Assembly: GCA_028288445.1 (NCBI GenBank) | Contig: JAQBNT010000082.1 | Span: 20,180-84,179, forward strand | Length of the DNA: 64,000 nt | Direction of reading: 5' to 3' | Source of the DNA: Hymenobacter sp. | GTDB taxonomy: Bacteria > Bacteroidota > Bacteroidia > Cytophagales > Hymenobacteraceae | Shown here: one piece after another, positions 1 to 64,000 of the stretch | How the letters are laid out: every line of letters begins with the position of its first letter | How positions within the stretch are numbered: position 1 is the stretch's first letter | The notes under the pieces: model-generated | Seen by the model: only the letters and a program-made list of their open reading frames with translations | Databases searched by the model: none | What the model was told of the DNA's origin: nothing | Made by a program: the position numbers and the translations under genes

Positions 1-72
1 GGTTAAATAACCGCGTAGTCCGCCGCGCAACCGCTACTTTTAGCCTTCCAAACCTACCGAAGGCATCTGCCC

Positions 73-753
73 ATGGCTGAGAAATCCAGCATTTTTGATA
101 TGATAGGCCCCGTGATGATTGGGCCGAGCTCGTCGCACACGGCCGGGGTGGTGCGCATTGCGCGGGCCGCCATCCGCATTCTGGGGGCCGTGCCCACCGA
201 GGCGGTGGTCACGTTCTACAACTCGTTTGCCCGCACCTACGAGGGGCACGGCTCGGACCGCGCCATCGTGGCCGGCCTGCTGGGCTACGCACCCGACGAC
301 ACCCGCATCCGCACCGCGTTCGACCACGCCGAGGCGGCCGGCCTGGGCTATACCTTTCAGAGCGTGGGCAATGCCTCCACCATGCACCCCAACACCATCA
401 AGCTGAACCTGCTGGATGGGGCCACCGGCCGCCGCGTGGAAGTGGTGGGCCAGAGCCGGGGCGGCGGCGTGATTCGCATCGTGGAAGTGGACGGCTTCCC
501 GGCCGATTTTTCGGGCGCGCTGCACACGCTCATCATCGACGCCGACGACGTGCCCGGCTCCATCGCCTTCATCGCCTCGGTCATCGCCCACGACCAATGC
601 AACATTGCCACCATGATGGTGAGCCGCAAGGGTCGCAACGACGCCGCCCGGCAGTTTATCGAAATGGACAGCCCGATTAAAGAAATAACCCTGGCTTATC
701 TGCGTCAATTGAGCTGGGTACAGGGCATCACCTACATCCCGACGCTGGAATAA
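73..753 (+). CDS. sdaAB: L-serine dehydratase, iron-sulfur-dependent, beta subunit
   Basis: Translation MAEKSSIFDMIGPVMIGPSSSHTAGVVRIARAA matches the SDH beta-domain signature; uninterrupted ORF. Confidence 0.9.
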   Translation: MAEKSSIFDMIGPVMIGPSSSHTAGVVRIARAAIRILGAVPTEAVVTFYNSFARTYEGHGSDRAIVAGLLGYAPDDTRIRTAFDHAEAAGLGYTFQSVGNASTMHPNTIKLNLLDGATGRRVEVVGQSRGGGVIRIVEVDGFPADFSGALHTLIIDADDVPGSIAFIASVIAHDQCNIATMMVSRKGRNDAARQFIEMDSPIKEITLAYLRQLSWVQGITYIPTLE

Positions 754-827
754 GGTTTGGGCCGTGTAATAAAATGCCTGCCGAACCGATTATACTACCT
801 CCACCGAAGCACCAATTTTTCTGCGCA

Positions 828-2369
828 ATGAAACGAAGGAATACGTCATTTTTTCATCTAGCACGGCCCCGGCCGCTGGGGCTGGTGGTTGTCGGCGCGT
901 TGCTGGCCGCGGCCAGCGCCCACGCCCAGACCGCGCCGCCGGCCGCGCTGGGCCAGCCCGCCGCCGCCGCTCCCAGCGGCCCCTGGACGCTGCAGGCGGC
1001 CGTTGACTACGCCGTGACGCACAACTTGGGCGTGCGCCAAAGCGAGCTAACCGCCCAGCAACAGGACGCCGTGACGCGCCTGAACCGCGCCGCGCTGCTG
1101 CCCACGGCCGCCCTCAACGGCACCCAGAGCTTCAGCTTCGGAACCAACAAAGACCCCTTCACGAACCAGTTCCAAGCCGTGAACGTGCGGGCCAACAACT
1201 TTTCGGCGCAGGGGCAGGTCACGCTGTTTTCGGGCTTCCAACTGCGCAATACGATTAAGCAGGGCGTGCTCGATGCGCAGGCCTCGCGGGCCGACGTGGA
1301 GAAGGCGCGCAATGACTTGTCGCTGAACGTGGCCTCGTCGTTTCTGCAACTGCTGCTGGCGCAGGAGCTTATTCGGGCTTCGGAAGCGCGCATGAGCACG
1401 GTGCGCGACCAAGTGAGCCGTAGCGAAAAGCTGCTGAAAGCCGGAGCCGTGGCTGAAGGCAACGTGCTCGACAGCCGCGCCCAGCTGGCCGGCGAGGAGC
1501 GTACCCTCGTGACGGCCCAGAACCAGCTGGCCTTGGCCCAGCTGGCCCTGGTGCAGCAAATGAACCTCGACCCGGCCACCGCCCGCCGCTTCGAAGTAGT
1601 AGTGCCCACGCTGCCCGACCCCTCCACGCTCACCACCGCGTCCGGCGAGCTGGACCCGAACGCCACTTACGAAATAGCCCGCCAGAAGCTACCCGAAATC
1701 AAGGCGGCCGAGCTGCGCGTGCTCAGTTCGCAGCGTAACCTCGACATTGCCAAGGGCGGTTATTACCCGCGCCTGACGATGTCGGGGGGCGTGTCGACCG
1801 GCTTTTCGTCGGTGCGGAACCAGCAAGTGCTGCGCACCGACAAGTTTAACCTGACGCCCGTGTTTCAGACGGACCCGACCGCGCCGCTCGGGTACTCGCC
1901 CACCACGTACATCATTCCGCAGCCCGCGTTTGACGTGCTGCCTTACAAATTCCTGGACCAGCTGTCGGACAACCGGGGCGAATTTCTGCAATTCACGCTG
2001 CAGGTCCCCATTCTCAACGGCCTGCAAACGCGGGTGGGGGTGCAGCGGGCGCAAATCAACATCCAGCAAAGCGAGGTACGCGCCGAGCAGACGCGGCTGC
2101 AACTGCGCCAGTCCATCGAGCAGAGCTACGCCGATGCGCTGGCGGCGCAGCGCCGTTTCGCGGCCAGCTCGCGGCAGGTGGAGGCGCTGGCCCTGGCTTT
2201 CCGCAACGCCGAAATCCGTTTCAATAACGGCTTGCTGAACGGCACCGATTTCAACATCGCCCGCAACAACCTCACGGCCGCCGAATCGGACATGATTCAG
2301 GCCAAGTACGAATTCTTCTTCCGCCGCAAGGTGCTCGACTTTTACCAAGGCAAGCCGCTGGCACTTTAA
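828..2369 (+). CDS. TolC family outer membrane efflux protein
   Basis: ORF 774-2369, likely start MKRRNTSFF at 828; signal peptide; duplicated coiled-coil TolC-like repeats. Confidence 0.88.
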   Translation: MKRRNTSFFHLARPRPLGLVVVGALLAAASAHAQTAPPAALGQPAAAAPSGPWTLQAAVDYAVTHNLGVRQSELTAQQQDAVTRLNRAALLPTAALNGTQSFSFGTNKDPFTNQFQAVNVRANNFSAQGQVTLFSGFQLRNTIKQGVLDAQASRADVEKARNDLSLNVASSFLQLLLAQELIRASEARMSTVRDQVSRSEKLLKAGAVAEGNVLDSRAQLAGEERTLVTAQNQLALAQLALVQQMNLDPATARRFEVVVPTLPDPSTLTTASGELDPNATYEIARQKLPEIKAAELRVLSSQRNLDIAKGGYYPRLTMSGGVSTGFSSVRNQQVLRTDKFNLTPVFQTDPTAPLGYSPTTYIIPQPAFDVLPYKFLDQLSDNRGEFLQFTLQVPILNGLQTRVGVQRAQINIQQSEVRAEQTRLQLRQSIEQSYADALAAQRRFAASSRQVEALALAFRNAEIRFNNGLLNGTDFNIARNNLTAAESDMIQAKYEFFFRRKVLDFYQGKPLAL

Positions 2370-2458
2370 TCATTCAACACCTGATGTTTATCATTTAGCA
2401 GTTGCGCGATTTTTCGTGAATTGTTAAGTGCTGCTTGATAAATGTTAAATGAAACCTT

Positions 2459-3868
2459 ATGAAAAACAACCGTTTACTGTACATTCTGGTCGGGCTGGTG
2501 CTGGTGCTCATCGTGGGCTACACCGTGGCGAAAAAGAAAGGCTGGGTGGGCAAAATCCCCGGCGTGGAAGTGCTGGTGGCCAAGGCCGGCCCCACCAACA
2601 TTGTGGAGAAAGTGAGCGCCTCGGGCAAGGTACAGCCCGAAACCGAAGTGAAAATCTCGCCCGACGTGTCCGGCGAAATCACCGAGCTCTACGTGCAGGA
2701 AGGCGATTCCGTGCGCAAGGGGCAGCTTTTGCTCCGCATTCGGCCCGACAACTACCAGGCCCAGGTGGCCATGCAAAGCGCCCAGGTGGGCACCCAGCGT
2801 GCCAACGTGGGCCAGGCCCAGGCCCGCCTCCAGCAGCTCATGGCCTCGGCCAAGCAAACGGAGCTGACTTTCCGCCGCAACGCCTCGCTGTATAAGCAGA
2901 AGGTGATTTCGCAGGCCGACTACGAAGCCAGCCAGGCCGCCTATAACGCCTCGCAGGAAGAAATCAACAGCGCCAAGCAAACCATCCGCGCTTCGCAAAG
3001 CACCGTGAGCGCCGCCTCGGCCTCGCTGGAAGAAGCCCGCAAAAACCTCAACAAAACCACGATTTACGCCCCCGTGAGCGGCACCGTGAGCAAGCTCAAC
3101 GTGAAGAAGGGTGAGCGCGTGGTGGGTACCACCCAGATGGCCGGCACCGAAATCATGCGCATTGCCAACCTCAACAACATGGAGGTGCGCGTGAACGTGA
3201 ACGAGAACGACGTGAACAACGTGAGCATCGGCGACTCGGTGGAAGTGGAAGTGGATGCCTACAGCAACAAGGACGAGAAGTTCCGCGGCCTCGTAACCAA
3301 CATTGCCAACACGGCCAAGGATGCCCTCACGGCCGAAGCCGTGACCGAATTTGAGGTGCGCATCCGGCTGCTGCCCGAGAGCTACCAGCACCTGCTGCGC
3401 AACGTGCGTGGCCACATCGTGGTACCGTTCCGCCCGGGCATGACGGCCTCGGTGGACATCATCACCGACCGCAAGGGCGGCGTATTGAGCGTGCCGCTGG
3501 CCGCCGTGACCACCCGCTCGGACTCGGCCAAAACCGACGATGCCAAGAATGGCCCCCGCGTAGGCAGCAGCCGCGGCAACGGCACTGCCACCGCCGTGGA
3601 CCCCAACGCGGCCACGAAAAAAGCCGATATCCAGGAAGTGGTGTTCGTGATTAAGGACGGCAAAGCGGTGATGACGCCCGTGAAAACCGGCATCAGCGAC
3701 TTCCAGAATATTGAGATTCTGAGCGGCGTGCCGGCCGGGGCGCAGGTGGTGAGCGGGCCGTTCCGGGCCGTGGCCAAAACCCTGAAAGATGGCGCGGTGG
3801 TGGATATCAAGGACGAGAAATCACTCAATAAAGAAGCGTTGAAGGAAGGCCCCGACGAAGGCAAATAG
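2459..3868 (+). CDS. HlyD/MacA-like periplasmic adaptor subunit of an efflux transporter
   Basis: N-terminal TM segment, VSASGKVQPETEVKISPDVSGEI lipoyl-like half motifs, long coiled coil. Confidence 0.88.
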   Translation: MKNNRLLYILVGLVLVLIVGYTVAKKKGWVGKIPGVEVLVAKAGPTNIVEKVSASGKVQPETEVKISPDVSGEITELYVQEGDSVRKGQLLLRIRPDNYQAQVAMQSAQVGTQRANVGQAQARLQQLMASAKQTELTFRRNASLYKQKVISQADYEASQAAYNASQEEINSAKQTIRASQSTVSAASASLEEARKNLNKTTIYAPVSGTVSKLNVKKGERVVGTTQMAGTEIMRIANLNNMEVRVNVNENDVNNVSIGDSVEVEVDAYSNKDEKFRGLVTNIANTAKDALTAEAVTEFEVRIRLLPESYQHLLRNVRGHIVVPFRPGMTASVDIITDRKGGVLSVPLAAVTTRSDSAKTDDAKNGPRVGSSRGNGTATAVDPNAATKKADIQEVVFVIKDGKAVMTPVKTGISDFQNIEILSGVPAGAQVVSGPFRAVAKTLKDGAVVDIKDEKSLNKEALKEGPDEGK

Positions 3869-3894
3869 CTCACCGGCATCAACTGACGCATATT

Positions 3895-4001
3895 GAACGT
3901 CATGCTGAGCGGAGCCGAAGCATCTCGCTTGCCGTAGTAATCCCGTTGATTGGGGTTAGTATTGCGGTAGAGATGCTTCGACTTCGCTCAGCATGACGTT
4001 C
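3895..4001. repeat. Intergenic palindromic element (GAACGTCATGCTGAGC ... GCTCAGCATGACGTTC)
   Basis: 16-bp perfect terminal inverted repeats plus further pairing GAAGCATCTC/GAGATGCTTC inside; between HlyD and gpsA. Confidence 0.85.
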
Positions 4002-4051
4002 TTGTTTACAGTCTTCTTTCACTCAATTTCTACCAATAATTCCCACCCACT

Positions 4052-5041
4052 TTGGAAAAAATTGCCATGCTCGGCGGCGGCTCCTGGGCCACCGCACTCA
4101 CCAAAATCCTCAGCGAAAACGGCGCCCGCGTGGACTGGTGGCTGCGCTCGAAAGACGACGTGCAACACATGCTGCGCACCCGCCACAACCCGCGCTACCT
4201 CTCGGCCGTGCAGTTCGACCTGAACCGCGTGTACCCCACCACCGACCTGGAAGATGCCATTGAGGAAGCCGATTGGCTGGTACTGGCCGTGCCGGCCGCC
4301 TTCGTGCAGCCCGTGCTCGACAAGCTGGACCGCGACGCGCTAAAGCACAAAAACGTGATTTCGGCCATCAAGGGCATGATTCCGGGCAAAAACCAGCTCG
4401 TGACCGACTATGTGGCCGAGCGATTCCGGCTGCCGCGCACGCAGCTGGGCGTGATTGCCGGGCCGTGCCACGCCGAGGAAGTAGCCCTCGAAAAGCAGAG
4501 CTACCTTACCATCGGCTCGCCCGATGCGGGGCTGGCGCTGGCGTTCTGCGAGCTGCTGCGCAACCGCTTTGTGAGCGCGCACCCGGCTACCGACCTTGAT
4601 GGCATCGAATACTGCGCGGTGATGAAAAACATCATTGCCCTCACCGGCGGCATCGCCCACGGCCTGGGCTACGGCGACAACTTCCTGGCCGTGCTGGTGA
4701 GCAACGCGGTGCAGGAAATCCGCCGCTTTTTGCAGGCCATCAACCCGCAGCAGCGCGACCTGTCGGCCTCGGCCTACCTCGGCGATTTGCTGGTGACGGC
4801 CTACTCGCAGTTCTCGCGCAACCGCACGTTCGGCAGCATGGTGGGGCGCGGCTACTCGGTGAAATCGGCCCAGCTGGAAATGAACATGGTGGCCGAAGGC
4901 TACTACGCCGTGAAATCCATTCACGAGTTGAACAAGAAGCTCAAAGTGAGCATGCCGATAACGGAGGCCGCATATAATATCCTGTACGAGCGGATTTCGC
5001 CGGCTGTGGAGCTAGAGATTCTGAAGGAGAAGCTGCGGTAA
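4052..5041 (+). CDS. gpsA: NAD(P)H-dependent glycerol-3-phosphate dehydrogenase
   Basis: GGGSWATALTKIL nucleotide-binding motif, IKGMIPGKNQLVTDY, AGPCHAEEVA; TTG start likely. Confidence 0.93.
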   Translation: MEKIAMLGGGSWATALTKILSENGARVDWWLRSKDDVQHMLRTRHNPRYLSAVQFDLNRVYPTTDLEDAIEEADWLVLAVPAAFVQPVLDKLDRDALKHKNVISAIKGMIPGKNQLVTDYVAERFRLPRTQLGVIAGPCHAEEVALEKQSYLTIGSPDAGLALAFCELLRNRFVSAHPATDLDGIEYCAVMKNIIALTGGIAHGLGYGDNFLAVLVSNAVQEIRRFLQAINPQQRDLSASAYLGDLLVTAYSQFSRNRTFGSMVGRGYSVKSAQLEMNMVAEGYYAVKSIHELNKKLKVSMPITEAAYNILYERISPAVELEILKEKLR

Positions 5042-5081
5042 TTTCGAAGCCGGGTAAAGAAATTAGATAACCGAAACGTTT

Positions 5082-5492
5082 ATGGGAGCTTGGGGACACC
5101 AGAATTTTGAAAATGACTCGGCAATGGATTTTGTGGGCGACTTCATGGAATCACCTGCAATTGATACCATTCAGCAAGCACTATTGCTTGTGATTGAAGC
5201 TGGAGTGGAAGAGGAGTACATTGAAACTGACGATGCATCAGCCGCATTAGCAGCAGCAGAAATTGTTGCTACCGCAGCGGGCTCGGCTGCACAAGATGCT
5301 CCGGAGGAGTTGGATGCGGCAATCAAAAAAGCTGAGCTGATAGTTGATGAAAAAATACTGAAACAAGCACGAAAAGCTGTAAAACAGGTGTTGAAGAAAT
5401 CAAAACTACAAGAGTTGTGGGCGGAGGCTGGTGAAATGGATGAGTGGGAGCAAGTGCAGTTAGGGCTTTTGAAGCGACTGGGCCAAATATGA
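5082..5492 (+). CDS. DUF4259 domain-containing protein
   Basis: MGAWGHQNFENDSAMDFVGDF N-terminus is typical of DUF4259. Confidence 0.8.
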   Translation: MGAWGHQNFENDSAMDFVGDFMESPAIDTIQQALLLVIEAGVEEEYIETDDASAALAAAEIVATAAGSAAQDAPEELDAAIKKAELIVDEKILKQARKAVKQVLKKSKLQELWAEAGEMDEWEQVQLGLLKRLGQI

Positions 5493-6361
5493 AAGTAGTC
5501 GGTTTCACCTTCGTCCGCAATGCCATCAAGTACGACTACCCAGTCCTCGAAAGCATCAACTCCCTATTGCCGCTCTGTGATGAATTGGTTGTAGCCGTGG
5601 GTAACTCGGAAGATGATACGCTGGGTCTGATTCAAAGAATCAACTCCCCCAAAATCCGCATCATCGAAACCGTGTGGGACGACTCCCTGCGCGAGGGCGG
5701 CCGGGTGCTGGCTGTGGAAACTGACAAGGCTCTGGCCGCCGTGCCGACTGATGCCGACTGGGCCATCTATCTGCAAGCCGATGAGGTGCTACACGAGGCC
5801 GATTACGCGGCTATCCGGGCCGGAATGGAGCGCTGGAAGGATGATAAATCTGTACAAGGGCTGTTGCTCAATTACCGGCATTTCTACGGCTCTTACGATT
5901 ACGTGGGCGACTCTTACCGCTGGTATCGGCGTGAAATCCGCATCGTGCGGCCCGGTGTCGGGGTGGCTTCGTACCGCGATGCGCAGGGCTTCCGGCTGGC
6001 CGATAATAGCAAGCTGCGGGTGAAGCTACTCGATGCTACCGTGCACCATTACGGCTGGGTGAAAACGCCCGCCGCCATGCAGCGCAAGCAAGAAACCTTC
6101 AACAAGCTGTGGCATTCCGACGAGTGGGTGGCCCAGAATGTGGCCCCCGCCGAGGAATTCGACTACAGCCAAGTCGACTCGCTCCAGCGCTTTACCGGCA
6201 CGCACCCCCAGGTGATGCTGCCGCGAATCCGCGAGCAAAACTGGCGCTACGAGCACGACATGAGCCGCAACCAGCACCGGTTCAAGGATAAATTCAAGCG
6301 CTTCCTAGAGCAATTAACAGGCTACCGTATGGGCGAATACCGCAACTACAAGCTCGTCTAA
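5489..6361 (+). CDS. Glycosyltransferase family 2-like protein
   Basis: MKVVGFTFVRNAIKYDYPVLESINSLLPLCDELVVAVGNSEDDT; start overlaps the previous stop (ATGA). Confidence 0.82.
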   Translation: MKVVGFTFVRNAIKYDYPVLESINSLLPLCDELVVAVGNSEDDTLGLIQRINSPKIRIIETVWDDSLREGGRVLAVETDKALAAVPTDADWAIYLQADEVLHEADYAAIRAGMERWKDDKSVQGLLLNYRHFYGSYDYVGDSYRWYRREIRIVRPGVGVASYRDAQGFRLADNSKLRVKLLDATVHHYGWVKTPAAMQRKQETFNKLWHSDEWVAQNVAPAEEFDYSQVDSLQRFTGTHPQVMLPRIREQNWRYEHDMSRNQHRFKDKFKRFLEQLTGYRMGEYRNYKLV

Positions 6362-6365
6362 CCCC

Positions 6366-6797
6366 ATGATGAACTGGCTGCCGCTGGCGCTGCTCACGGC
6401 CCTGTGCCTAGCGCTCTATAACTTTTTCATCAAGCTGTCCGCCGACCATGTGTCGCCGGCTGTGGGCGCGGTGGTGCTGCAACTGGTGGCCGCCGCCCTC
6501 GGGGCCGCGTGGCTGGTGAAACTGAAGCTGCAAGGCCAGCCGCTGGTCGTATCGGGCAAGGGGCTGGTCTGGGCGGTGCTGGCCGGGCTGGGCGTGGGCC
6601 TGGCCGAAATCCTCACCTTCGTGGTGTTTCAGCGTGGGGTAAATTCTTCGGTGGGTACGCCCGTGATTGTGGGCGGCTCGGTGCTGCTCACGGCCGTACT
6701 GGGCCTGGTAGTGCTGCGCGAGGCGCTAACGCTACCCCAAGCCGGCGGCCTGCTGCTGATTGTGGCCGGCATTGCGCTGCTGGCCCGGGGGCACTAG
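6366..6797 (+). CDS. EamA/DMT family transporter (short)
   Basis: Four-TM hydrophobic protein MNWLPLALLTALCLALYNFFIKLSADHVSP. Confidence 0.8.
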   Translation: MMNWLPLALLTALCLALYNFFIKLSADHVSPAVGAVVLQLVAAALGAAWLVKLKLQGQPLVVSGKGLVWAVLAGLGVGLAEILTFVVFQRGVNSSVGTPVIVGGSVLLTAVLGLVVLREALTLPQAGGLLLIVAGIALLARGH

Positions 6798-6800
6798 TTG

Positions 6801-6864
6801 TCATTCCGACGCAGGAGGAATCTGGGTACACATATGTCCTCAGATTCCTCCTGCGTCGGAGTGA
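6801..6864. repeat. Intergenic palindrome TCATTCCGACGCAGGAGGAATCTG/CAGATTCCTCCTGCGTCGGAGTGA
   Basis: 24-bp arms with one mismatch (G-U compatible), between convergent genes. Confidence 0.85.
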
Positions 6865-6871
6865 AAACCGT

Positions 6872-8698
6872 TTATTCAACCAAATGCCAATAGGAGGGAA
6901 GTGCGCCTGCCGCGCTGGCCGAATCGGCCACGGCCGGGTTGAGCTGGTAGATATCAACCTGCTCGTTATGAAAAACGGGCGGGAGGGTAAACCCCGGCTG
7001 AAACCAGCCGTGTAGCTCGGGAAAAGCCAGCACGTAGGTATAGCTGATACCCGGCTGGGGAAAGTGGTCGATGGGCCAGCGCTGGCCGGGGCGCTCCGAA
7101 TGCAGGTACATCCGCACGAACAGGCTGTGGGTTGATTCGGGCATGAGCGTGGGCGCTTTGGGGTGCTGGTCGAGCCACTGGAAGGCTTGATACAGGGCTT
7201 CGTTGCGGCGGCGCGGGCGCTGGTTATCGCGCCACAGACTGTTTATCTCGTAGCTGAACCAAAGCAGGGCCGCCAGGCCCAGCGCCGGGCGCAGCCAGCG
7301 TTGCCAAGCTTTCGGAGCTGCTTGCAGGAGCCAGTCGACTACCAGGGCCAGCAGCAGGAAGAAGAAAAAGGCTTTGTACAGCACCGCCCGGCCAGGGGCG
7401 AATACCCGTTGGGCGGCCATCATGGCGTAAGGAAAGCCCATAAACCACAGCCCGGCCGGTACCAGCCGCAGCCATGGTTGCTGTTGCGCCGCCGGTCGCT
7501 GCGCCATTCGCCGCCAGAGCAGTAGTATCGCCGCCAATACGCCCAGAACCAGCAGCCCACCAACCTTGGCCTGCCCGGCCAGAAAGCCTTCCGTTTCCCA
7601 CAGGTATGCCGGCAGGCCGCGCCAGAATTGCGCGAATGGTTTCGGGGCCACAAAGCCGTTGCCGAAGAAAATAGCCGGGCCCGACACAAACAACAGCGGC
7701 GCATACAGCAGCAGGCTTCCGGCCACTACCACCGCCCCCGGCACCACTAGCCCGGCAAGAGGCGGCCAGTTGCGCTGCCGCAAATAGCCGAGCCCCAGCC
7801 ACGAAAAAGCCGACCCCAGCACCAGCGCAAACGTGGGCACCGTGTACATACCCAGCACGCCACCCACTAGCAACCCAGTCCAGGCGGCGCGGGGCTGGCG
7901 AGTGCCATTCGTCAGTGCCAGGGAGCCGAAGAAGGCCGCCACCGCCATCAGTGTCAGCAGCCAGTAGCCCCGGCCTACAGCCACATGATATAGACTAAGC
8001 TGCGCCAGGCTAAACAGCAGCGTACTCAGCCACGCCACCCGAAAGCTGGCCCGCGCCCACAACAAACCCAGAAATAGCAGCGCCGTGGCCATCGTGGCGG
8101 CCAGCACTACCGGCAGGCGCATGGTGAACCAAAACCCCGGATTTACATGGTAAAATACCCAACTGATGGAGTTGGACAGCACATGGTTGTTGGGCACCGG
8201 GTAGTAGGCCGATACCGCCAGCAGGCTTTTGCTGGCAAACATTTCGTACGACGGCACGTCATCGTAGCCCGGTGTCACGGCCGGCAGGCTGATAACAAAG
8301 CGGAAAACCGTGAGGGCCAGCAGGAGCAGGGCCGCACCACGCTGCTGCGCTACGGGCAAGGCCTTGAAAGTGCGGCGCAGACCCAGGAATGTTTCCCGCA
8401 CTTCGCGGCCCAATCGGAGGCATTCGACGCGGCCGCCGGGCATATTAATCAGCGTGCCCGCAGTCAAGCCAAACAGCACCGCTACGCCCGTCAGCAGTTG
8501 CCCGGCACGGGAGTATTCTTCGGCGGAAAACAGCCGGATGCGCCATTTATAGAACGGGAAAATGGCGTCCAGTTGCCGCGCCTCGGTCCAGGTGGAACTG
8601 TGCATTACCAGCGCCCCGTAGCCCGCGCACAAGGCCAATATTCCCACTGACACGATGCCGAAAAAGCGCGCTCCCGGCAGTTTCGTCACCGAACTCAT
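6872..8698 (-). CDS. Multi-pass membrane protein, putative GT-C-like glycosyltransferase
   Basis: Likely start MSSVTKLPGARFFGIV at 8698; many TM segments; ATGA overlap with upstream maf. Confidence 0.65.
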   Translation of the reverse strand: MSSVTKLPGARFFGIVSVGILALCAGYGALVMHSSTWTEARQLDAIFPFYKWRIRLFSAEEYSRAGQLLTGVAVLFGLTAGTLINMPGGRVECLRLGREVRETFLGLRRTFKALPVAQQRGAALLLLALTVFRFVISLPAVTPGYDDVPSYEMFASKSLLAVSAYYPVPNNHVLSNSISWVFYHVNPGFWFTMRLPVVLAATMATALLFLGLLWARASFRVAWLSTLLFSLAQLSLYHVAVGRGYWLLTLMAVAAFFGSLALTNGTRQPRAAWTGLLVGGVLGMYTVPTFALVLGSAFSWLGLGYLRQRNWPPLAGLVVPGAVVVAGSLLLYAPLLFVSGPAIFFGNGFVAPKPFAQFWRGLPAYLWETEGFLAGQAKVGGLLVLGVLAAILLLWRRMAQRPAAQQQPWLRLVPAGLWFMGFPYAMMAAQRVFAPGRAVLYKAFFFFLLLALVVDWLLQAAPKAWQRWLRPALGLAALLWFSYEINSLWRDNQRPRRRNEALYQAFQWLDQHPKAPTLMPESTHSLFVRMYLHSERPGQRWPIDHFPQPGISYTYVLAFPELHGWFQPGFTLPPVFHNEQVDIYQLNPAVADSASAAGALPSYWHLVE

Positions 8699-9285
8699 CG
8701 CGGCTGTGCGCTGCCGGGCAAAGCCCCCAGCGCTGCCAGCTCGGCCCAGACGCGGTGCGTGGGCAGGCCCATTACGTTGAAGTACGAGCCTTCGAGCCGG
8801 GTAATGGCGGCCATGCCCAGCCAGTCCTGTGCGCCGTAGGAGCCGGCCTTGTCGTAGGGCTGGCAGGTGTCGATGTAGTAGCCGATTTCGGCTGGGCTCA
8901 GCGGGCGGAAGTGCACAGTGGTCTGGTCCGAGAATACGACTTGGTGGCCGTCGCCGGCCAGCAGGCACACGCCCGTGAACACGTCGTGGGCGCGGCCCTG
9001 CAGGCGGGTGAGCATGGCGGTGGCTTCGGCGCGGTCGGCGGGTTTGTTGAGCACGTCGTTTTCGAGGCACACTATCGTGTCGGCGGTTATCACCAGCTCG
9101 TCGGGGGCCAGGTCGGGGGCGTAGGCGGCGGCTTTGTGGGCGGCGAGGTATTCGGCTACTTCGGCCCGGCGCAGGTGGGCGGGAAAGTCCTCATCGACTT
9201 CGCGCAGCCGGATTTCGTAGGGCAGGCCCATATCCGTCAGCAACTGCCGACGGCGGGGCGAGTTAGAGGCTAAAATAAGTTTCAC
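8695..9285 (-). CDS. maf: Maf family nucleotide pyrophosphatase
   Basis: MKLILASNSPRRRQLLTDMGLPYEI signature. Confidence 0.93.
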   Translation of the reverse strand: MKLILASNSPRRRQLLTDMGLPYEIRLREVDEDFPAHLRRAEVAEYLAAHKAAAYAPDLAPDELVITADTIVCLENDVLNKPADRAEATAMLTRLQGRAHDVFTGVCLLAGDGHQVVFSDQTTVHFRPLSPAEIGYYIDTCQPYDKAGSYGAQDWLGMAAITRLEGSYFNVMGLPTHRVWAELAALGALPGSAQPR

Positions 9286-10610
9286 GCGGGGTTGGCCTGG
9301 AAATGCTCGGCGAAAGCGTTGCCGGCTTCCTCATCGGCAATGCTGCTGAATAGGAAACCGCCGATGGTTTTGGGATAGAAAAAAGTCGATTTGGGCGGCA
9401 TCACGGCCCCGGAATGACACACGGCTTCCACTTCGGCCATAGTTACTTCATTCACGATGAACGCCGCCCGCGCCTCGCCCCGGTCCACGCGCTGGAGGCA
9501 TTCAGTGAAATTGCGCACGTAGGCCACGCCCGGCCACGCCCGTTGCGCATCCGGCCCCACAATGCCCAGCACCTTTTCCAGCACGAAAAAGTGCAGCACC
9601 GTTAAGTCCAGGGCTTTCACCTCCTCGGTTGTGTCCCAATCCAGTTGCGCGTGCACCGCGGGCCGAAGCCGGATTTTGAACGACTGCCCATCCATGTACA
9701 AGCCGAAAGCCCATTGCTTACCCGCAATTATTTCGGGCAAATCACTGGCATCGTCAGTAGGCAATACCGTGAAGTACGGAGCCAGCCGGTCCAGCAATTC
9801 CCCAACACTTAGGTTGCCGGGCAGGTCCAGCAGCAGGCGGTGAGTGGGCAGAATGCGTAGGTCGTCGGCCGCTGCGTTGGTGAGGTACATGAGGTGGTAG
9901 TTCCAGGGCTCGCGGCCGGTGGCGCGGCCGTCGGCGGCCAGCTCGCGGGCCTGGCGGTAGGCCAGCGAGCCCTCGTAGCGGTGGTGGCCGTCGGCCAGAA
10001 TCACTTCGCGGCGCGCCAGCACCTCCTGAAACCGGCGGATAATGGCCGCGTCCTGAATCACGGCCAGCACATCGCGGGCACCCTGGTAGTCTTCCTCCGT
10101 TTCCAGCAGCGGCGAGCGCATGGCTTCGTCCAGGTAGGCTTCCAGCTCAAAATCCTCATCGCGGTACAGCCCGTGGGTGGCGCTGGTCTGGAACTGGGTG
10201 TGGGCCAGCAATTCGGCCCGGTCATTCACCGAGGCGGGCAGCGTGTTCTCGTGGCGCAGCACCACGTTCTCTTCCCAGTCATACGCCCGAATGTGGCACA
10301 TGAAGCCCTTGCGGCAGTATTTGCGGGGGCTGCCAGGCAGCTGGAAATACTGGTAATAGGCATAGATGCCGGGCAGCTCGTCCTGCCGCAGCACGCCGCT
10401 GGCTTCCCACTCGCGCAGCCGCGCCAGCGCCGCCCCGGCCGCGTCATCGCCCCGGGGCACCGACAGGTGAATGGAGTTGAGCGGGTTGCGATAAAGCGCC
10501 TCCCGCTGCTTTGCCGACACCACATCGAACAGCGGCGAAACGTAGGCGTCGATGTTCGCGCTTAGCACCGCATTGTAGCGCCAGCCGCGCAGGGGTTGAA
10601 TTTCAGCCAA
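9282..10610 (-). CDS. DUF1015 domain-containing protein
   Basis: MAEIQPLRGWRYN...PPYDV-like N-terminus, ILADGHHRYEGSLAYR motif. Confidence 0.88.
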   Translation of the reverse strand: MAEIQPLRGWRYNAVLSANIDAYVSPLFDVVSAKQREALYRNPLNSIHLSVPRGDDAAGAALARLREWEASGVLRQDELPGIYAYYQYFQLPGSPRKYCRKGFMCHIRAYDWEENVVLRHENTLPASVNDRAELLAHTQFQTSATHGLYRDEDFELEAYLDEAMRSPLLETEEDYQGARDVLAVIQDAAIIRRFQEVLARREVILADGHHRYEGSLAYRQARELAADGRATGREPWNYHLMYLTNAAADDLRILPTHRLLLDLPGNLSVGELLDRLAPYFTVLPTDDASDLPEIIAGKQWAFGLYMDGQSFKIRLRPAVHAQLDWDTTEEVKALDLTVLHFFVLEKVLGIVGPDAQRAWPGVAYVRNFTECLQRVDRGEARAAFIVNEVTMAEVEAVCHSGAVMPPKSTFFYPKTIGGFLFSSIADEEAGNAFAEHFQANPA

Positions 10611-10620
10611 GGGTTTTTTT

Positions 10621-10706
10621 AATGAGGAATGAAGAATGAGGAATGAGGACTGAAGAATGAGGACTGTCGAAATAATTCTTCATTCCTCATTCTTCAGTCC
10701 TCATTC
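10621..10706. repeat. Heptameric GAATGAR tandem repeat forming a long hairpin
   Basis: Consecutive 7-mers GAATGAG/GAATGAA/GACTGAA followed by the inverted copy TTCTTCATTCCTCATTCTTCAGTCCTCATTC. Confidence 0.85.
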
Positions 10707-10710
10707 AACT

Positions 10711-11361
10711 TCACGGGGCCAGTCGGCTGCGCTTCCAGGTCGCGCCTTCCAGCTCGTACACGATGCGGTCGTGCAGGCGGCTGGGGCGGCCCTGCCACAG
10801 CTCCAGCCGCGTGGGGCGCAGGATGTAGCCGCCCCAGTTGTCGGGGCGCGGCAGCGGGTCCTGTTCCCCAAATTCTTCGGCTACGGCTTCTTCGCGGGCT
10901 TCCAGCTCTTCGCGGCTGCCGATGACCTGGCTTTGCGGCGAGGCCCAGGCCCCAACCTGGCTGCTGCGCGGCCGGCTCTGGAAATATTCGGTCGACATCG
11001 ATTCCGGGGCCTTTTCCACGCGGCCTTCCACGCGCACCTGCCGCTCCAAACCGGGCCAAAAGAAATTGAGCGCCGCCAGCGGCTGCGCATTCAGCTCGTG
11101 GCCCTTGCGCGAGTCATAATTCGTGTAGAACAAAAAGCCGGCATCATCGGGCAATCCTTTTAGCAGCACCACGCGCGACGACGGCTGCCCGGTGGCCGAC
11201 ACCGTGCTCACGGTCATGGCCGTGGGCTCTTCGAGCTGGGCGGCCAGCGCTTCTTCCAGCCACGCCCGAAACTGCGGCACGGCCTCGGGCAGCACGTCGG
11301 CTTCGGAAAGGGTGCGCTGGGCGTAGGTTTTGCGCAGGTCGGCAAGGTGCGGGTCGGTCAT
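10711..11361 (-). CDS. pdxH: Pyridoxamine 5'-phosphate oxidase
   Basis: SSRVVLLKGLPDDAGFLFYTNYDSRKGHEL and C-terminal WKRSRLAP. Confidence 0.95.
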   Translation of the reverse strand: MTDPHLADLRKTYAQRTLSEADVLPEAVPQFRAWLEEALAAQLEEPTAMTVSTVSATGQPSSRVVLLKGLPDDAGFLFYTNYDSRKGHELNAQPLAALNFFWPGLERQVRVEGRVEKAPESMSTEYFQSRPRSSQVGAWASPQSQVIGSREELEAREEAVAEEFGEQDPLPRPDNWGGYILRPTRLELWQGRPSRLHDRIVYELEGATWKRSRLAP

Positions 11362-11602
11362 GCGGGATGAAAAGCGAAGAATGAATTACAAGCGTAAGGC
11401 AACCCGTGGCATGGCGGATTCACGTAGCTGCCAGAGGAACATTTTTCCGCGAAAGGCAGTCTTACTTATCCCGCCGGCGCGGTTGTCGGGGCATTGCGGG
11501 CGCAAGATACGACCCCGCGCAAGGCAGAGCGGCCCGCGCCGGCTCAGCCGGTACCGGCGGCCACGACTCCTTGTATTCCTCATTCTTCAAATTCTCCTGA
11601 TA

Positions 11603-12157
11603 ATGCGGCCCGGTACCTTACTCATCTCCAAGCCCTTTCTCGGCGACCCCAACTTCGAGCGCAGCGTGGTGCTGCTCTGCCGCGACGAACCCACTGACGG
11701 TTCCTTCGGCCTCGTGCTGAACCGCGCCACCAGCCTCGTGCTCGACGACGTGCTCGACCTGCCGCCCGAAGCCTCGGCGGCCGCCCTAGTGCCCATCTAC
11801 GTGGGCGGCCCCGTCGAGCCCAACACCCTGCACTATCTGCACCGCCGGGCCGACCTGCCCGGGGCCACCGCCCTGGGCCAGCACGTGTACTGGGGCGGCG
11901 ATTTTGAAATCCTGCTCGGATTGCTAGGCAGCGGGGCCGTGGCGGCCGACGATGTGCGGCTGTTTGCCGGCTATTCGGGGTGGTCGGCGGGCCAACTGGC
12001 GGGCGAAATGCAGGGGCAGAGTTGGATACGGCACCCCGCAAGCGCCGGGAAAGTGTTTACTTTGGCATCTGATGCGTTCTGGCGGGAAATTCTGCGGGAG
12101 AAAGGCGGCAAGTTTAAGGTGCTGGCCAATTATCCCGTCGACCCCCGGCTGAACTGA
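11603..12157 (+). CDS. YqgE/AlgH family protein
   Basis: MRPGTLLISKPFLGDPNFERSVVLLCRDEPTDGSFGLVLNR. Confidence 0.93.
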   Translation: MRPGTLLISKPFLGDPNFERSVVLLCRDEPTDGSFGLVLNRATSLVLDDVLDLPPEASAAALVPIYVGGPVEPNTLHYLHRRADLPGATALGQHVYWGGDFEILLGLLGSGAVAADDVRLFAGYSGWSAGQLAGEMQGQSWIRHPASAGKVFTLASDAFWREILREKGGKFKVLANYPVDPRLN

Positions 12158-12247
12158 TGCAGGTTTTGTTCGGACGTTTGTTTTATTCCCACTTTTTTTT
12201 GCTCTCTCCTCTGGCCCCATTTCCCGGGCTGGCTTTTACGAAGATTT

Positions 12248-14716
12248 ATGGGTGCTGAAGAAAACCCCACTGCCCCGCTCGCCGGCGGCACCGACCCGGC
12301 CGCCGAGGACCGGATGACCATTTTGCAACGCCGTCTGGCCGAGATTCAGGGCAAATCCGCCCCGGCTGATTCGGCTGCTGCTACCGCGCCCTCGGCCACG
12401 TCCACGCCCAACGCGGCCGGCGAAACCCAGGTAGAGCTGCCCGCCCAGGGCACGCCCGAACTGGCCGCCGGCCAGCCCGATGGAGCCGGCACTGCCGAAG
12501 CTTCCGGTGCGGCCGTAATCGCCACCGACTTGGGCAATACCGCACCCGACGCCGGCACACCCGAAGCCGCTGCTGCTGCCGAAACCGCCCAGCACGTTCC
12601 CGATTCGGTGACCGTGGACGGCAGCGATTTGTCGGCCCCGCAGGCCCGTGCCATTGCGCACTATGGCGAAGAAATGGCCACCACGCCCAATCCTGACGCT
12701 TTGCCCGCCGCCGAGCACATCGACAGCGCTACGCCCGCGCCCATTGCCGACCCTGAAACGCTGAGTGGCCCCAACACGGCTGCCACCGTTGAGAACCAAA
12801 CTGCCGAACTGCCCACCGTGGAGCTGCACGACGCCCCGGAGCTGGAAACCGCCCAGGAGCCGCTGGCTACGCTGCCCACCTCGTCGGAAACGCCGCTGGA
12901 TGCAGTTCCGGCTGATGTGGCCGCCATTGAGGCTGGCGAAGAGGCTACCGGCGTTGAACGCGAAGAAGCTGCCGAACCCGTTGCGCCCGACTTCACGGCG
13001 CTCGACCTGCCCGCCCAGGCCAACTATTTGGTGAGCCTGTTGCGCAGCCCCACCGCTGGCAAAAACCGCAAGCAGATTTCGGACCTCACCCGCCAGTACG
13101 AAACCAACGTGGGCCTGGCCCGCACCGCCGCCCGTGAGAAATTCGCTGCCGGCGGCGAGGGTGCCGAAGCCTTTGCCTTCCAGCAGCCCGAGGGCCAGCA
13201 GGAACTCAACAAGGCCCTGCAGGAATTCCGCGAGAGCCGCGCCAAGGACGCCAAAGCCGAGGATGCCAGCCGAGGCGACAACCTCACCAAGAAAAAAGCT
13301 TTGCTTGACCAGCTCCGCACCCTTGTGGATGCCGCCGAAACCAAAGACAGCTCGGGCAAGCTCAAAGCCCTGCAAGCTGAGTGGAAAGCCACCGGGGCCG
13401 TGCCTCAGGGCGACAGCCAGGGCATCTGGGATACCTACCACGGCCTGCTCGATATCTATTACAGCAAGCAGGGCCAGTTCCTGCAGATGAAGGACCTGGA
13501 CCGCCGCCGCAACCTGGAGGCCAAAGAAGCCCTCATTAAGCGCGCCGAAGCCCTTGGCTCAGCCTCTGGCATCAACAAAGCCCTCGATGAGCTCACCAAG
13601 CTGCACGAGGACTGGAAGAACATCGGCCCCGTGCCGAACGACCAGCGCGAGCCGCTGTGGCAGCGTTTCATCGCCGCTTCGGATGTGCTGCACCAGCGCC
13701 GCAAGGAGTTTGTGGACCAGCGCTCGACCGTGGAGAAAGCCAACCTCACCGTGAAGCAGGCCCTGCTGGAGCGCGTGTTGCCCTTCGCCACCTTCGATAC
13801 CGACCGCGTGAACCTGTGGCGCTCGAAAACCGACGAGCTCCAGGAAATCAAAACCGAGTGGGAAGCCGCCGGCCTCGTGCCCCGAGCCCAGGCCGATGCC
13901 CTGAACAAGCAATATTGGGCCGCCTACAAGGCTTTCTTTAATCGGAAAAACGACTTCTTTAAGTCGCTCGACAACGAGAAATCGGCCAACGTAAAAGCCA
14001 AGCAGGCCCTCATCGACCAGGCCGAAGAAGCCGCCAACAACCCCGACGGCGACGCCGCCCGCCAGGTTGTTATCCGCGTGCAGAAGGAGTGGAAGGATGT
14101 GGGCCGCGTACCCGATAAGCTGGCCGACAAGCTCTGGCACCGCTTCCGCGCCGCCTGCGACGCCGTCTTTGAGCGCCCCAAGCAGGAAGCTCGCTTCCGC
14201 GAAGAGAAGGTGCAGCAGTCGTCGGTTGAGCAAACCGCGCACCTCGATACCATCGCGGAGCAGGTCAATGCCCTCACCGCCGACGCCCCGGGCTCGCTGG
14301 AAGGCTTCCGCGAAATCCTGGCCGGCTGGGCCACCGAGTTTGATGCCAATGGGGAACAGCCCAATCGGGGCACCGCCGACCGCAGCGAAGAGCAACTGCT
14401 GTCGCTGCTCGGCAAGTACCTCGACCACGTTCCCGGCCTGAGCTACGCCGACCGCGCCGACCTGTTATTCCAGACCGAAGTGGCGCGCCTTAAAGCCCGC
14501 CCGCAGGCCCAGCAGCAGCTCACGCGCAAGGAAATGGCCCTGCGCAAGGAAATCAACGAGTTGGAAAACGATGCTTCGACGCTGCAAACCAACCTGGATT
14601 TCTTCGCCCGCTCGAAAAATGCATCTCAGCTCCGCGAGGAGTATCAGGGCCGCATTGCCGAAGGCCAGAAGCGCATCGACGCGCTGAAAAAGCAGTTACG
14701 AATGATACGCAGCTAA
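12248..14716 (+). CDS. DUF349 domain-containing protein with low-complexity acidic/Ala-rich N-terminus
   Basis: Repeated W-x(3)G-x-VP helical blocks characteristic of DUF349. Confidence 0.85.
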   Translation: MGAEENPTAPLAGGTDPAAEDRMTILQRRLAEIQGKSAPADSAAATAPSATSTPNAAGETQVELPAQGTPELAAGQPDGAGTAEASGAAVIATDLGNTAPDAGTPEAAAAAETAQHVPDSVTVDGSDLSAPQARAIAHYGEEMATTPNPDALPAAEHIDSATPAPIADPETLSGPNTAATVENQTAELPTVELHDAPELETAQEPLATLPTSSETPLDAVPADVAAIEAGEEATGVEREEAAEPVAPDFTALDLPAQANYLVSLLRSPTAGKNRKQISDLTRQYETNVGLARTAAREKFAAGGEGAEAFAFQQPEGQQELNKALQEFRESRAKDAKAEDASRGDNLTKKKALLDQLRTLVDAAETKDSSGKLKALQAEWKATGAVPQGDSQGIWDTYHGLLDIYYSKQGQFLQMKDLDRRRNLEAKEALIKRAEALGSASGINKALDELTKLHEDWKNIGPVPNDQREPLWQRFIAASDVLHQRRKEFVDQRSTVEKANLTVKQALLERVLPFATFDTDRVNLWRSKTDELQEIKTEWEAAGLVPRAQADALNKQYWAAYKAFFNRKNDFFKSLDNEKSANVKAKQALIDQAEEAANNPDGDAARQVVIRVQKEWKDVGRVPDKLADKLWHRFRAACDAVFERPKQEARFREEKVQQSSVEQTAHLDTIAEQVNALTADAPGSLEGFREILAGWATEFDANGEQPNRGTADRSEEQLLSLLGKYLDHVPGLSYADRADLLFQTEVARLKARPQAQQQLTRKEMALRKEINELENDASTLQTNLDFFARSKNASQLREEYQGRIAEGQKRIDALKKQLRMIRS

Positions 14717-14737
14717 TTAGCGCTTCCAAACCCTAAA

Positions 14738-14778
14738 AAGAAGGCCGGCATCGCAGATGCCGGCCTTCTTTTTTTTGA
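14738..14778 (+). terminator. Intrinsic terminator after the DUF349 gene
   Basis: AAGAAGGCCGGCATC/GATGCCGGCCTTCTT followed by a T-tract. Confidence 0.85.
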
Positions 14779-14838
14779 TAAATATGGCCCGATTGCTGGG
14801 AAAGCGGCGTCGGCTGTTTACTTTTGCACCACCAACCC

Positions 14839-14911
14839 GCCGCCTTAGCTCAGTTGGTAGAGCTTCTGACTTGTAATCAGAGGGTCGTTGGTTCGAGTCC
14901 GACAGGCGGCT
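14839..14911 (+). tRNA. tRNA-Thr (anticodon TGT)
   Basis: GCCGCCT acceptor stem pairs with AGGCGGC; D-loop AGTTGGTAGA; anticodon arm TTCTGACTTGTAATCAGA; T-arm GGTTCGAGTCC. Confidence 0.95.
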
Positions 14912-14932
14912 CACATATCCTTTACCGGAACA

Positions 14933-14980
14933 CCCGGAAAACAGCTTCTCCCGCTTGGGAGGCCGTTTTCCGGGTTTTTT
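14933..14980 (+). terminator. Terminator downstream of tRNA-Thr
   Basis: CCCGGAAAAC ... GTTTTCCGGG plus TTTTTT. Confidence 0.8.
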
Positions 14981-15059
14981 GCGTCTAGGGGAATCGGTAC
15001 TCCTTGGTGCGGAATCGGGGGGGGCTACGCGAGGGACGCCCCCATAACGCCCCCCTTTT

Positions 15060-15809
15060 ATGGTTACCCAGTTTGTGTTGCGAAGCGACAAGAAAGACAA
15101 GGACGGGAAGTGCCGGTGCATCTGGTAGTGTATTTTGCGATGGCTGTGGGATGAGCGGAGCGTGGTGCTGGGGCTGGAAAGACGCAAAATCAGCATCAAG
15201 GCATTTGATGTGCTGCAGCTGTACCTGTCTGTCGAGGACTTACGGAAGCTGGAAACGGCCATGCTGCCGGCCAACCTAGTGCCCACGCGAGATATTTTCT
15301 TGTTCTGCTGCTACACCGGGCTGCGGTACTCGGACGTGACGGGGCTGCACCGGGGCACCTGCACGAATGGAACGGCGGGCGGCGGCTGATGATGAGCAAG
15401 ACGCGGGCCGGGGTGAATATCTGCCTGACGGCGGTGGCTGTGGCCATCATCGACAAGTACGACGCCCCCGAACGGCTCAAGTTGTTTGTAAGCTGGCGGC
15501 ACTAACGGGCGCGGCCGACTTATGAGTACGGACATCGGCAACCTAGTGCGGACGGCAGTGCCCACGTGTGAACTGGTGACGATGCACACGGCCCGGCACA
15601 CGTTTGCGACGCAGAGCCTGCTGCGTGGGATGCCGGTGGAGGTGCTGCAAAAGGTGCTCGGGCACAAGAAAATTCAGACCACGCTTATTTACGCGAAGAT
15701 TGTGGAGGATTTCCAACACCAGACCATGCGGCGGGTTTGGGAGGGAGAGCCTGCCAGTGGGGAGGGCACGGCGGCCGTCGCGCTATGCACTGTGGAACCG
15801 GCGGCGTAG
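15060..15809 (+). pseudogene. Degraded tyrosine recombinase/phage-type integrase
   Basis: Fragments VTQFVLRSDKKDKDGKCRCIW*, LFCCYTGLRYSDV (catalytic Arg box), HTARHTFATQSLLRGMPVEVLQKVLGHKKIQTTLIYAKI (HxxR ... Tyr box) lie in different frames with stops between them. Confidence 0.85.
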
Positions 15810-15852
15810 CTAGTTATGCTTGGAGTCTCGCTGCTGATGGCGTTGAAGGGAC

Positions 15853-16221
15853 CTAATAGCGTAGGTCTGTCCAGTGGATGAGTTGGCCAATGAAGGGCAG
15901 GCCGTTGTAGCTGTCAAGGAAGTAGAGTAAAAGGTCGAGCGACTCGAAACCATCGCGGCGGATAAACTCGGCCAACTCAGAGCCGAGGAGTTCGCGGCCG
16001 TCTATTTCGACTAATGCGGTGTCGTTGATGACTTCGACCCGAATGACTTGCACGGATTTGACCACCCCATCGGGCTGGAATTTGGTCATGTTGTCCTGAC
16101 CTGTAACGGTGTAAAAGTGGATGACTTGGCCGTTAGCCCACCGGCTCCCGGCGCGGATGGTGTGCACTTTGGTGCCGGCGATAATTTGGGGAACAAAGTC
16201 GGGTTTGAAGCCTAAAATCAT
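15853..16221 (-). CDS. ASCH domain-like protein
   Basis: Likely start MILGFKPDFVPQIIAGTKVHTIRAG; the GTKVHTIR motif resembles ASCH-fold proteins. Confidence 0.6.
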   Translation of the reverse strand: MILGFKPDFVPQIIAGTKVHTIRAGSRWANGQVIHFYTVTGQDNMTKFQPDGVVKSVQVIRVEVINDTALVEIDGRELLGSELAEFIRRDGFESLDLLLYFLDSYNGLPFIGQLIHWTDLRY

Positions 16222-16411
16222 ATGTAATATTAATAGTGGCGGCAAGGTGTCTGCCCCCGTTGCGCCGGTTGCTGCTGCATCATTGAGTTCGTCCGGGCGC
16301 TCAGCGTATTGATTCAGCACTCCTAATCATTAATGCGCTGTACCATAAAAAGTTGGTAGCGGGTTGACATTCAAAAGGAAATAGCCGTGAGGTACTGAAA
16401 CAGTAAGCCCA

Positions 16412-16462
16412 AACGCAAAGCGGCCCGCCGGAATCAAGTGTTCCGGCGGGCCGCTTCGCGTT
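16412..16462. terminator. Strong hairpin, probable terminator
   Basis: AAGCGGCCCGCCGGAA/TTCCGGCGGGCCGCTT; downstream of the minus-strand PAP2 gene. Confidence 0.6.
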
Positions 16463-16485
16463 GATGTAACAGGAATTTCCCGCAA

Positions 16486-17310
16486 CTACTTCGGTCGCCA
16501 GGTCAGGCACAGGCCCGTGCCGCCCGCCGGGGTCCACATGGGCATAACGCTGGTGTCGCCGATGCCGCGGCCCGTGGGCTTGTGGCCCCAGCGGTTGCGG
16601 TGGGTGAGGTAGGCCACGTGCGCCGAGAGAATACCGAAGCCCGCGCCGGCTACTACGTCCGATTCCCAGTGCTTATTATTTATCATGCGGAACGCGGCCA
16701 CGCTCGTGGCCAGCGTGTAAGCCCCAATGCCGTACCATTGGCTCTTGTCCCGAAACTCGGTGTGCACGATGCTGGCCGCCAGAAATGCCTGCGCCGTGTG
16801 CCCCGATGGAAACGACAGGTTATTGGAACCATCAGGCCGCTCAATGCTGCTCAGCGTTTTTACTACGTACACCGAGGAAAGCATAATCAGCTCACTTTTT
16901 ACGATAACGAGTCCGAGATTCAGCCGGTCGTTGCTCGATTCCACTCCGGCCAGCAGTACCACGGGAATTTCCAGGTAGGGAGCCCATTGCAGGAAGTCGT
17001 CGACATGGTTACGGTAGTCCCCAAATACATTACGAATGTCCTTCTTGGCATCGTAGGAGCTATAAAAACCGTTGCCGTTGATGGTGCTGACCCCGTAGCC
17101 AATCAGCACCGCCGGAATGATGCTGGCCCGGAACCCTTTGCTTTTGAAGAACGATTTTTTGACCGGCGAAGACATTCCGCCGGGGTTCTGATACTTGTGG
17201 GTGGTATCGGCCGGCGCGGGCGTGGCCAAAGGCACCTGCGCGGCTGCCAGCTGTGGGGCCGAGGCTAGGGGCAGGAGCAGAGCCAGCGAAAGAATGTAGC
17301 GGGAAATCAT
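16486..17310 (-). CDS. Phosphatase PAP2 family protein
   Basis: Signal peptide; IERPDGSNNLSFPSGHTAQAF and NNKHWESDVVAGAGFG PAP2 motifs. Confidence 0.9.
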   Translation of the reverse strand: MISRYILSLALLLPLASAPQLAAAQVPLATPAPADTTHKYQNPGGMSSPVKKSFFKSKGFRASIIPAVLIGYGVSTINGNGFYSSYDAKKDIRNVFGDYRNHVDDFLQWAPYLEIPVVLLAGVESSNDRLNLGLVIVKSELIMLSSVYVVKTLSSIERPDGSNNLSFPSGHTAQAFLAASIVHTEFRDKSQWYGIGAYTLATSVAAFRMINNKHWESDVVAGAGFGILSAHVAYLTHRNRWGHKPTGRGIGDTSVMPMWTPAGGTGLCLTWRPK

Positions 17311-17447
17311 GGACATGGGGCTTTGGGAAGGCGAAGTACGCGACGCAAGGTGTAAGTGTAGTGAAACGCGCCCGTACTTTTGCCCGGCTCCCCGGCGGCG
17401 GCCACTCAAGGCAGCGTCCGCTTTCTCATCCTACTCTGTCAACTCTC

Positions 17448-18095
17448 TTGGAAGTAATTGCCACCACCGCCCGCTTTATCGAAGACAAGTTTGCCAACGA
17501 AGGCAGTGGGCACGATTGGGCGCACATCCGCCGCGTCTGGCTCATGGCCCGCCGTCTGGCCGCTGCGCATCCCGAAGCCGATGCTCTGGTAACCGAGCTG
17601 GCCGCCCTGCTGCATGATATTGCCGACTGGAAGTTTCACGGTGGAGACTACGAAGCCGGCCCCCGCGCCGCCCGCGCCTGGCTCCAAAGCCAGCAGGTGC
17701 CCGAAGCCACCATTGCCCGCGTCGAAACCGTCATCCGCGAGGTTTCCTTTAAAGGCCTGGGCGTGGCCACGCCGGTGTCGTCCATCGAGGCGGCGCTGGT
17801 GCAGGATGCCGACCGGCTGGATGCGATTGGGGCCATCGGCATTGCGCGGGCGTTTGCCTATGGCGGCCACGCCGGCCGGTCGCTGCACGACCCCGCCATT
17901 GCGCCCGTGGCGCACGACAGCTTCGCCAGCTATCAGAAGAATACGGCTCCCACGCTCAACCACTTCTACGAAAAGCTTTTCCACCTCAAAGACCGCCTGA
18001 ACACCGACGGTGCCCGCGCCGTGGCCGCCGAACGCCATGCTTTCATGGAAGCTTACGTGGCCCGCTTCCTGGCCGAGTGGGACGGCGAAGACTAA
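17448..18095 (+). CDS. HD domain-containing phosphohydrolase
   Basis: SGHDWAHIRRVW...LAALLHDIADWKF...QDADRLDAIGAIGIARAF; TTG start inferred. Confidence 0.85.
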   Translation: MEVIATTARFIEDKFANEGSGHDWAHIRRVWLMARRLAAAHPEADALVTELAALLHDIADWKFHGGDYEAGPRAARAWLQSQQVPEATIARVETVIREVSFKGLGVATPVSSIEAALVQDADRLDAIGAIGIARAFAYGGHAGRSLHDPAIAPVAHDSFASYQKNTAPTLNHFYEKLFHLKDRLNTDGARAVAAERHAFMEAYVARFLAEWDGED

Positions 18096-18162
18096 ACCGC
18101 GTCCGCTGGCGTTTGACCCAACGAGAGTCTGCGCCGCTTGCCGTATGCGTTACCTTTGCCCC

Positions 18163-18393
18163 ATGAAGGTGTTTTTTCGCTCGCTGTTTTGCTTGTTGCT
18201 GGTGGCCATGGCCAGCTGCCGTACTTGTCCCATTGAGTCCTGTCACACGCGCAAGGTGCACATGCACAGCGGCGTGAAGTACCGGGGCCAGCCACTCTGG
18301 AAAAAGCAGAACCCCGCCATCGGTGAGAAAATTAAAGTCTATAATTCCAAATCGGCCAAGCACGGCAACGACCGCAGCAAGTCCATCCGGTAA
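18163..18393 (+). CDS. Small Cys-rich putative lipoprotein (76 aa)
   Basis: MKVFFRSLFCLLLVAMASCRTCPIESCHTRKVHMHSG; signal-peptide-like N-terminus; TAccTTTG motif at 18151-18158. Confidence 0.6.
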   Translation: MKVFFRSLFCLLLVAMASCRTCPIESCHTRKVHMHSGVKYRGQPLWKKQNPAIGEKIKVYNSKSAKHGNDRSKSIR

Positions 18394-18491
18394 GCTGGTT
18401 GCCGTGGCAGGAGGGAAGGTGCTGGTTTAGTGGTTTTGCTGGTTGCTCGGTTGGAATACCGGCCGCTTTAAACTCGTTCGATTTAAGCCCG

Positions 18492-18526
18492 AAAAAGGCC
18501 GCAGCGCTTGCCGTTGCGGCCTTTTT
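18492..18526. terminator. Hairpin terminator upstream of gyrA
   Basis: AAAAAGGCCGCA ... TGCGGCCTTTTT. Confidence 0.75.
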
Positions 18527-18618
18527 ATTGTATCTTCGCACGCATATAAAGAACCATTCACCCTGCGGCTGAAAACCACCTTATTTGGGTTTTTTCAAGC
18601 CGCCTATCAACCCCCTCA

Positions 18619-21264
18619 ATGGCGGAAGGCGAAAAAATCATTCCGATTAACATCGAAGACGAGATGCGGGGCGCCTACATCGATTACTCGATGTCGGTTA
18701 TCATCTCCCGGGCCCTGCCCGATGTGCGCGACGGCCTGAAGCCCGTGCACCGCCGCGTGCTCTACGGCATGAGCGAGCTGGGCGTGGCTTACAACAAATC
18801 CTACAAAAAATCGGCTCGTATCGTGGGCGAGGTGCTGGGTAAGTATCACCCGCACGGCGACTCCTCGGTGTACGACACCATGGTGCGTATGGCCCAGGAC
18901 TGGAGCCTGCGCTACCCGCTGGTAGACGGCCAGGGCAACTTCGGCTCCGTCGATGGTGACTCGCCGGCTGCCATGCGCTACACCGAGGCCCGCCTCAAGC
19001 GCATTGCCGACGAAATGCTCGGCGACCTGGACAAGGACACGGTTGACTTCCAGCCCAACTTCGACGATTCCCTCGAAGAGCCCAGCGTGTTGCCCGCTAA
19101 ATTCCCCAATCTGCTGGTCAACGGCACGTCGGGCATTGCCGTGGGCATGGCCACCAACATGGCTCCGCACAACATGACGGAGGTCGTGAGCGGCATCATT
19201 GCCTACCTCGACAACCCCGACATCACGGTGGCCGAGCTCATGCAGTACGTCACGGCGCCCGACTTCCCCACCGGCGGCATCATCTACGGCTACGAAGGTG
19301 TGAAGCAGGCCTTTGAAACCGGCCGGGGCCGCGTAGTCATGCGTGCCAAAGCCACGTTCGAAACCTCTAAAACCGGCAAAGAGCAAATCGTAGTCACCGA
19401 AATTCCCTATATGGTGAACAAGGCGTCGATGATTGAAAAGACGGCAGCGCTCATCAACGACAAGAAGATTGAGGGCATTTCGGACATGCGCGACGAGTCG
19501 GACCGCGACGGCATGCGCATTGTCTACGACCTCAAGCGCGACGCCATGCCCAGCGTGGTGCTGAACAACCTCTACAAGTACACCCAGCTGCAAAGCTCCT
19601 TCGGTGTCAACAACGTGTGCCTGGTAAAAGGCCGTCCGATGACGCTGAACCTCCAGCAGCTCATTCAGTATTTCGTCGAGCACCGCGCCGAAGTCATCGT
19701 GCGCCGCACGCGCTACGAGCTGGCTGAAGCCCAGAAGCGCGCCCACATCCTCGAAGGCCTGCTCATCGCCCTCGACCACCTGGATGAGGTAATTGCCCTC
19801 ATCCGGGGCTCGCGCGACCCCGAAGTGGCCCGTGGCCAGCTCATCTCGCGTTTCGCGCTCAGCGAAGTGCAGTCCCGCGCCATTCTGGATATGCGCCTGC
19901 AGCGCCTCACCGGCCTGGAGCGCGACAAGATTGTGGCCGAATACAATGAGTTGATGAAGCTCGTCGATTACCTGAAATCGGTGCTTGAGTCGGACGTATT
20001 GCAGCGCGGCATCATCAAAACCGAGCTCGAAGATATCCGTGAGCGGTACGGTGATGCCCGCCGCACGGAAATCAACTACATCGGTGGCGATTTTTCGACC
20101 GAAGACATGATTGCCGACGAGGCTATGGTCATCACCATCTCGCGCGAAGGCTACATCAAGCGCACCAACCTCGATGAGTACCGGGCCCAGGGCCGGGGCG
20201 GCGCGGGTTCCCGCGGAGCCATCTCCAAAAAGGACGACTTCACGGAGCATCTCTTCGTGGCTACTACCCACGAGTACCTGCTGTTCTTCACGGAGCTTGG
20301 CCGCGTGTTCTGGCTTAAGGTGTACGAAGTTCCGGAAGGAGGGAAGGCCACCAAAGGCCTTCCCCTGCAGAACCTTATCGAGATTCCGCGTGAAGATAAA
20401 GTCCGCTCCGTACTCAACGTACGCGGCCTGAAAGACCCGGATTACCTCGAAAACACTTTCCTGATGTTCTGCACCGAGCAGGGCACGGTGAAGAAAACTC
20501 CGCTCGAAGCGTACTCACGCCCTCGTACCGCTGGTATCAACGCCATCACCATCAACGAAGGCGACCGCATTCTTGACGTGCAGTTGCTCGCGCCGAATTC
20601 GGAAGTCATTTTGGCCTCGCGGACTGGCCGGGCCGTGCGCTTCAACGAAAGTCAGGCCCGTTCGATGGGTCGCGCCGCCGCCGGTGTGCGCGGTATTCGC
20701 CTCGAAGATGTGCCGGGCAACCGCGTGGTGGGCATGGTCTGCGTATCCGACCCCACCCAGGAATTGCTGGTAGTGAGTGAAAATGGGTTTGGCAAGCGTA
20801 GCCAGCTCGATGGATTCCGGGTCACGAAGCGTGGGGGCAAAGGCGTGAAGGCCATGAAGCTTACTGATAAGACCGGTAATCTAGTGGCTATCAAGGATGT
20901 CAATGACTCCGACGACCTGATGATTATCAACAAGTCTGGCATCACGATCCGCCTGCGCATGAGTGATTTGCGTACCATTGGCCGCGCCACGCAAGGCGTA
21001 CGGTTGATTAAAATCAGCGGCAACGATGAAATTTCTTCGGTAGCCAAAGTAGCCGCTGAAGAGAAAGAGGAGGAAACCGAAGCAGTTATCCTTGCTACCA
21101 CCGAAGAAGGCGGGGCATTGGGTGTAGCTGCTATCAATGGTGCTGACAACGAGATTCTTGCTGATGATGCCGATGACGCTGACGAAACCGATGATGAGTT
21201 GGAAGAAGACAGCGACGACGAGGAAGATTCGGACGATGAGTCGGAATCTGACGACTTGGCATAA
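18619..21264 (+). CDS. gyrA: DNA gyrase subunit A
   Basis: [60 protein letters not shown]; very acidic C-tail. Confidence 0.97.
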
Positions 21265-21447
21265 TTGCTGAATAGGAGCGGGGCGGTCCATTTAGGTCGC
21301 CCCGTTTATTTTTGACGAACCCAAGGCTGGGAGCCCTCGTTTCCGGTTATGGGCCTTGTCCCAAAAATCACTTTTTTCATTTTTCCCGCCGTTATCAAAC
21401 CGGATGGTTTTCATCCAGTCCCTGAATTTCGACAAATTCCCGAACTC

Positions 21448-22605
21448 ATGAAGAAGACATTTCTGACGATTGCCGTTGCCGTTTCGCTGGCCGGTGGGTT
21501 GCCCTCGCTGGCGTACGCCCAAACTTCAGCCGTCACCAACGCCATTCTGAACCAGCGCTCCGGTCTGCTGGACAAAGCCCGCACGGACATTGACAAAGCC
21601 ATTGTGAATGAGAAAACAATGGGCAAAGCCAAAACCTGGTACACTCGTGGTGAAATCTATCAGGGTATGCTGGAAAGCCCTATTTACAGCAAGCAGTTAC
21701 AGCCGGGTGAAGGTGTTCAAAAAGCCTATGAGTCTTATAACAAGACCGTTGAGCTTGATACCAAGGATGGCGAGTTCGGCAAGCAGGCCGTGGCTAAAAT
21801 GGATGGTCTCTATGGCCGTGCGTTTAACGATGCCGTGAATAGCTACAATGCCAAAGAGTATGACAAGGCAATTGAGAGCTATAAGCTGGCTTCGAAAATT
21901 AAGCCCCAGGACACGACGGCCGTGCTTTACTCGGCGTACGCCTCGGAAGCAAAGCAGGACTACGCGGGAGCAAAAGCCAGCTATAACCAATTGCTGGGCA
22001 TGAATTATAAGTCGGTGACTTTATATTCACGTCTGCTCCAAATGGCAAAGCAGCAGAATGATAATGCGGAGGCGGCTAAGGTGTTGCAGCAGGCTCTGGT
22101 TGCATATCCCACAAATAAGGCCTTCATGTTGGAGGACCTAAACATGTCGCTTGCTAGCGGCAAAGGCGAGGATGCACTTGCCAAAATCAACAAGTCCATT
22201 ATTGCCGACCCAAGTAACTCGAACCTTTACGCTGTACGCGGTTCGATGTATGACCAGCAAAAGAAGACTGAGCTTGCAGTAGCAGACTACAAAAAGGCTG
22301 TGGAACTGGAGCCAAACAACTTTGATGCACAGTTTAACCTCGGTGTATATAATTACAACAAAGCCGCCGATGCATACACTAAGGCCAGCAAGATGGATTT
22401 GAAAACCTATCAGGCCTCGGGTAAGAAATTCGAAGCAGAAGGCAAAAAATACTTTGAGGCATCAGTTCCGTATTTTGAGAAAGCACTTCAGTTGCAACCC
22501 GACGACCGTAATACATTGTCTTCGCTGCAGAAAGTGTATTTTCGTCTCGGACGTACCGCTGATTCTGAGAGACTCAATGCAAAACTGCAGAGTCTGAAGA
22601 AGTAG
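21448..22605 (+). CDS. Tetratricopeptide repeat protein, exported
   Basis: Signal peptide MKKTFLTIAVAVSLAGGLPSLAYAQ followed by TPR-like repeats. Confidence 0.85.
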   Translation: MKKTFLTIAVAVSLAGGLPSLAYAQTSAVTNAILNQRSGLLDKARTDIDKAIVNEKTMGKAKTWYTRGEIYQGMLESPIYSKQLQPGEGVQKAYESYNKTVELDTKDGEFGKQAVAKMDGLYGRAFNDAVNSYNAKEYDKAIESYKLASKIKPQDTTAVLYSAYASEAKQDYAGAKASYNQLLGMNYKSVTLYSRLLQMAKQQNDNAEAAKVLQQALVAYPTNKAFMLEDLNMSLASGKGEDALAKINKSIIADPSNSNLYAVRGSMYDQQKKTELAVADYKKAVELEPNNFDAQFNLGVYNYNKAADAYTKASKMDLKTYQASGKKFEAEGKKYFEASVPYFEKALQLQPDDRNTLSSLQKVYFRLGRTADSERLNAKLQSLKK

Positions 22606-22620
22606 GGGGTATCCGGTATG

Positions 22621-22666
22621 CCAACGAAAAAAGGCCCGCATTTTAATGCGGGCCTTTTTTCGTTGG
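22621..22666. terminator. Bidirectional-type terminator
   Basis: 22-bp perfect arms CCAACGAAAAAAGGCCCGCATT/AATGCGGGCCTTTTTTCGTTGG. Confidence 0.88.
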
Positions 22667-23368
22667 CATCTTAGGAGGAAGGGTATTTCTCAAAACTTAT
22701 TTAACATAATATAAATTATAAGACAATAATATTTTGCCGATTTTTAAACAGTTTGTTTTGTTGATTTTCAGCTAGTGCTTAAACCCTACTGTTTAGAATC
22801 AGACCCACGTTAAGGTAGTAATCAATATTCCTCTTTGATGATTTATTGGCTCATATCCATTTGCACCGGATGATAATGGATGCAGGCGTATGATGGTACA
22901 TTGGCAAAATAGGTTTGCCTCATTCGGTGCCGAATAGATTCTTTTGCTCTGGAATCGGGATGTATATCTTTATGCTTCTTGCCTGTTGATTCTAAGTGGT
23001 CATAATTGCTGTTGATAGCGGTTTAAGGGAACACATAGCGCACGAGTTATCAAGGGCAGAATGATTAAATAATATAAAAAAGCACAAAAAATAGAAATTT
23101 TATATACTCTTTAGTGCTTAAAGCTATGGATTGCTCTGGCTTCCCCTTCACTAGTAGTTGCAAAAAGCATATTGCCTTATCTAAAAAATTAACAACAGTT
23201 TATACTCTCATTTTCACCCCATAAGTTGTATTGGCACATAACTTAAGAGGCTATAGACACTCAGAATCTTTTCGAATCTATTGATGAAACTTATATACTA
23301 AATTAGCAGTAACTAAGAGTGGTCATAACACAACACAAAGAGAAACATAGAGCTAGTTGAAGACCCCG

Positions 23369-23414
23369 GTCCATAAAAGTATAAAATTTACCCATATTTT
23401 TTACTTTTATGGAC
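23369..23414. promoter_or_regulatory. 13-bp perfect inverted repeat upstream of the orphan gene (candidate operator or hairpin)
   Basis: GTCCATAAAAGTA (23369-23381) and TACTTTTATGGAC (23402-23414), 20-nt spacer. Confidence 0.6.
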
Positions 23415-23456
23415 TAGATTTACGTAATTTTTTGAACCCAACTCCTCCTGAATACT

Positions 23457-24509
23457 ATGCCAAAACTGATTGACTACCCACGGACAAGTTATACCGGTGC
23501 CTGGGAACTGGCCGAAATTACTGATGATACAGGCGGAAAATGTACCATAGAGACAGCTGCACGAAAGCTAAACAGGAAAGTTAGCGGCTCTTTCAAAGCC
23601 ATAATTGGCTCTGCTGTCAAGTTTGGCCTTGTAACAAGTAAACGCGAGCTACTTACAACAACAACCTTATTCAAAAGAATTAAACACGCATATGATAAAC
23701 AGGAAGAACTAGTGTTTCACCGCGAAGCATTTCTTACCCCGCCCCTGTTTACTCAGATATGCCGGAAGTTTCGCTCCCGCGAACTCCCGGTTCAAATGCT
23801 TGACGTGATGCTTATCCGCGAGTTCGGTGTTGAAGAAATCAATGCTCAAGGCGTAGCAAAGGCATTCGTAGATGGCTGCAGGATGGTCGGGTTATTGGAT
23901 GAACACAACACTGTTGCAGACATTGACGCGCTGAATACCGGACAGGCAGCGAGGCGACAGTTAGCAAGCCCAGTGCCAAGCGTAAACGCGTTTCGGCCCG
24001 AAAGTAAAATTGCAAGTGATGTAATTTTTTCAGAATCAGCCAGTGCTACAGCCGACCCGGAAAAACCTGTAATCGAAAATTCCCAAAAAAGTACTGGTAC
24101 AGAAAATCAACTGATTGCCCCTCTTGATTTGGTAGACAACAGGTCCGCTACACCAACAGAAGCACCTAGCAAATCAACTAATAGGAGCACTGATGCGGTA
24201 GCCAACCTGTTTGGTTTCACGACACATCAGCCATTGGAGCCTGAACAAGAGAAAACAGAAGTAAAGGACATACCTACACAACCCAATAGTGCTGCTATAC
24301 AAAGGCATTCTAACCCAGACAACAATACTCAAGCTGAGTTATATCGTACACCAGCGGTACTTATGCCAACATCCCCGACCTCAAGACCGGGCTATCAGAT
24401 TCAAATCAGCGGTCCGGGAGTCACTACAGAACTCATAATCACTGAGGAGGACGATATTAGCCTAGCCATTGCCTTACTCGAGAAAATTCGCAGACAGCTA
24501 AAAAGCTGA
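23457..24509 (+). CDS. Hypothetical protein with conserved-looking N- and C-terminal blocks and a low-complexity linker
   Basis: Uninterrupted 350-codon ORF; N-terminus resembles winged-helix-like modules (KVSGSFKAIIGSAVKFGLV), C-terminus PGYQIQISGPGVTTELIITEEDDISLAIALLEKIRRQL. Confidence 0.75.
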   Translation: MPKLIDYPRTSYTGAWELAEITDDTGGKCTIETAARKLNRKVSGSFKAIIGSAVKFGLVTSKRELLTTTTLFKRIKHAYDKQEELVFHREAFLTPPLFTQICRKFRSRELPVQMLDVMLIREFGVEEINAQGVAKAFVDGCRMVGLLDEHNTVADIDALNTGQAARRQLASPVPSVNAFRPESKIASDVIFSESASATADPEKPVIENSQKSTGTENQLIAPLDLVDNRSATPTEAPSKSTNRSTDAVANLFGFTTHQPLEPEQEKTEVKDIPTQPNSAAIQRHSNPDNNTQAELYRTPAVLMPTSPTSRPGYQIQISGPGVTTELIITEEDDISLAIALLEKIRRQLKS

Positions 24510-24524
24510 TTTAGAAGGCAAAAC

Positions 24525-24577
24525 AATGTGCTGGTGAGTTGCGAGAGAAAATCACTCTGATAACTCACCAGCACATT
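24525..24577. terminator. Hairpin terminator at the end of the his operon (shared with the convergent orphan gene)
   Basis: 16-bp perfect arms AATGTGCTGGTGAGTT/AACTCACCAGCACATT. Confidence 0.8.
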
Positions 24578-24583
24578 ATGTAC

Positions 24584-25252
24584 TTAATTCTCTGTTAAAT
24601 GACGGGTATTGGGAAGCCGGTGTCGTTCTTGAAGGACATCAATAACCTGTGCGGTGGTAACACCAGAGGCTTCCAGCAGCACAAGCAGATGATATAACAA
24701 ATCAGCGACTTCTCCAGGAAGTGTAGCATAACTACCGGAAACGGCATCTATTACCGTTTCCACAGCTTCTTCACCTACTTTCTGAGCAATTTTGGCTATG
24801 CCTTTATTGAATAATGAAACGGTATACGAAGTCGGTGCCCGTTCTGGAAAACGGTGCCGCTCGGCAATGAGACGCTCAAGGCTGGCCAGAAAGCCAATGG
24901 GTGCCGCTGGGGCAATCAATTCACCGGCCTGCACGAAACAGCTTACGGTGCCCCGATGACACGTTGGCCCCGCCGGAAGCGCCCGTATGAGAACAGTATC
25001 CGCGTCGCAATCGATGTGCGTGCTCACCACCGTAAGAAAATTACCGCTTGATTCGCCTTTGGTCCAAAGTCGGTTTTTCGACCTTGAAAAGAAAGTAACC
25101 CGTCCCTCCTGCTGCGTTTTGTCCCAGGCTTCGGCATTGACATAACCGAGCATCAAAACTTGTCCGGTATCAGCATCCTGAACAATTGCCGGGGCCAGAC
25201 CCGTGGTTGCATCGAACCGAAGGCCAATAGGAGATGTGGAAGCAAAAGACAT
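24584..25252 (-). CDS. hisI: Bifunctional phosphoribosyl-AMP cyclohydrolase/phosphoribosyl-ATP pyrophosphatase
   Basis: VNAEAWDKTQQEGRVTFFSRSKNRLWTKGESSGN and C-terminal HisE domain. Confidence 0.95.
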   Translation of the reverse strand: MSFASTSPIGLRFDATTGLAPAIVQDADTGQVLMLGYVNAEAWDKTQQEGRVTFFSRSKNRLWTKGESSGNFLTVVSTHIDCDADTVLIRALPAGPTCHRGTVSCFVQAGELIAPAAPIGFLASLERLIAERHRFPERAPTSYTVSLFNKGIAKIAQKVGEEAVETVIDAVSGSYATLPGEVADLLYHLLVLLEASGVTTAQVIDVLQERHRLPNTRHLTEN

Positions 25253-25282
25253 TTCAGAAGTAAAAAACGGTGAAATACAGAA

Positions 25283-26038
25283 TTACAGCCGAACGGCAAT
25301 ACCAGCCGCATGCAAGTATTGCTTTAGCGCGGGCAAAGCGGTTTCGTTGAAGTGAAAAATGCTGGCAGCCAAGGCCGCATCTGCCCCACCCGCTTCAAAA
25401 ACGGCCGTGAAGTCAGAGGGCTGACCAGCACCGCCGGAGGCGATTACGGGCACGGAGACTGCGTCAGAGACGGCACGGGTCAGTTCCAGAGCGAAGCCGG
25501 CCTTGGTGCCGTCGTGGCTCATGGAAGTCAGCAAAAACTCCCCAGCTCCCAAATCGGCTGCCGTACGGCACCAATCTACCGCCTGCCGGCCGGTGGGCGT
25601 CGTGCCAGCACGCGTCATTACCTGCCACTCGCCTTCTACCAAACGGGCATCAACGGCTACAACAACGCATTGGGAACCGAAACGGCGGGCCAAGTCCGAA
25701 ATGAAAGCCGGCCGAGCCAGAGCAGCAGAGTTGATGGAAACCTTATCGGCCCCGCTGAGCAGCAGCGCTTCAACATCGGCCACGGTGCTGATACCCCCAC
25801 CCACGGTGAAAGGAATGTCCAAAACGCGGGCCACATCCCGCACCAGCTCCGTGAGGGGCTGGCGGCGCTGATTGGTTGCCGTAATGTCGAGAAATACCAA
25901 CTCGTCGGCACCTTCGTGCGCGTAGCGGGCAGCCAGTGCCACAGGGTCGCCCGCATCGCGCAGCCCTTCGAACTGAATGCCCTTGACGGTGCGCCCGTCG
26001 CGCACGTCCAAACAGGGAATAAGTCTTTTCTTAACCAC
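25283..26038 (-). CDS. hisF: Imidazole glycerol phosphate synthase subunit HisF
   Basis: [32 protein letters not shown]. Confidence 0.96.
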
Positions 26039-26077
26039 AATGATAGCCGTTTAATGAATGTCGGGCAGCTGAATTTA

Positions 26078-26794
26078 CTACAGGAACCGCCGCAAATCGG
26101 CCAAGGATATGGTGCCTTCATAAAGCGCCTTGCCAATAATGGCCCCGTGCATGCCGGCTGCCGCGAGGAGTTCCAAGTCGCTGATTGTTGTGACGCCGCC
26201 ACTGGCGATAAAACGGGCCGCAGGGAATTGCTGCACCAGCGAACGATAGGTTGGCAAGGATGGTCCCTGCAGTAGGCCGTCTTTGCTCACGTCGGTACAG
26301 ATAAAGGTAGTCCCACCGACTGCCAGATAGTCGGCAATAAAGCCCGTCAGCGTCAGGACGCTCTGCTCGGCCCAGGCATTGATAACAATACGCTCCCCTT
26401 TATAATCGGCCCCCAGGAAAATGGTATCCGCCCCGTACTGCGCCAGCCAGGCTTGCACCGTGGCGGGCTCGCGCACGGCCAAGCTGCCGGCGGTGGCATG
26501 GGCAGCACCAGCAGCCAGCACCTGCGCCAGGGCAGCCTCGGTCTGAATACCGCCGCCGGCATCAATATCGAGGCTGGTTTGCCGGGCAATGGCTTCCAGC
26601 ACAGCCAGATTAACCGGATGGCCGGCGCGGGCACCGTCGAGGTCGACCAGGTGCAGGCGGCGCAAACCTGCATCTGCAAAACGCTGGGCAACGGCAATGG
26701 GGTCGGCATCATAGGTGGTTTGCCGGGCAAAATCGCCAGCGCTCAACCGCACGCATTGGCCATTGATGAGGTCGATAGCAGGAATAATTTCCAC
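26078..26794 (-). CDS. hisA: Phosphoribosylformimino-5-aminoimidazole carboxamide ribotide isomerase
   Basis: MEIIPAIDLINGQCVRLSAGDFARQTTYDADP. Confidence 0.96.
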   Translation of the reverse strand: MEIIPAIDLINGQCVRLSAGDFARQTTYDADPIAVAQRFADAGLRRLHLVDLDGARAGHPVNLAVLEAIARQTSLDIDAGGGIQTEAALAQVLAAGAAHATAGSLAVREPATVQAWLAQYGADTIFLGADYKGERIVINAWAEQSVLTLTGFIADYLAVGGTTFICTDVSKDGLLQGPSLPTYRSLVQQFPAARFIASGGVTTISDLELLAAAGMHGAIIGKALYEGTISLADLRRFL

Positions 26795-26828
26795 TGTGGT
26801 ATCGGTTTTCAGGATGAATTGACGCTGC

Positions 26829-27416
26829 TTATAGCGCCAGAAAATTGGCCAGAATACGCGTGCCTACAGGCCCGCTCTTTTCCGTGTGAAACTGCACACC
26901 GTAGAAGTTTTCGTGTTGCACTGCCGCACTGAATGGCCCGGGATGCGCGGCTTGGGCGATGGTATAGGGCCCCACGGGAGCATAATAGCTGTGCACGAAG
27001 TAGACGTGGTCGGCCTCGGTCAGCCCCGCCAGCAAAGGCCCGCGCATAGCCTGAAGGTTGTTCCAGCCCATGTGGGGAACTTTATGGGCTGTATCAGGGA
27101 CGAAGCGCTGGACCTGGAAGGGCAGTAGCCCGAGCATGGGGGTATCGTTTTCTTCGCTGTGCGTACCCAAAAGCTGCATTCCCAAACATATACCTAGAAA
27201 TGGCTGGGTTAAAGTCGGCAAAACCAGGTCGAGTCCCGCTTCACGCAAGGCTTGCATAGCCGATGATGCTTCGCCCTCGCCGGGAAAAAGCACTTTGTCG
27301 GCGCGGCGCAACACTTCAGGGTCAGCAGTCAGGACGGCTTGCGCCCCCAACCGCTCCAAGGCAAAGAGCACCGATTGCACATTTCCACCCTTGTAGTCTA
27401 CTACTGCAATTTCCAT
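26829..27416 (-). CDS. hisH: Imidazole glycerol phosphate synthase subunit HisH
   Basis: MEIAVVDYKGGNVQSVLFALERLG, PFLGICLGMQLLG. Confidence 0.96.
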   Translation of the reverse strand: MEIAVVDYKGGNVQSVLFALERLGAQAVLTADPEVLRRADKVLFPGEGEASSAMQALREAGLDLVLPTLTQPFLGICLGMQLLGTHSEENDTPMLGLLPFQVQRFVPDTAHKVPHMGWNNLQAMRGPLLAGLTEADHVYFVHSYYAPVGPYTIAQAAHPGPFSAAVQHENFYGVQFHTEKSGPVGTRILANFLAL

Positions 27417-27432
27417 AAGTAAAATCTAGTTA

Positions 27433-27482
27433 GTCCAAATGAATAATATCGTTTATTATTCATTTGGACAATAAACGATATT
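27433..27482. repeat. Overlapping inverted repeats in the hisB-hisH intergenic region
   Basis: Arms 27433-27448/27454-27469 (16 bp perfect) and 27445-27457/27470-27482 (13 bp perfect) share bases. Confidence 0.85.
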
Positions 27483-27497
27483 TTCCTAGCCTGCTGA

Positions 27498-28604
27498 CTA
27501 CAGAATTCCTTTGGTGCTGGGAATTGCGGCCGACTCGTCGCGCTGCAGCGCCATTTTAATGGCTTTGGCCACCGCCTTGAAAATGGCTTCAATCTTATGG
27601 TGCTCGTTGTCCCCTCGGCAGGAAATATTGAGCGTTGCCCGGGCATTATCGGTGAGAGACTTGAAGAAATGGAAAAACAGTTCGGTAGGCAAGTCCCCTA
27701 CCCGTTCACGCTTAAACTCGGCATCCCACACCAGCCAGGGCCGGCCAGAAAAGTCGATAGCCGCTTGGGCGAGAGCTTCGTCCATGGGCAGCAGAAAGCC
27801 GTAACGAGCCAGGCCGCGCTTGTCGCCCAAGGCCTGCGCGAAGGCAGTTCCAAGTGCCAAAGCTGTATCTTCCACAGTGTGATGCTCATCAATGTGCAAA
27901 TCACCTTTTACACTTATGTGTAAGTCGATTCCACTGTGGCGCCCAAGCTGCTCCAGCATGTGGTCGAAGAAACCTAAGCCTGTATGAATATCGGTTTGGC
28001 CGGTGCCGTCCAAATTTAAGCGGATGGCAATCTGGGTTTCATTAGTGTTGCGCTTAATAAATGCCACACGGGCCGGGTAGCGCAGGAAATGGTAGATGGC
28101 ATCCCAGCTAGTGGTGGTGAGGGCAGCGCGTGGGTCGGGCTCCTCTCCTATCAAAATGGATTGGCTGCCGAGGTTTTCCGCGAGCTGCACATCGGTGAGC
28201 CGGTCGCCGATGACGTAGGAGTTGGGCAGGTCATACTCGTTGGCAGGGTCGAGGTACTGGGCGAGCAGGCCCGTGCCGGGCTTGCGGGTGGGCAGGCCTT
28301 CGTGTGGAAAGCTACGGTCGATGTGCTCGGCAGCAAAATGCACGCCTTCATTCGATAGAATATCGCGCATCAACTGATGCGCCGGCCAGAAAGTCTCCTC
28401 CGGGAAGCTTGCCGTGCCCAGCCCGTCCTGGTTGGAAACCAGGACCAACTCGTACTCGGGCAAATCGCGGGCAATACGTGCCAACGCGCTGATGGCACCG
28501 GGCAGGAACTGAAACTTATCGGGCGTGAGGCCGTCAATTTGCTGGCTGGGCTGCGGCTCCACGAGAATGGTGCCGTCGCGGTCGATGAAAAGCGCCTTTT
28601 TCAA
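27498..28604 (-). CDS. hisB: Bifunctional histidinol-phosphatase/imidazoleglycerol-phosphate dehydratase
   Basis: N-terminal MKKALFIDRDGTILVEP HAD domain and C-terminal IGPD domain (GLGFFDHMLEQLGRHSG). Confidence 0.96.
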   Translation of the reverse strand: MKKALFIDRDGTILVEPQPSQQIDGLTPDKFQFLPGAISALARIARDLPEYELVLVSNQDGLGTASFPEETFWPAHQLMRDILSNEGVHFAAEHIDRSFPHEGLPTRKPGTGLLAQYLDPANEYDLPNSYVIGDRLTDVQLAENLGSQSILIGEEPDPRAALTTTSWDAIYHFLRYPARVAFIKRNTNETQIAIRLNLDGTGQTDIHTGLGFFDHMLEQLGRHSGIDLHISVKGDLHIDEHHTVEDTALALGTAFAQALGDKRGLARYGFLLPMDEALAQAAIDFSGRPWLVWDAEFKRERVGDLPTELFFHFFKSLTDNARATLNISCRGDNEHHKIEAIFKAVAKAIKMALQRDESAAIPSTKGIL

Positions 28605-28652
28605 CTCAATAAAATTAACGAGGTACGAGAAAAACGGGTGTTAGTCCGTTAT

Positions 28653-31067
28653 TTATAGGATGCGGAATGCGGCGACAGGAGCTTGGGTTTCGGCCCCGAT
28701 TTCGGTGAGGGCCTGAACCAGCTGCACGTTTTCGGCCGCAGTGCCAACCGTGAGGCGAAGGCAGCCGGCACAGCCGGGCTGGGTGGTGCGGTTGCGCACA
28801 ACAATGCCGCGGCGGCGGAGCTGGTCGTACACGGCGGTGGCATCAATGGTGAAGCGCACCAGCAGGAAGTTGGCATCGGAGGGGAAAATATGCTCCACGC
28901 TAGCCACCTGCCCCAATTTTTCAACCAACCAGCGGCGGCCTTCCAGCAGTTCGGCCCGCATTTCGGGCAGGCGCGGCGCGGCTGCCAGAGCAGCCAGCGC
29001 GTGCTGCTGGGTAGCGGCCGAGATGTTGTAAGGAGGCTTGATTTTGTCGAGGTACGCAATGAGTTGCGCCGACCCGTACGCCACGCCCAAGCGCAAACCG
29101 GCCAGGCCCCAGGCTTTGGAAAAGGTCTGCATAACTACCAGACGCGGAAATTCGGCCAGGCGCGTAATCCAGCTGGGCGCATCGGCAAAGTCGGCGTAGG
29201 CTTCGTCGACGACAACCAGGCCCCGGAAGCTGCGCAGCATGGTTTCGACGGCTTCCTGGGCGAGCAGATTGCCGGTGGGGTTATTCGGCGAGCACAGGAA
29301 AACCAGCTTGGCGTTGGAGGCGGCCAGTTTTTCGGCGGCATCGGCGGGCAGTTGGAAATCAGCCGTCAGGGGCAAGCGCTCCACGCGCACATCGTTGAGA
29401 TTGGCGGCTACCTCGTACATGCCGTAGGTGGGCGGGCAGATAACGATACTGTCCTGGCCCGGCGTACAGGTGAGGCGCACCAGCAGGTCGATGGCTTCGT
29501 CGGAACCGTTGCCGAGGAAAATCTGGTTTGGCGTTACGCCCTTAAGATGGGCCAAATCGGCCTTGATGGCACGTTGGTGCGGGTCGGGGTAGCGGCTGAA
29601 ATCATCCGGCCCGACGGAACCCAGGCTGTTTTCATTGGCATCGAGCATAACCGGGGCCATGCCTTCAAACTCGTCGCGGGCCGAGGAATACGGCTGCATC
29701 CGCTCCACGCTGGGCCGGATGAGCCCGGCATAGGGGTTTGTGGACGTTGCAGCGACGGTTTCTAATGAGGCAGAATTGCTAGTTAGCGCGGCCAGTCGCA
29801 GGGTGACGGCGCGGGCGTGCGCGGCCAGGCCTTCGGCTTCGGCCATGGTTTCCACCACCGGGCCGATGGCTTGCAGTCCCTGGGCCGACAGGCGCTGGAA
29901 GGTAATTTTCTTCACGAACGAATCGAGCGACACGCCGCTGTACTGGCGGGCGTAGCCGCTGGTGGGCAGCGTGTGGTTGGTACCGGAGGCATAGTCGCCG
30001 ACGGCTTCGGGCGTGAGGTGCCCCAGAAATACGGAACCCGCATTGGTGACCTGGGCGGCAAGGGCATCGGCGTTATCGGTGGCCAGAATGAGGTGTTCGG
30101 GCGCGTACTGATTGGAGAACTCCAGCATGCTGTTGGCATCCGGCAGCAAGATGGCGCGGCTGCTTTCCAAGGCTTGGGCGGCAACATCGCGCCGGGGCAG
30201 TTGGGCCAGTTGGCGGGCCACTTCGGCCCGTACCCGCTCCAATACCGCGCTGGAATCACTCAGCACCACCACTTGCGAGTCGGGGCCGTGCTCAGCCTGC
30301 GACAATAAGTCGGCAGCGACAAAAGCGGGGTTGGCGCTGGCGTCGGCGATGATTAACACTTCTGAGGGGCCGGCGGGCATGTCAATGGCCACCCCAAATT
30401 CGGCGGCGGCCAGTTGCTTGGCGGCCGTGACGTAGCGGTTGCCGGGTCCGAAGATTTTATCAACGGCCGGCACACTGGCCGTACCCAGCGCCAGCGCGGC
30501 CACGGCTTGCGCCCCGCCGGCTTTCACAACTTTATTAATGCCCAGCAACTGCGCCACGAATAGGATGACCGGGCTCACCGAGCCGTCGGCCTGCGGCGGG
30601 GTGCACACCACCACCTCGGGGCAGCCAGCCAGCCGGGCGGGCACGCCCAGCATCAGCAGCGTGCTGAACAACGGGGCCGAGCCGCCCGGCACGTAAAGCC
30701 CCACGCGCTGCACCGGCACCGCCCGGCGCGAGCATACTACGCCCGGCGTGGTTTCAACCCGCAATTCGGGCTCGCGCTGGGCGGCGTGGAAGGCTTCAAT
30801 GTTGGTTTTGGCCTGGCGGATGGCGGCTTGCAAATCGGCCGGAACCTGGGCGGCTGCGGTGGCAAACTCGGCTTCGGAAACTAGCAGGCTATTGAGCGTG
30901 GCTTTGTCGAGTTCGGCGGCTAAAGTCAAGAGTGCGATATCGCCACCGGCGCGAACCTGCTCGAAAATGGCCCGGACGCGGGCGGCTACCTGGGGCGCTT
31001 CGGCCGCGGCGGGGCGCTGCTGGAGCGCGGGCCACAGGCTGGGGTCGGGATAGGAATAGAATTGCAT
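28653..31067 (-). CDS. Fused histidinol dehydrogenase (HisD) - histidinol-phosphate aminotransferase (HisC)
   Basis: 804-aa ORF: N-terminal HisD (KAGGAQAVAALALGT, KIFGPGNRYVTAAK, SQAEHGPDSQ), C-terminal HisC (MLDANENSLGS, FLCSPNNPTGN, FSKAWGLAGLRLG), linked around LTSNSASLETVAATSTNPYAG. Confidence 0.92.
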   Translation of the reverse strand: MQFYSYPDPSLWPALQQRPAAAEAPQVAARVRAIFEQVRAGGDIALLTLAAELDKATLNSLLVSEAEFATAAAQVPADLQAAIRQAKTNIEAFHAAQREPELRVETTPGVVCSRRAVPVQRVGLYVPGGSAPLFSTLLMLGVPARLAGCPEVVVCTPPQADGSVSPVILFVAQLLGINKVVKAGGAQAVAALALGTASVPAVDKIFGPGNRYVTAAKQLAAAEFGVAIDMPAGPSEVLIIADASANPAFVAADLLSQAEHGPDSQVVVLSDSSAVLERVRAEVARQLAQLPRRDVAAQALESSRAILLPDANSMLEFSNQYAPEHLILATDNADALAAQVTNAGSVFLGHLTPEAVGDYASGTNHTLPTSGYARQYSGVSLDSFVKKITFQRLSAQGLQAIGPVVETMAEAEGLAAHARAVTLRLAALTSNSASLETVAATSTNPYAGLIRPSVERMQPYSSARDEFEGMAPVMLDANENSLGSVGPDDFSRYPDPHQRAIKADLAHLKGVTPNQIFLGNGSDEAIDLLVRLTCTPGQDSIVICPPTYGMYEVAANLNDVRVERLPLTADFQLPADAAEKLAASNAKLVFLCSPNNPTGNLLAQEAVETMLRSFRGLVVVDEAYADFADAPSWITRLAEFPRLVVMQTFSKAWGLAGLRLGVAYGSAQLIAYLDKIKPPYNISAATQQHALAALAAAPRLPEMRAELLEGRRWLVEKLGQVASVEHIFPSDANFLLVRFTIDATAVYDQLRRRGIVVRNRTTQPGCAGCLRLTVGTAAENVQLVQALTEIGAETQAPVAAFRIL

Positions 31068-31078
31068 GGCAAACCGGG

Positions 31079-31930
31079 CTAGGCAATCATCTTTTCAATG
31101 GGCAGCACGAGAATGCCTTCCGCGCCCACGGCTTTGAGCTGACTGGTGATGTGCCAGAACTCGTCCTCCTGCACCACCGACTGCACCGACACCCACCCCG
31201 CCTCGGCCAGCGGCGTGACGGTGGGCGACTTGATGCCGGGCAGCAGGCGGCGCACTTCGTCGAGGGCCGACACGGGAGCATTCAGCAGAATGTACTTGCT
31301 GCGCTTGGCGCGGCGCACGGCCTGCATCCGGAACTGAAGCTGCTCCAGCAGGTCCTGTTGCTCGGCGGTGAGGTTGGGCTGGGCAATGAGCACGGCCTCG
31401 GAACGGAAGACGGTTTCGACTTCGCGCAGGCCGTTGCCCAGCAAGGTCGAGCCGCTGCTCACGATATCGCAAATAGCCTCGGCCAGGCCAATGCTGGGCG
31501 CGATTTCGACCGAGCCGCTGATGGTGTGCAGGTTGGCCTGTACGCCGTGGTCGGCCAGGTAGCGGCCGAGGATGTTGGGGTATGAGGTGGCGATGTTCTT
31601 GCCTTGCAACGTCTCAATGGATGGGTAGGCATCGGCACGGGGCACGGCCAGGCTCAGGCGGCACTTGCTGAAACCAAGGGTTTCGACTTCCAGATTGGGG
31701 TAGCCGGCTTCCACCAGCACGTTCTGGCCCACGATGCCGAGGTCGGCCACGCCGTCTTTTACATAGCCGGGAATGTCATCGTCGCGCAAAAACAGGATTT
31801 CGAGCGGAAAATTGGTGGCTTCCGTTTTGAGCTTGTAGGAGGTACTCAGGAAATTAATGCCGCACTCGCGGATAAGGGCAAGGGAGTCCTCGCTCAGACG
31901 GCCGGACTTTTGAATAGCTAAACGGAGCAT
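31079..31930 (-). CDS. hisG: ATP phosphoribosyltransferase
   Basis: MLRLAIQKSGRLSEDSLALIRECGI; C-terminal regulatory domain present. Confidence 0.95.
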   Translation of the reverse strand: MLRLAIQKSGRLSEDSLALIRECGINFLSTSYKLKTEATNFPLEILFLRDDDIPGYVKDGVADLGIVGQNVLVEAGYPNLEVETLGFSKCRLSLAVPRADAYPSIETLQGKNIATSYPNILGRYLADHGVQANLHTISGSVEIAPSIGLAEAICDIVSSGSTLLGNGLREVETVFRSEAVLIAQPNLTAEQQDLLEQLQFRMQAVRRAKRSKYILLNAPVSALDEVRRLLPGIKSPTVTPLAEAGWVSVQSVVQEDEFWHITSQLKAVGAEGILVLPIEKMIA

Positions 31931-32040
31931 GAAATGGGGTAACTGGCGGGCGCGGCCCCGACGGGGCACAAGCATTGGATATAGCCCTAACGCAATTTAG
32001 ACGGCGTATGGCTGAATTTCCCGCAAAGTGAAACGGTGAA

Positions 32041-32103
32041 GCCCGGAGCACGCACCCCGGACGCGGCGGTGGAGACTCGGGCAACCGGTGCTAGGCTAGC
32101 ACC
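32041..32103 (-). promoter_or_regulatory. Candidate his attenuator hairpins
   Basis: Two stems: GGTGCTAG-C-CTAGCACC (32087-32103) overlapping the leader stop codon and GTCCGGGGT-GCGT-GCTCCGGGC (32041-32062), between the leader peptide and hisG. Confidence 0.5.
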
Positions 32104-32221
32104 CGGCACACAACCCGGCCTCCCACAGATGGTGGTGGTGATGACCGTGGCCCACAACAGCCCAGCTGCCAGCCGAAGCGGGAAGCGAAACGAGCGAAAA
32201 CGAAAAGGCGGGGGTGGTCAT
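32096..32221 (-). CDS. Putative his operon leader peptide (41 aa, contains HGHHHHH)
   Basis: MTTPAFSFSLVSLPASAGSWAVVGHGHHHHHLWEAGLCAGC encoded directly after a promoter and directly upstream of hisG. Confidence 0.75.
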   Translation of the reverse strand: MTTPAFSFSLVSLPASAGSWAVVGHGHHHHHLWEAGLCAGC

Positions 32222-32229
32222 TGCGGCTG

Positions 32230-32259
32230 CAAAGGTAATTCGGAAAGCCAAACGGGCAA
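32230..32259 (-). promoter_or_regulatory. Bacteroidota sigma-type promoter for the his leader/operon
   Basis: Minus strand TTG (32259-32257) - 19 nt - TACCTTTG (32237-32230), matching the -33 TTG / -7 TAnnTTTG consensus. Confidence 0.7.
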
Positions 32260-32310
32260 GTCCGGCCAAAGGTTTCGAATCAGGGGCCGGCATTCTGAAT
32301 CAGCCAAACG

Positions 32311-32339
32311 AAAACGGGCGGACATTGCGGCCCGCCCGT
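32311..32339 (-). terminator. Terminator of the TonB-dependent receptor gene
   Basis: ACGGGCGG ... CCGCCCGT hairpin followed by T-rich minus-strand sequence. Confidence 0.6.
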
Positions 32340-32366
32340 CAGGACATTTCAGCAACAACACCAAGG

Positions 32367-34970
32367 TTAAAATCGCGCAATCAGGCGCAGGTTCACGATG
32401 CGCTGCGACAGGTAGTTAGGCACCGAGTAGGTCACGCCATTCACATCCTGCAGGTAGCTGTAGCCGGCCACGTTATTGGCGGCAAATACGTTGAGAATTT
32501 CCAGGCCCAACCAGAGGCTTTCGAAGCTGTAGAAATGGGCTTTGGGGGCGTTGTTGTTTTTCAAGCCCACTACTTTGGAGAAGCCCAAATCGACGCGGTT
32601 GTAGCTGCGGGTGAGGTCGGCGGTGCCGCGCAGGTCGGGCAAGTTGGGCGGGCTGAACGGCAGCCCCGTGCCGAACACAAAGTTCACATAACCGCGCACC
32701 GAAGGATTATTGGGCAGGTGGTCCTGAAAAAAGATGCCCACGTTCAAGCGCTGGTCCTGCGGGCGGCGGATGTAGCCTTTGGGCTCGCGGCCGGTCACTT
32801 TGCCGTCGGCATTCACCACATTCATGGAGTCGCCGTCCACGTTTTCGCGGGTGGTGAGCACGCCGAGGCTGAACCAGGATTCGGCCCCTTTCACAAACTC
32901 GCCGCTGAGGCGGGAATCGAAGCCGGCGGCGTAGGCGCGGGCGTTGTTCTTGGCGAAGTAGCGCAGGCGCACGTTGTCCACGTCGTAGGGCACCACGTCG
33001 GTGAGGTACTTGTAGTAGGCTTCGGCCGAAAACTTGAACGGCCGGCCATACTGCTGGAAGCTGATTTCCTTACCCACGATGAAGTGGTAGGATTTCTGGG
33101 CGCGCAGCTCCACGTTCAGGTTGGCGGTTTGAATCAGGGGCTGGCTGGGGTCGGTGCGGTCGCCGGCCTGGTTGCGCAGCTCGCGGTAGAACGGCGGCTG
33201 GTAGTACACGCCCACGGCTGCTTTGAACGAGCGGTTGGGATGCGAGCGGCTGATTTGCGAGAACTGCACCCGCGGGCTGATGACCAGCTGGCCGTTGGTG
33301 GTCCAGTAATGCGCCCGCGCCCCGTAGGTGAGCGTCGTTAGCGAATCGAGGTTCCAGGTATCCTGCACGAAGCCCTGGGTGCGGGTGCTTTCCAAGGTCA
33401 GGTCCGACAGCAGCCGGGTCCGGCGGGCATCGGGCACGAAATCGGCCGAGTCGGCGAAGCTGTACTCGTCGAGCTTGTCGGTGATTTTCTCGCGGCCGAT
33501 TTTCGCGCCCCAGCGCACGGTGTGGTTGGCGGCGGGCGTCCAGCGGCCCCGGGTTTCGGCCGTAAAAATCCGGGCCGTGAGGTTGTTGCGCGAGTGCTTG
33601 AACTGCGAGCCGATGTCGCGCTGGCGCACGGCCTGGTTGAAATCGGGCGAGGTGGGGTCGCGGTTGATTTCGGCAAAGGTGTAGGCCGCTTCCACGTCGC
33701 GGTACTCAAACTCGCGCGAAATCAGGGCCGAGCCCAGCAGCTCCATTTGCAGCTTCGAGGAAAAGTCGTGCTTGAGGTTCAGGCCCGTTTGGTAGGTATC
33801 GAACTGCATCCGCTCGCGGCCATCGTAGGCGATAAATACACGAGTGAACTGGTTGGTACCGGTCGAGAACGTGGCCTGGCCGGTTTCGGGCGAGAAGCGG
33901 TAGTCGTTGTGCGCCACCACGCCGAGCAGGCCCAGTGTGGTACGCTGCAGGTCGTCCTTCTTGCCCAGACCGATATTTACAAAAGCCTGCGCGTCGTAAA
34001 AGGTGGGGTTGTAACCGCCTTGGGCCTGCTTCAGCGAGCTCAGCACGTACTGCGCATTCTTGTAGCGCACCCCGGCCAGGTAACTCACGCGGCCATTGGC
34101 CGAGCGGGCTTCGGCGTGGGCCGCGCCGCCCACCAGGCTGGCCGTGAGCGAAGCCGCGAACTTCTCGGGCGTCTTGTAATCCACGCTCAGCACCGAGGCC
34201 AGCTTGTCGCCGTACTTCGGCTGCCAGCCGCCGCTGCTGAATTCCACCTGCTTCACCAAATCGGGGTTGATAAAGCTCAAACCTTCCTGCTGCGCCGAGG
34301 TAACAAGAAACGGCCGGTAAATCTCGAAGCCGTTGACGTACACCAGGTTCTCGTCGTAGTTGCCGCCGCGCACGTTGTAGGTGCTACTCAGCTCGTTATT
34401 CGACACCACGCCGGGCAACGTCTTGAGAATGGCGTTGAAATCCCCAAACGGCGAGGGAAGCTCCTTGGCCGAGCGCGGGTCAATGCGCGTGATGCTCACC
34501 TGCTCGCGGGTATCGGCTTGATTGGAGCGGCCCGTCACGCGCACATTGCTCAGCGCCTTGGTATCAAGGCGCATGGTTAGGCGTAAAGGCGTACCCGCAT
34601 CGGCGGGCAGCCGGAGCGGCTGCCGCAACGTGATGAAGCCCAACCGGCGCACCACCAACACCACATTCTGGCCCGAAGTTGGTACCCGCACGGGCAGCGC
34701 AAACGCGCCGTCGGCATTGGTATTGGTGCCGCCGGGCTGGCCCTCCACTCCCACTGCCGCCAGTTCCAGCGGCTGCCCGCTGGCATCACGCAGCGTACCA
34801 GTAAGCATTACCAGCGCGCCGGGCGTGGTCTGCTCCGGGCTGGTGGTCTGCGCTTGAACCGTAGTTGCCGACAAAGGCCCCAAGGCCAAACCGCCCAGCA
34901 AGACCAGACGGCATTCAACTTTCCTAAAAACTGGCACTGACGGCAACAACAAGGTAGCGGATTGTTTCAC
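32367..34970 (-). CDS. TonB-dependent receptor with carboxypeptidase-like regulatory N-terminal domain
   Basis: GTLRDASGQPLELAAVGVEGQPGGTNTNADGAFAL and plug domain NAILKTLPGVVSNNELSSTYNVRGGNYDENLVYVNGFEIYRP. Confidence 0.92.
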   Translation of the reverse strand: MKQSATLLLPSVPVFRKVECRLVLLGGLALGPLSATTVQAQTTSPEQTTPGALVMLTGTLRDASGQPLELAAVGVEGQPGGTNTNADGAFALPVRVPTSGQNVVLVVRRLGFITLRQPLRLPADAGTPLRLTMRLDTKALSNVRVTGRSNQADTREQVSITRIDPRSAKELPSPFGDFNAILKTLPGVVSNNELSSTYNVRGGNYDENLVYVNGFEIYRPFLVTSAQQEGLSFINPDLVKQVEFSSGGWQPKYGDKLASVLSVDYKTPEKFAASLTASLVGGAAHAEARSANGRVSYLAGVRYKNAQYVLSSLKQAQGGYNPTFYDAQAFVNIGLGKKDDLQRTTLGLLGVVAHNDYRFSPETGQATFSTGTNQFTRVFIAYDGRERMQFDTYQTGLNLKHDFSSKLQMELLGSALISREFEYRDVEAAYTFAEINRDPTSPDFNQAVRQRDIGSQFKHSRNNLTARIFTAETRGRWTPAANHTVRWGAKIGREKITDKLDEYSFADSADFVPDARRTRLLSDLTLESTRTQGFVQDTWNLDSLTTLTYGARAHYWTTNGQLVISPRVQFSQISRSHPNRSFKAAVGVYYQPPFYRELRNQAGDRTDPSQPLIQTANLNVELRAQKSYHFIVGKEISFQQYGRPFKFSAEAYYKYLTDVVPYDVDNVRLRYFAKNNARAYAAGFDSRLSGEFVKGAESWFSLGVLTTRENVDGDSMNVVNADGKVTGREPKGYIRRPQDQRLNVGIFFQDHLPNNPSVRGYVNFVFGTGLPFSPPNLPDLRGTADLTRSYNRVDLGFSKVVGLKNNNAPKAHFYSFESLWLGLEILNVFAANNVAGYSYLQDVNGVTYSVPNYLSQRIVNLRLIARF

Positions 34971-34996
34971 GGGGCTAAAACGAGCAGGCCGCCCAA

Positions 34997-35710
34997 CTAT
35001 TGCCGGCGGCCGGTGGCCACCGCGTCCATTTCCAGGCCGGCCAGGTGGTCGCGCAGCCGGGCCAGCGTGGCTACTGGCCCCTCCGGTGCGCTGAACACGA
35101 AGTTTCCCGCTACCAGCACATCGGCCCCGGCTTCTACCAGCGGGCCCGCGTTGTCCATGTTCACGCCGCCATCCACTTCAATCAGCGCATCCGAGCCGGT
35201 ATCAAGCAGCAGCTCTTTTAGCATGGCCACTTTTTTCAGCGTGTTCGGAATGAAAGCCTGCCCGCCGAAACCCGGATTCACCGACATCACCAGCACCACG
35301 TCGAGGTCGGCGGCAATGTCTTCGAGCAATGACACCGGCGTGGCCGGGTTCAGAGCCACGCCGGCCCGGCAGCCCAACTGCTTGATTTGCTGCACCACAC
35401 GGTGTAAGTGCGGGCAGGTTTCGTAATGCACCGTGATGCTGCTGGCCCCCGCGTCGCGGAAAGCGGCCAGGTAGTGCTGCGGCTCCTCAATCATGAGGTG
35501 CACGTCGATAGGCTGCTTGGCGTAGCGGGCCACGGCCTGCAACACGGGCAGGCCAAATGAAATGTTGGGCACGAACCGGCCGTCCATCACGTCGAAGTGC
35601 AGCCAGTCGGCGGCGCTGTTGGCGAGGCGCTCGGTTTCGGCTTGCAGGTTGGCCAGGTCGGCGGCCAGAAACGAGGGGGCCAGCAAGGGCGTGCGGCGGG
35701 GTGCATTCAT
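34997..35710 (-). CDS. rpe: Ribulose-phosphate 3-epimerase
   Basis: LAPSFLAADLANLQAE, WLHFDVMDGRFVPNISFG, MSVNPGFGGQAFIP. Confidence 0.95.
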   Translation of the reverse strand: MNAPRRTPLLAPSFLAADLANLQAETERLANSAADWLHFDVMDGRFVPNISFGLPVLQAVARYAKQPIDVHLMIEEPQHYLAAFRDAGASSITVHYETCPHLHRVVQQIKQLGCRAGVALNPATPVSLLEDIAADLDVVLVMSVNPGFGGQAFIPNTLKKVAMLKELLLDTGSDALIEVDGGVNMDNAGPLVEAGADVLVAGNFVFSAPEGPVATLARLRDHLAGLEMDAVATGRRQ

Positions 35711-35853
35711 GGGCACGAAGATACACTACCGTGCGCTCCTTAAATACGGGCAGGCCCTCACTTCGGCGCTACTTTTGTGGCGGGCCCGCGGGCCTGCTTC
35801 CGTTCCCCGTGCAGTGCTTGCCGGGCGGCTTCTTTTCACCTTCTCGTTTCTCT

Positions 35854-36450
35854 GTGCCTCACCTCGTTCCCCTCCTTATTCGCGGCATCAACAACCTCTC
35901 CGATGCGCGCTACTGCGCCGGCATGGGAGCCGACAAACTAACCTTTATTCTCGACCCGGCCCTGCCCGGACACCTCGACACCAAGGCGGTAAAAGAGCTG
36001 GCCGGCTGGATTGCCGGAGTTGAACTGATAGGTGAGTTCGACCAACTCAGCGCGCATGAAATTAATGCGATATCTGCCGAGTGCAACCTGGATGCGGTGC
36101 TGCTACGCACCCCACGGACCGACGAAGAGCTAGCCGAAATTGCCCCGCCGGTGTATCTGGAACTGGCAATAGATTCTATTTCCTTTGCTCAGCCCCTACC
36201 CACTTCGCCCGTTGGTTTTTTACTGGAATTACCCACGGCCGAAACACCGGAAACCATCAAGGCTCTGCAAAATATCAGCGCCCAGAAACCGTTGTGGCTC
36301 GGCCCCGGCCTGCACCCCGACCGTGCCCGAATGCTGGCCACTTCCCTCCCATTGGCCGGCCTCGTATTTCCCTCCGGCAACGAAGTGAAGCCCGGTCTGC
36401 GCGATTTCGACCAGCTTGAAGCGGTATTTGAGGCCCTGGAAATCGAATAA
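35854..36450 (+). CDS. Phosphoribosylanthranilate isomerase-like protein
   Basis: LIRGINNLSDARYCAGMGADKLTFI resembles the TrpF N-terminus; divergent elsewhere; GTG start inferred. Confidence 0.6.
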   Translation: MPHLVPLLIRGINNLSDARYCAGMGADKLTFILDPALPGHLDTKAVKELAGWIAGVELIGEFDQLSAHEINAISAECNLDAVLLRTPRTDEELAEIAPPVYLELAIDSISFAQPLPTSPVGFLLELPTAETPETIKALQNISAQKPLWLGPGLHPDRARMLATSLPLAGLVFPSGNEVKPGLRDFDQLEAVFEALEIE

Positions 36451-36463
36451 ATCAGCCCTGTTT

Positions 36464-36524
36464 CTAAGCGAAACGCCCCCGCAGTACCATTCCCTGATGG
36501 TTTCTGCGGGGACGTTTCGCTTAG
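36464..36524. terminator. Bidirectional terminator hairpin
   Basis: CTAAGCGAAACG ... CGTTTCGCTTAG plus CCCCGCAG/CTGCGGGG, between convergent genes. Confidence 0.75.
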
Positions 36525-36541
36525 TGCTGAGCCAGATTATT

Positions 36542-37207
36542 TTACGTCAGCCGAAACTGCACGTACTTGATGGGCACCCCGATGGCACGGTACTTCCCCT
36601 CAAAATTGGTCTGAATGGCTTGGGCCTCGGTGAATTCCACAGCCGTCTCCGCGTACAAATCCCGCGTAAATCGTTCCACGGTAGTGCCAGGGCGGGCCGC
36701 CAGTGTCTCTAGCGTATACTCGAAAAGACCCTCATTATCAGTCTTCAGGTGCAACAGGCCACCGGGCGTTAACAATTGTTCATAAAGCGCCAGGAAGCGC
36801 GGCGACGTCAGCCGGCGCTTGATGTCACGGTCGCGGGGCCGCGGGTCGGGAAAGGTTATCCAGATTTCGTCCAGTTCGCCGGGGCCGAACTGGGCAGCCA
36901 GGGCCTCGGCCCGCATCCGCACAAAGCCGACGTTGGTCAGGCCCATTTCGGCGGCGCGGGTGCTGCCCCGCCAGATGCGCTCGCCTTTAATATCAAGCCC
37001 CAGGAAATTGCGGTCGGGATGGCGCTGAGCCAGGCCCACGGTGTATTCACCTTTGCCACAGCCCACTTCCAGCGTCAGCGGATGGGGCGCGAAAAAAAAA
37101 TCGGTACGCCAGCGGCCGCCCAGCTGTTCGTATTCGGGTTTGCCCGGCTCAATGATGTCGGGACGGGAAGCGTTATCGGTAAAACGCTGAAGCTTAACTC
37201 GGGGCAA
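36542..37207 (-). CDS. trmB: tRNA (guanosine(46)-N7)-methyltransferase
   Basis: LTLEVGCGKGEYTVGLAQRHPDRNFLGLDIKGERIW, ITFPDPRPRDRDIKRRLTSPRFL. Confidence 0.95.
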   Translation of the reverse strand: MPRVKLQRFTDNASRPDIIEPGKPEYEQLGGRWRTDFFFAPHPLTLEVGCGKGEYTVGLAQRHPDRNFLGLDIKGERIWRGSTRAAEMGLTNVGFVRMRAEALAAQFGPGELDEIWITFPDPRPRDRDIKRRLTSPRFLALYEQLLTPGGLLHLKTDNEGLFEYTLETLAARPGTTVERFTRDLYAETAVEFTEAQAIQTNFEGKYRAIGVPIKYVQFRLT

Positions 37208-37249
37208 ATCAGTAGGTGTCTGTTGTTGTACAAAGGTAAACCGGGCCGG

Positions 37250-38590
37250 TCAGGTCGTGGCGTATAGCTCTTCCACTTCGGCCACCACAAAGGTGCTGCC
37301 GCCGATGAAAACCACGTCACCAGCGCCAGCGGCACTGCGGGCTGCTGCTACCGCCGCCGCCACCGAACCATATGCCTGCCCTTGCAGGCCCAGCCCTGCT
37401 CCTTGCGCTGCCAGTTCGCCAGCTGGCAAGGCCCGGGGAATATTAGCTGCGCAGAAGTAATAAATGCCTTCATTCGGCAATAGGGCCAGCATTGAGGCTA
37501 CATCTTTATCATTCACAGTCCCGATTACCAAATGTAAACGCTCATGTGGAAGCCGTTGTAATTGAGTGACCACCGCTTTGAGCCCGGCCGCATTATGCCC
37601 CGTATCGCAAACCACCAACGGCTGGCGGCCGATGATGCTCCAGCGCCCACGCAGGCCCGTGAGGGCCGTCACCTGGCGCAAACCGGCCCGCACGGCCGCT
37701 TCCGTGATGCGGAAGCCCAGAGCCCGCAGCTCATCCAGCGTAGCCAGCACACCGGGCAGGTTGAACTGCTGGTAGTCGCCGGGTAGCCCCAACTCGGCAT
37801 TGGGCAGGTAGGGACGGCCGTGCTGGCTGATTTTCAATGGGCGCAGGCCGGTTTCAGGGGAAGGCTCAGCGGCAAATGCTGCCTGATAGATTTGGTCGGC
37901 AAAAACGAGGTGCGCGAGTTTAGCTGCGGCTTCGTTCCGAAACACCTCCGCTACTTCGGGCTGGGTCTGGCTGACAACGGCCGGCACTCCCGGTTTTATG
38001 ATACCAGCTTTTTCGCCTGCTATTTCAGGCAAAGTATTGCCGAGCAGCGCTTGGTGGTCGAAGCTGATGTTGGTAATGAGCGACACCAGCGGCGTGATGA
38101 TGTTCGTCGAATCAAACCGGCCTCCGAGACCTACTTCCACGATAGCAATGTCCACGCGCTGCTGCGCAAAGTAATCGAATGCAAGCGCTACGCACATCTC
38201 AAAAAAAGATGGCTTGATTTCTTCAAACAACGGCCGCCAGCGCGCCACCCATTCTACCAAATAGGCCGGGGCCAGCACCTGCCCATTCACCCGAATCCGC
38301 TCCGTGAACTCGCGCAGGTGCGGCGAAGTATACAGGCCTACCTTGTAGCCGGCCGCCTGAAGCACCGCCGCCAGCAGGTGCGAGCTGCTGCCCTTCCCAT
38401 TGGTGCCGGCCACGTGCACGCTCCGGAACTTCCGCTCCGGGTGGCCCAGCGCTTCGGCTAGCGCTAAGGTATTGCCGAGGCCTTTTTTAAAGCCTGCCGC
38501 CCCTAGCCGCTGAAACATGGGCAGTTGCTCGTAGAGGTAAGTAAGGGTTTCTTGATAAGTCACAGGGCAGCGAAAACGGGAAGAAAGCAC
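37250..38590 (-). CDS. folC: Bifunctional folylpolyglutamate synthase/dihydrofolate synthase
   Basis: HVAGTNGKGSSSHLLAAVLQAAGYKVGLYTSPHL; start uncertain. Confidence 0.94.
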   Translation of the reverse strand: MLSSRFRCPVTYQETLTYLYEQLPMFQRLGAAGFKKGLGNTLALAEALGHPERKFRSVHVAGTNGKGSSSHLLAAVLQAAGYKVGLYTSPHLREFTERIRVNGQVLAPAYLVEWVARWRPLFEEIKPSFFEMCVALAFDYFAQQRVDIAIVEVGLGGRFDSTNIITPLVSLITNISFDHQALLGNTLPEIAGEKAGIIKPGVPAVVSQTQPEVAEVFRNEAAAKLAHLVFADQIYQAAFAAEPSPETGLRPLKISQHGRPYLPNAELGLPGDYQQFNLPGVLATLDELRALGFRITEAAVRAGLRQVTALTGLRGRWSIIGRQPLVVCDTGHNAAGLKAVVTQLQRLPHERLHLVIGTVNDKDVASMLALLPNEGIYYFCAANIPRALPAGELAAQGAGLGLQGQAYGSVAAAVAAARSAAGAGDVVFIGGSTFVVAEVEELYATT

Positions 38591-38621
38591 AAATTAACTG
38601 CTTTTCGGTCTGAAACCCACG

Positions 38622-38658
38622 AAAAAGCCCCGCCGCCTGCTAGCAGACGGCGGGGCTT
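38622..38658 (-). terminator. Terminator of the TonB gene
   Basis: AAGCCCCGCCGTCTGCTAGCAGGCGGCGGGGCTTTTTC on the minus strand. Confidence 0.85.
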
Positions 38659-38677
38659 ACAAGGGCCTTCGGGGAAG

Positions 38678-39562
38678 CTATTTGACTGAAAACTTGAACG
38701 TGTAAAAACCCGTTGCGCCCCCGGGGGCCGAATTGGTTTTGATAAAATTGGTATCGAGCAGCTTGTCACGGCACAGCTTTTCCTGAGCCGGCGACACGTT
38801 TCCCGAAACCTTGGTTACCGATTCTACCTCGCCATCGGCCGCAATCTTGATTTTGAAACGAATCACGCCCGAATTGTCGTCCACCGCCTCCACCACCGGC
38901 TTGCTCTCGAAACGCCAGCCACTCATTTCGAGGCCACCACTGCCGGGGCTGCTGCCGCTGCCGCCCCGGCCGGGGGCGCCGTAGAGTGCGGTTGCATCGA
39001 GCGTGCCGTTCGGGTCCCCCTGGTCACCCACGGTACCGGGGCGGTCGCCGTTATTGTTGCCCGTGGGCGTGTTGCTGGTGCCGTTCACGCCGTTGCCGCC
39101 GCCGGTAGCGCTGCCTTTGGGGGCAAACGTCACGGCCACTTTGCGGGGCACTTTGGGCGCGGCTTTTACTTCTTCCTTGGGCGGCGCGGGCGTTTCAACC
39201 GGCGCTGCCGATACGGGGCTTTCCTCGGCCTCGCTGGTGATTATCTTCTCCTGCGAGGGTGGCGTGGGGTCGGGCGTGGCCACGTCTACGGGACGCGGCT
39301 GCGGGTCGGGACTGGCCTGGGGCGGGCGGCTGTCCTCGCGGTTGGGCGAGTTATTGGCCGTGGCCATGCTCTGCACATTGCCGGAGCCTGCCTCGTCGAG
39401 GCCGTAGTTTAACTCCACGCCATCGCCACCGCCCAGCGAGGCCAGCGGCGGATTTGGGCCTTTAAAAACGGAGAAAATGAACAGCAGCAACAGCACCCCG
39501 TGTACTACCAGGGTGCCAATCAGGCCTTCGCGGCGGTGCGGTTCTTGATAGTCGATAGCCAT
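38678..39562 (-). CDS. TonB-like energy transducer
   Basis: Single N-terminal TM, Pro/Gly-rich linker, C-terminal domain; directly downstream of exbB/exbD. Confidence 0.75.
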   Translation of the reverse strand: MAIDYQEPHRREGLIGTLVVHGVLLLLFIFSVFKGPNPPLASLGGGDGVELNYGLDEAGSGNVQSMATANNSPNREDSRPPQASPDPQPRPVDVATPDPTPPSQEKIITSEAEESPVSAAPVETPAPPKEEVKAAPKVPRKVAVTFAPKGSATGGGNGVNGTSNTPTGNNNGDRPGTVGDQGDPNGTLDATALYGAPGRGGSGSSPGSGGLEMSGWRFESKPVVEAVDDNSGVIRFKIKIAADGEVESVTKVSGNVSPAQEKLCRDKLLDTNFIKTNSAPGGATGFYTFKFSVK

Positions 39563-39595
39563 GATGCAGTGTGTGCTTTACCAGCTAAAAACGGT

Positions 39596-40015
39596 CTATT
39601 TAGCAGCCGCTTGCTGGGCTTGGGTGGCCATCACCATCTTCAGCTTGAGCCGGTTGCCAATCTCTAAAATGTCAACCAGCTTCTGAACGTTCAATGAGGC
39701 ATCAACGCGCAGCACCACGGTGGGCTGCTCGGTGGTTGGCGCATTGCCCACCAAGGCAACCAACTCGGGCTCCACGTTGGCGGGCGCTACGGGCTTTTTG
39801 TTGACGAAGTATTGCCCGGCCGCATCCACCGAAATGGTAATGGGTTGCTTCATCACCTGCTTGCTGGATTTAGCATTCGGCAGCAACAGCTTAATTACGT
39901 TGGGGTTAACCAACGTCGAGGCAATCAGAAAGAACAACATCAGGAAGAACATGATGTCGTTCATGGCCCCGGTTTCGACGTGCGACGTGAGACGGTGACG
40001 GCGGGAAAGATTCAT
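39596..40015 (-). CDS. exbD: Biopolymer transporter ExbD
   Basis: NDIMFFLMLFFLIASTLVNPNVIKLLLPNAKSSK. Confidence 0.92.
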   Translation of the reverse strand: MNLSRRHRLTSHVETGAMNDIMFFLMLFFLIASTLVNPNVIKLLLPNAKSSKQVMKQPITISVDAAGQYFVNKKPVAPANVEPELVALVGNAPTTEQPTVVLRVDASLNVQKLVDILEIGNRLKLKMVMATQAQQAAAK

Positions 40016-40023
40016 TCTTTTTC

Positions 40024-40106
40024 AATGAAGAATGAGGAATGAAGAATGAGGAATTCGGAACCGCCGCTTTGGCCAATTCTTCATTCCTCATTTTTCATTC
40101 CTCATT
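40024..40106. repeat. Heptameric GAATGAR repeat hairpin between exbB and exbD
   Basis: AATGAAGAATGAGGAATGAAGAATGAGGAATT ... AATTCTTCATTCCTCATTTTTCATTCCTCATT. Confidence 0.85.
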
Positions 40107-40110
40107 ATAA

Positions 40111-40809
40111 TTAATTATCCTGCAGAATATCCATGAACTCAATGGCCGAGTTTTCCATGCGGAACACCATGCGCTCGACCAGAATGCTCAGCCAGTGATA
40201 GCCAACGTGGGCAATGATGCCGACGATAAGACCCGTAGCCGATGTTACCAGCTTGACGTACAGACCATCAGCCACCTGCGGAATACCGAACTCCTTGGTG
40301 GCGGCGATGGAATAGAAAATCTTGATAACCCCGATGATGGTACCCACGAAGCCAATCATGGGTGCGATGCCGGCGATGATGCCCAGGATGCTGATGTTCT
40401 TTTCGAGGCGGGCGATTTCAATCTTGCCCACGTTCTCCACGCTGGTTTCGATTTCCTTCAGCGGCAGGCCAATGCGACGGAGTCCTTTCTCTACCATGCG
40501 GGCCAGTGGCGAGGAGTTCTGCGCGCAGTAGAGTTTGGCCCCGGCCAGGTCACCCTTCACCATGAGCGAGCGGATGCCGGCCATGAAAGCATCGGGGTTG
40601 CCGGCGGCCCGGCGGATGGTGAAGTAGCGCTCGATGATGATGTAAACCGAGAGAATCGAGAGAGCTACCAGCGGAATCATTATCAGTCCGCCGCGTAGCA
40701 GTAGGTCGATGACGGGAACACTGGTATCGGCAATGGGGGCAGCAGCAGCGGCGGCAGTATTAACAGTATCGGCAGCGGCAGGAACCACTTGCAGGAGGAA
40801 TACGGACAT
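40111..40809 (-). CDS. exbB: MotA/TolQ/ExbB proton channel family protein
   Basis: LRGGLIMIPLVALSILSVYIIIERYFTIR, LGIIAGIAPMIGFVGTIIGVIKIF. Confidence 0.94.
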   Translation of the reverse strand: MSVFLLQVVPAAADTVNTAAAAAAPIADTSVPVIDLLLRGGLIMIPLVALSILSVYIIIERYFTIRRAAGNPDAFMAGIRSLMVKGDLAGAKLYCAQNSSPLARMVEKGLRRIGLPLKEIETSVENVGKIEIARLEKNISILGIIAGIAPMIGFVGTIIGVIKIFYSIAATKEFGIPQVADGLYVKLVTSATGLIVGIIAHVGYHWLSILVERMVFRMENSAIEFMDILQDN

Positions 40810-40817
40810 GCGGACGG

Positions 40818-42047
40818 TTAAAATTTCAAGGTATTGTAGTCACAGTGCGTGCTCATGCGCAGGCGCTGGGCTTCGCGCTGGGCCGAGGCCATGTCGGGGT
40901 AATCGGCAGCCGTGAGGCGGAACAGCCGGCTGCCGAAGGGCGGCAGGATGATATGCGAGGCGTGGCCGCTTTTGGCCAAAAGCTTGCGGCCCTGTTCGGC
41001 ACCGGCCAGGCTGCGGTAAGCTCCGGCAATGACGTAGAAACGACCCGTGCGGCTTTTAATTGTCACGGTGCTGGCCGTGGTGGCCGGGGCTTTGGCTCGA
41101 ACAGGGGCTGCTACTGGCGCTAGAGGAGTAGCAGTGGAAACCACGGGCGTATTGCTGGCAACTGCTTTGGGTACGGCTGACGCAGCTTCCGCTACGATTG
41201 GTGCAGCACTGATTACTGCTTTCGGAGTTTCCTTTTTAAGTGGCAGGCTGGCCTTAGCACTGCTGTCGCCTACCATTTCCGGCACGGGCTGCGCAGTGGT
41301 ACTCTCCACCGGCGTCATGCCTTCTGTAGGGCTGGCACTGCTGTTGGCGGTGGTGCTGTAATCTTGCTGGCTTAGCGTGGCCTGCTGGGGCTCCGTGATG
41401 ATTGGGGTGGTAATGGCAGGCTGGCGCTGCGCCCATTCCCACTGCGGCATGGCGGCCTGCCAGCTTACGGGCAGATAGCCGGCCTTCAGCGCAACCTGAT
41501 AGTTGGCCAGCAGCAGCAGACTTGCGGCCACGGCAATGATGCTCGCCGGCAGCAGGCGCGCCAGCGTGGAACGACGGGCACCGCCGCTGCGCAGGATGGG
41601 CTGCGGGCTTTTGACGCGGGCATCAGCGACGCGCACGGGGCGGGCGGCCAGTTCCGGCAGGCCAAAGGCGGCGGCCAGCAAATTATCTGTCCCGGTGTAT
41701 TCAAAAGCGAGGCCTCGGCCGGCAGCCCGGCGGAAAATGCCGATGCCCGGTAGTTCGGTCCGGTTGGTTTCGTTGAGTTCCTGTTGGAGGCCGGCCACGG
41801 CGGTGCGCACGGCTTCGCGGGCCTGCGCAATGGACAGGCCCAGATGCTGGCTCAGGGCGTCAACCAGCAGGCCGTCGTTGCGGGTAAGGGCCTGGTTGAA
41901 GGCCACCAGTTTGGTGGGCGGGCTCAGGGCCTGGCGGCCGGGCTGCGCGCGGGCCGGCGACACATCGGCCACAAGTCCCCCGAAGTCCGGAATAATCACG
42001 CAATCGTGGTCACGGAGCAAGGGGCGAATGTGGTCAGCGAGGTGCAT
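40818..42047 (-). CDS. SPOR domain protein with N-terminal HU-CCDC81-like domain
   Basis: N-term HDCVIIPDFGGLVADVSPA; C-term RFYVIAGAYRSLAGAEQGRKLLAKSGHASHII SPOR. Confidence 0.82.
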   Translation of the reverse strand: MHLADHIRPLLRDHDCVIIPDFGGLVADVSPARAQPGRQALSPPTKLVAFNQALTRNDGLLVDALSQHLGLSIAQAREAVRTAVAGLQQELNETNRTELPGIGIFRRAAGRGLAFEYTGTDNLLAAAFGLPELAARPVRVADARVKSPQPILRSGGARRSTLARLLPASIIAVAASLLLLANYQVALKAGYLPVSWQAAMPQWEWAQRQPAITTPIITEPQQATLSQQDYSTTANSSASPTEGMTPVESTTAQPVPEMVGDSSAKASLPLKKETPKAVISAAPIVAEAASAVPKAVASNTPVVSTATPLAPVAAPVRAKAPATTASTVTIKSRTGRFYVIAGAYRSLAGAEQGRKLLAKSGHASHIILPPFGSRLFRLTAADYPDMASAQREAQRLRMSTHCDYNTLKF

Positions 42048-42199
42048 ATGCGGGACTTGGGAATTCTGAGACGTGGCAACCTGACCTTTGCAAGCATTGA
42101 GAAAATTGAATATCCGAAACCAGAGGCATCAACCCGAGGCTGGCCTGCTTCAATTCTTAACATTCAAGTTCCCAAGACCCTAAGACCCCAAGTTCCCTA

Positions 42200-44014
42200 T
42201 CAAAAGGTGTAAGTAGCTCCGCCCAATACGTTAATACCTTTCACGGGATACCCGTAGAAACGCTGGTACTGCCGATTGGCGAGGTTGTTACCCATTGCAA
42301 AGATGGATATTTTTGGCGTAATGCGGTAGTCGGCGCGCAGATTCAGGTCGATAATCGGGTCGGTGGCGCGGTAAAAATCGGCTACCCGGGCGGCCCCGAC
42401 GGCAGTAGCCGGCCGGTAGCTGATGCCGTAGCTGGCCGCGAAGAAGTAGCCTTCCACGCCTACCATCAGCTTGTCGAAAACGTTGTAGGTACCGAACACC
42501 GAGCCCTGAAACTCGGGGCGGTGAAACGGCTCCGGCAGGTTTTTGAGGGCGTACCTGTTGTAGTCAACTCGAGTGCCGAGGCGGAATTTTTCGGCCGCGT
42601 TGTAGAGCAATTCGCCGTGGATATTCAGCACGCCGGTTGCGTTCTGGTCGTACACGAGGTCGAACATGGTGGGGTCAATGGGATTATTGAGGTAGAAAAA
42701 CAGGTTGCGGTCGAGGGCGTAGGTCGCCTTCACGTTGAACTCCAGGCCCCGGGCGGGCGTGGACGTGAAGCCGGCGTATATAGTGGGCCCGCGGTGCGTA
42801 TCGGCCACGTTCAGGCTGCTGTTCAGCCAGGGATTTTCAGTGGTAAGGTCGTAACGGGTTACACGCTGCAAAGCACCACCCAAACCGGCGTAAACCGTGA
42901 ATTTTTCGGGCTCAATGGTGTAGCCCAGGCGCACAGCCGGGTACACGACGCCCTTGCTCACATTGGTGGTGGTATCGGATGAATAGCCCAGCGTAGCCCC
43001 CAGCGAGAAAGCAATATTTTTATTGATAAACTCATAGGCCGGCGTAGCCTGCACAAAGGTGCGGGTGCGATTTATTTCGCCGGGGCCAGGCACTGGTAAA
43101 ATAACGTTTCCGGTTCGCACTGATTTATCCGAGATAAAGGAGGCATCGGCGGCCACCGTGATGCGGCTGGTTTCGCCCAGGGTGTAGCCCACTTTGGCGT
43201 TCAGGCGCACGTCGTTTTCGGAAGCCGAGAAATTATCGGCCCAGTAGCGGTAGCCGATGCCGGCATCGTAAGTCAGTTGCTGCTCGGGGTCGCGGTTGTG
43301 GGCGTAGGCCTTCACGGCGAAGCGGTTGAACGTCTGCTTTATATCGCCGGACTCCGGCGCTACCACCGGGCTGCCGTTGGCGGCTTTCTCATAGCCGTAG
43401 AAGTTGTAGCGCTCCCGGCCAAAATCCAGCGTGGCCCCGAAGGCCCCGGTGCCCCGGTAAAGCTCGCCCATGAGGTGGGCGCTGGTTTCCGACATCCGGG
43501 AATTCTTGCCGTCCACTGGCCCCTGAATGGAGCTTACGTGTTTGATATCCAGCCCGTAGGCGTGGTCGGTATTGCGGGTACTGTGGAAATAGCCGCGCCC
43601 GTAAAAGGTGCCGTAGTTGCCGATGGCCGCCTTCACGAAGTTGCCGGTGAGCGGCGTGGGCTCCTCGGCCCGGATGGTGAGTACCTTCACCGAGGGCGTA
43701 AGCCGGTCGGCGGGCAGGCGGAAATCGGGGAAGGTATAGGCCACCTTGCGCTCAACTTTGGGCGGGGCGGGCAGCTTGATTTTATCGAAGTTGCGGGTGG
43801 CTTCGGGCAGCTGGTTCACCCGCTCTTTCACAATCTCAATCTCGGCCTCCTCAATGTTGCCTTTGTACTTGCCCTTGGTGGGTTGAGCCTGCGCGGTGGC
43901 AACAGGAACCACGCCGCCCACCAGCACGACCGCCAGGGCCAGACTGGTGGCCAGCCCCGCGCCGGGAACGGTAGTAGAACGGCTTTTATTTATCGTCAAA
44001 CGCTTCATCAGCAA
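42200..44014 (-). CDS. TonB-dependent receptor-like outer membrane beta-barrel protein
   Basis: Signal peptide, repeated aromatic beta-strands, C-terminal GINVLGGATYTF. Confidence 0.8.
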   Translation of the reverse strand: MLMKRLTINKSRSTTVPGAGLATSLALAVVLVGGVVPVATAQAQPTKGKYKGNIEEAEIEIVKERVNQLPEATRNFDKIKLPAPPKVERKVAYTFPDFRLPADRLTPSVKVLTIRAEEPTPLTGNFVKAAIGNYGTFYGRGYFHSTRNTDHAYGLDIKHVSSIQGPVDGKNSRMSETSAHLMGELYRGTGAFGATLDFGRERYNFYGYEKAANGSPVVAPESGDIKQTFNRFAVKAYAHNRDPEQQLTYDAGIGYRYWADNFSASENDVRLNAKVGYTLGETSRITVAADASFISDKSVRTGNVILPVPGPGEINRTRTFVQATPAYEFINKNIAFSLGATLGYSSDTTTNVSKGVVYPAVRLGYTIEPEKFTVYAGLGGALQRVTRYDLTTENPWLNSSLNVADTHRGPTIYAGFTSTPARGLEFNVKATYALDRNLFFYLNNPIDPTMFDLVYDQNATGVLNIHGELLYNAAEKFRLGTRVDYNRYALKNLPEPFHRPEFQGSVFGTYNVFDKLMVGVEGYFFAASYGISYRPATAVGAARVADFYRATDPIIDLNLRADYRITPKISIFAMGNNLANRQYQRFYGYPVKGINVLGGATYTF

Positions 44015-44043
44015 ATGGTTTTCTTTGAAAGAATGCGCCGTTC

Positions 44044-47000
44044 CTAGCGCTGAGTGGTATCGGCCGGGGCCGTGGTGGTGCCGCGCAGGTTGGTGCGGGG
44101 GGCCGGGGCCTTGCCTTTGGTGGGCGCGGTGGTTGGCTTGGCAGGAGTGCCGGCTGGGGCCGCCGGAGCTTTGGTTGGAGTTGGGGCTTTGGCTGGGGCC
44201 TTAGCGGGCGCTTTCACCGGCGCTTTGGTTGGCGGCGCGGTTTCCTCGGGCTGGTCGGCCCCCAGCGTTTTGAGGCGCTGCTTGGCAGTTTCCAGCACTT
44301 CCGGCACCGGAAAGTTATTGTCAATGAGCGAATTCAGCGTACCCCGCGCCTGGAAGTTGTCGCCTTCCGAGGCGTAGATGTCGGCAATTAGCAGGAAGGC
44401 CCGACCCAGCCACAGCGAGTAGCTGCTGAAATCGGAGTTTACTTTCAGCGCTGCGGCTTTGGCTTCCTCGTTCTTTTTCTGCTTGAACAGCGTTTCGGCC
44501 AGATAATACTGAGCTTCGGCACCGTTGATGTCATTAGGCGCGGCCGTGACGGCAGTGGCCAGTTCGGTGGCGGCCTGGTCGTAGCTCTCGGCCCGCAGGC
44601 TGGCTTTGCCTAAATAGAGCAGGGCGGCGTTGGTGGCGTTGGCGGTGGCCCCGGCCTGGGCACGAAGCTCCTCGGCCACGCGGCGGGTGCCGGGGTAGTC
44701 GCCGCTCTCGTACAGGCTGCGCATCTGGCCGAGGGTGGCGTTGGCCACTTCGCGACGGTTGGTGCTGGCTCCGCGCAGGCGCTCGTAGAGCTTGGCGGCT
44801 TCCGTATAGTTCTTGTTCTCGAATTCGAGGTCGGCAAGTCGGCCCACGGCGCGGTTCACGAACTCGCTTTTGCCTTCGGTCACTACGGCGCGCAGGCGGG
44901 TCAGGCCCTGCTGCTTGTCGCCGGTTTTCAGGTACGAGTCAGCCAGGAAGAACCGGGCATCGGCCCCTAGGGCAGACTCCGGGTACTGCTTCAAGTAAGA
45001 CTCCAGGCGCAGAATAGCAGGCTGGTATTTTTCAGCCAGATACAACGACTTCGCCGCTTCAAACTCCACGCTCTCGGTGGCTTTGCTGGTGGGGTTATTG
45101 GCTTTGAAAGAAGCCAGTGCCGCATCAAATTCCTCCGTGCGGCCCAGTGCTGTCAGGCTTTCCTGCAGGTTGTAGAGGGCCTGCGAGGCGGCTTCGCTGC
45201 GCGGGTAGCTGGTGAGTACCTGCTGGAAATCGGCCACGGCCTTGTCCTGCTGCTCCAGGTTGGCATAAGCCACGCCGCGCTTCTGGAGCGCCTGCGGAAT
45301 CAGCGGGCTGGTGGGACGGCCTTCAATCAGGCGCGTGAAGCCGGTGACGGCCGGTTGATATTCGCCAGCCTCAAACGAAAGCTGCGCCTGCTGAAACACG
45401 GCGTCCTCGGCGTAGCGCGAGTTGGGGCTGGCTTTGAGGAGGGCGGCCAGCGTGCTGGTGGCTTCCTCACGGCGGCCCATCAGGCCCAGCGTGCGGCCCT
45501 TCTGGTAGTAGGCGTAGTCCTTGTCGGCCGCGTTGGCCTTGATGACCTTGTCGTACTGGTCGAGGGCCTGCTGGTAGTTTTTCGCTACGTAGTTGATATC
45601 GCCCAGCCGCAAGGTGGCATCGTAGTAGTTCGGGTCCGATGGCTTGGCGTCGGTGTCGTTCAGGAAGGCGGTGAACTGCGGCCGGGCCTTGTCGTACTGC
45701 TTGGTATTGTAATAGGCATAGCCCAGGCCGTAACGGGCCTTCTGCTCAAAATCAGCTTCCTCGGGGCTTACACCGCCCTGCCGGGCCGAGCGGGCCGCCG
45801 CCGCGTATGCCGTAATGGCATCGGGATACTGCTGGCCCACGCTGAAAATCTCGCCCCGCAGCACCTGCGCAGCCGCTCGTAGGCCATCATCGGATGGGAA
45901 TTTCAGTGACTTATCCAGCAGCGGCAGCGCTTGGGCGTAGTTGCCATTGTTGTACAGCAAAGCGGCTTGCGAATACGCCACGCGCTGGTAGGTGGCATCC
46001 AGCTTTTCGCTGCGGTCGTCGATGCCTTCGAGGTAGGTCAAGGCCTGCTGGTAATCAGTCGACGACAGGAAGCTGTTGCTCAGCAAATCGTCGACAATGG
46101 GCTGGTTTTTCGAGCGGGGAAATTTCTTGCGGAAGTCGCGCAGCACGTTGATAACCTCGGGCAGGTTGCCCTGCTCGTACTGCACCTGGCCCAGCTTGAG
46201 GGTGGCGTTTTCGGCAATGGCTTTATCGAAGGTGCTTTGGCGGGCGGCCTCGAAGGCCGTTACGGCCTGGGGCTTCTGGTTGGCCTGCACGTAGCTCAGG
46301 CCGAGGTGGTAGGCGGCGTTCTGACCCAAGGAATCGCGGCGCACGGCCACGTTTTTCAGGTTGGCAATGGCCCCCTTGAAGTCGCCCATTTTGTAGTTGG
46401 CGAAACCAATCTTGTACTGCAGCGCCGGCTCAATCCGGTTCTGGTGCACGGCGGCGTACTTATCGAAGTACTCGGCAGCCTCTTTGTACTGCTGCTTCTG
46501 GTAGTAGGCATCGCCCACCAGCAGCTGGATTTCATCGGAATTCTGGGGCGGTGGGGTGTTTTGCAGCGCCTTGGTGGCGTAGCCAATCAGGCCGTCGTAG
46601 TTGCCTTCCTTATAGTAAATCTGGGTAACGATGGCGGGCACCACTGGCTTGTAGGCATCGTTCTGTTCGGCCACACCGAGGTCGGCGCGGGCGGCGGCGT
46701 AGTCGCCGGCGCGGTAGCCCAGGTAGCCGGCGTAGTACGAGCTGGCGTACTTGTACTGGCTTTGCACCTGCTTGTTGCGGTCAAACAGCAGGCGGGCTTT
46801 TTCGTAGTCCTTCTGCTCGAAGTAGCTGTAGCCAAGCTTGAAATCAGACTCGGCGCGCTGGTCGTTGCTCAGGTTATCGGGCGCTACTTTGGTGAAGTAA
46901 CGAATGGCCGCCTCGTAGTTTTTCTGGTCGAAATAGAACTTGCCCAGCTCAAAATAGGCGGCGGCGGCCTGCGGGTGGGCCGGGTGTTTGGCCGCGAAAT

Positions 47001-47304
47001 CCAGAATGAGGCCCTCGGCATCGGGGTGCGAGAGGTAGAGGCCGCTCACGGCGTAGTAGTACTCGGCGTCGGCGGTGCGGTCGCCGGCGGCGGGGCCGGC
47101 CTGGCTGCTGTGCACCGGCGCAATGGCCAGATACTGCCGAAAGGCCTCCTGCGCCGCGCCGTACTGGCCGCGGTCAAACAACTCCAACCCTTCCTGAAAG
47201 TGCCGCTCATCGGAGGCAAAAACCTGGGTTTGCTGGGCCTGGGCTGCCATGGGGGCGGCGGCGCTCAGCGTGGCGGCCAGCGCCAGCCGGGGAAATAGCT
47301 TCAT
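44044..47304 (-). CDS. Large tetratricopeptide repeat protein with KAPAKAP-rich C-terminal tail
   Basis: Start MKLFPRLALAATLSAAAPMAAQAQQ; many TPRs. Confidence 0.9.
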   Translation of the reverse strand: MKLFPRLALAATLSAAAPMAAQAQQTQVFASDERHFQEGLELFDRGQYGAAQEAFRQYLAIAPVHSSQAGPAAGDRTADAEYYYAVSGLYLSHPDAEGLILDFAAKHPAHPQAAAAYFELGKFYFDQKNYEAAIRYFTKVAPDNLSNDQRAESDFKLGYSYFEQKDYEKARLLFDRNKQVQSQYKYASSYYAGYLGYRAGDYAAARADLGVAEQNDAYKPVVPAIVTQIYYKEGNYDGLIGYATKALQNTPPPQNSDEIQLLVGDAYYQKQQYKEAAEYFDKYAAVHQNRIEPALQYKIGFANYKMGDFKGAIANLKNVAVRRDSLGQNAAYHLGLSYVQANQKPQAVTAFEAARQSTFDKAIAENATLKLGQVQYEQGNLPEVINVLRDFRKKFPRSKNQPIVDDLLSNSFLSSTDYQQALTYLEGIDDRSEKLDATYQRVAYSQAALLYNNGNYAQALPLLDKSLKFPSDDGLRAAAQVLRGEIFSVGQQYPDAITAYAAAARSARQGGVSPEEADFEQKARYGLGYAYYNTKQYDKARPQFTAFLNDTDAKPSDPNYYDATLRLGDINYVAKNYQQALDQYDKVIKANAADKDYAYYQKGRTLGLMGRREEATSTLAALLKASPNSRYAEDAVFQQAQLSFEAGEYQPAVTGFTRLIEGRPTSPLIPQALQKRGVAYANLEQQDKAVADFQQVLTSYPRSEAASQALYNLQESLTALGRTEEFDAALASFKANNPTSKATESVEFEAAKSLYLAEKYQPAILRLESYLKQYPESALGADARFFLADSYLKTGDKQQGLTRLRAVVTEGKSEFVNRAVGRLADLEFENKNYTEAAKLYERLRGASTNRREVANATLGQMRSLYESGDYPGTRRVAEELRAQAGATANATNAALLYLGKASLRAESYDQAATELATAVTAAPNDINGAEAQYYLAETLFKQKKNEEAKAAALKVNSDFSSYSLWLGRAFLLIADIYASEGDNFQARGTLNSLIDNNFPVPEVLETAKQRLKTLGADQPEETAPPTKAPVKAPAKAPAKAPTPTKAPAAPAGTPAKPTTAPTKGKAPAPRTNLRGTTTAPADTTQR

Positions 47305-47543
47305 GTAAATACCTGTCGTGGAGGGGCCGCACCGGGCCCGGGAACTCGCCAAAAGTAGCGATAAATGCCCGTAGGTTGCCCAGCTAACGCAGAAATGCGG
47401 GTTTCATTGCCTGAACAAGCCCGTGGGCCGGCTCTTCGGGCGCACCAGTTGGAAGGCTGGCCTGGGCTGCTGCTGGTAGCAGACAGGTAACTTTCCAAAG
47501 AAAACCAAGCCCTCGCACCACCCACGCAGCAGCCCTTCCGTCC

Positions 47544-48095
47544 ATGAATCCGCTTTACCTGGTAGCCCTGCTCCCGCCCGAGCCCGTGTTTTCCCAAACC
47601 TGGGAATTGAAGCAGGAGGTGCACCGGCTCACCGGCAGCCGCAATGCCGTGCGCCTGCCGCCGCACATCACCCTCATCCCGCCACTGCGCCAGCCCGCAG
47701 CCTTCGAGGTGGCGGCCACGGCGGCCCTGGCAGCTTTCGCCGCCACCCAGGCCAGCTTTCAGGTGGGCTTGAACGGCTTTGCCTGGTTCGGCAGCCGCAC
47801 CTTGCTTGTGCGCGTGAGCGAGTCGGAGGCGCTCCAAGCTTTCCACGCGGCCCTCATGGACTGGTGCCGCACCCATTTGCCCGAGGTTGCCCCCGAAAAC
47901 CGGCCCTTCACCCCGCACCTCACGCTGGCCACCCGCGACCTGCCACCCGCGCAAGTGCCGGCGCTGCAGAAGCAGTTTGCGGCCCGGTCCTACGCCGGCA
48001 CGTTTGCCGTGCGCAACATCACGCTGTTCCGTCACGATGGGCAGCAGTGGCAGCCCCGGGCCACGTTTGAGCTGTCGCGGGCAGCGGGTGCCTAG
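47544..48095 (+). CDS. 2'-5' RNA ligase family protein
   Basis: Two H-x-T motifs: LPPHITLIPPL and FTPHLTLATRDL. Confidence 0.88.
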   Translation: MNPLYLVALLPPEPVFSQTWELKQEVHRLTGSRNAVRLPPHITLIPPLRQPAAFEVAATAALAAFAATQASFQVGLNGFAWFGSRTLLVRVSESEALQAFHAALMDWCRTHLPEVAPENRPFTPHLTLATRDLPPAQVPALQKQFAARSYAGTFAVRNITLFRHDGQQWQPRATFELSRAAGA

Positions 48096-48139
48096 CATAG
48101 GCAGCAGGCAGCCGTGAGCTTACCCAGCCCCGGCCAGCG

Positions 48140-48874
48140 TTAGAAATTGCAGTAGTCCGCGCTGCCCGTCATCTCGGCCCAGCGCGCCGACAAAAACTTG
48201 GCGTACGCCAGCGGCATCAGCCCATACGAGCCCACTGAGTGGCCGTCGTTCACCTCCACCACCACGGTTTTTCCGGCGCTGGTAACGCCGATATCCAGTG
48301 CAAAAGCGGCGGGCGCTTCCGGCAAATATGCCGCCAGTGCCTGCTCCACCACGGCCGGGTCGAAGTGAGCGCGCCAGTCGCCTTTGTAGGGCCGGGCGTC
48401 CAGAATGCGGCCGTAGCGCACGAAGCAGCGCCATTCGGCCACGAATTGCACCGGCTCGGCGCACCACACGGGGGTGTCCTGGTACTGGTCGCCGCAGCCC
48501 ACCAGGTCGCGCACGCCGCGCACCAGCACGCCCGTGAATTTCTTGGCGTCGTGGATGGGCTTCACGAACACCGGCCACTGCCCGGCATCGGCCGCCATGG
48601 CGTTGATGGTGCTCTGCCACAGCCGTCGCCCCAGAAACGGAAGCAGCGAATCGGGATAGCCCAGCTCCGACGGCACGGGCCGGCCCAGCGCCTGCAGGCT
48701 GGCCCGCACGGCCGCAATATGGCCCACCACCACTTCGTCGGGGGCATTGTCGCGCACCGGCTCTTCATCGGTATAGGGCACAATTTCCCAGCCCATTTGC
48801 TGGAAACCGTCCAGAGCCAGGTAATTATTGACGCTTTGGGGAATGCCGTGGTGGAAGTGAATGTGGGCGCGCAC
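48140..48874 (-). CDS. ATP-grasp domain protein (R2K-clade-like)
   Basis: PVFVKPIHDAKKFTGVLVRGVRDLV, ALDIGVTSAGKTVVVEVNDGHSVGSYGL. Confidence 0.7.
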   Translation of the reverse strand: MRAHIHFHHGIPQSVNNYLALDGFQQMGWEIVPYTDEEPVRDNAPDEVVVGHIAAVRASLQALGRPVPSELGYPDSLLPFLGRRLWQSTINAMAADAGQWPVFVKPIHDAKKFTGVLVRGVRDLVGCGDQYQDTPVWCAEPVQFVAEWRCFVRYGRILDARPYKGDWRAHFDPAVVEQALAAYLPEAPAAFALDIGVTSAGKTVVVEVNDGHSVGSYGLMPLAYAKFLSARWAEMTGSADYCNF

Positions 48875-48921
48875 GAGGGAATGGGCTGATGAACGGGCAA
48901 AGGTACCAGTACTATCGGCCA

Positions 48922-49149
48922 GCTTGCGGAGCCATCGGATACGCTTTCAGATGCGTTGGATGACTTGCGGAGCCATCGGACGCGCTTTCGGATGCGTTGG
49001 ATGACTTGCGGAGCCATCGGATGGCTTGCGGGGCCATCGGACGCGTTTGCGGAGCCGTTGAATGGCTTGCGGATGCGTTGGAACGGTTTCCGGAACCATC
49101 GGACGCGCTTCCGGATGCGTTGAATGACTTACCGCACGCGTTCAATGGC
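48922..49149. repeat. Degenerate tandem array, ~20-21 bp unit, two alternating variants
   Basis: Units such as CTTGCGGAGCCATCGGACGCG and CTTTCGGATGCGTTGGATGA recur about 11 times. Confidence 0.85.
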
Positions 49150-49185
49150 CCCTTATCACGGCAGAAGTCCCTGCAGGACCACAAA

Positions 49186-49221
49186 AAACGGTCCCATCGG
49201 CAGTTGCCAATGGGACCGTTT
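49186..49221 (-). terminator. Terminator of the 67-aa protein gene
   Basis: AAACGGTCCCAT/ATGGGACCGTTT with minus-strand T-tract. Confidence 0.8.
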
Positions 49222-49250
49222 AACCTGTTTAGTTGGTCGAAACCGGGCGC

Positions 49251-49454
49251 TTACTTGAATTTGGGCACGCCCGGCAGGTTTAGGTTGCCCCCTTTGTAGC
49301 GCTTGTACAAATACGCGGCACCGGCCGCCAGCAGGGCCCCTTTAACTAGCTTGCCCGAAGTAGAGCCGGCGGCGCGGGTGCCGTCTTCGTTGGTGCGGCT
49401 GCCAAACAGACCGGAAAGCAGGCCCCCGAGGGTGCCACTGGGAGAATCGCTCAT
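49251..49454 (-). CDS. Small hypothetical protein (67 aa)
   Basis: MSDSPSGTLGGLLSGLFGSRTNEDGTRAAGSTSGKLVKGALLAAGAAYLYKRYKGGNLNLPGVPKFK; terminator immediately downstream. Confidence 0.65.
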   Translation of the reverse strand: MSDSPSGTLGGLLSGLFGSRTNEDGTRAAGSTSGKLVKGALLAAGAAYLYKRYKGGNLNLPGVPKFK

Positions 49455-49511
49455 GAGTGAAATCAGGTTTAAGGTGAATGTCGGCTTTCTACGCTGAGTC
49501 CGCCCCCGTTG

Positions 49512-50573
49512 TTACCCCAGTACCCCGGCCGGCACGTTGTGCAGAATCAGCCACACCAGCTCCCGCAGAATCTCGGCGTCGTCCATCGAGCCGCTTTCGA
49601 TGCCCTTGCTCTGCGCATCGGCCCTTCTGATATTGTGAATGAGGCCCACCACGCGCTCGGGCGGGTACACGCGCATGGCCTGCTGATATTCCTTCTGGGC
49701 GAAGCTGTTCATGATGCCCAAGCTCTTGAACACGCCATCCGGCGGGTTCGCGCCGGCCTGATGCAGCACCAGCAGCTTGGTGAAGAAGTTGAACAGCAGC
49801 GTCAGGTTCGGGATGAGCGGGTTGGCCTTGGGGTTGGCGGCGAAGTAGGCCAGAATGCGGTTGGCCTTGAGCACGTCGCGCTGCACCAGCGCCTTTTGCA
49901 GTTCGAAGATGTTGTAGTCCTTGCTGATGCCCACCAGCCGCTGCACCAACTCCTCATCAATGGGCTGGCCGGGCTTCAGGTTCAGCACCAGCTTGTCCAC
50001 TTCATTGGCCAGCCGGCCCAAATCGGCCCCGATGTATTCGGCCAGCATGGCCGTAGCCTGCCCCGTGATTTGCTGGCCCCGCGCCCGCACGTTGGCCGTG
50101 AGCCACTGCGGCACCTGGTTGTCGTAGAGCTTCTTGCTGGTCATCAGCATGGCCGGCGAGTCTTTGCCCGAAAGCAGCTTGCCCAGCTTCTTGCGGCTGT
50201 CCAGCGTTTTGTGCTTGTAGCAAAACACCAGCACGGTGCTGGGCAGCGGGTTTTTCAGGTATGCCTCCAGAAAAGGCCAGCTCCGCTCCTGCTCCAGGTC
50301 GGCTACCGTCTGGGCCTCTTTCACGATGACGACCGAGCGCTCCGCCATCATCGGAAACCGCTTGGCCTGGCCCAGGATGCCCGTCACATCCACGTCCTTG
50401 CCGTACACCACCACCTGGTTGAAGCTGCGCTCGTGCTCGGCAAGCACGGTTTTCTCAATCAAATCGGCCACCACGTCGATGTAGTATGGCTCCTCGCCCT
50501 GCAAAAAATACACGGGCTGAAACTGCCGCTGCTGGAGCTGCTTAAGTATCGCGTCGGCTTCGAGAATGGGCAC
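49512..50573 (-). CDS. holA: DNA polymerase III subunit delta
   Basis: PVYFLQGEEPYYIDVVADLIEKTVL; HolA-like architecture. Confidence 0.9.
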   Translation of the reverse strand: MPILEADAILKQLQQRQFQPVYFLQGEEPYYIDVVADLIEKTVLAEHERSFNQVVVYGKDVDVTGILGQAKRFPMMAERSVVIVKEAQTVADLEQERSWPFLEAYLKNPLPSTVLVFCYKHKTLDSRKKLGKLLSGKDSPAMLMTSKKLYDNQVPQWLTANVRARGQQITGQATAMLAEYIGADLGRLANEVDKLVLNLKPGQPIDEELVQRLVGISKDYNIFELQKALVQRDVLKANRILAYFAANPKANPLIPNLTLLFNFFTKLLVLHQAGANPPDGVFKSLGIMNSFAQKEYQQAMRVYPPERVVGLIHNIRRADAQSKGIESGSMDDAEILRELVWLILHNVPAGVLG

Positions 50574-50731
50574 AGCAGAAGGGCTAGGGTATTTTGAAAC
50601 GGCGGGGCAAAGCGCCCCCGCTGCAAAATTAGGGCTTGCCTGTGCCCGCCCCTACCTTTGCGCCTCTTTATTATCGGCGGCGGACCGGGGCCTAATTCCC
50701 CCGCAGCCCGCGCCCCAGTACCCAAGTACTT

Positions 50732-52255
50732 ATGTCCCTGATTGAAGAACTGACGTGGCGCGGCATGTACCACGATTCCATGCCCGGCACCGCCGAACAC
50801 CTCGCCACCAACGCGCCCATCACCGGCTACATCGGCTTCGACCCCACGGCCGCCTCCCTGCACATCGGTAACCTGGCTACCATTATGCTGCTGGTGCACC
50901 TGCAGCGCGCCGGCCACCGCCCCGTGGCCCTGGTGGGCGGGGCCACCGGCATGATTGGCGACCCCAGCGGCAAATCGGCTGAGCGCAACCTGCTCGACGA
51001 AGCTACCCTGCGCCACAACCAGGCCGGTATTCAGGCCCAGCTGGAGAAATTCCTGGACTTCAGCGAAGGCCCCACCGGCGCGCTGGTGGTGAACAACTAC
51101 GACTGGTTCAAGGAAATCGGCTTCCTGGGCTTCCTGCGCGAAGTGGGCAAGCACCTCACCGTAAACTACATGATGGCCAAGGATTCGGTTCAGAAACGTT
51201 TGGGCAACCAACGTGAAATTACCTTTAATCAACTTTCATATCTCAAATCAGAGATTGAAGTATTATTAAGTACAGTGAAAGCCGCAACCGTTTCTCAGCA
51301 GAAAGAGGTAATTGACAAGGTTGAGTATTTATACGGTCGGCTTGATATGATTAGCGCGCTCTATGAGAACAATCCTAGAATTGAGCAGAAGGTCGATGAA
51401 GTAATGCGGCAGCTTGGTTACGACACAATCGAAGCAAAGGCAGGCATCAGCTACACCGAATTCAGCTATCAATTGCTGCAGGGCTACGATTTCGTGCACC
51501 TCAACAAAACGCTGAACTGCACCCTGCAAATGGGCGCTAGCGACCAGTGGGGCAACATCACGACCGGCACCGAGCTCATCCGTCGCCTCGCCAACGCCGA
51601 AGACCGCGAAGCCAAAGCCTACGCCCTCACCGGCCAGCTCATCACTAAGGCCGACGGCACCAAATACGGTAAATCCGAAACCGGCACCGTCTGGCTCGAC
51701 CCGGCCCTGACCTCACCCTACCAGTTCTACCAATTCTTCCTGAACTCCGCTGATGCCGACGCCCCGCGCCTCATCCGCGTGTTCACGCTGTTGAGCGAGC
51801 CGGAAATCTTAGCCATCGAAGCCGAGCACGCCGCTGCCCCGCACCTGCGCATCCTGCAGAAAGCCCTGGCCGCCGACGTCACCACCCGCGTACACTCTGC
51901 CGAAGCCACCGAAGCCGCCATTGCCGCCTCCCAGGTCCTCTTCGGCGGCGGCGACCTCGCCTCGCTGGATGAAGCCACGCTGCTCGACGTATTCGCCGGC
52001 GTGCCGCACCTGCGCGTGCTCCGCGCCGAAATGACCGAGCTCAACACCGCCGCTTTTCTTAGCGATTTCACGCTGCACAAAATCTTCCCTTCCAAAGGCG
52101 AAGCCCGCAAGATGATTCAGGCCGGCGGCGTGAGCATCAACCGCGAAAAAGTAGCTTCGCCCGATGCGCCAGTAGCCGCGCTACAGCATTTGGCCGGCAA
52201 ATACCTGGTGGTGCAGAAGGGCAAGAAGAACTATTTCTTAGTAGAGTTGGTGTAA
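50732..52255 (+). CDS. tyrS: Tyrosine--tRNA ligase carrying an internal in-frame insertion of ~80 aa
   Basis: [31 protein letters not shown]-like [28 protein letters not shown]-terminal S4 domain; insertion at ~51203-51442. Confidence 0.95.
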
Positions 52256-52260
52256 AAACC

Positions 52261-52348
52261 GTCATGCAGAGCGCAGCGCAGCATCTTTACTGTGATAGTA
52301 AATCTGATTACTTCCTCGGTAAAGATGCTGCGCTGCGCTCTGCATGAC
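52261..52348. repeat. Intergenic palindrome with 30-bp perfect arms
   Basis: GTCATGCAGAGCGCAGCGCAGCATCTTTAC (52261-52290) / GTAAAGATGCTGCGCTGCGCTCTGCATGAC (52319-52348). Confidence 0.9.
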
Positions 52349-52371
52349 AGTCAATCAAACTCTATTGCATA

Positions 52372-52406
52372 AAAAAAGGCCCCACCAATCGGTGGGGCCT
52401 TTTTTA
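52372..52406. terminator. Bidirectional-type terminator
   Basis: AAAAAAGGCCCCACC/GGTGGGGCCTTTTTT. Confidence 0.88.
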
Positions 52407-52459
52407 TCGTCCACAGAATCCGCGAAATCCGAAGAATCCGCGCGAATCCGTGGTCTGGA

Positions 52460-52735
52460 TTACTTCTTAGCGGGAGCTTTTTTAGCCGGAGCGGCTTTAG
52501 CAGGAGCAGCTTTCTTAGCGGCCGGAGCGGCTTTCTTAGCAGCCGGAGCAGCCGTAGCAGCACCCGAGTTTTTGGTGTTCTGCACTTCGGTGCGGAACGC
52601 CTGCGCCATCGTTTTCAGCTCCTGCATGCCTTTGCGCACGCGGGTGCCAGCAGCGGCGTTTTGCTTGTCGTAGAATTTCGAGAAATCGTCTTCGAGCGAC
52701 ATCACGAGGTCCTTCAGTTTGCCAAAATTGTTCAT
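52460..52735 (-). CDS. Histone H1-like DNA-binding protein
   Basis: FGKLKDLVMSLEDDFSKFYDKQ N-terminus and Lys/Ala/Pro-rich tail AAPAAKKAAPAKAAPAKKAPAKK. Confidence 0.85.
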   Translation of the reverse strand: MNNFGKLKDLVMSLEDDFSKFYDKQNAAAGTRVRKGMQELKTMAQAFRTEVQNTKNSGAATAAPAAKKAAPAAKKAAPAKAAPAKKAPAKK

Positions 52736-52934
52736 TGGAAGTTGGGGTTGGGGGTGAAAAATGAGTTTGTGGTGGTGTTAAGCCGGCCCTAATATACAGG
52801 GATTTCAAATGCAAGCAAGTTTTTCAGTTTTTTTTAAAAACCCCTCTCCGGCTTTCAGGGGCAGATTTCGCCAAAAAAAAGGCCCTTTGCGCAAAGTGCG
52901 CAAAAAGCCAACCCATTAGAATAGTCCAAATACA

Positions 52935-52966
52935 AAAACGCGGGCCGCCTTCTCAGGCAGCCCGCG
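52935..52966 (-). terminator. Terminator of the SPT-like gene
   Basis: CGCGGGCTGCC...GGCGGCCCGCGTTTTTG on the minus strand. Confidence 0.65.
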
Positions 52967-52987
52967 TCAGTACTTGGCGAGGTGGTT

Positions 52988-54235
52988 TTAAACCGCCTCC
53001 GGAATCGCAGTCGTGCGGCTGTAGAGGCCCTTTTTGAGCTTCTCGGCCACGGCGGTAAACGCCACAATCGTTTCCTCTACATCTTCGAGGGTGTGGGAGG
53101 CTGTGGGGATGATGCGGAGCATAATCACACCCTTCGGCACCACCGGATACACCACAATAGAGCAGAAAATACCGTGATTCTCACGCAAATCCAGCGTTAC
53201 CTGCGTTGCATCGGCCACTGTGCCCTCCAGCAGCACAGGCGTCACCGGCGAGCTGGTGGTGCCCAGATTAAAGCCTTTTTCGCGCAGGCCGCTCTGCATG
53301 GCGCGCACAATCGTCCAGAGGTTTTCCTTGAGCTGCGGCTGGGTGCGCAGCAACTCCAACCGCTTTAGCGCGCCCACTACGAGGGGCATGGGCAGCGATT
53401 TGGCGAAAATCTGGCTGCGCATGTTGTAACGCAAATAGTCAATTACGCTTTCGGGCCCGGCCACGAACGCGCCGATGCTGGCCATGCTCTTAGCAAAGGT
53501 TGAAAAATAAAGGTCGATACCGTCCTGCACGCCCTGTTCTTCACCCGTTCCGGCCCCGGTGGCACCCATCGTGCCAAAACCATGAGCATCGTCAACGAAC
53601 AACCGGAAGGAGAATTTTTCCTTCAGCGCCACCACGCCGCGCAGGTCGCCCTGGTTGCCCGACATGCCGAAAACGCCCTCCGTAATGACTAGAATTCCGC
53701 CGCCGGTTTCGTCGGTCAGGCGCTTGGCGCGCTCCAGCTGCTTTTCCAGGCTGGCCATGTTGTTGTGCGTGTACACAAAGCGCTTGCCGGCGTGCAGGCG
53801 CACCCCGTCGATGATGCAGGCGTGCGACTCGGCGTCGTACACAATCACGTCGTGGCGGTTCACCATCGCGTCGATGATGGACACCACACCTTGGTAGCCA
53901 AAGTTGAGCAGCGTGGCGGTGGGCTTCATCACCATTTCGGCCAGTTCGTCTTCCAATTGCTCGTGCAGGGTGGAGTTGCCGCTCATCATGCGCGCGCCCA
54001 TGGGCAGGGCCATGCCGTAGTCGGCCGCGGCGTCGGCGTCGGCTTTGCGCACCTCGGGGTGGTTGGCCAAGCCGAGGTAGTTGTTCAGGCTCCAGGTGAG
54101 CACTTCTTTGCCCCGGAAAATCATGCGGGGCTTGATTTCACCTTCCAGCTTGGGAAAAGCGAAGTAGCCGTGCGCGTAGCTTGAGTGCGAGCCCAGAGGC
54201 CCGCGGTTGGCCGAAACCCGGTCAAAAATATCCAC
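52988..54235 (-). CDS. Alpha-oxoamine synthase family aminotransferase, probable serine palmitoyltransferase
   Basis: WSLNNYLGLANHPEVRKADADAAADYG, VDDAHGFGTMGATGAGTGEEQG, STFAKSMASIGAFVAG; GTG start inferred. Confidence 0.82.
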   Translation of the reverse strand: MDIFDRVSANRGPLGSHSSYAHGYFAFPKLEGEIKPRMIFRGKEVLTWSLNNYLGLANHPEVRKADADAAADYGMALPMGARMMSGNSTLHEQLEDELAEMVMKPTATLLNFGYQGVVSIIDAMVNRHDVIVYDAESHACIIDGVRLHAGKRFVYTHNNMASLEKQLERAKRLTDETGGGILVITEGVFGMSGNQGDLRGVVALKEKFSFRLFVDDAHGFGTMGATGAGTGEEQGVQDGIDLYFSTFAKSMASIGAFVAGPESVIDYLRYNMRSQIFAKSLPMPLVVGALKRLELLRTQPQLKENLWTIVRAMQSGLREKGFNLGTTSSPVTPVLLEGTVADATQVTLDLRENHGIFCSIVVYPVVPKGVIMLRIIPTASHTLEDVEETIVAFTAVAEKLKKGLYSRTTAIPEAV

Positions 54236-54452
54236 TGAAAAAACGGTATAGGGTGAGAAAAGAGCGGAAGAACAGCCGCTTGGGGAATTGCTATTGGCTT
54301 TACAACCCAAAACAGGGCTATCCACAAAGGTAGCCACCGCTTCGCGGATGTGCATAATTTGGGCTTAACAACCAAGTAATGGCCCGAGGGTTTGGGGTTG
54401 GGGGCGGGTTTCGCAGTTTCTTTGTGGGCGCTTTACAACGTTTAGGCCTAAA

Positions 54453-54582
54453 ACGTCATGCTCATCTGGCGTCCGCGTAGCCGAAGCATCTCGCGTGCAT
54501 TGCTAATTCAATCGTTTAACGGCATTGATTACTACCCCACGCGAGATACCTCGGCTACGCGGACGCCAGATGAGCATGACGT
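54453..54582. repeat. Intergenic palindrome with ~45-bp arms
   Basis: ACGTCATGCTCATCTGGCGTCCGCGTAGCCGAAGCATCTCGCGTG paired with CACGCGAGATACCTCGGCTACGCGGACGCCAGATGAGCATGACGT; two differences, both G-U compatible. Confidence 0.88.
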
Positions 54583-54613
54583 GCTAATTGATTCGTTCTT
54601 CCCTCCCACCCAC

Positions 54614-56125
54614 ATGAAAAAAATCACCAAGCTGCTCGTCGCCAACCGGGGCGAAATTGCTCTGCGCGTTCTGCGCTCCGCCAAGGAAATGGGCATTGCC
54701 ACCGTGGCCATCTACTCCGAAGCCGACCGCAACGCCCTGCACGTGCGCTACGCCGACGAGGCCGTGTGCGTGGGCCCGCCCGCCTCGAAAGACAGCTACC
54801 TGCGCGGCGACAAAATTCTCGAAGTCTGCAAGCAGTTGGGTGTCGACGCCATTCACCCCGGCTACGGCTTCCTCTCGGAGAATGCCGGTTTTGCCCGCGC
54901 CGTGCGCGAGGCGGGACTGATTTTCGTGGGCCCCAGCCCCGAGGCCATGGAAATCATGGGCGACAAGCTCTCGGCCAAGCAGGCGGTGCTGGCCTATAAC
55001 ATTCCGCTGGTGCCGGGCACGGCCGAGGCCATTTCCGACGTGCCCGCCGCTAAGCTGATTGCGCAGGAAGTTGGTTTTCCCATCCTCATCAAGGCCTCGG
55101 CCGGCGGGGGCGGCAAGGGCATGCGCATTGTAAACAACTCGGAAGAGTTCGAGGAGCAGATGCAGCTGGCCATTAATGAAGCCGTGTCGGCGTTTGGTGA
55201 TGGCGCGGTGTTCATTGAGAAGTTCGTGACCGGGCCGCGCCACATCGAAATCCAGGTGTTGGGCGACGAGCACGGTAACATCGTGCATCTATTTGAACGT
55301 GAGTGCAGTATTCAGCGGCGCCACCAGAAGGTGATTGAGGAAGCGCCCTCCTCAGTGCTCACGCCCGAGCTGCGCGCCCAGATGGGCCAGTGCGCCGTGG
55401 ACGTGGCCCGCGCCTGCGACTACACCGGGGCCGGCACCGTGGAATTCCTGCTCGATGACAAGCACAACTTCTACTTTCTGGAGATGAACACCCGCCTCCA
55501 GGTAGAGCACCCCGTGACGGAGCAAATCACGGGCCTCGACCTGGTGAAGGAACAGATAAAAGTAGCCCAGGGCGAGCCCCTCGCCTTCTCGCAGGCCGAC
55601 CTCACCATCACCGGTCACGCCCTGGAGTTGCGTGTGTACGCCGAAGACCCGCAAAACAACTTCCTCCCCGATATCGGAACCCTGACCACCTACGTGCGCC
55701 CCCAGGGCCCCGGCGTGCGCGTAGACGACGGCTTCGAGCAGGGCATGGACATTCCGATTTATTACGACCCGATGATTGCCAAGCTGGTTACCTTCGGGGC
55801 CGACCGCGCCGAGGCCATTGCCCGCATGCTGCGTGCCATTGAGGAGTATCAGATTACGGGCATCGAAACCACGCTGGGCTTCGGCCACTACGTGCTGACG
55901 CACCCGGCCTTCGTGAGCGGCAACTTCGACACGAACTTTATCCGCGACCATTTCACGCCCACCACCCTCGCCCCCGCCGCGCCGGACGAGGCCACGGCCA
56001 AAGTAGCCGCCGCGCTGGGGGCCATGCTGCTCAGCGAAAAGAAACCCAAAGCAGCCGCCGCAACCGGTGAAACGGCTGGCGCGGAGGTTTCGGGCTGGCG
56101 GCGGAACCGGCTGGGCGTGCGGTAG
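54614..56125 (+). CDS. accC: Acetyl-CoA carboxylase biotin carboxylase subunit
   Basis: MKKITKLLVANRGEIALRVLRSAKEMG, KASAGGGGKGMRIV, MNTRLQVEHPVTE; Ala-rich C-terminal extension. Confidence 0.94.
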   Translation: MKKITKLLVANRGEIALRVLRSAKEMGIATVAIYSEADRNALHVRYADEAVCVGPPASKDSYLRGDKILEVCKQLGVDAIHPGYGFLSENAGFARAVREAGLIFVGPSPEAMEIMGDKLSAKQAVLAYNIPLVPGTAEAISDVPAAKLIAQEVGFPILIKASAGGGGKGMRIVNNSEEFEEQMQLAINEAVSAFGDGAVFIEKFVTGPRHIEIQVLGDEHGNIVHLFERECSIQRRHQKVIEEAPSSVLTPELRAQMGQCAVDVARACDYTGAGTVEFLLDDKHNFYFLEMNTRLQVEHPVTEQITGLDLVKEQIKVAQGEPLAFSQADLTITGHALELRVYAEDPQNNFLPDIGTLTTYVRPQGPGVRVDDGFEQGMDIPIYYDPMIAKLVTFGADRAEAIARMLRAIEEYQITGIETTLGFGHYVLTHPAFVSGNFDTNFIRDHFTPTTLAPAAPDEATAKVAAALGAMLLSEKKPKAAAATGETAGAEVSGWRRNRLGVR

Positions 56126-56148
56126 GCTGCCTGTATTTGTTAAAAAAG

Positions 56149-56177
56149 AAAGCCCGGTTGAATCAGCCGGGCTTTTT
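56149..56177. terminator. Terminator after accC
   Basis: AAAGCCCGG...CCGGGCTTTTT. Confidence 0.8.
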
Positions 56178-56214
56178 GCATCCAGGTCAGCTAAAGCCTG
56201 TCTGTGGGTAATCG

Positions 56215-57009
56215 TTACGGTGCTTTATCGCTTGCCCGCATCAGCTTCAGCACATCGGCCAGGGGTTGCTGGCTGATTAAAAAGCCGTGCTGGGCGGTGG
56301 CATCCATGGCAGCAATCATGGTGATGACGAGGGCAAACGCGGCCGCCAGCACCGGCATGCCCACCAGCCGCCGGGGGCTGAACATCCCGGTCTGGTAGCC
56401 CACGCTGAGCATGCTCATGGCGGAAAGCAGGTTGAGCACGAGCCAGATTCGGCCCGGGATGTGGTAGTCCAGGGCGACGGTTTTGCGGGCGGTATGCACG
56501 TTTACCAGCTCACTCAACGAGCTGATGAAGAGGCTGCGCATTTCCGAATCCATGCTTTCCGGCACCAGCGATGCGGCTTGCTGCCACATCAACTGCTGAA
56601 GGGCGTTGGTGCGGGGCTCGCGCTGCCGGGCCACGGCCAGCGAGGTGATGCCCAGGCGCAGGGCCACGTATTCCGGAAACAGCTTTTGCAGGGCCTGCCG
56701 CTGCCTTTCGGGGAGCAGGCGGCTGTACTGGTAGGCCGTCCGAATCCGGTTGGCGTCCTCAATCACCAACTCACGGCGGGCATCAAACCGGGAGGCCGTC
56801 ATGGCAAACGTGAAGGCGAGCAGGAAGGCCAGCAGCCCGAGGATGGCCCCCACCACGGCGGCCACCGGCGGCTCGGGCTCGCGCAAGCCCCGCCGAATCA
56901 GGTGCCGGCCCAGGCGAAACCCGGCTTCGTTAGCGCCTAACGAAACCCCAACTATCACCGCAAATAGTAGCCACGAAGGCAGATTCGAGATAAAGACGGC
57001 CGTGTCCAT
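56215..57009 (-). CDS. Bestrophin-like/DUF4239 membrane protein
   Basis: GANEAGFRLGRHLIRRG...AFTFAMTASRFDARRELVIEDANRIRTAYQY is DUF4239-like. Confidence 0.78.
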   Translation of the reverse strand: MDTAVFISNLPSWLLFAVIVGVSLGANEAGFRLGRHLIRRGLREPEPPVAAVVGAILGLLAFLLAFTFAMTASRFDARRELVIEDANRIRTAYQYSRLLPERQRQALQKLFPEYVALRLGITSLAVARQREPRTNALQQLMWQQAASLVPESMDSEMRSLFISSLSELVNVHTARKTVALDYHIPGRIWLVLNLLSAMSMLSVGYQTGMFSPRRLVGMPVLAAAFALVITMIAAMDATAQHGFLISQQPLADVLKLMRASDKAP

Positions 57010-57026
57010 GACTCGTGTATACGAGT

Positions 57027-57182
57027 ATGCTCTTATTCGGGACTACAACCAAAACCTTGCTGTGCGACGATGCGGTGCGCTACCTCAGTGAGGCCCGCGC
57101 CGCCATCGGCAAGCGCGATGTACGTGTGCCCAACCTGGAAAGTACCTTGCCTGAGCCAGCGGCGGCCTACCGCAAAGCATAA
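57027..57182 (+). CDS. Possible small ORF (51 aa)
   Basis: MLLFGTTTKTLLCDDAVRYLSEARAAIGKRDVRVPNLESTLPEPAAAYRKA, followed immediately by a hairpin. Confidence 0.4.
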   Translation: MLLFGTTTKTLLCDDAVRYLSEARAAIGKRDVRVPNLESTLPEPAAAYRKA

Positions 57183-57212
57183 GAGGCCGCCACGTACGAG
57201 CGTGGCGGCCTC
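57183..57212. terminator. Perfect hairpin after the small ORF
   Basis: GAGGCCGCCACG/CGTGGCGGCCTC; no clear T-tract. Confidence 0.5.
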
Positions 57213-57304
57213 CAGGAGTATTCTTAGGCCGGGGGGCAGCGATTGTTTCTCAAGCTATCAGGGAAACCTTGGCTGCCCATAGGGTCCGTTGTAGCGGCCC
57301 GATG

Positions 57305-58024
57305 CTACAGCAAAGCCCCTACCTCGCGCACGCCCACCGGCCGGGCCACCGTGAAGCCTTCGCCAAACTCGACCCCGATGATGTGGCCGAATTCCCGCGC
57401 CCGCGCCTCCATAAACCGGCTAAAGGCCTGGCTCGACAGATAGGTTTGCGGGGCGTCCAAATCGGGATTGAAGAACTGGGTTTTGAAGGCCTGGATGGCC
57501 TCCCACTTTTTCGCCCAGTAGGGCGTGATGTCCACCACGAAGGCGGGCGGCAACTGCCGGTCCTGGATGTAGTGGTACACATTTTTGGGCCGCCAGGCTT
57601 CCTGGGGTAAGCCGTCGTCGCCGAAGGTTTCAATCATGCGCAGGCCCGCCAGAAAGCAGGCATCAATGGCCAGTTGCGCGGCCCGGCCGTGGTCGGGGTG
57701 CCGGTCATCGATGGCGTTGGCCAGCACTACCTCGGGCCGGTAGCGGCGGATGGCGGCAATGAGCGGCAGCTGGTGCTCCCGGTCGTTGCGGAAGAAACCA
57801 TCGGGCATGCCTAGGTTTTCGCGGATGTCAATGCCCAGGATTTTACTGGCTGCCGCCGCCTCTTCCGCCCGAATGGCAGGTGTGCCGCGCGTACCCAACT
57901 CGCCCCGCGTGAAGTCGACGATACCGACTTTTTTACCGGCCGCCATGCCGGCCAGCAATGTGCCGGTGCAAGACATTTCTACATCATCGGGATGGGCACC
58001 GAGGGCCAGGATATCGAGTTTCAT
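57305..58024 (-). CDS. bshB1: Bacillithiol biosynthesis deacetylase BshB1
   Basis: MKLDILALGAHPDDVEMSCTGTLLAGMAAGKKVGIVDFTRGELGTRGT, DDRHPDHGRAA. Confidence 0.93.
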   Translation of the reverse strand: MKLDILALGAHPDDVEMSCTGTLLAGMAAGKKVGIVDFTRGELGTRGTPAIRAEEAAAASKILGIDIRENLGMPDGFFRNDREHQLPLIAAIRRYRPEVVLANAIDDRHPDHGRAAQLAIDACFLAGLRMIETFGDDGLPQEAWRPKNVYHYIQDRQLPPAFVVDITPYWAKKWEAIQAFKTQFFNPDLDAPQTYLSSQAFSRFMEARAREFGHIIGVEFGEGFTVARPVGVREVGALL

Positions 58025-58053
58025 GGGGGAATTTTGGTACATAATGAAATAGA

Positions 58054-58154
58054 GAACGTCATGCAAAGCGCAGCGCAGCATCTTGCCCGCCGCCACTAAC
58101 TCTTTTTGCTGGATTAGTTATGACGGGCAAGATGCTGCGCTTTGCATGACGTTC
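58054..58154. repeat. Intergenic palindrome (GAACGTCATGCAAAGCGCAGCGCAGCATCTTGCCCG ...)
   Basis: Long complementary arms; right arm lacks one 5-nt GCTGC/GCGCT unit relative to the left. Confidence 0.85.
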
Positions 58155-58174
58155 GGGTTGGTAGTTGGCCCTGT

Positions 58175-59338
58175 TTACTTAATCCGCAGCTTTTTGCCCG
58201 GCTGCAAAGTGCGCACCCCCGGATTTAGCTTTTTCAGGGTGCTGACGCGCACGCCGTAGCGCTCCGCCACTTCCGACATGGTATCGCCGGAGCGCACTTT
58301 GTGCGTGACCGTCTGCCGGGCGCGGGACGGCGAACCACTGCTGCGGCTCCCGCTGCTCCGGTGCCCCAGGGCGCGGCTGTAGTAGTTGAACAGCGCCGAG
58401 GTAATGGTGAAATTGTCCTTCCGCAGCTTGTAGCCGGGGAAGTCGTACATCAAAATCGGGTTAATGGGGTTGCCCTGGTAGCGCACCTCAAAGTGCAGGT
58501 GCGAGCCCGTGCTGCGCCCCGTGCTGCCGCCGTAGCCAATAAGCTGGCCGGCTTTCACGAAGGTGCCCACCGTGACCAGCGCCTTGCTCAGGTGGCCGTA
58601 CACGGTTTCGAGGCCGTTGTAGTGCCGCACCAGAATGTAGTTGCCGTAGCCGCCGCCGTCCCAGGCCTGAATGCGCACCACGCCGTCGAACACGGTTTTC
58701 ACCGAGTCGCCGGTTTCCAGGTCCAGGTCCATGCCGTAGTGCCAGCGGTAGCCCCGGAAAGCGAAGCCCGAGGTGATGGGCGTGGTCAGGAGCGGCATTT
58801 TGGCGTAGCGCTGCCGGGGCGGGTCGGTGAGGTGCAGCTTCAGCGAGTCGCGGTAACTGCGGCCGTCCACGCGGTAGGGGTTCACGCGGTGCGTATCCCA
58901 GATGGAATAGTACCCCGCCACCTTCACCCACGACGAATCGATGAGCACTTCCTCCGACATCTCCACGATTTCCTGCCCGCCCTCGTTCAGCGTCGTCGTG
59001 TCTTCGCTCACGATGCTGAGCTTCTTGGCCGGGTTGAAATAGATGGATTTCGCGGCGTCGGAATTGTCGTCGGGGATTTCCTCGGTTTCGATAACCGTGG
59101 TGGTATCCGGCCGCACATAGCGCATCCGGGGTGTTTTAATACGAAAAAAGTCAGACTTGCCGGTCGTGCTGCCGGTTTTGGTCTTGGTGCGCGGAGCTTT
59201 ACGGCGCTGCGCCTGGGCCGGGCTCAGCCCCACCAGCAGCCAGAGCAGCGCCAGCAACAGCAGCGCCGGGCGCCAATATGTTGTTTTCAGGAAAGTCAAA
59301 AGCAGGTTGTTTTTAGACAGGAACAAGCAGCACGTCAT
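58175..59338 (-). CDS. M23 family peptidoglycan DD-metallopeptidase with C-terminal LysM domain
   Basis: GYRWHYGMDLDLETGDSV, GSHLHFEVRYQGNPINP, HKVRSGDTMSEVAERYGVRVSTLKKLNPGV; start lies in or near a palindromic repeat. Confidence 0.9.
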   Translation of the reverse strand: MTCCLFLSKNNLLLTFLKTTYWRPALLLLALLWLLVGLSPAQAQRRKAPRTKTKTGSTTGKSDFFRIKTPRMRYVRPDTTTVIETEEIPDDNSDAAKSIYFNPAKKLSIVSEDTTTLNEGGQEIVEMSEEVLIDSSWVKVAGYYSIWDTHRVNPYRVDGRSYRDSLKLHLTDPPRQRYAKMPLLTTPITSGFAFRGYRWHYGMDLDLETGDSVKTVFDGVVRIQAWDGGGYGNYILVRHYNGLETVYGHLSKALVTVGTFVKAGQLIGYGGSTGRSTGSHLHFEVRYQGNPINPILMYDFPGYKLRKDNFTITSALFNYYSRALGHRSSGSRSSGSPSRARQTVTHKVRSGDTMSEVAERYGVRVSTLKKLNPGVRTLQPGKKLRIK

Positions 59339-59425
59339 GCCGAGCCTGCCGAAGCATTTCTACTGCGAACGTAATGAATTACTGTGGCGGTAGAGATGCT
59401 TCGGCAGGCTCGGCATGACGTGCTG
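59328..59425. repeat. Intergenic palindrome (CAGCACGTCATGCCGAGCCTGCCGAAGCAT ...)
   Basis: Near-perfect arms of about 35 bp. Confidence 0.87.
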
Positions 59426-59449
59426 TGTTATGACGTTCAGAGAGCAAAT

Positions 59450-60385
59450 TTAGTGTATGCCCATGGCAGCTAAATACCGTTCCGCATCCAGCGCGGCCAT
59501 GCAGCCGGTGCCGGCAGCCGTCACGGCCTGGCGGTAGGTGTAATCCTGCACATCGCCGCAGGCAAATACGCCGTCGATATTGGTTTTGCTGGTGCCAGGA
59601 ATCGTTTTCAAGTACCCCTGCTCGTCGTGGTGCAGGTAGGGCTGGAAAATCTTCGAGTTCGGCTCGTGCCCAATGGCCACGAAGAAGCCCGTCAACGCGA
59701 TTTCGCGGGTTTCGTGGGTCAGCACGTTTTTCACGCGCACGCCTTCCACGCTGTGCTCGCCCAGAATCTCATCCGTCACCGTGTCGAACAACACTTCAAT
59801 CTTGGGATTGTCCAGCACGCGCTGCTGCATGATTTTCGAGGCTTTCATCTCGCTCTTGCGCACAATCATGGTCACCTTGCTGCACAGGTTGGCGAGGTAA
59901 GTCGCTTCCTCGGCGGCAGTGTCGCCCGCGCCCACAATGGCCACTTCCTGCCCACGATAGAAAAAACCATCGCACACGGCGCAGGCCGAAACGCCCGAGC
60001 CGTTTAGCTTCGCCTCCGACGGGATGCCCAGCCACTTGGCCGAAGCGCCGGTGGCAATAATGACGGAATCAGCCGTCAGTTCAATGGTTTCATCGATGGT
60101 GATTTTGCGCGGATGCACCGAGAAATCAACCGCCGTGGCAATGCCGTAACGGATATCAGTACCGAAGCGGGTGGCCTGCTTTTTCAGGTCCTCCATCATC
60201 TCCGGGCCCATAATTCCGTCCGGGTAGCCGGGGAAATTCTCTACGTCATTCGTGATAGTCAACTGACCACCGGGCTGCAAACCCATGTACATCACGGGGG
60301 CCATGTTAGCGCGGGCCGCGTAGATAGCAGCAGTATAACCAGCCGGGCCAGAGCCGATAATCAGGCATTTAATATGTTCAGACAT
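59450..60385 (-). CDS. trxB: Thioredoxin-disulfide reductase
   Basis: IIGSGPAGYTAAIYAARANMAPVMYMG, CAVCDGFFYRGQEVAIVGAGDTAAEEATYL. Confidence 0.96.
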   Translation of the reverse strand: MSEHIKCLIIGSGPAGYTAAIYAARANMAPVMYMGLQPGGQLTITNDVENFPGYPDGIMGPEMMEDLKKQATRFGTDIRYGIATAVDFSVHPRKITIDETIELTADSVIIATGASAKWLGIPSEAKLNGSGVSACAVCDGFFYRGQEVAIVGAGDTAAEEATYLANLCSKVTMIVRKSEMKASKIMQQRVLDNPKIEVLFDTVTDEILGEHSVEGVRVKNVLTHETREIALTGFFVAIGHEPNSKIFQPYLHHDEQGYLKTIPGTSKTNIDGVFACGDVQDYTYRQAVTAAGTGCMAALDAERYLAAMGIH

Positions 60386-60391
60386 TTCGGT

Positions 60392-60489
60392 TGTAGCGCA
60401 AAGCTCTGCTTCGCGTATCGTTGAATGATGATTGGTCAGGTAAGTAGCTAACGGTGCAACCGGAACGCGAAGCAGAGCTTCGCGCTACA
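60392..60489. repeat. Intergenic palindrome (TGTAGCGCAAAGCTCTGCTTCGCG ... CGCGAAGCAGAGCTTCGCGCTACA)
   Basis: 24-bp arms with one G-U compatible difference; abuts trxB. Confidence 0.85.
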
Positions 60490-60523
60490 TTCCGGCAGAC
60501 GTAAAAAGACGCAAAACCGTACA

Positions 60524-60553
60524 AAAAACCCCAACCTTACAGCCGGGGTTTTT
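60524..60553 (-). terminator. Terminator of the sigma factor gene
   Basis: AAAAACCCC...GGGGTTTTT. Confidence 0.75.
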
Positions 60554-60576
60554 GCAACAACAAAACTAAGCAGAAG

Positions 60577-61440
60577 TTAGCCCAAATAAGGCTTCAACGC
60601 CTTCGAGCGCGACGTGTGCCGCAAACGACGAATAGCTTTCTCCTTAATCTGACGCACCCGCTCGCGGGTCAGGTTAAACTTCTCACCGATTTCCTCCAGG
60701 GTCAAAGCGGCTTCGCCGTTCAGCCCGAAGTAGAGCGTAATCACGTCGGCCTCGCGCTTGGTAAGCGTGCTCAACGCACGCTGCACTTCCTTGCGGAGCG
60801 AGTCATTCATCAGGGCCATGTCCGGCGACTCCTCGTCCTCGTTTTCTAGCACGTCGAGCAGACGGTTTTCCTCGCCCTGCACAAACGGAGCATCCACCGA
60901 CACATGACGGCCCGAAATCTTGAGCGTATCCACCACTTCCGAAGTAGTCAACTCAAGCACCTCAGCAATTTCCTCGGGCGAAGGCTCGCGCTCGAACTTC
61001 TGCTCCAGTTCCGAAAAGGATTTGCTGATTTTGTTCAGCGAGCCCACCCGGTTCAGGGGCAGACGCACGATGCGGCTCTGCTCGGCCAAAGCCTGCAGAA
61101 TCGACTGACGAATCCACCAAACGGCGTACGAAATGAACTTAAAACCACGGGTTTCGTCAAAGCGCTTGGCGGCTTTGATGAGACCGAGGTTTCCCTCGTT
61201 GATAAGATCACCGAGACTAAGACCTTGGTTCTGATACTGTTTTGCAACCGACACTACGAAACGCAGGTTGGCTTTGGTCAATTTTTCCAGTGCTTGCTGG
61301 TCTCCGTCGCGGATGCGCTGCGCTAGCGTCACCTCCTCGTCGGGCGTGAGCAAATCAACCTTGCCAATCTCCTGGAGATATTTATCCAGCGACTGGCTTT
61401 CACGGTTGGTAATCTGCTTACTAATTTTTAGCTGTCTCAT
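60577..61440 (-). CDS. rpoD: RNA polymerase primary-type sigma factor (RpoD/SigA family)
   Basis: [43 protein letters not shown]; region 2.4/4.2 motifs. Confidence 0.94.
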
Positions 61441-61494
61441 TGGGGACTAGGTAAGAACGATATCTGATGGGGTTATACGAAAGAAAAAGCCGTC

Positions 61495-61557
61495 CGGACA
61501 GTCCCCTAAGTCAGAGGTAGCCAACAGGCTTCCTCCGACATTAGTTCGGACTGTCCG
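61495..61557 (-). terminator. Imperfect long hairpin downstream of pnp
   Basis: CGGACAGTCC...GGACTGTCCG with minus-strand GGCTTTTTCTTT following. Confidence 0.7.
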
Positions 61558-61562
61558 CTCAA

Positions 61563-63734
61563 CTACGCCTGAGCTTCGCCGTTGCTGGCAGCGGCCGTTT
61601 CCGGCTTGGGCAGCAACACTTTGCGCGACAAGCGGTACTTGCCGGTTTTCTTATCGATTTCCACCAGTTTCACGTCAATGTCCTGGCCCACTTCCAACAA
61701 GCCTTCCAGCGTCTGAATCCGCTCGTGCGTCACTTCCGAGATGTGCAGCAGGCCGTCTTTGCCGGGCATAATCTCCACAAAAGCGCCGTAGGGCTGAATG
61801 CTGCGCACTTTGCCTTTGTACACCTCGCCCACTTCGGGCTGCGCTGCGATGGCGCGAATCCGGTCGATGGCGCCCTGCATGTCCTCCTGGTTGGAGGCGT
61901 AGATGCTTACGTGGCCCTTCTCGTCCTTTTCCTCGATGATAACCGTAGCGTTGGTATCCTTCTGAATCTGCTGAATAACCTTGCCACCTGGCCCGATGAT
62001 GGCACCAATGAACTCTTTGTCGATGAGCATCTTATGCGAGCGCGGCGTGTGAGGCTTCAACTCAGCCGCCGGAGCAGCAATGGTCTTCGCCATTTCGGCG
62101 AGGATGTGCAGGCGGCCGGCGCGGGCCTGGTGCAACGCGGCGGTCAGAATCTCATTGCTCAGGCCCTGGATTTTGATATCCATCTGGCAGGCACAAATGC
62201 CTTTCTCGGTGCCGGTTACTTTGAAGTCCATGTCACCGAGGTGGTCCTCGTCGCCGAGAATGTCACTCAGCACGGCGTATTCGCCGGTTTCCTTGTCCTG
62301 CACGAGGCCCATTGCAATGCCCGAAACGGCACCCGTGATTTTCACACCCGCATCCATCAGCGCTAGCGAGCCGGCGCAAACGGTGGCCATCGAGCTGGAG
62401 CCGTTCGACTCCAGGATGTCCGACACAATGCGGATGGTGTAGGGGTTTTCGTCTTCGGGGGGTAGCACCTGCTTCAGCGAGCGCAGGGCCAAGTTGCCGT
62501 GGCCGATTTCGCGGCGGCCAGCGCCCCGGTTCGGCTTCACTTCGCCGGTCGAGAAACCGGGGAAGTTGTAGTGCAGCATGAATTTCGAGTAGCCCTTAGC
62601 CAGCGGCTGGTCGATGATTTGCTCATCGAGCTTGGTGCCGAGCGTGGCGGTGGTCAGGCTCTGGGTTTCGCCGCGGGTGAAGATGGCCGAGCCATGAGCA
62701 CCGGGCAGGTAGTTGATTTCCGACCAGATAGGACGGATTTCGGTGAGCTGGCGGCCGTCGAGGCGCACCCGCTCCTTCACCATCATGTCACGGATAGCCT
62801 TCTTCTCAGCCGAACCATAGTAGCGGCTGAACATCTTCATGTTCAACTCCGCATCCACAGACAGCAAGTGCTCCAGCACGGCTTTTTTCACCTTACCAAA
62901 GCCCTCCTTGCGGCCGCCTTTGCTGGTGTTGCCGCTGCGAGCCACATCGTAAGCGCCTTGGTATACGGCGTCCAGAATGGTTTTTTTCAACTCCTCGTTT
63001 TCCTCGTACTTGGGGTACTCACGGGTGGGCGAGTCGGCGGTGCGACCCACGGCCTCGGCCAGGTCCTTCTGCAACTGGCACTGGGCCTTGATGGCTTCGT
63101 GGCCGAAGGCAATGGCCGCCACCATTTCCTCTTCGCTCACTTCCTTCATGGCACCTTCCACCATGGCCACGGAGTCGGCAGTAGCACCCACCATCAGGTC
63201 CATGTCGGCGCGGGCCAGGTCAGAAGTTTTAGGGTTAATCTGGAACTGGCCGTCGATACGCGCCACGCGCACTTCGGAAATCGGACCAGCAAACGGAATG
63301 TCAGAAATCGACAAAGCAGCCGAAGCGGCCAAGGCGGCCAAAGCGTCGGGCTGTACTTCTTTATCGGCCGAGATGAGGGTAATCATCACCTGCACCTCGT
63401 AGTGGTAGTCTTTGGGGAACATCGGCCGCAGGATGCGGTCAACGAGGCGGCACACCAGGATTTCGTAGTCGCTCAGGCGGCCTTCGCGGCGCTGAAACGA
63501 ACCGGGAATCTTGCCGGCCGAGCCGAATTTTTCCTGATAGTCAACCGACAGCGGCAGAAAATCAACGCCTTCGCGCTGGCTCGGGGCCGAAACCACCGTG
63601 GCGAGCAGCATGGTATCGCCGAGGCGAACCACGACGGCACCGTCGGCGAATTTGGCCAGCTTGCCGGTTTCGATGGAGATAACGCGGCCGTCGGGCAGCG
63701 CCAGGGTTTTGGTAATGGCGTGGGGATGGGACAT
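61563..63734 (-). CDS. pnp: Polyribonucleotide nucleotidyltransferase
   Basis: [33 protein letters not shown] and S1 domains at the C-terminus. Confidence 0.96.
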
Positions 63735-63884
63735 CAGCGGGATTTGCTTGGAAAAGCGACAGCGGGCGAGCAGCCAAAAACGAGCACCGCGCACGGCCCT
63801 CATTACTCAAATAAACTCAACGGGCTCCGATGGTAAAACAGCTTTTCGGACCGGCCTCGGGGCCAAACCAACCCGAACAAAAAA

Positions 63885-63920
63885 AGAGTAGGGAACCTTC
63901 GTTGGAAGGCTCCCTACTCT
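63885..63920 (-). terminator. Terminator of rpsO
   Basis: AGAGTAGGGAGCCTTCC...GAAGGTTCCCTACTCTTTTTTTG on the minus strand. Confidence 0.85.
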
Positions 63921-63932
63921 CAGATTCTGGAC

Positions 63933-64000
63933 TTACTTACGGATGCCCAGCTCCTTGATGATGGCGCGGTAGCGGTTGATTTCGCGGTGCTGCAGGTAGT
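63933..64000 (-). CDS. rpsO: 30S ribosomal protein S15, C-terminal fragment (runs off window)
   Basis: Minus-strand YLQHREINRYRAIIKELGIRK* matches the S15 C-terminus; precedes pnp as usual. Confidence 0.88.
   Translation of the reverse strand, partial: YLQHREINRYRAIIKELGIRK

Follow-up and report, generated by a model that had tools for sequence, protein, structure and literature searches.

A ribosome-mediated transcription attenuator of the his operon very probably lies ahead of hisG on the minus strand of the window, the 64,000-nucleotide stretch of Hymenobacter sp. DNA analysed here, as judged from sequence comparison among relatives and from predicted RNA folds. A preliminary description had proposed that a leader rich in His codons controls the operon by ribosome stalling, and this reading is supported by conservation of the leader, by a covarying helix (P1) that the description lacked, by an alternative pairing exclusive with that helix, and by position directly before the operon. 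The transcription start site, the stalling, the termination and the response to histidine are parts of the model that we infer.

The leader locus and the operon behind it

The elements on the minus strand follow one another in the order upstream-gene hairpin, promoter, leader ORF, P2 over the leader stop, P3, U-rich tract, and hisG. The SusC/RagA-like gene upstream has its own terminator-like hairpin with UUUU (GGGCGGGCCGCAATGTCCGCCCGTTTTCGTTT, 32306..32337), which suggests that the leader promoter drives a separate transcript. The candidate promoter, of Bacteroidota type (32230..32259, minus strand), reads TTG at 32259-32257, N19, and TACCTTTG at 32237-32230, and the leader ATG follows 8 nt on, at 32221. 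The leader ORF (32096..32221, minus strand) encodes a predicted peptide of 41 amino acids, MTTPAFSFSLVSLPASAGSWAVVGHGHHHHHLWEAGLCAGC, and its putative regulatory codons, HGHHHHH, with six His in seven codons, occupy 32129..32149. Two hairpins stand between this ORF and hisG, namely GGTGCTAG-C-CTAGCACC, which overlaps the leader stop, and GTCCGGGGTGCGTGCTCCGGGC at 32062-32041. Promoter, ORF and hairpins had all been described before, and direct reading of the minus strand finds each of them in place.

Of 111 family leaders, 107 have a -7-like box, taken as TAnnTTTG or one of the looser forms permitted by our script, 6-25 nt 5' of their ATG; the distance is 6-10 nt in the window's clade and 16-25 nt in other Hymenobacteraceae leaders. 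The earlier remark that the ATG sits so near the promoter as to make the mRNA nearly leaderless is correct as to the distance, but the arrangement is not special to this leader, because TACCTTTG-N5-10-ATG is common in the genome, with 35 sites, mostly ahead of ordinary genes, versus 8 for the reversed pattern. These sites suggest that many mRNAs in the window's Hymenobacter lineage may be near-leaderless.

The operon behind the leader is complete, and all of it is encoded on the minus strand. It comprises hisG (31079..31930, start ATG at 31930, NCBIfam TIGR00070 and TIGR03455, with relatives aligning from 31930), a hisD-hisC fusion of 804 amino acids (28653..31067, TIGR00069 over residues 31-424 and TIGR01141 over residues 451-790), and bifunctional hisB, hisH, hisA, hisF and hisIE (24584..28604, by NCBIfam matches). 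Its product, histidine, is the amino acid of the leader's codon run, as is the rule for attenuators of this class. An in-frame ATG at 31975 was rejected as the hisG start; it is not conserved, and most alignments with relatives set in around codon 14-16 of the longer reading. The hisD frame is open past the hisC junction in 27 window-clade genomes (L001-L027, the window's own included) and in none of 16 other loci checked, and the fusion appears to mark the window's clade.

Conservation of the His-dense leader

DNA upstream of hisG was taken from some 110 Hymenobacteraceae genomes, plus 60 that represent other families within the order and phylum, and was searched for ORFs that have an ATG, contain at least four His in seven codons, and end 40-300 nt before hisG. 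Such an ORF occurs in 108 of 113 Hymenobacteraceae loci. Outside the family, 7 of 40 loci in the same order and 14 of 20 in the rest of the phylum have one, while the antisense strand of the identical stretches yields none in any of the three sets. The alignment of upstream regions from relatives, which the preliminary description had put forward as one check on its proposal, thus bears it out both in the His run and in a covarying stem, P1.

Leaders in relatives are 29-47 amino acids long. Those of the window's clade end in HHHHHLWGAGLCAGC and close variants; elsewhere in the genus the last residues before the stop are HHHxHGHHSSF or HHHHL, and in other genera HHHHSSxGEE or HHFHHSS. The His codons persist through synonymous CAT/CAC changes, and His is still encoded where the part downstream is read differently or stops, so the translation of His is the conserved feature. 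The only close relative without a leader upstream of hisG is L029 (genome G018), where the leader RNA is found on a different contig, at its end (C161:20-96), owing to a rearrangement or to a break in the assembly.

A covarying helix behind the His codons

Just behind the last His codon is an 11-bp helix, P1, which encloses P2 and does not figure in the preliminary description. Its 5' strand, segment 1 (GGAGGCCGGGT, 32113..32123, minus strand), starts 8 nt past the first base of the last His codon, and its 3' strand (GCCCGAGTCTCC, 32071..32082, minus strand) is assigned from the sequence and the alignment of relatives. P2 (CCGGGTGCTAGCCTAGCACCGG, 32085..32106, minus strand), an apical hairpin that includes the leader stop, is the first hairpin of the earlier account, which proves to be merely the tip of the P1 rod. 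Across the window's clade and its sister groups the consensus of P1 is GGAG[AG]C-CGGGY with RCCCG-n-G[TC]CTCC.

Among 36 distinct sequences, 99.2% of P1 cells are paired, with two-sided changes at four pairs; one pair varies as GC in 16, GU in 12 and AU in 8. None of 500 shuffles reaches the covariation score of P1, and sliding the helix by 1-3 columns leaves 42-58% of cells able to pair. One divergent genome, L049, has several compensatory P1 changes on its own. When 120 genomes of the genus are searched with a covariance model of the rod, 52 yield exactly one copy each, most of the others carrying another design; wherever the position of hisG is known the copy is just upstream of it, G018 excepted.

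The other design, seen in further Hymenobacteraceae (L033-L081 and L104-L123), is a near-invariant structure at the leader stop, CATTCCTC-loop-GAGGAAT, followed in most cases about 12 nt past GAGGAAT by CATAT[TC]G[AC]CCC and kept across several genera. Such conservation of sequence is unusual for an attenuator.

A competing pairing between segment 2 and P3

The 3' strand of P1 together with its linker forms segment 2 (GCCCGAGTCTCCACCGCCG, 32064..32082, minus strand), the proposed antiterminator strand, identified by its alternative pairing with P3 and by masked folds. Segment 2 is conserved beyond what pairing within P1 needs, and it is able to form 17 pairs with the two arms of P3. In 25 sequences this pairing is kept in 85.4% of cells, versus 33-48% in slid controls. 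Judged by shuffles and slides, its covariation amounts to 10 cells with two-sided changes, including A-U to G-C in the linker, versus 4.4 +/- 1.7 in shuffles, of which 1 in 500 reaches 10; these changes fall in only three pairs and may be of common descent, one and the same change being present in L015, L017 and L022. Compared with its own shuffles, segment 2 forms 13.8 versus 10.1 cross pairs with P3, an excess that is only moderate because both partners are G+C rich.

Masking the 5' strand of P1 during folding stands in for a ribosome halted at the end of the His run, and was applied to 28 close relatives. Unmasked, P3 has a predicted probability of at least 0.5 in 20 of the 28, while the remaining 8 do not favour it. 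With segment 1 masked, the probability drops to 0.15 or less in 15 of those 20, the other five not switching fully, and in most of the relatives that switch, segment 2 takes both arms of P3. For the window's own sequence the predicted probability of P3 goes from 0.80 unmasked to 0.0 masked. A simulated ribosome at the leader stop codon, inside P2, gives mixed fold predictions. P1 and the antiterminator are thus predicted to be mutually exclusive helices that share segment 2, with P1 placed where a stalled ribosome would block it, an arrangement characteristic of attenuators of this class.

The preliminary description had placed the switch elsewhere, in pairing of GCACC, from the 3' arm of its first hairpin, with GGTGC in its second. 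The window's sequence permits that pairing, but of 28 close relatives only about 5 have GGTGC in their second hairpin, and the pairing was therefore rejected as the conserved switch; the predicted stalled-state folds employ the 3' strand of P1 instead.

P3 and the tract behind it

The terminator-like hairpin P3 (GTCCGGGGTGCGTGCTCCGGGC, 32041..32062, minus strand, -13.8 kcal/mol), the second hairpin of the earlier account, is followed by an interrupted U-rich tract (TTCACCGTTTCACTTT, 32025..32040, minus strand), and the earlier mention of a weak U-tract is accurate. RNAalifold run on the whole group-A alignment missed P3 because of alignment gaps, and its arms were then anchored by hand; pair counts give P3 covariation support similar to that of the antiterminator but weaker. 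A hairpin stands at the place of P3 in most close relatives, roughly 93-124 nt upstream of hisG for the greater part of the clade. The tracts behind it vary from window-like ones to clear runs of U, CTTTTTCTTCATTTTT for example.

Textbook terminators come after the His leader in distant Bacteroidota, e.g. AAACCCGTTTGAGTAAATCAAACGGGTTT-TTTCTTTTT. In one of these loci, L172, the stretch CTCAAGCG behind the His codons is, by eye, complementary to the terminator 5' arm, CGTTTGAG. Four Flavobacteria-like loci (L158, L172, L173 and L174) have a stretch behind the His run that seems by eye complementary to the terminator 5' arm, most clearly in L172, in a layout simpler than the window's. The window's own genome also carries, at locus L184 (C144:12546-13907, reverse strand), a Trp leader, MNSTRISQAWWWQLRNIGPACLCAL, with its codon run WWW, and a textbook terminator, AAAAAGCCCGGCCCATCAGCCGGGCTTTTTT, before a trpE-like gene; no branched-chain amino acid leader was seen in the same genome before leuA, ilvD or ilvB.

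Proposed mechanism

Transcription would start a few bases 5' of the leader ATG, with a ribosome trailing RNA polymerase. Were His-tRNA ample, the ribosome would clear the His codons and be released, P1 would fold around P2, and P3 would form next, its U-rich tail stopping transcription ahead of hisG. Were His-tRNA scarce, the ribosome would stall on the last His codons and cover segment 1; segment 2 and its linker, left free, would then pair with both arms of P3, no terminator would form, and the operon would be transcribed.

Alternative explanations

The same sensor might work through a different output, namely Rho-dependent termination, polymerase pausing or translation of hisG in place of an intrinsic terminator at P3. 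We think this unlikely on the whole, yet for the window's leader Rho or pausing has to be taken seriously as a rival: the U-tract after P3 is interrupted there, and several close relatives have weak P3 hairpins or tracts broken by C. Against an output through hisG translation, P3 is too far from the hisG start, which lies about 110 nt beyond its end, to hide that start directly. Against other outputs generally, the position of the hairpin is kept in most close relatives, several of which have good U-tracts, and the textbook terminators of distant relatives and of the genome's own trp leader make attenuation by intrinsic termination the natural reading.

A second kind of explanation would deny the RNA its role altogether. 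The leader could be a working small peptide rich in His and Cys, for instance a metal binder, with the RNA folds incidental, and in most window-clade genomes the His run is indeed followed by LWGAGLCAGC, which has two Cys. This tail, however, is not conserved outside the clade, where leaders end in HHHHL, HHHR, HHSSF or HHFHHSS, and even among close genomes it is toggled by a single base. In one sister group the leader stops after HHHHL, its codons reading CTG TAG GAG; the window's clade has CTG TGG GAG at the corresponding position, and there the ORF continues through the helix. Whether the base makes TGG or TAG differs between closely related genomes, and P1 is kept throughout. In the hisG tree L028 (TGG) falls into one clade with L030, L091 and L092 (TAG) at support 100/99, which implies more than one switch of the stop. 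Since the helix is kept while the stop moves, the tail is most readily accounted for as a side effect of the RNA; we rejected a functional leader peptide as the candidate product, and regard that reading as very improbable. That a His-rich ORF and hairpins should have come together before hisG by chance is scarcely credible: G+C-rich intergenic DNA does readily make hairpins, and segment 2 beats its shuffles only moderately, but the absence of His-dense ORFs on the antisense strand, the covariation of P1 and the single RNA copy per genome speak against it, and for the His cluster and P1 a chance origin is already refuted by the comparative data. The relatives that differ in their stop are natural experiments, in which one base shifts the stop by ten codons without a change in the helix, and they could serve to test what the terminating ribosome contributes.

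Comparison with known systems

Attenuation through a leader peptide is a classic form of control that is known chiefly from Proteobacteria, and the enterobacterial his leader peptide has a run of seven His codons. The window's system resembles the enterobacterial his attenuator (RF00514, E. coli and Salmonella hisL) in having a His leader before hisG, competing helices, a terminator-like hairpin and the logic of stalling, but differs from it in its helices, in a longer leader peptide near the promoter, in a weak U-tract, and in its six His in seven codons. At window positions 28000-36000, with E up to 5, there was no Rfam match near the leader, and RF00514 and RF01692 were both absent; RF00514 scored once in a distant relative, L177, weakly and below threshold. 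Bacteroid-trp RNA sits before trp genes and has Trp codons. It is a candidate cis-regulatory RNA of Bacteroidetes (RF01692; PMC2864571), and RF01692 matches neither the window nor the trpE locus of the same genome. In bacilli, His leader peptides encoded by a short ORF with a His run precede hisZ and hisS (PMC2965389); the window shares the short ORF and its His run with these, while phylum, genes and RNA differ.

Closest in phylum and gene is Flavobacterium psychrophilum, for which clues for leader-peptide attenuation before amino-acid operons have been published, along with a structured element before hisG that is Rfam-negative and conserved in Flavobacteriaceae (PMC9723704). The idea of leader-peptide attenuation in Bacteroidota has therefore already been touched by that work; the Flavobacteria-like loci that we sampled, however, have a textbook terminator and not the P1 rod. 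In the literature searched we found no paper on a his attenuator in Hymenobacter, and earlier predictions in subscription journals are possible.

Whether the his leaders of Bacteroidota make up one phylum-wide attenuator class, with no relation to the proteobacterial one in sequence or fold, we regard as evenly balanced. In such a class the ribosome would enter almost at the RNA's 5' end, and selection would act on the RNA behind the His codons; the stop would drift, lying right after the His run or ten codons later in the rod, and whole RNA designs would be swapped between relatives while the His run was kept. For the window itself, the analysis offers a specific his attenuator in Bacteroidota with strands defined for mutation and an RNA model present in no library searched: as a mechanism it is ordinary in principle, and as an RNA it is new.
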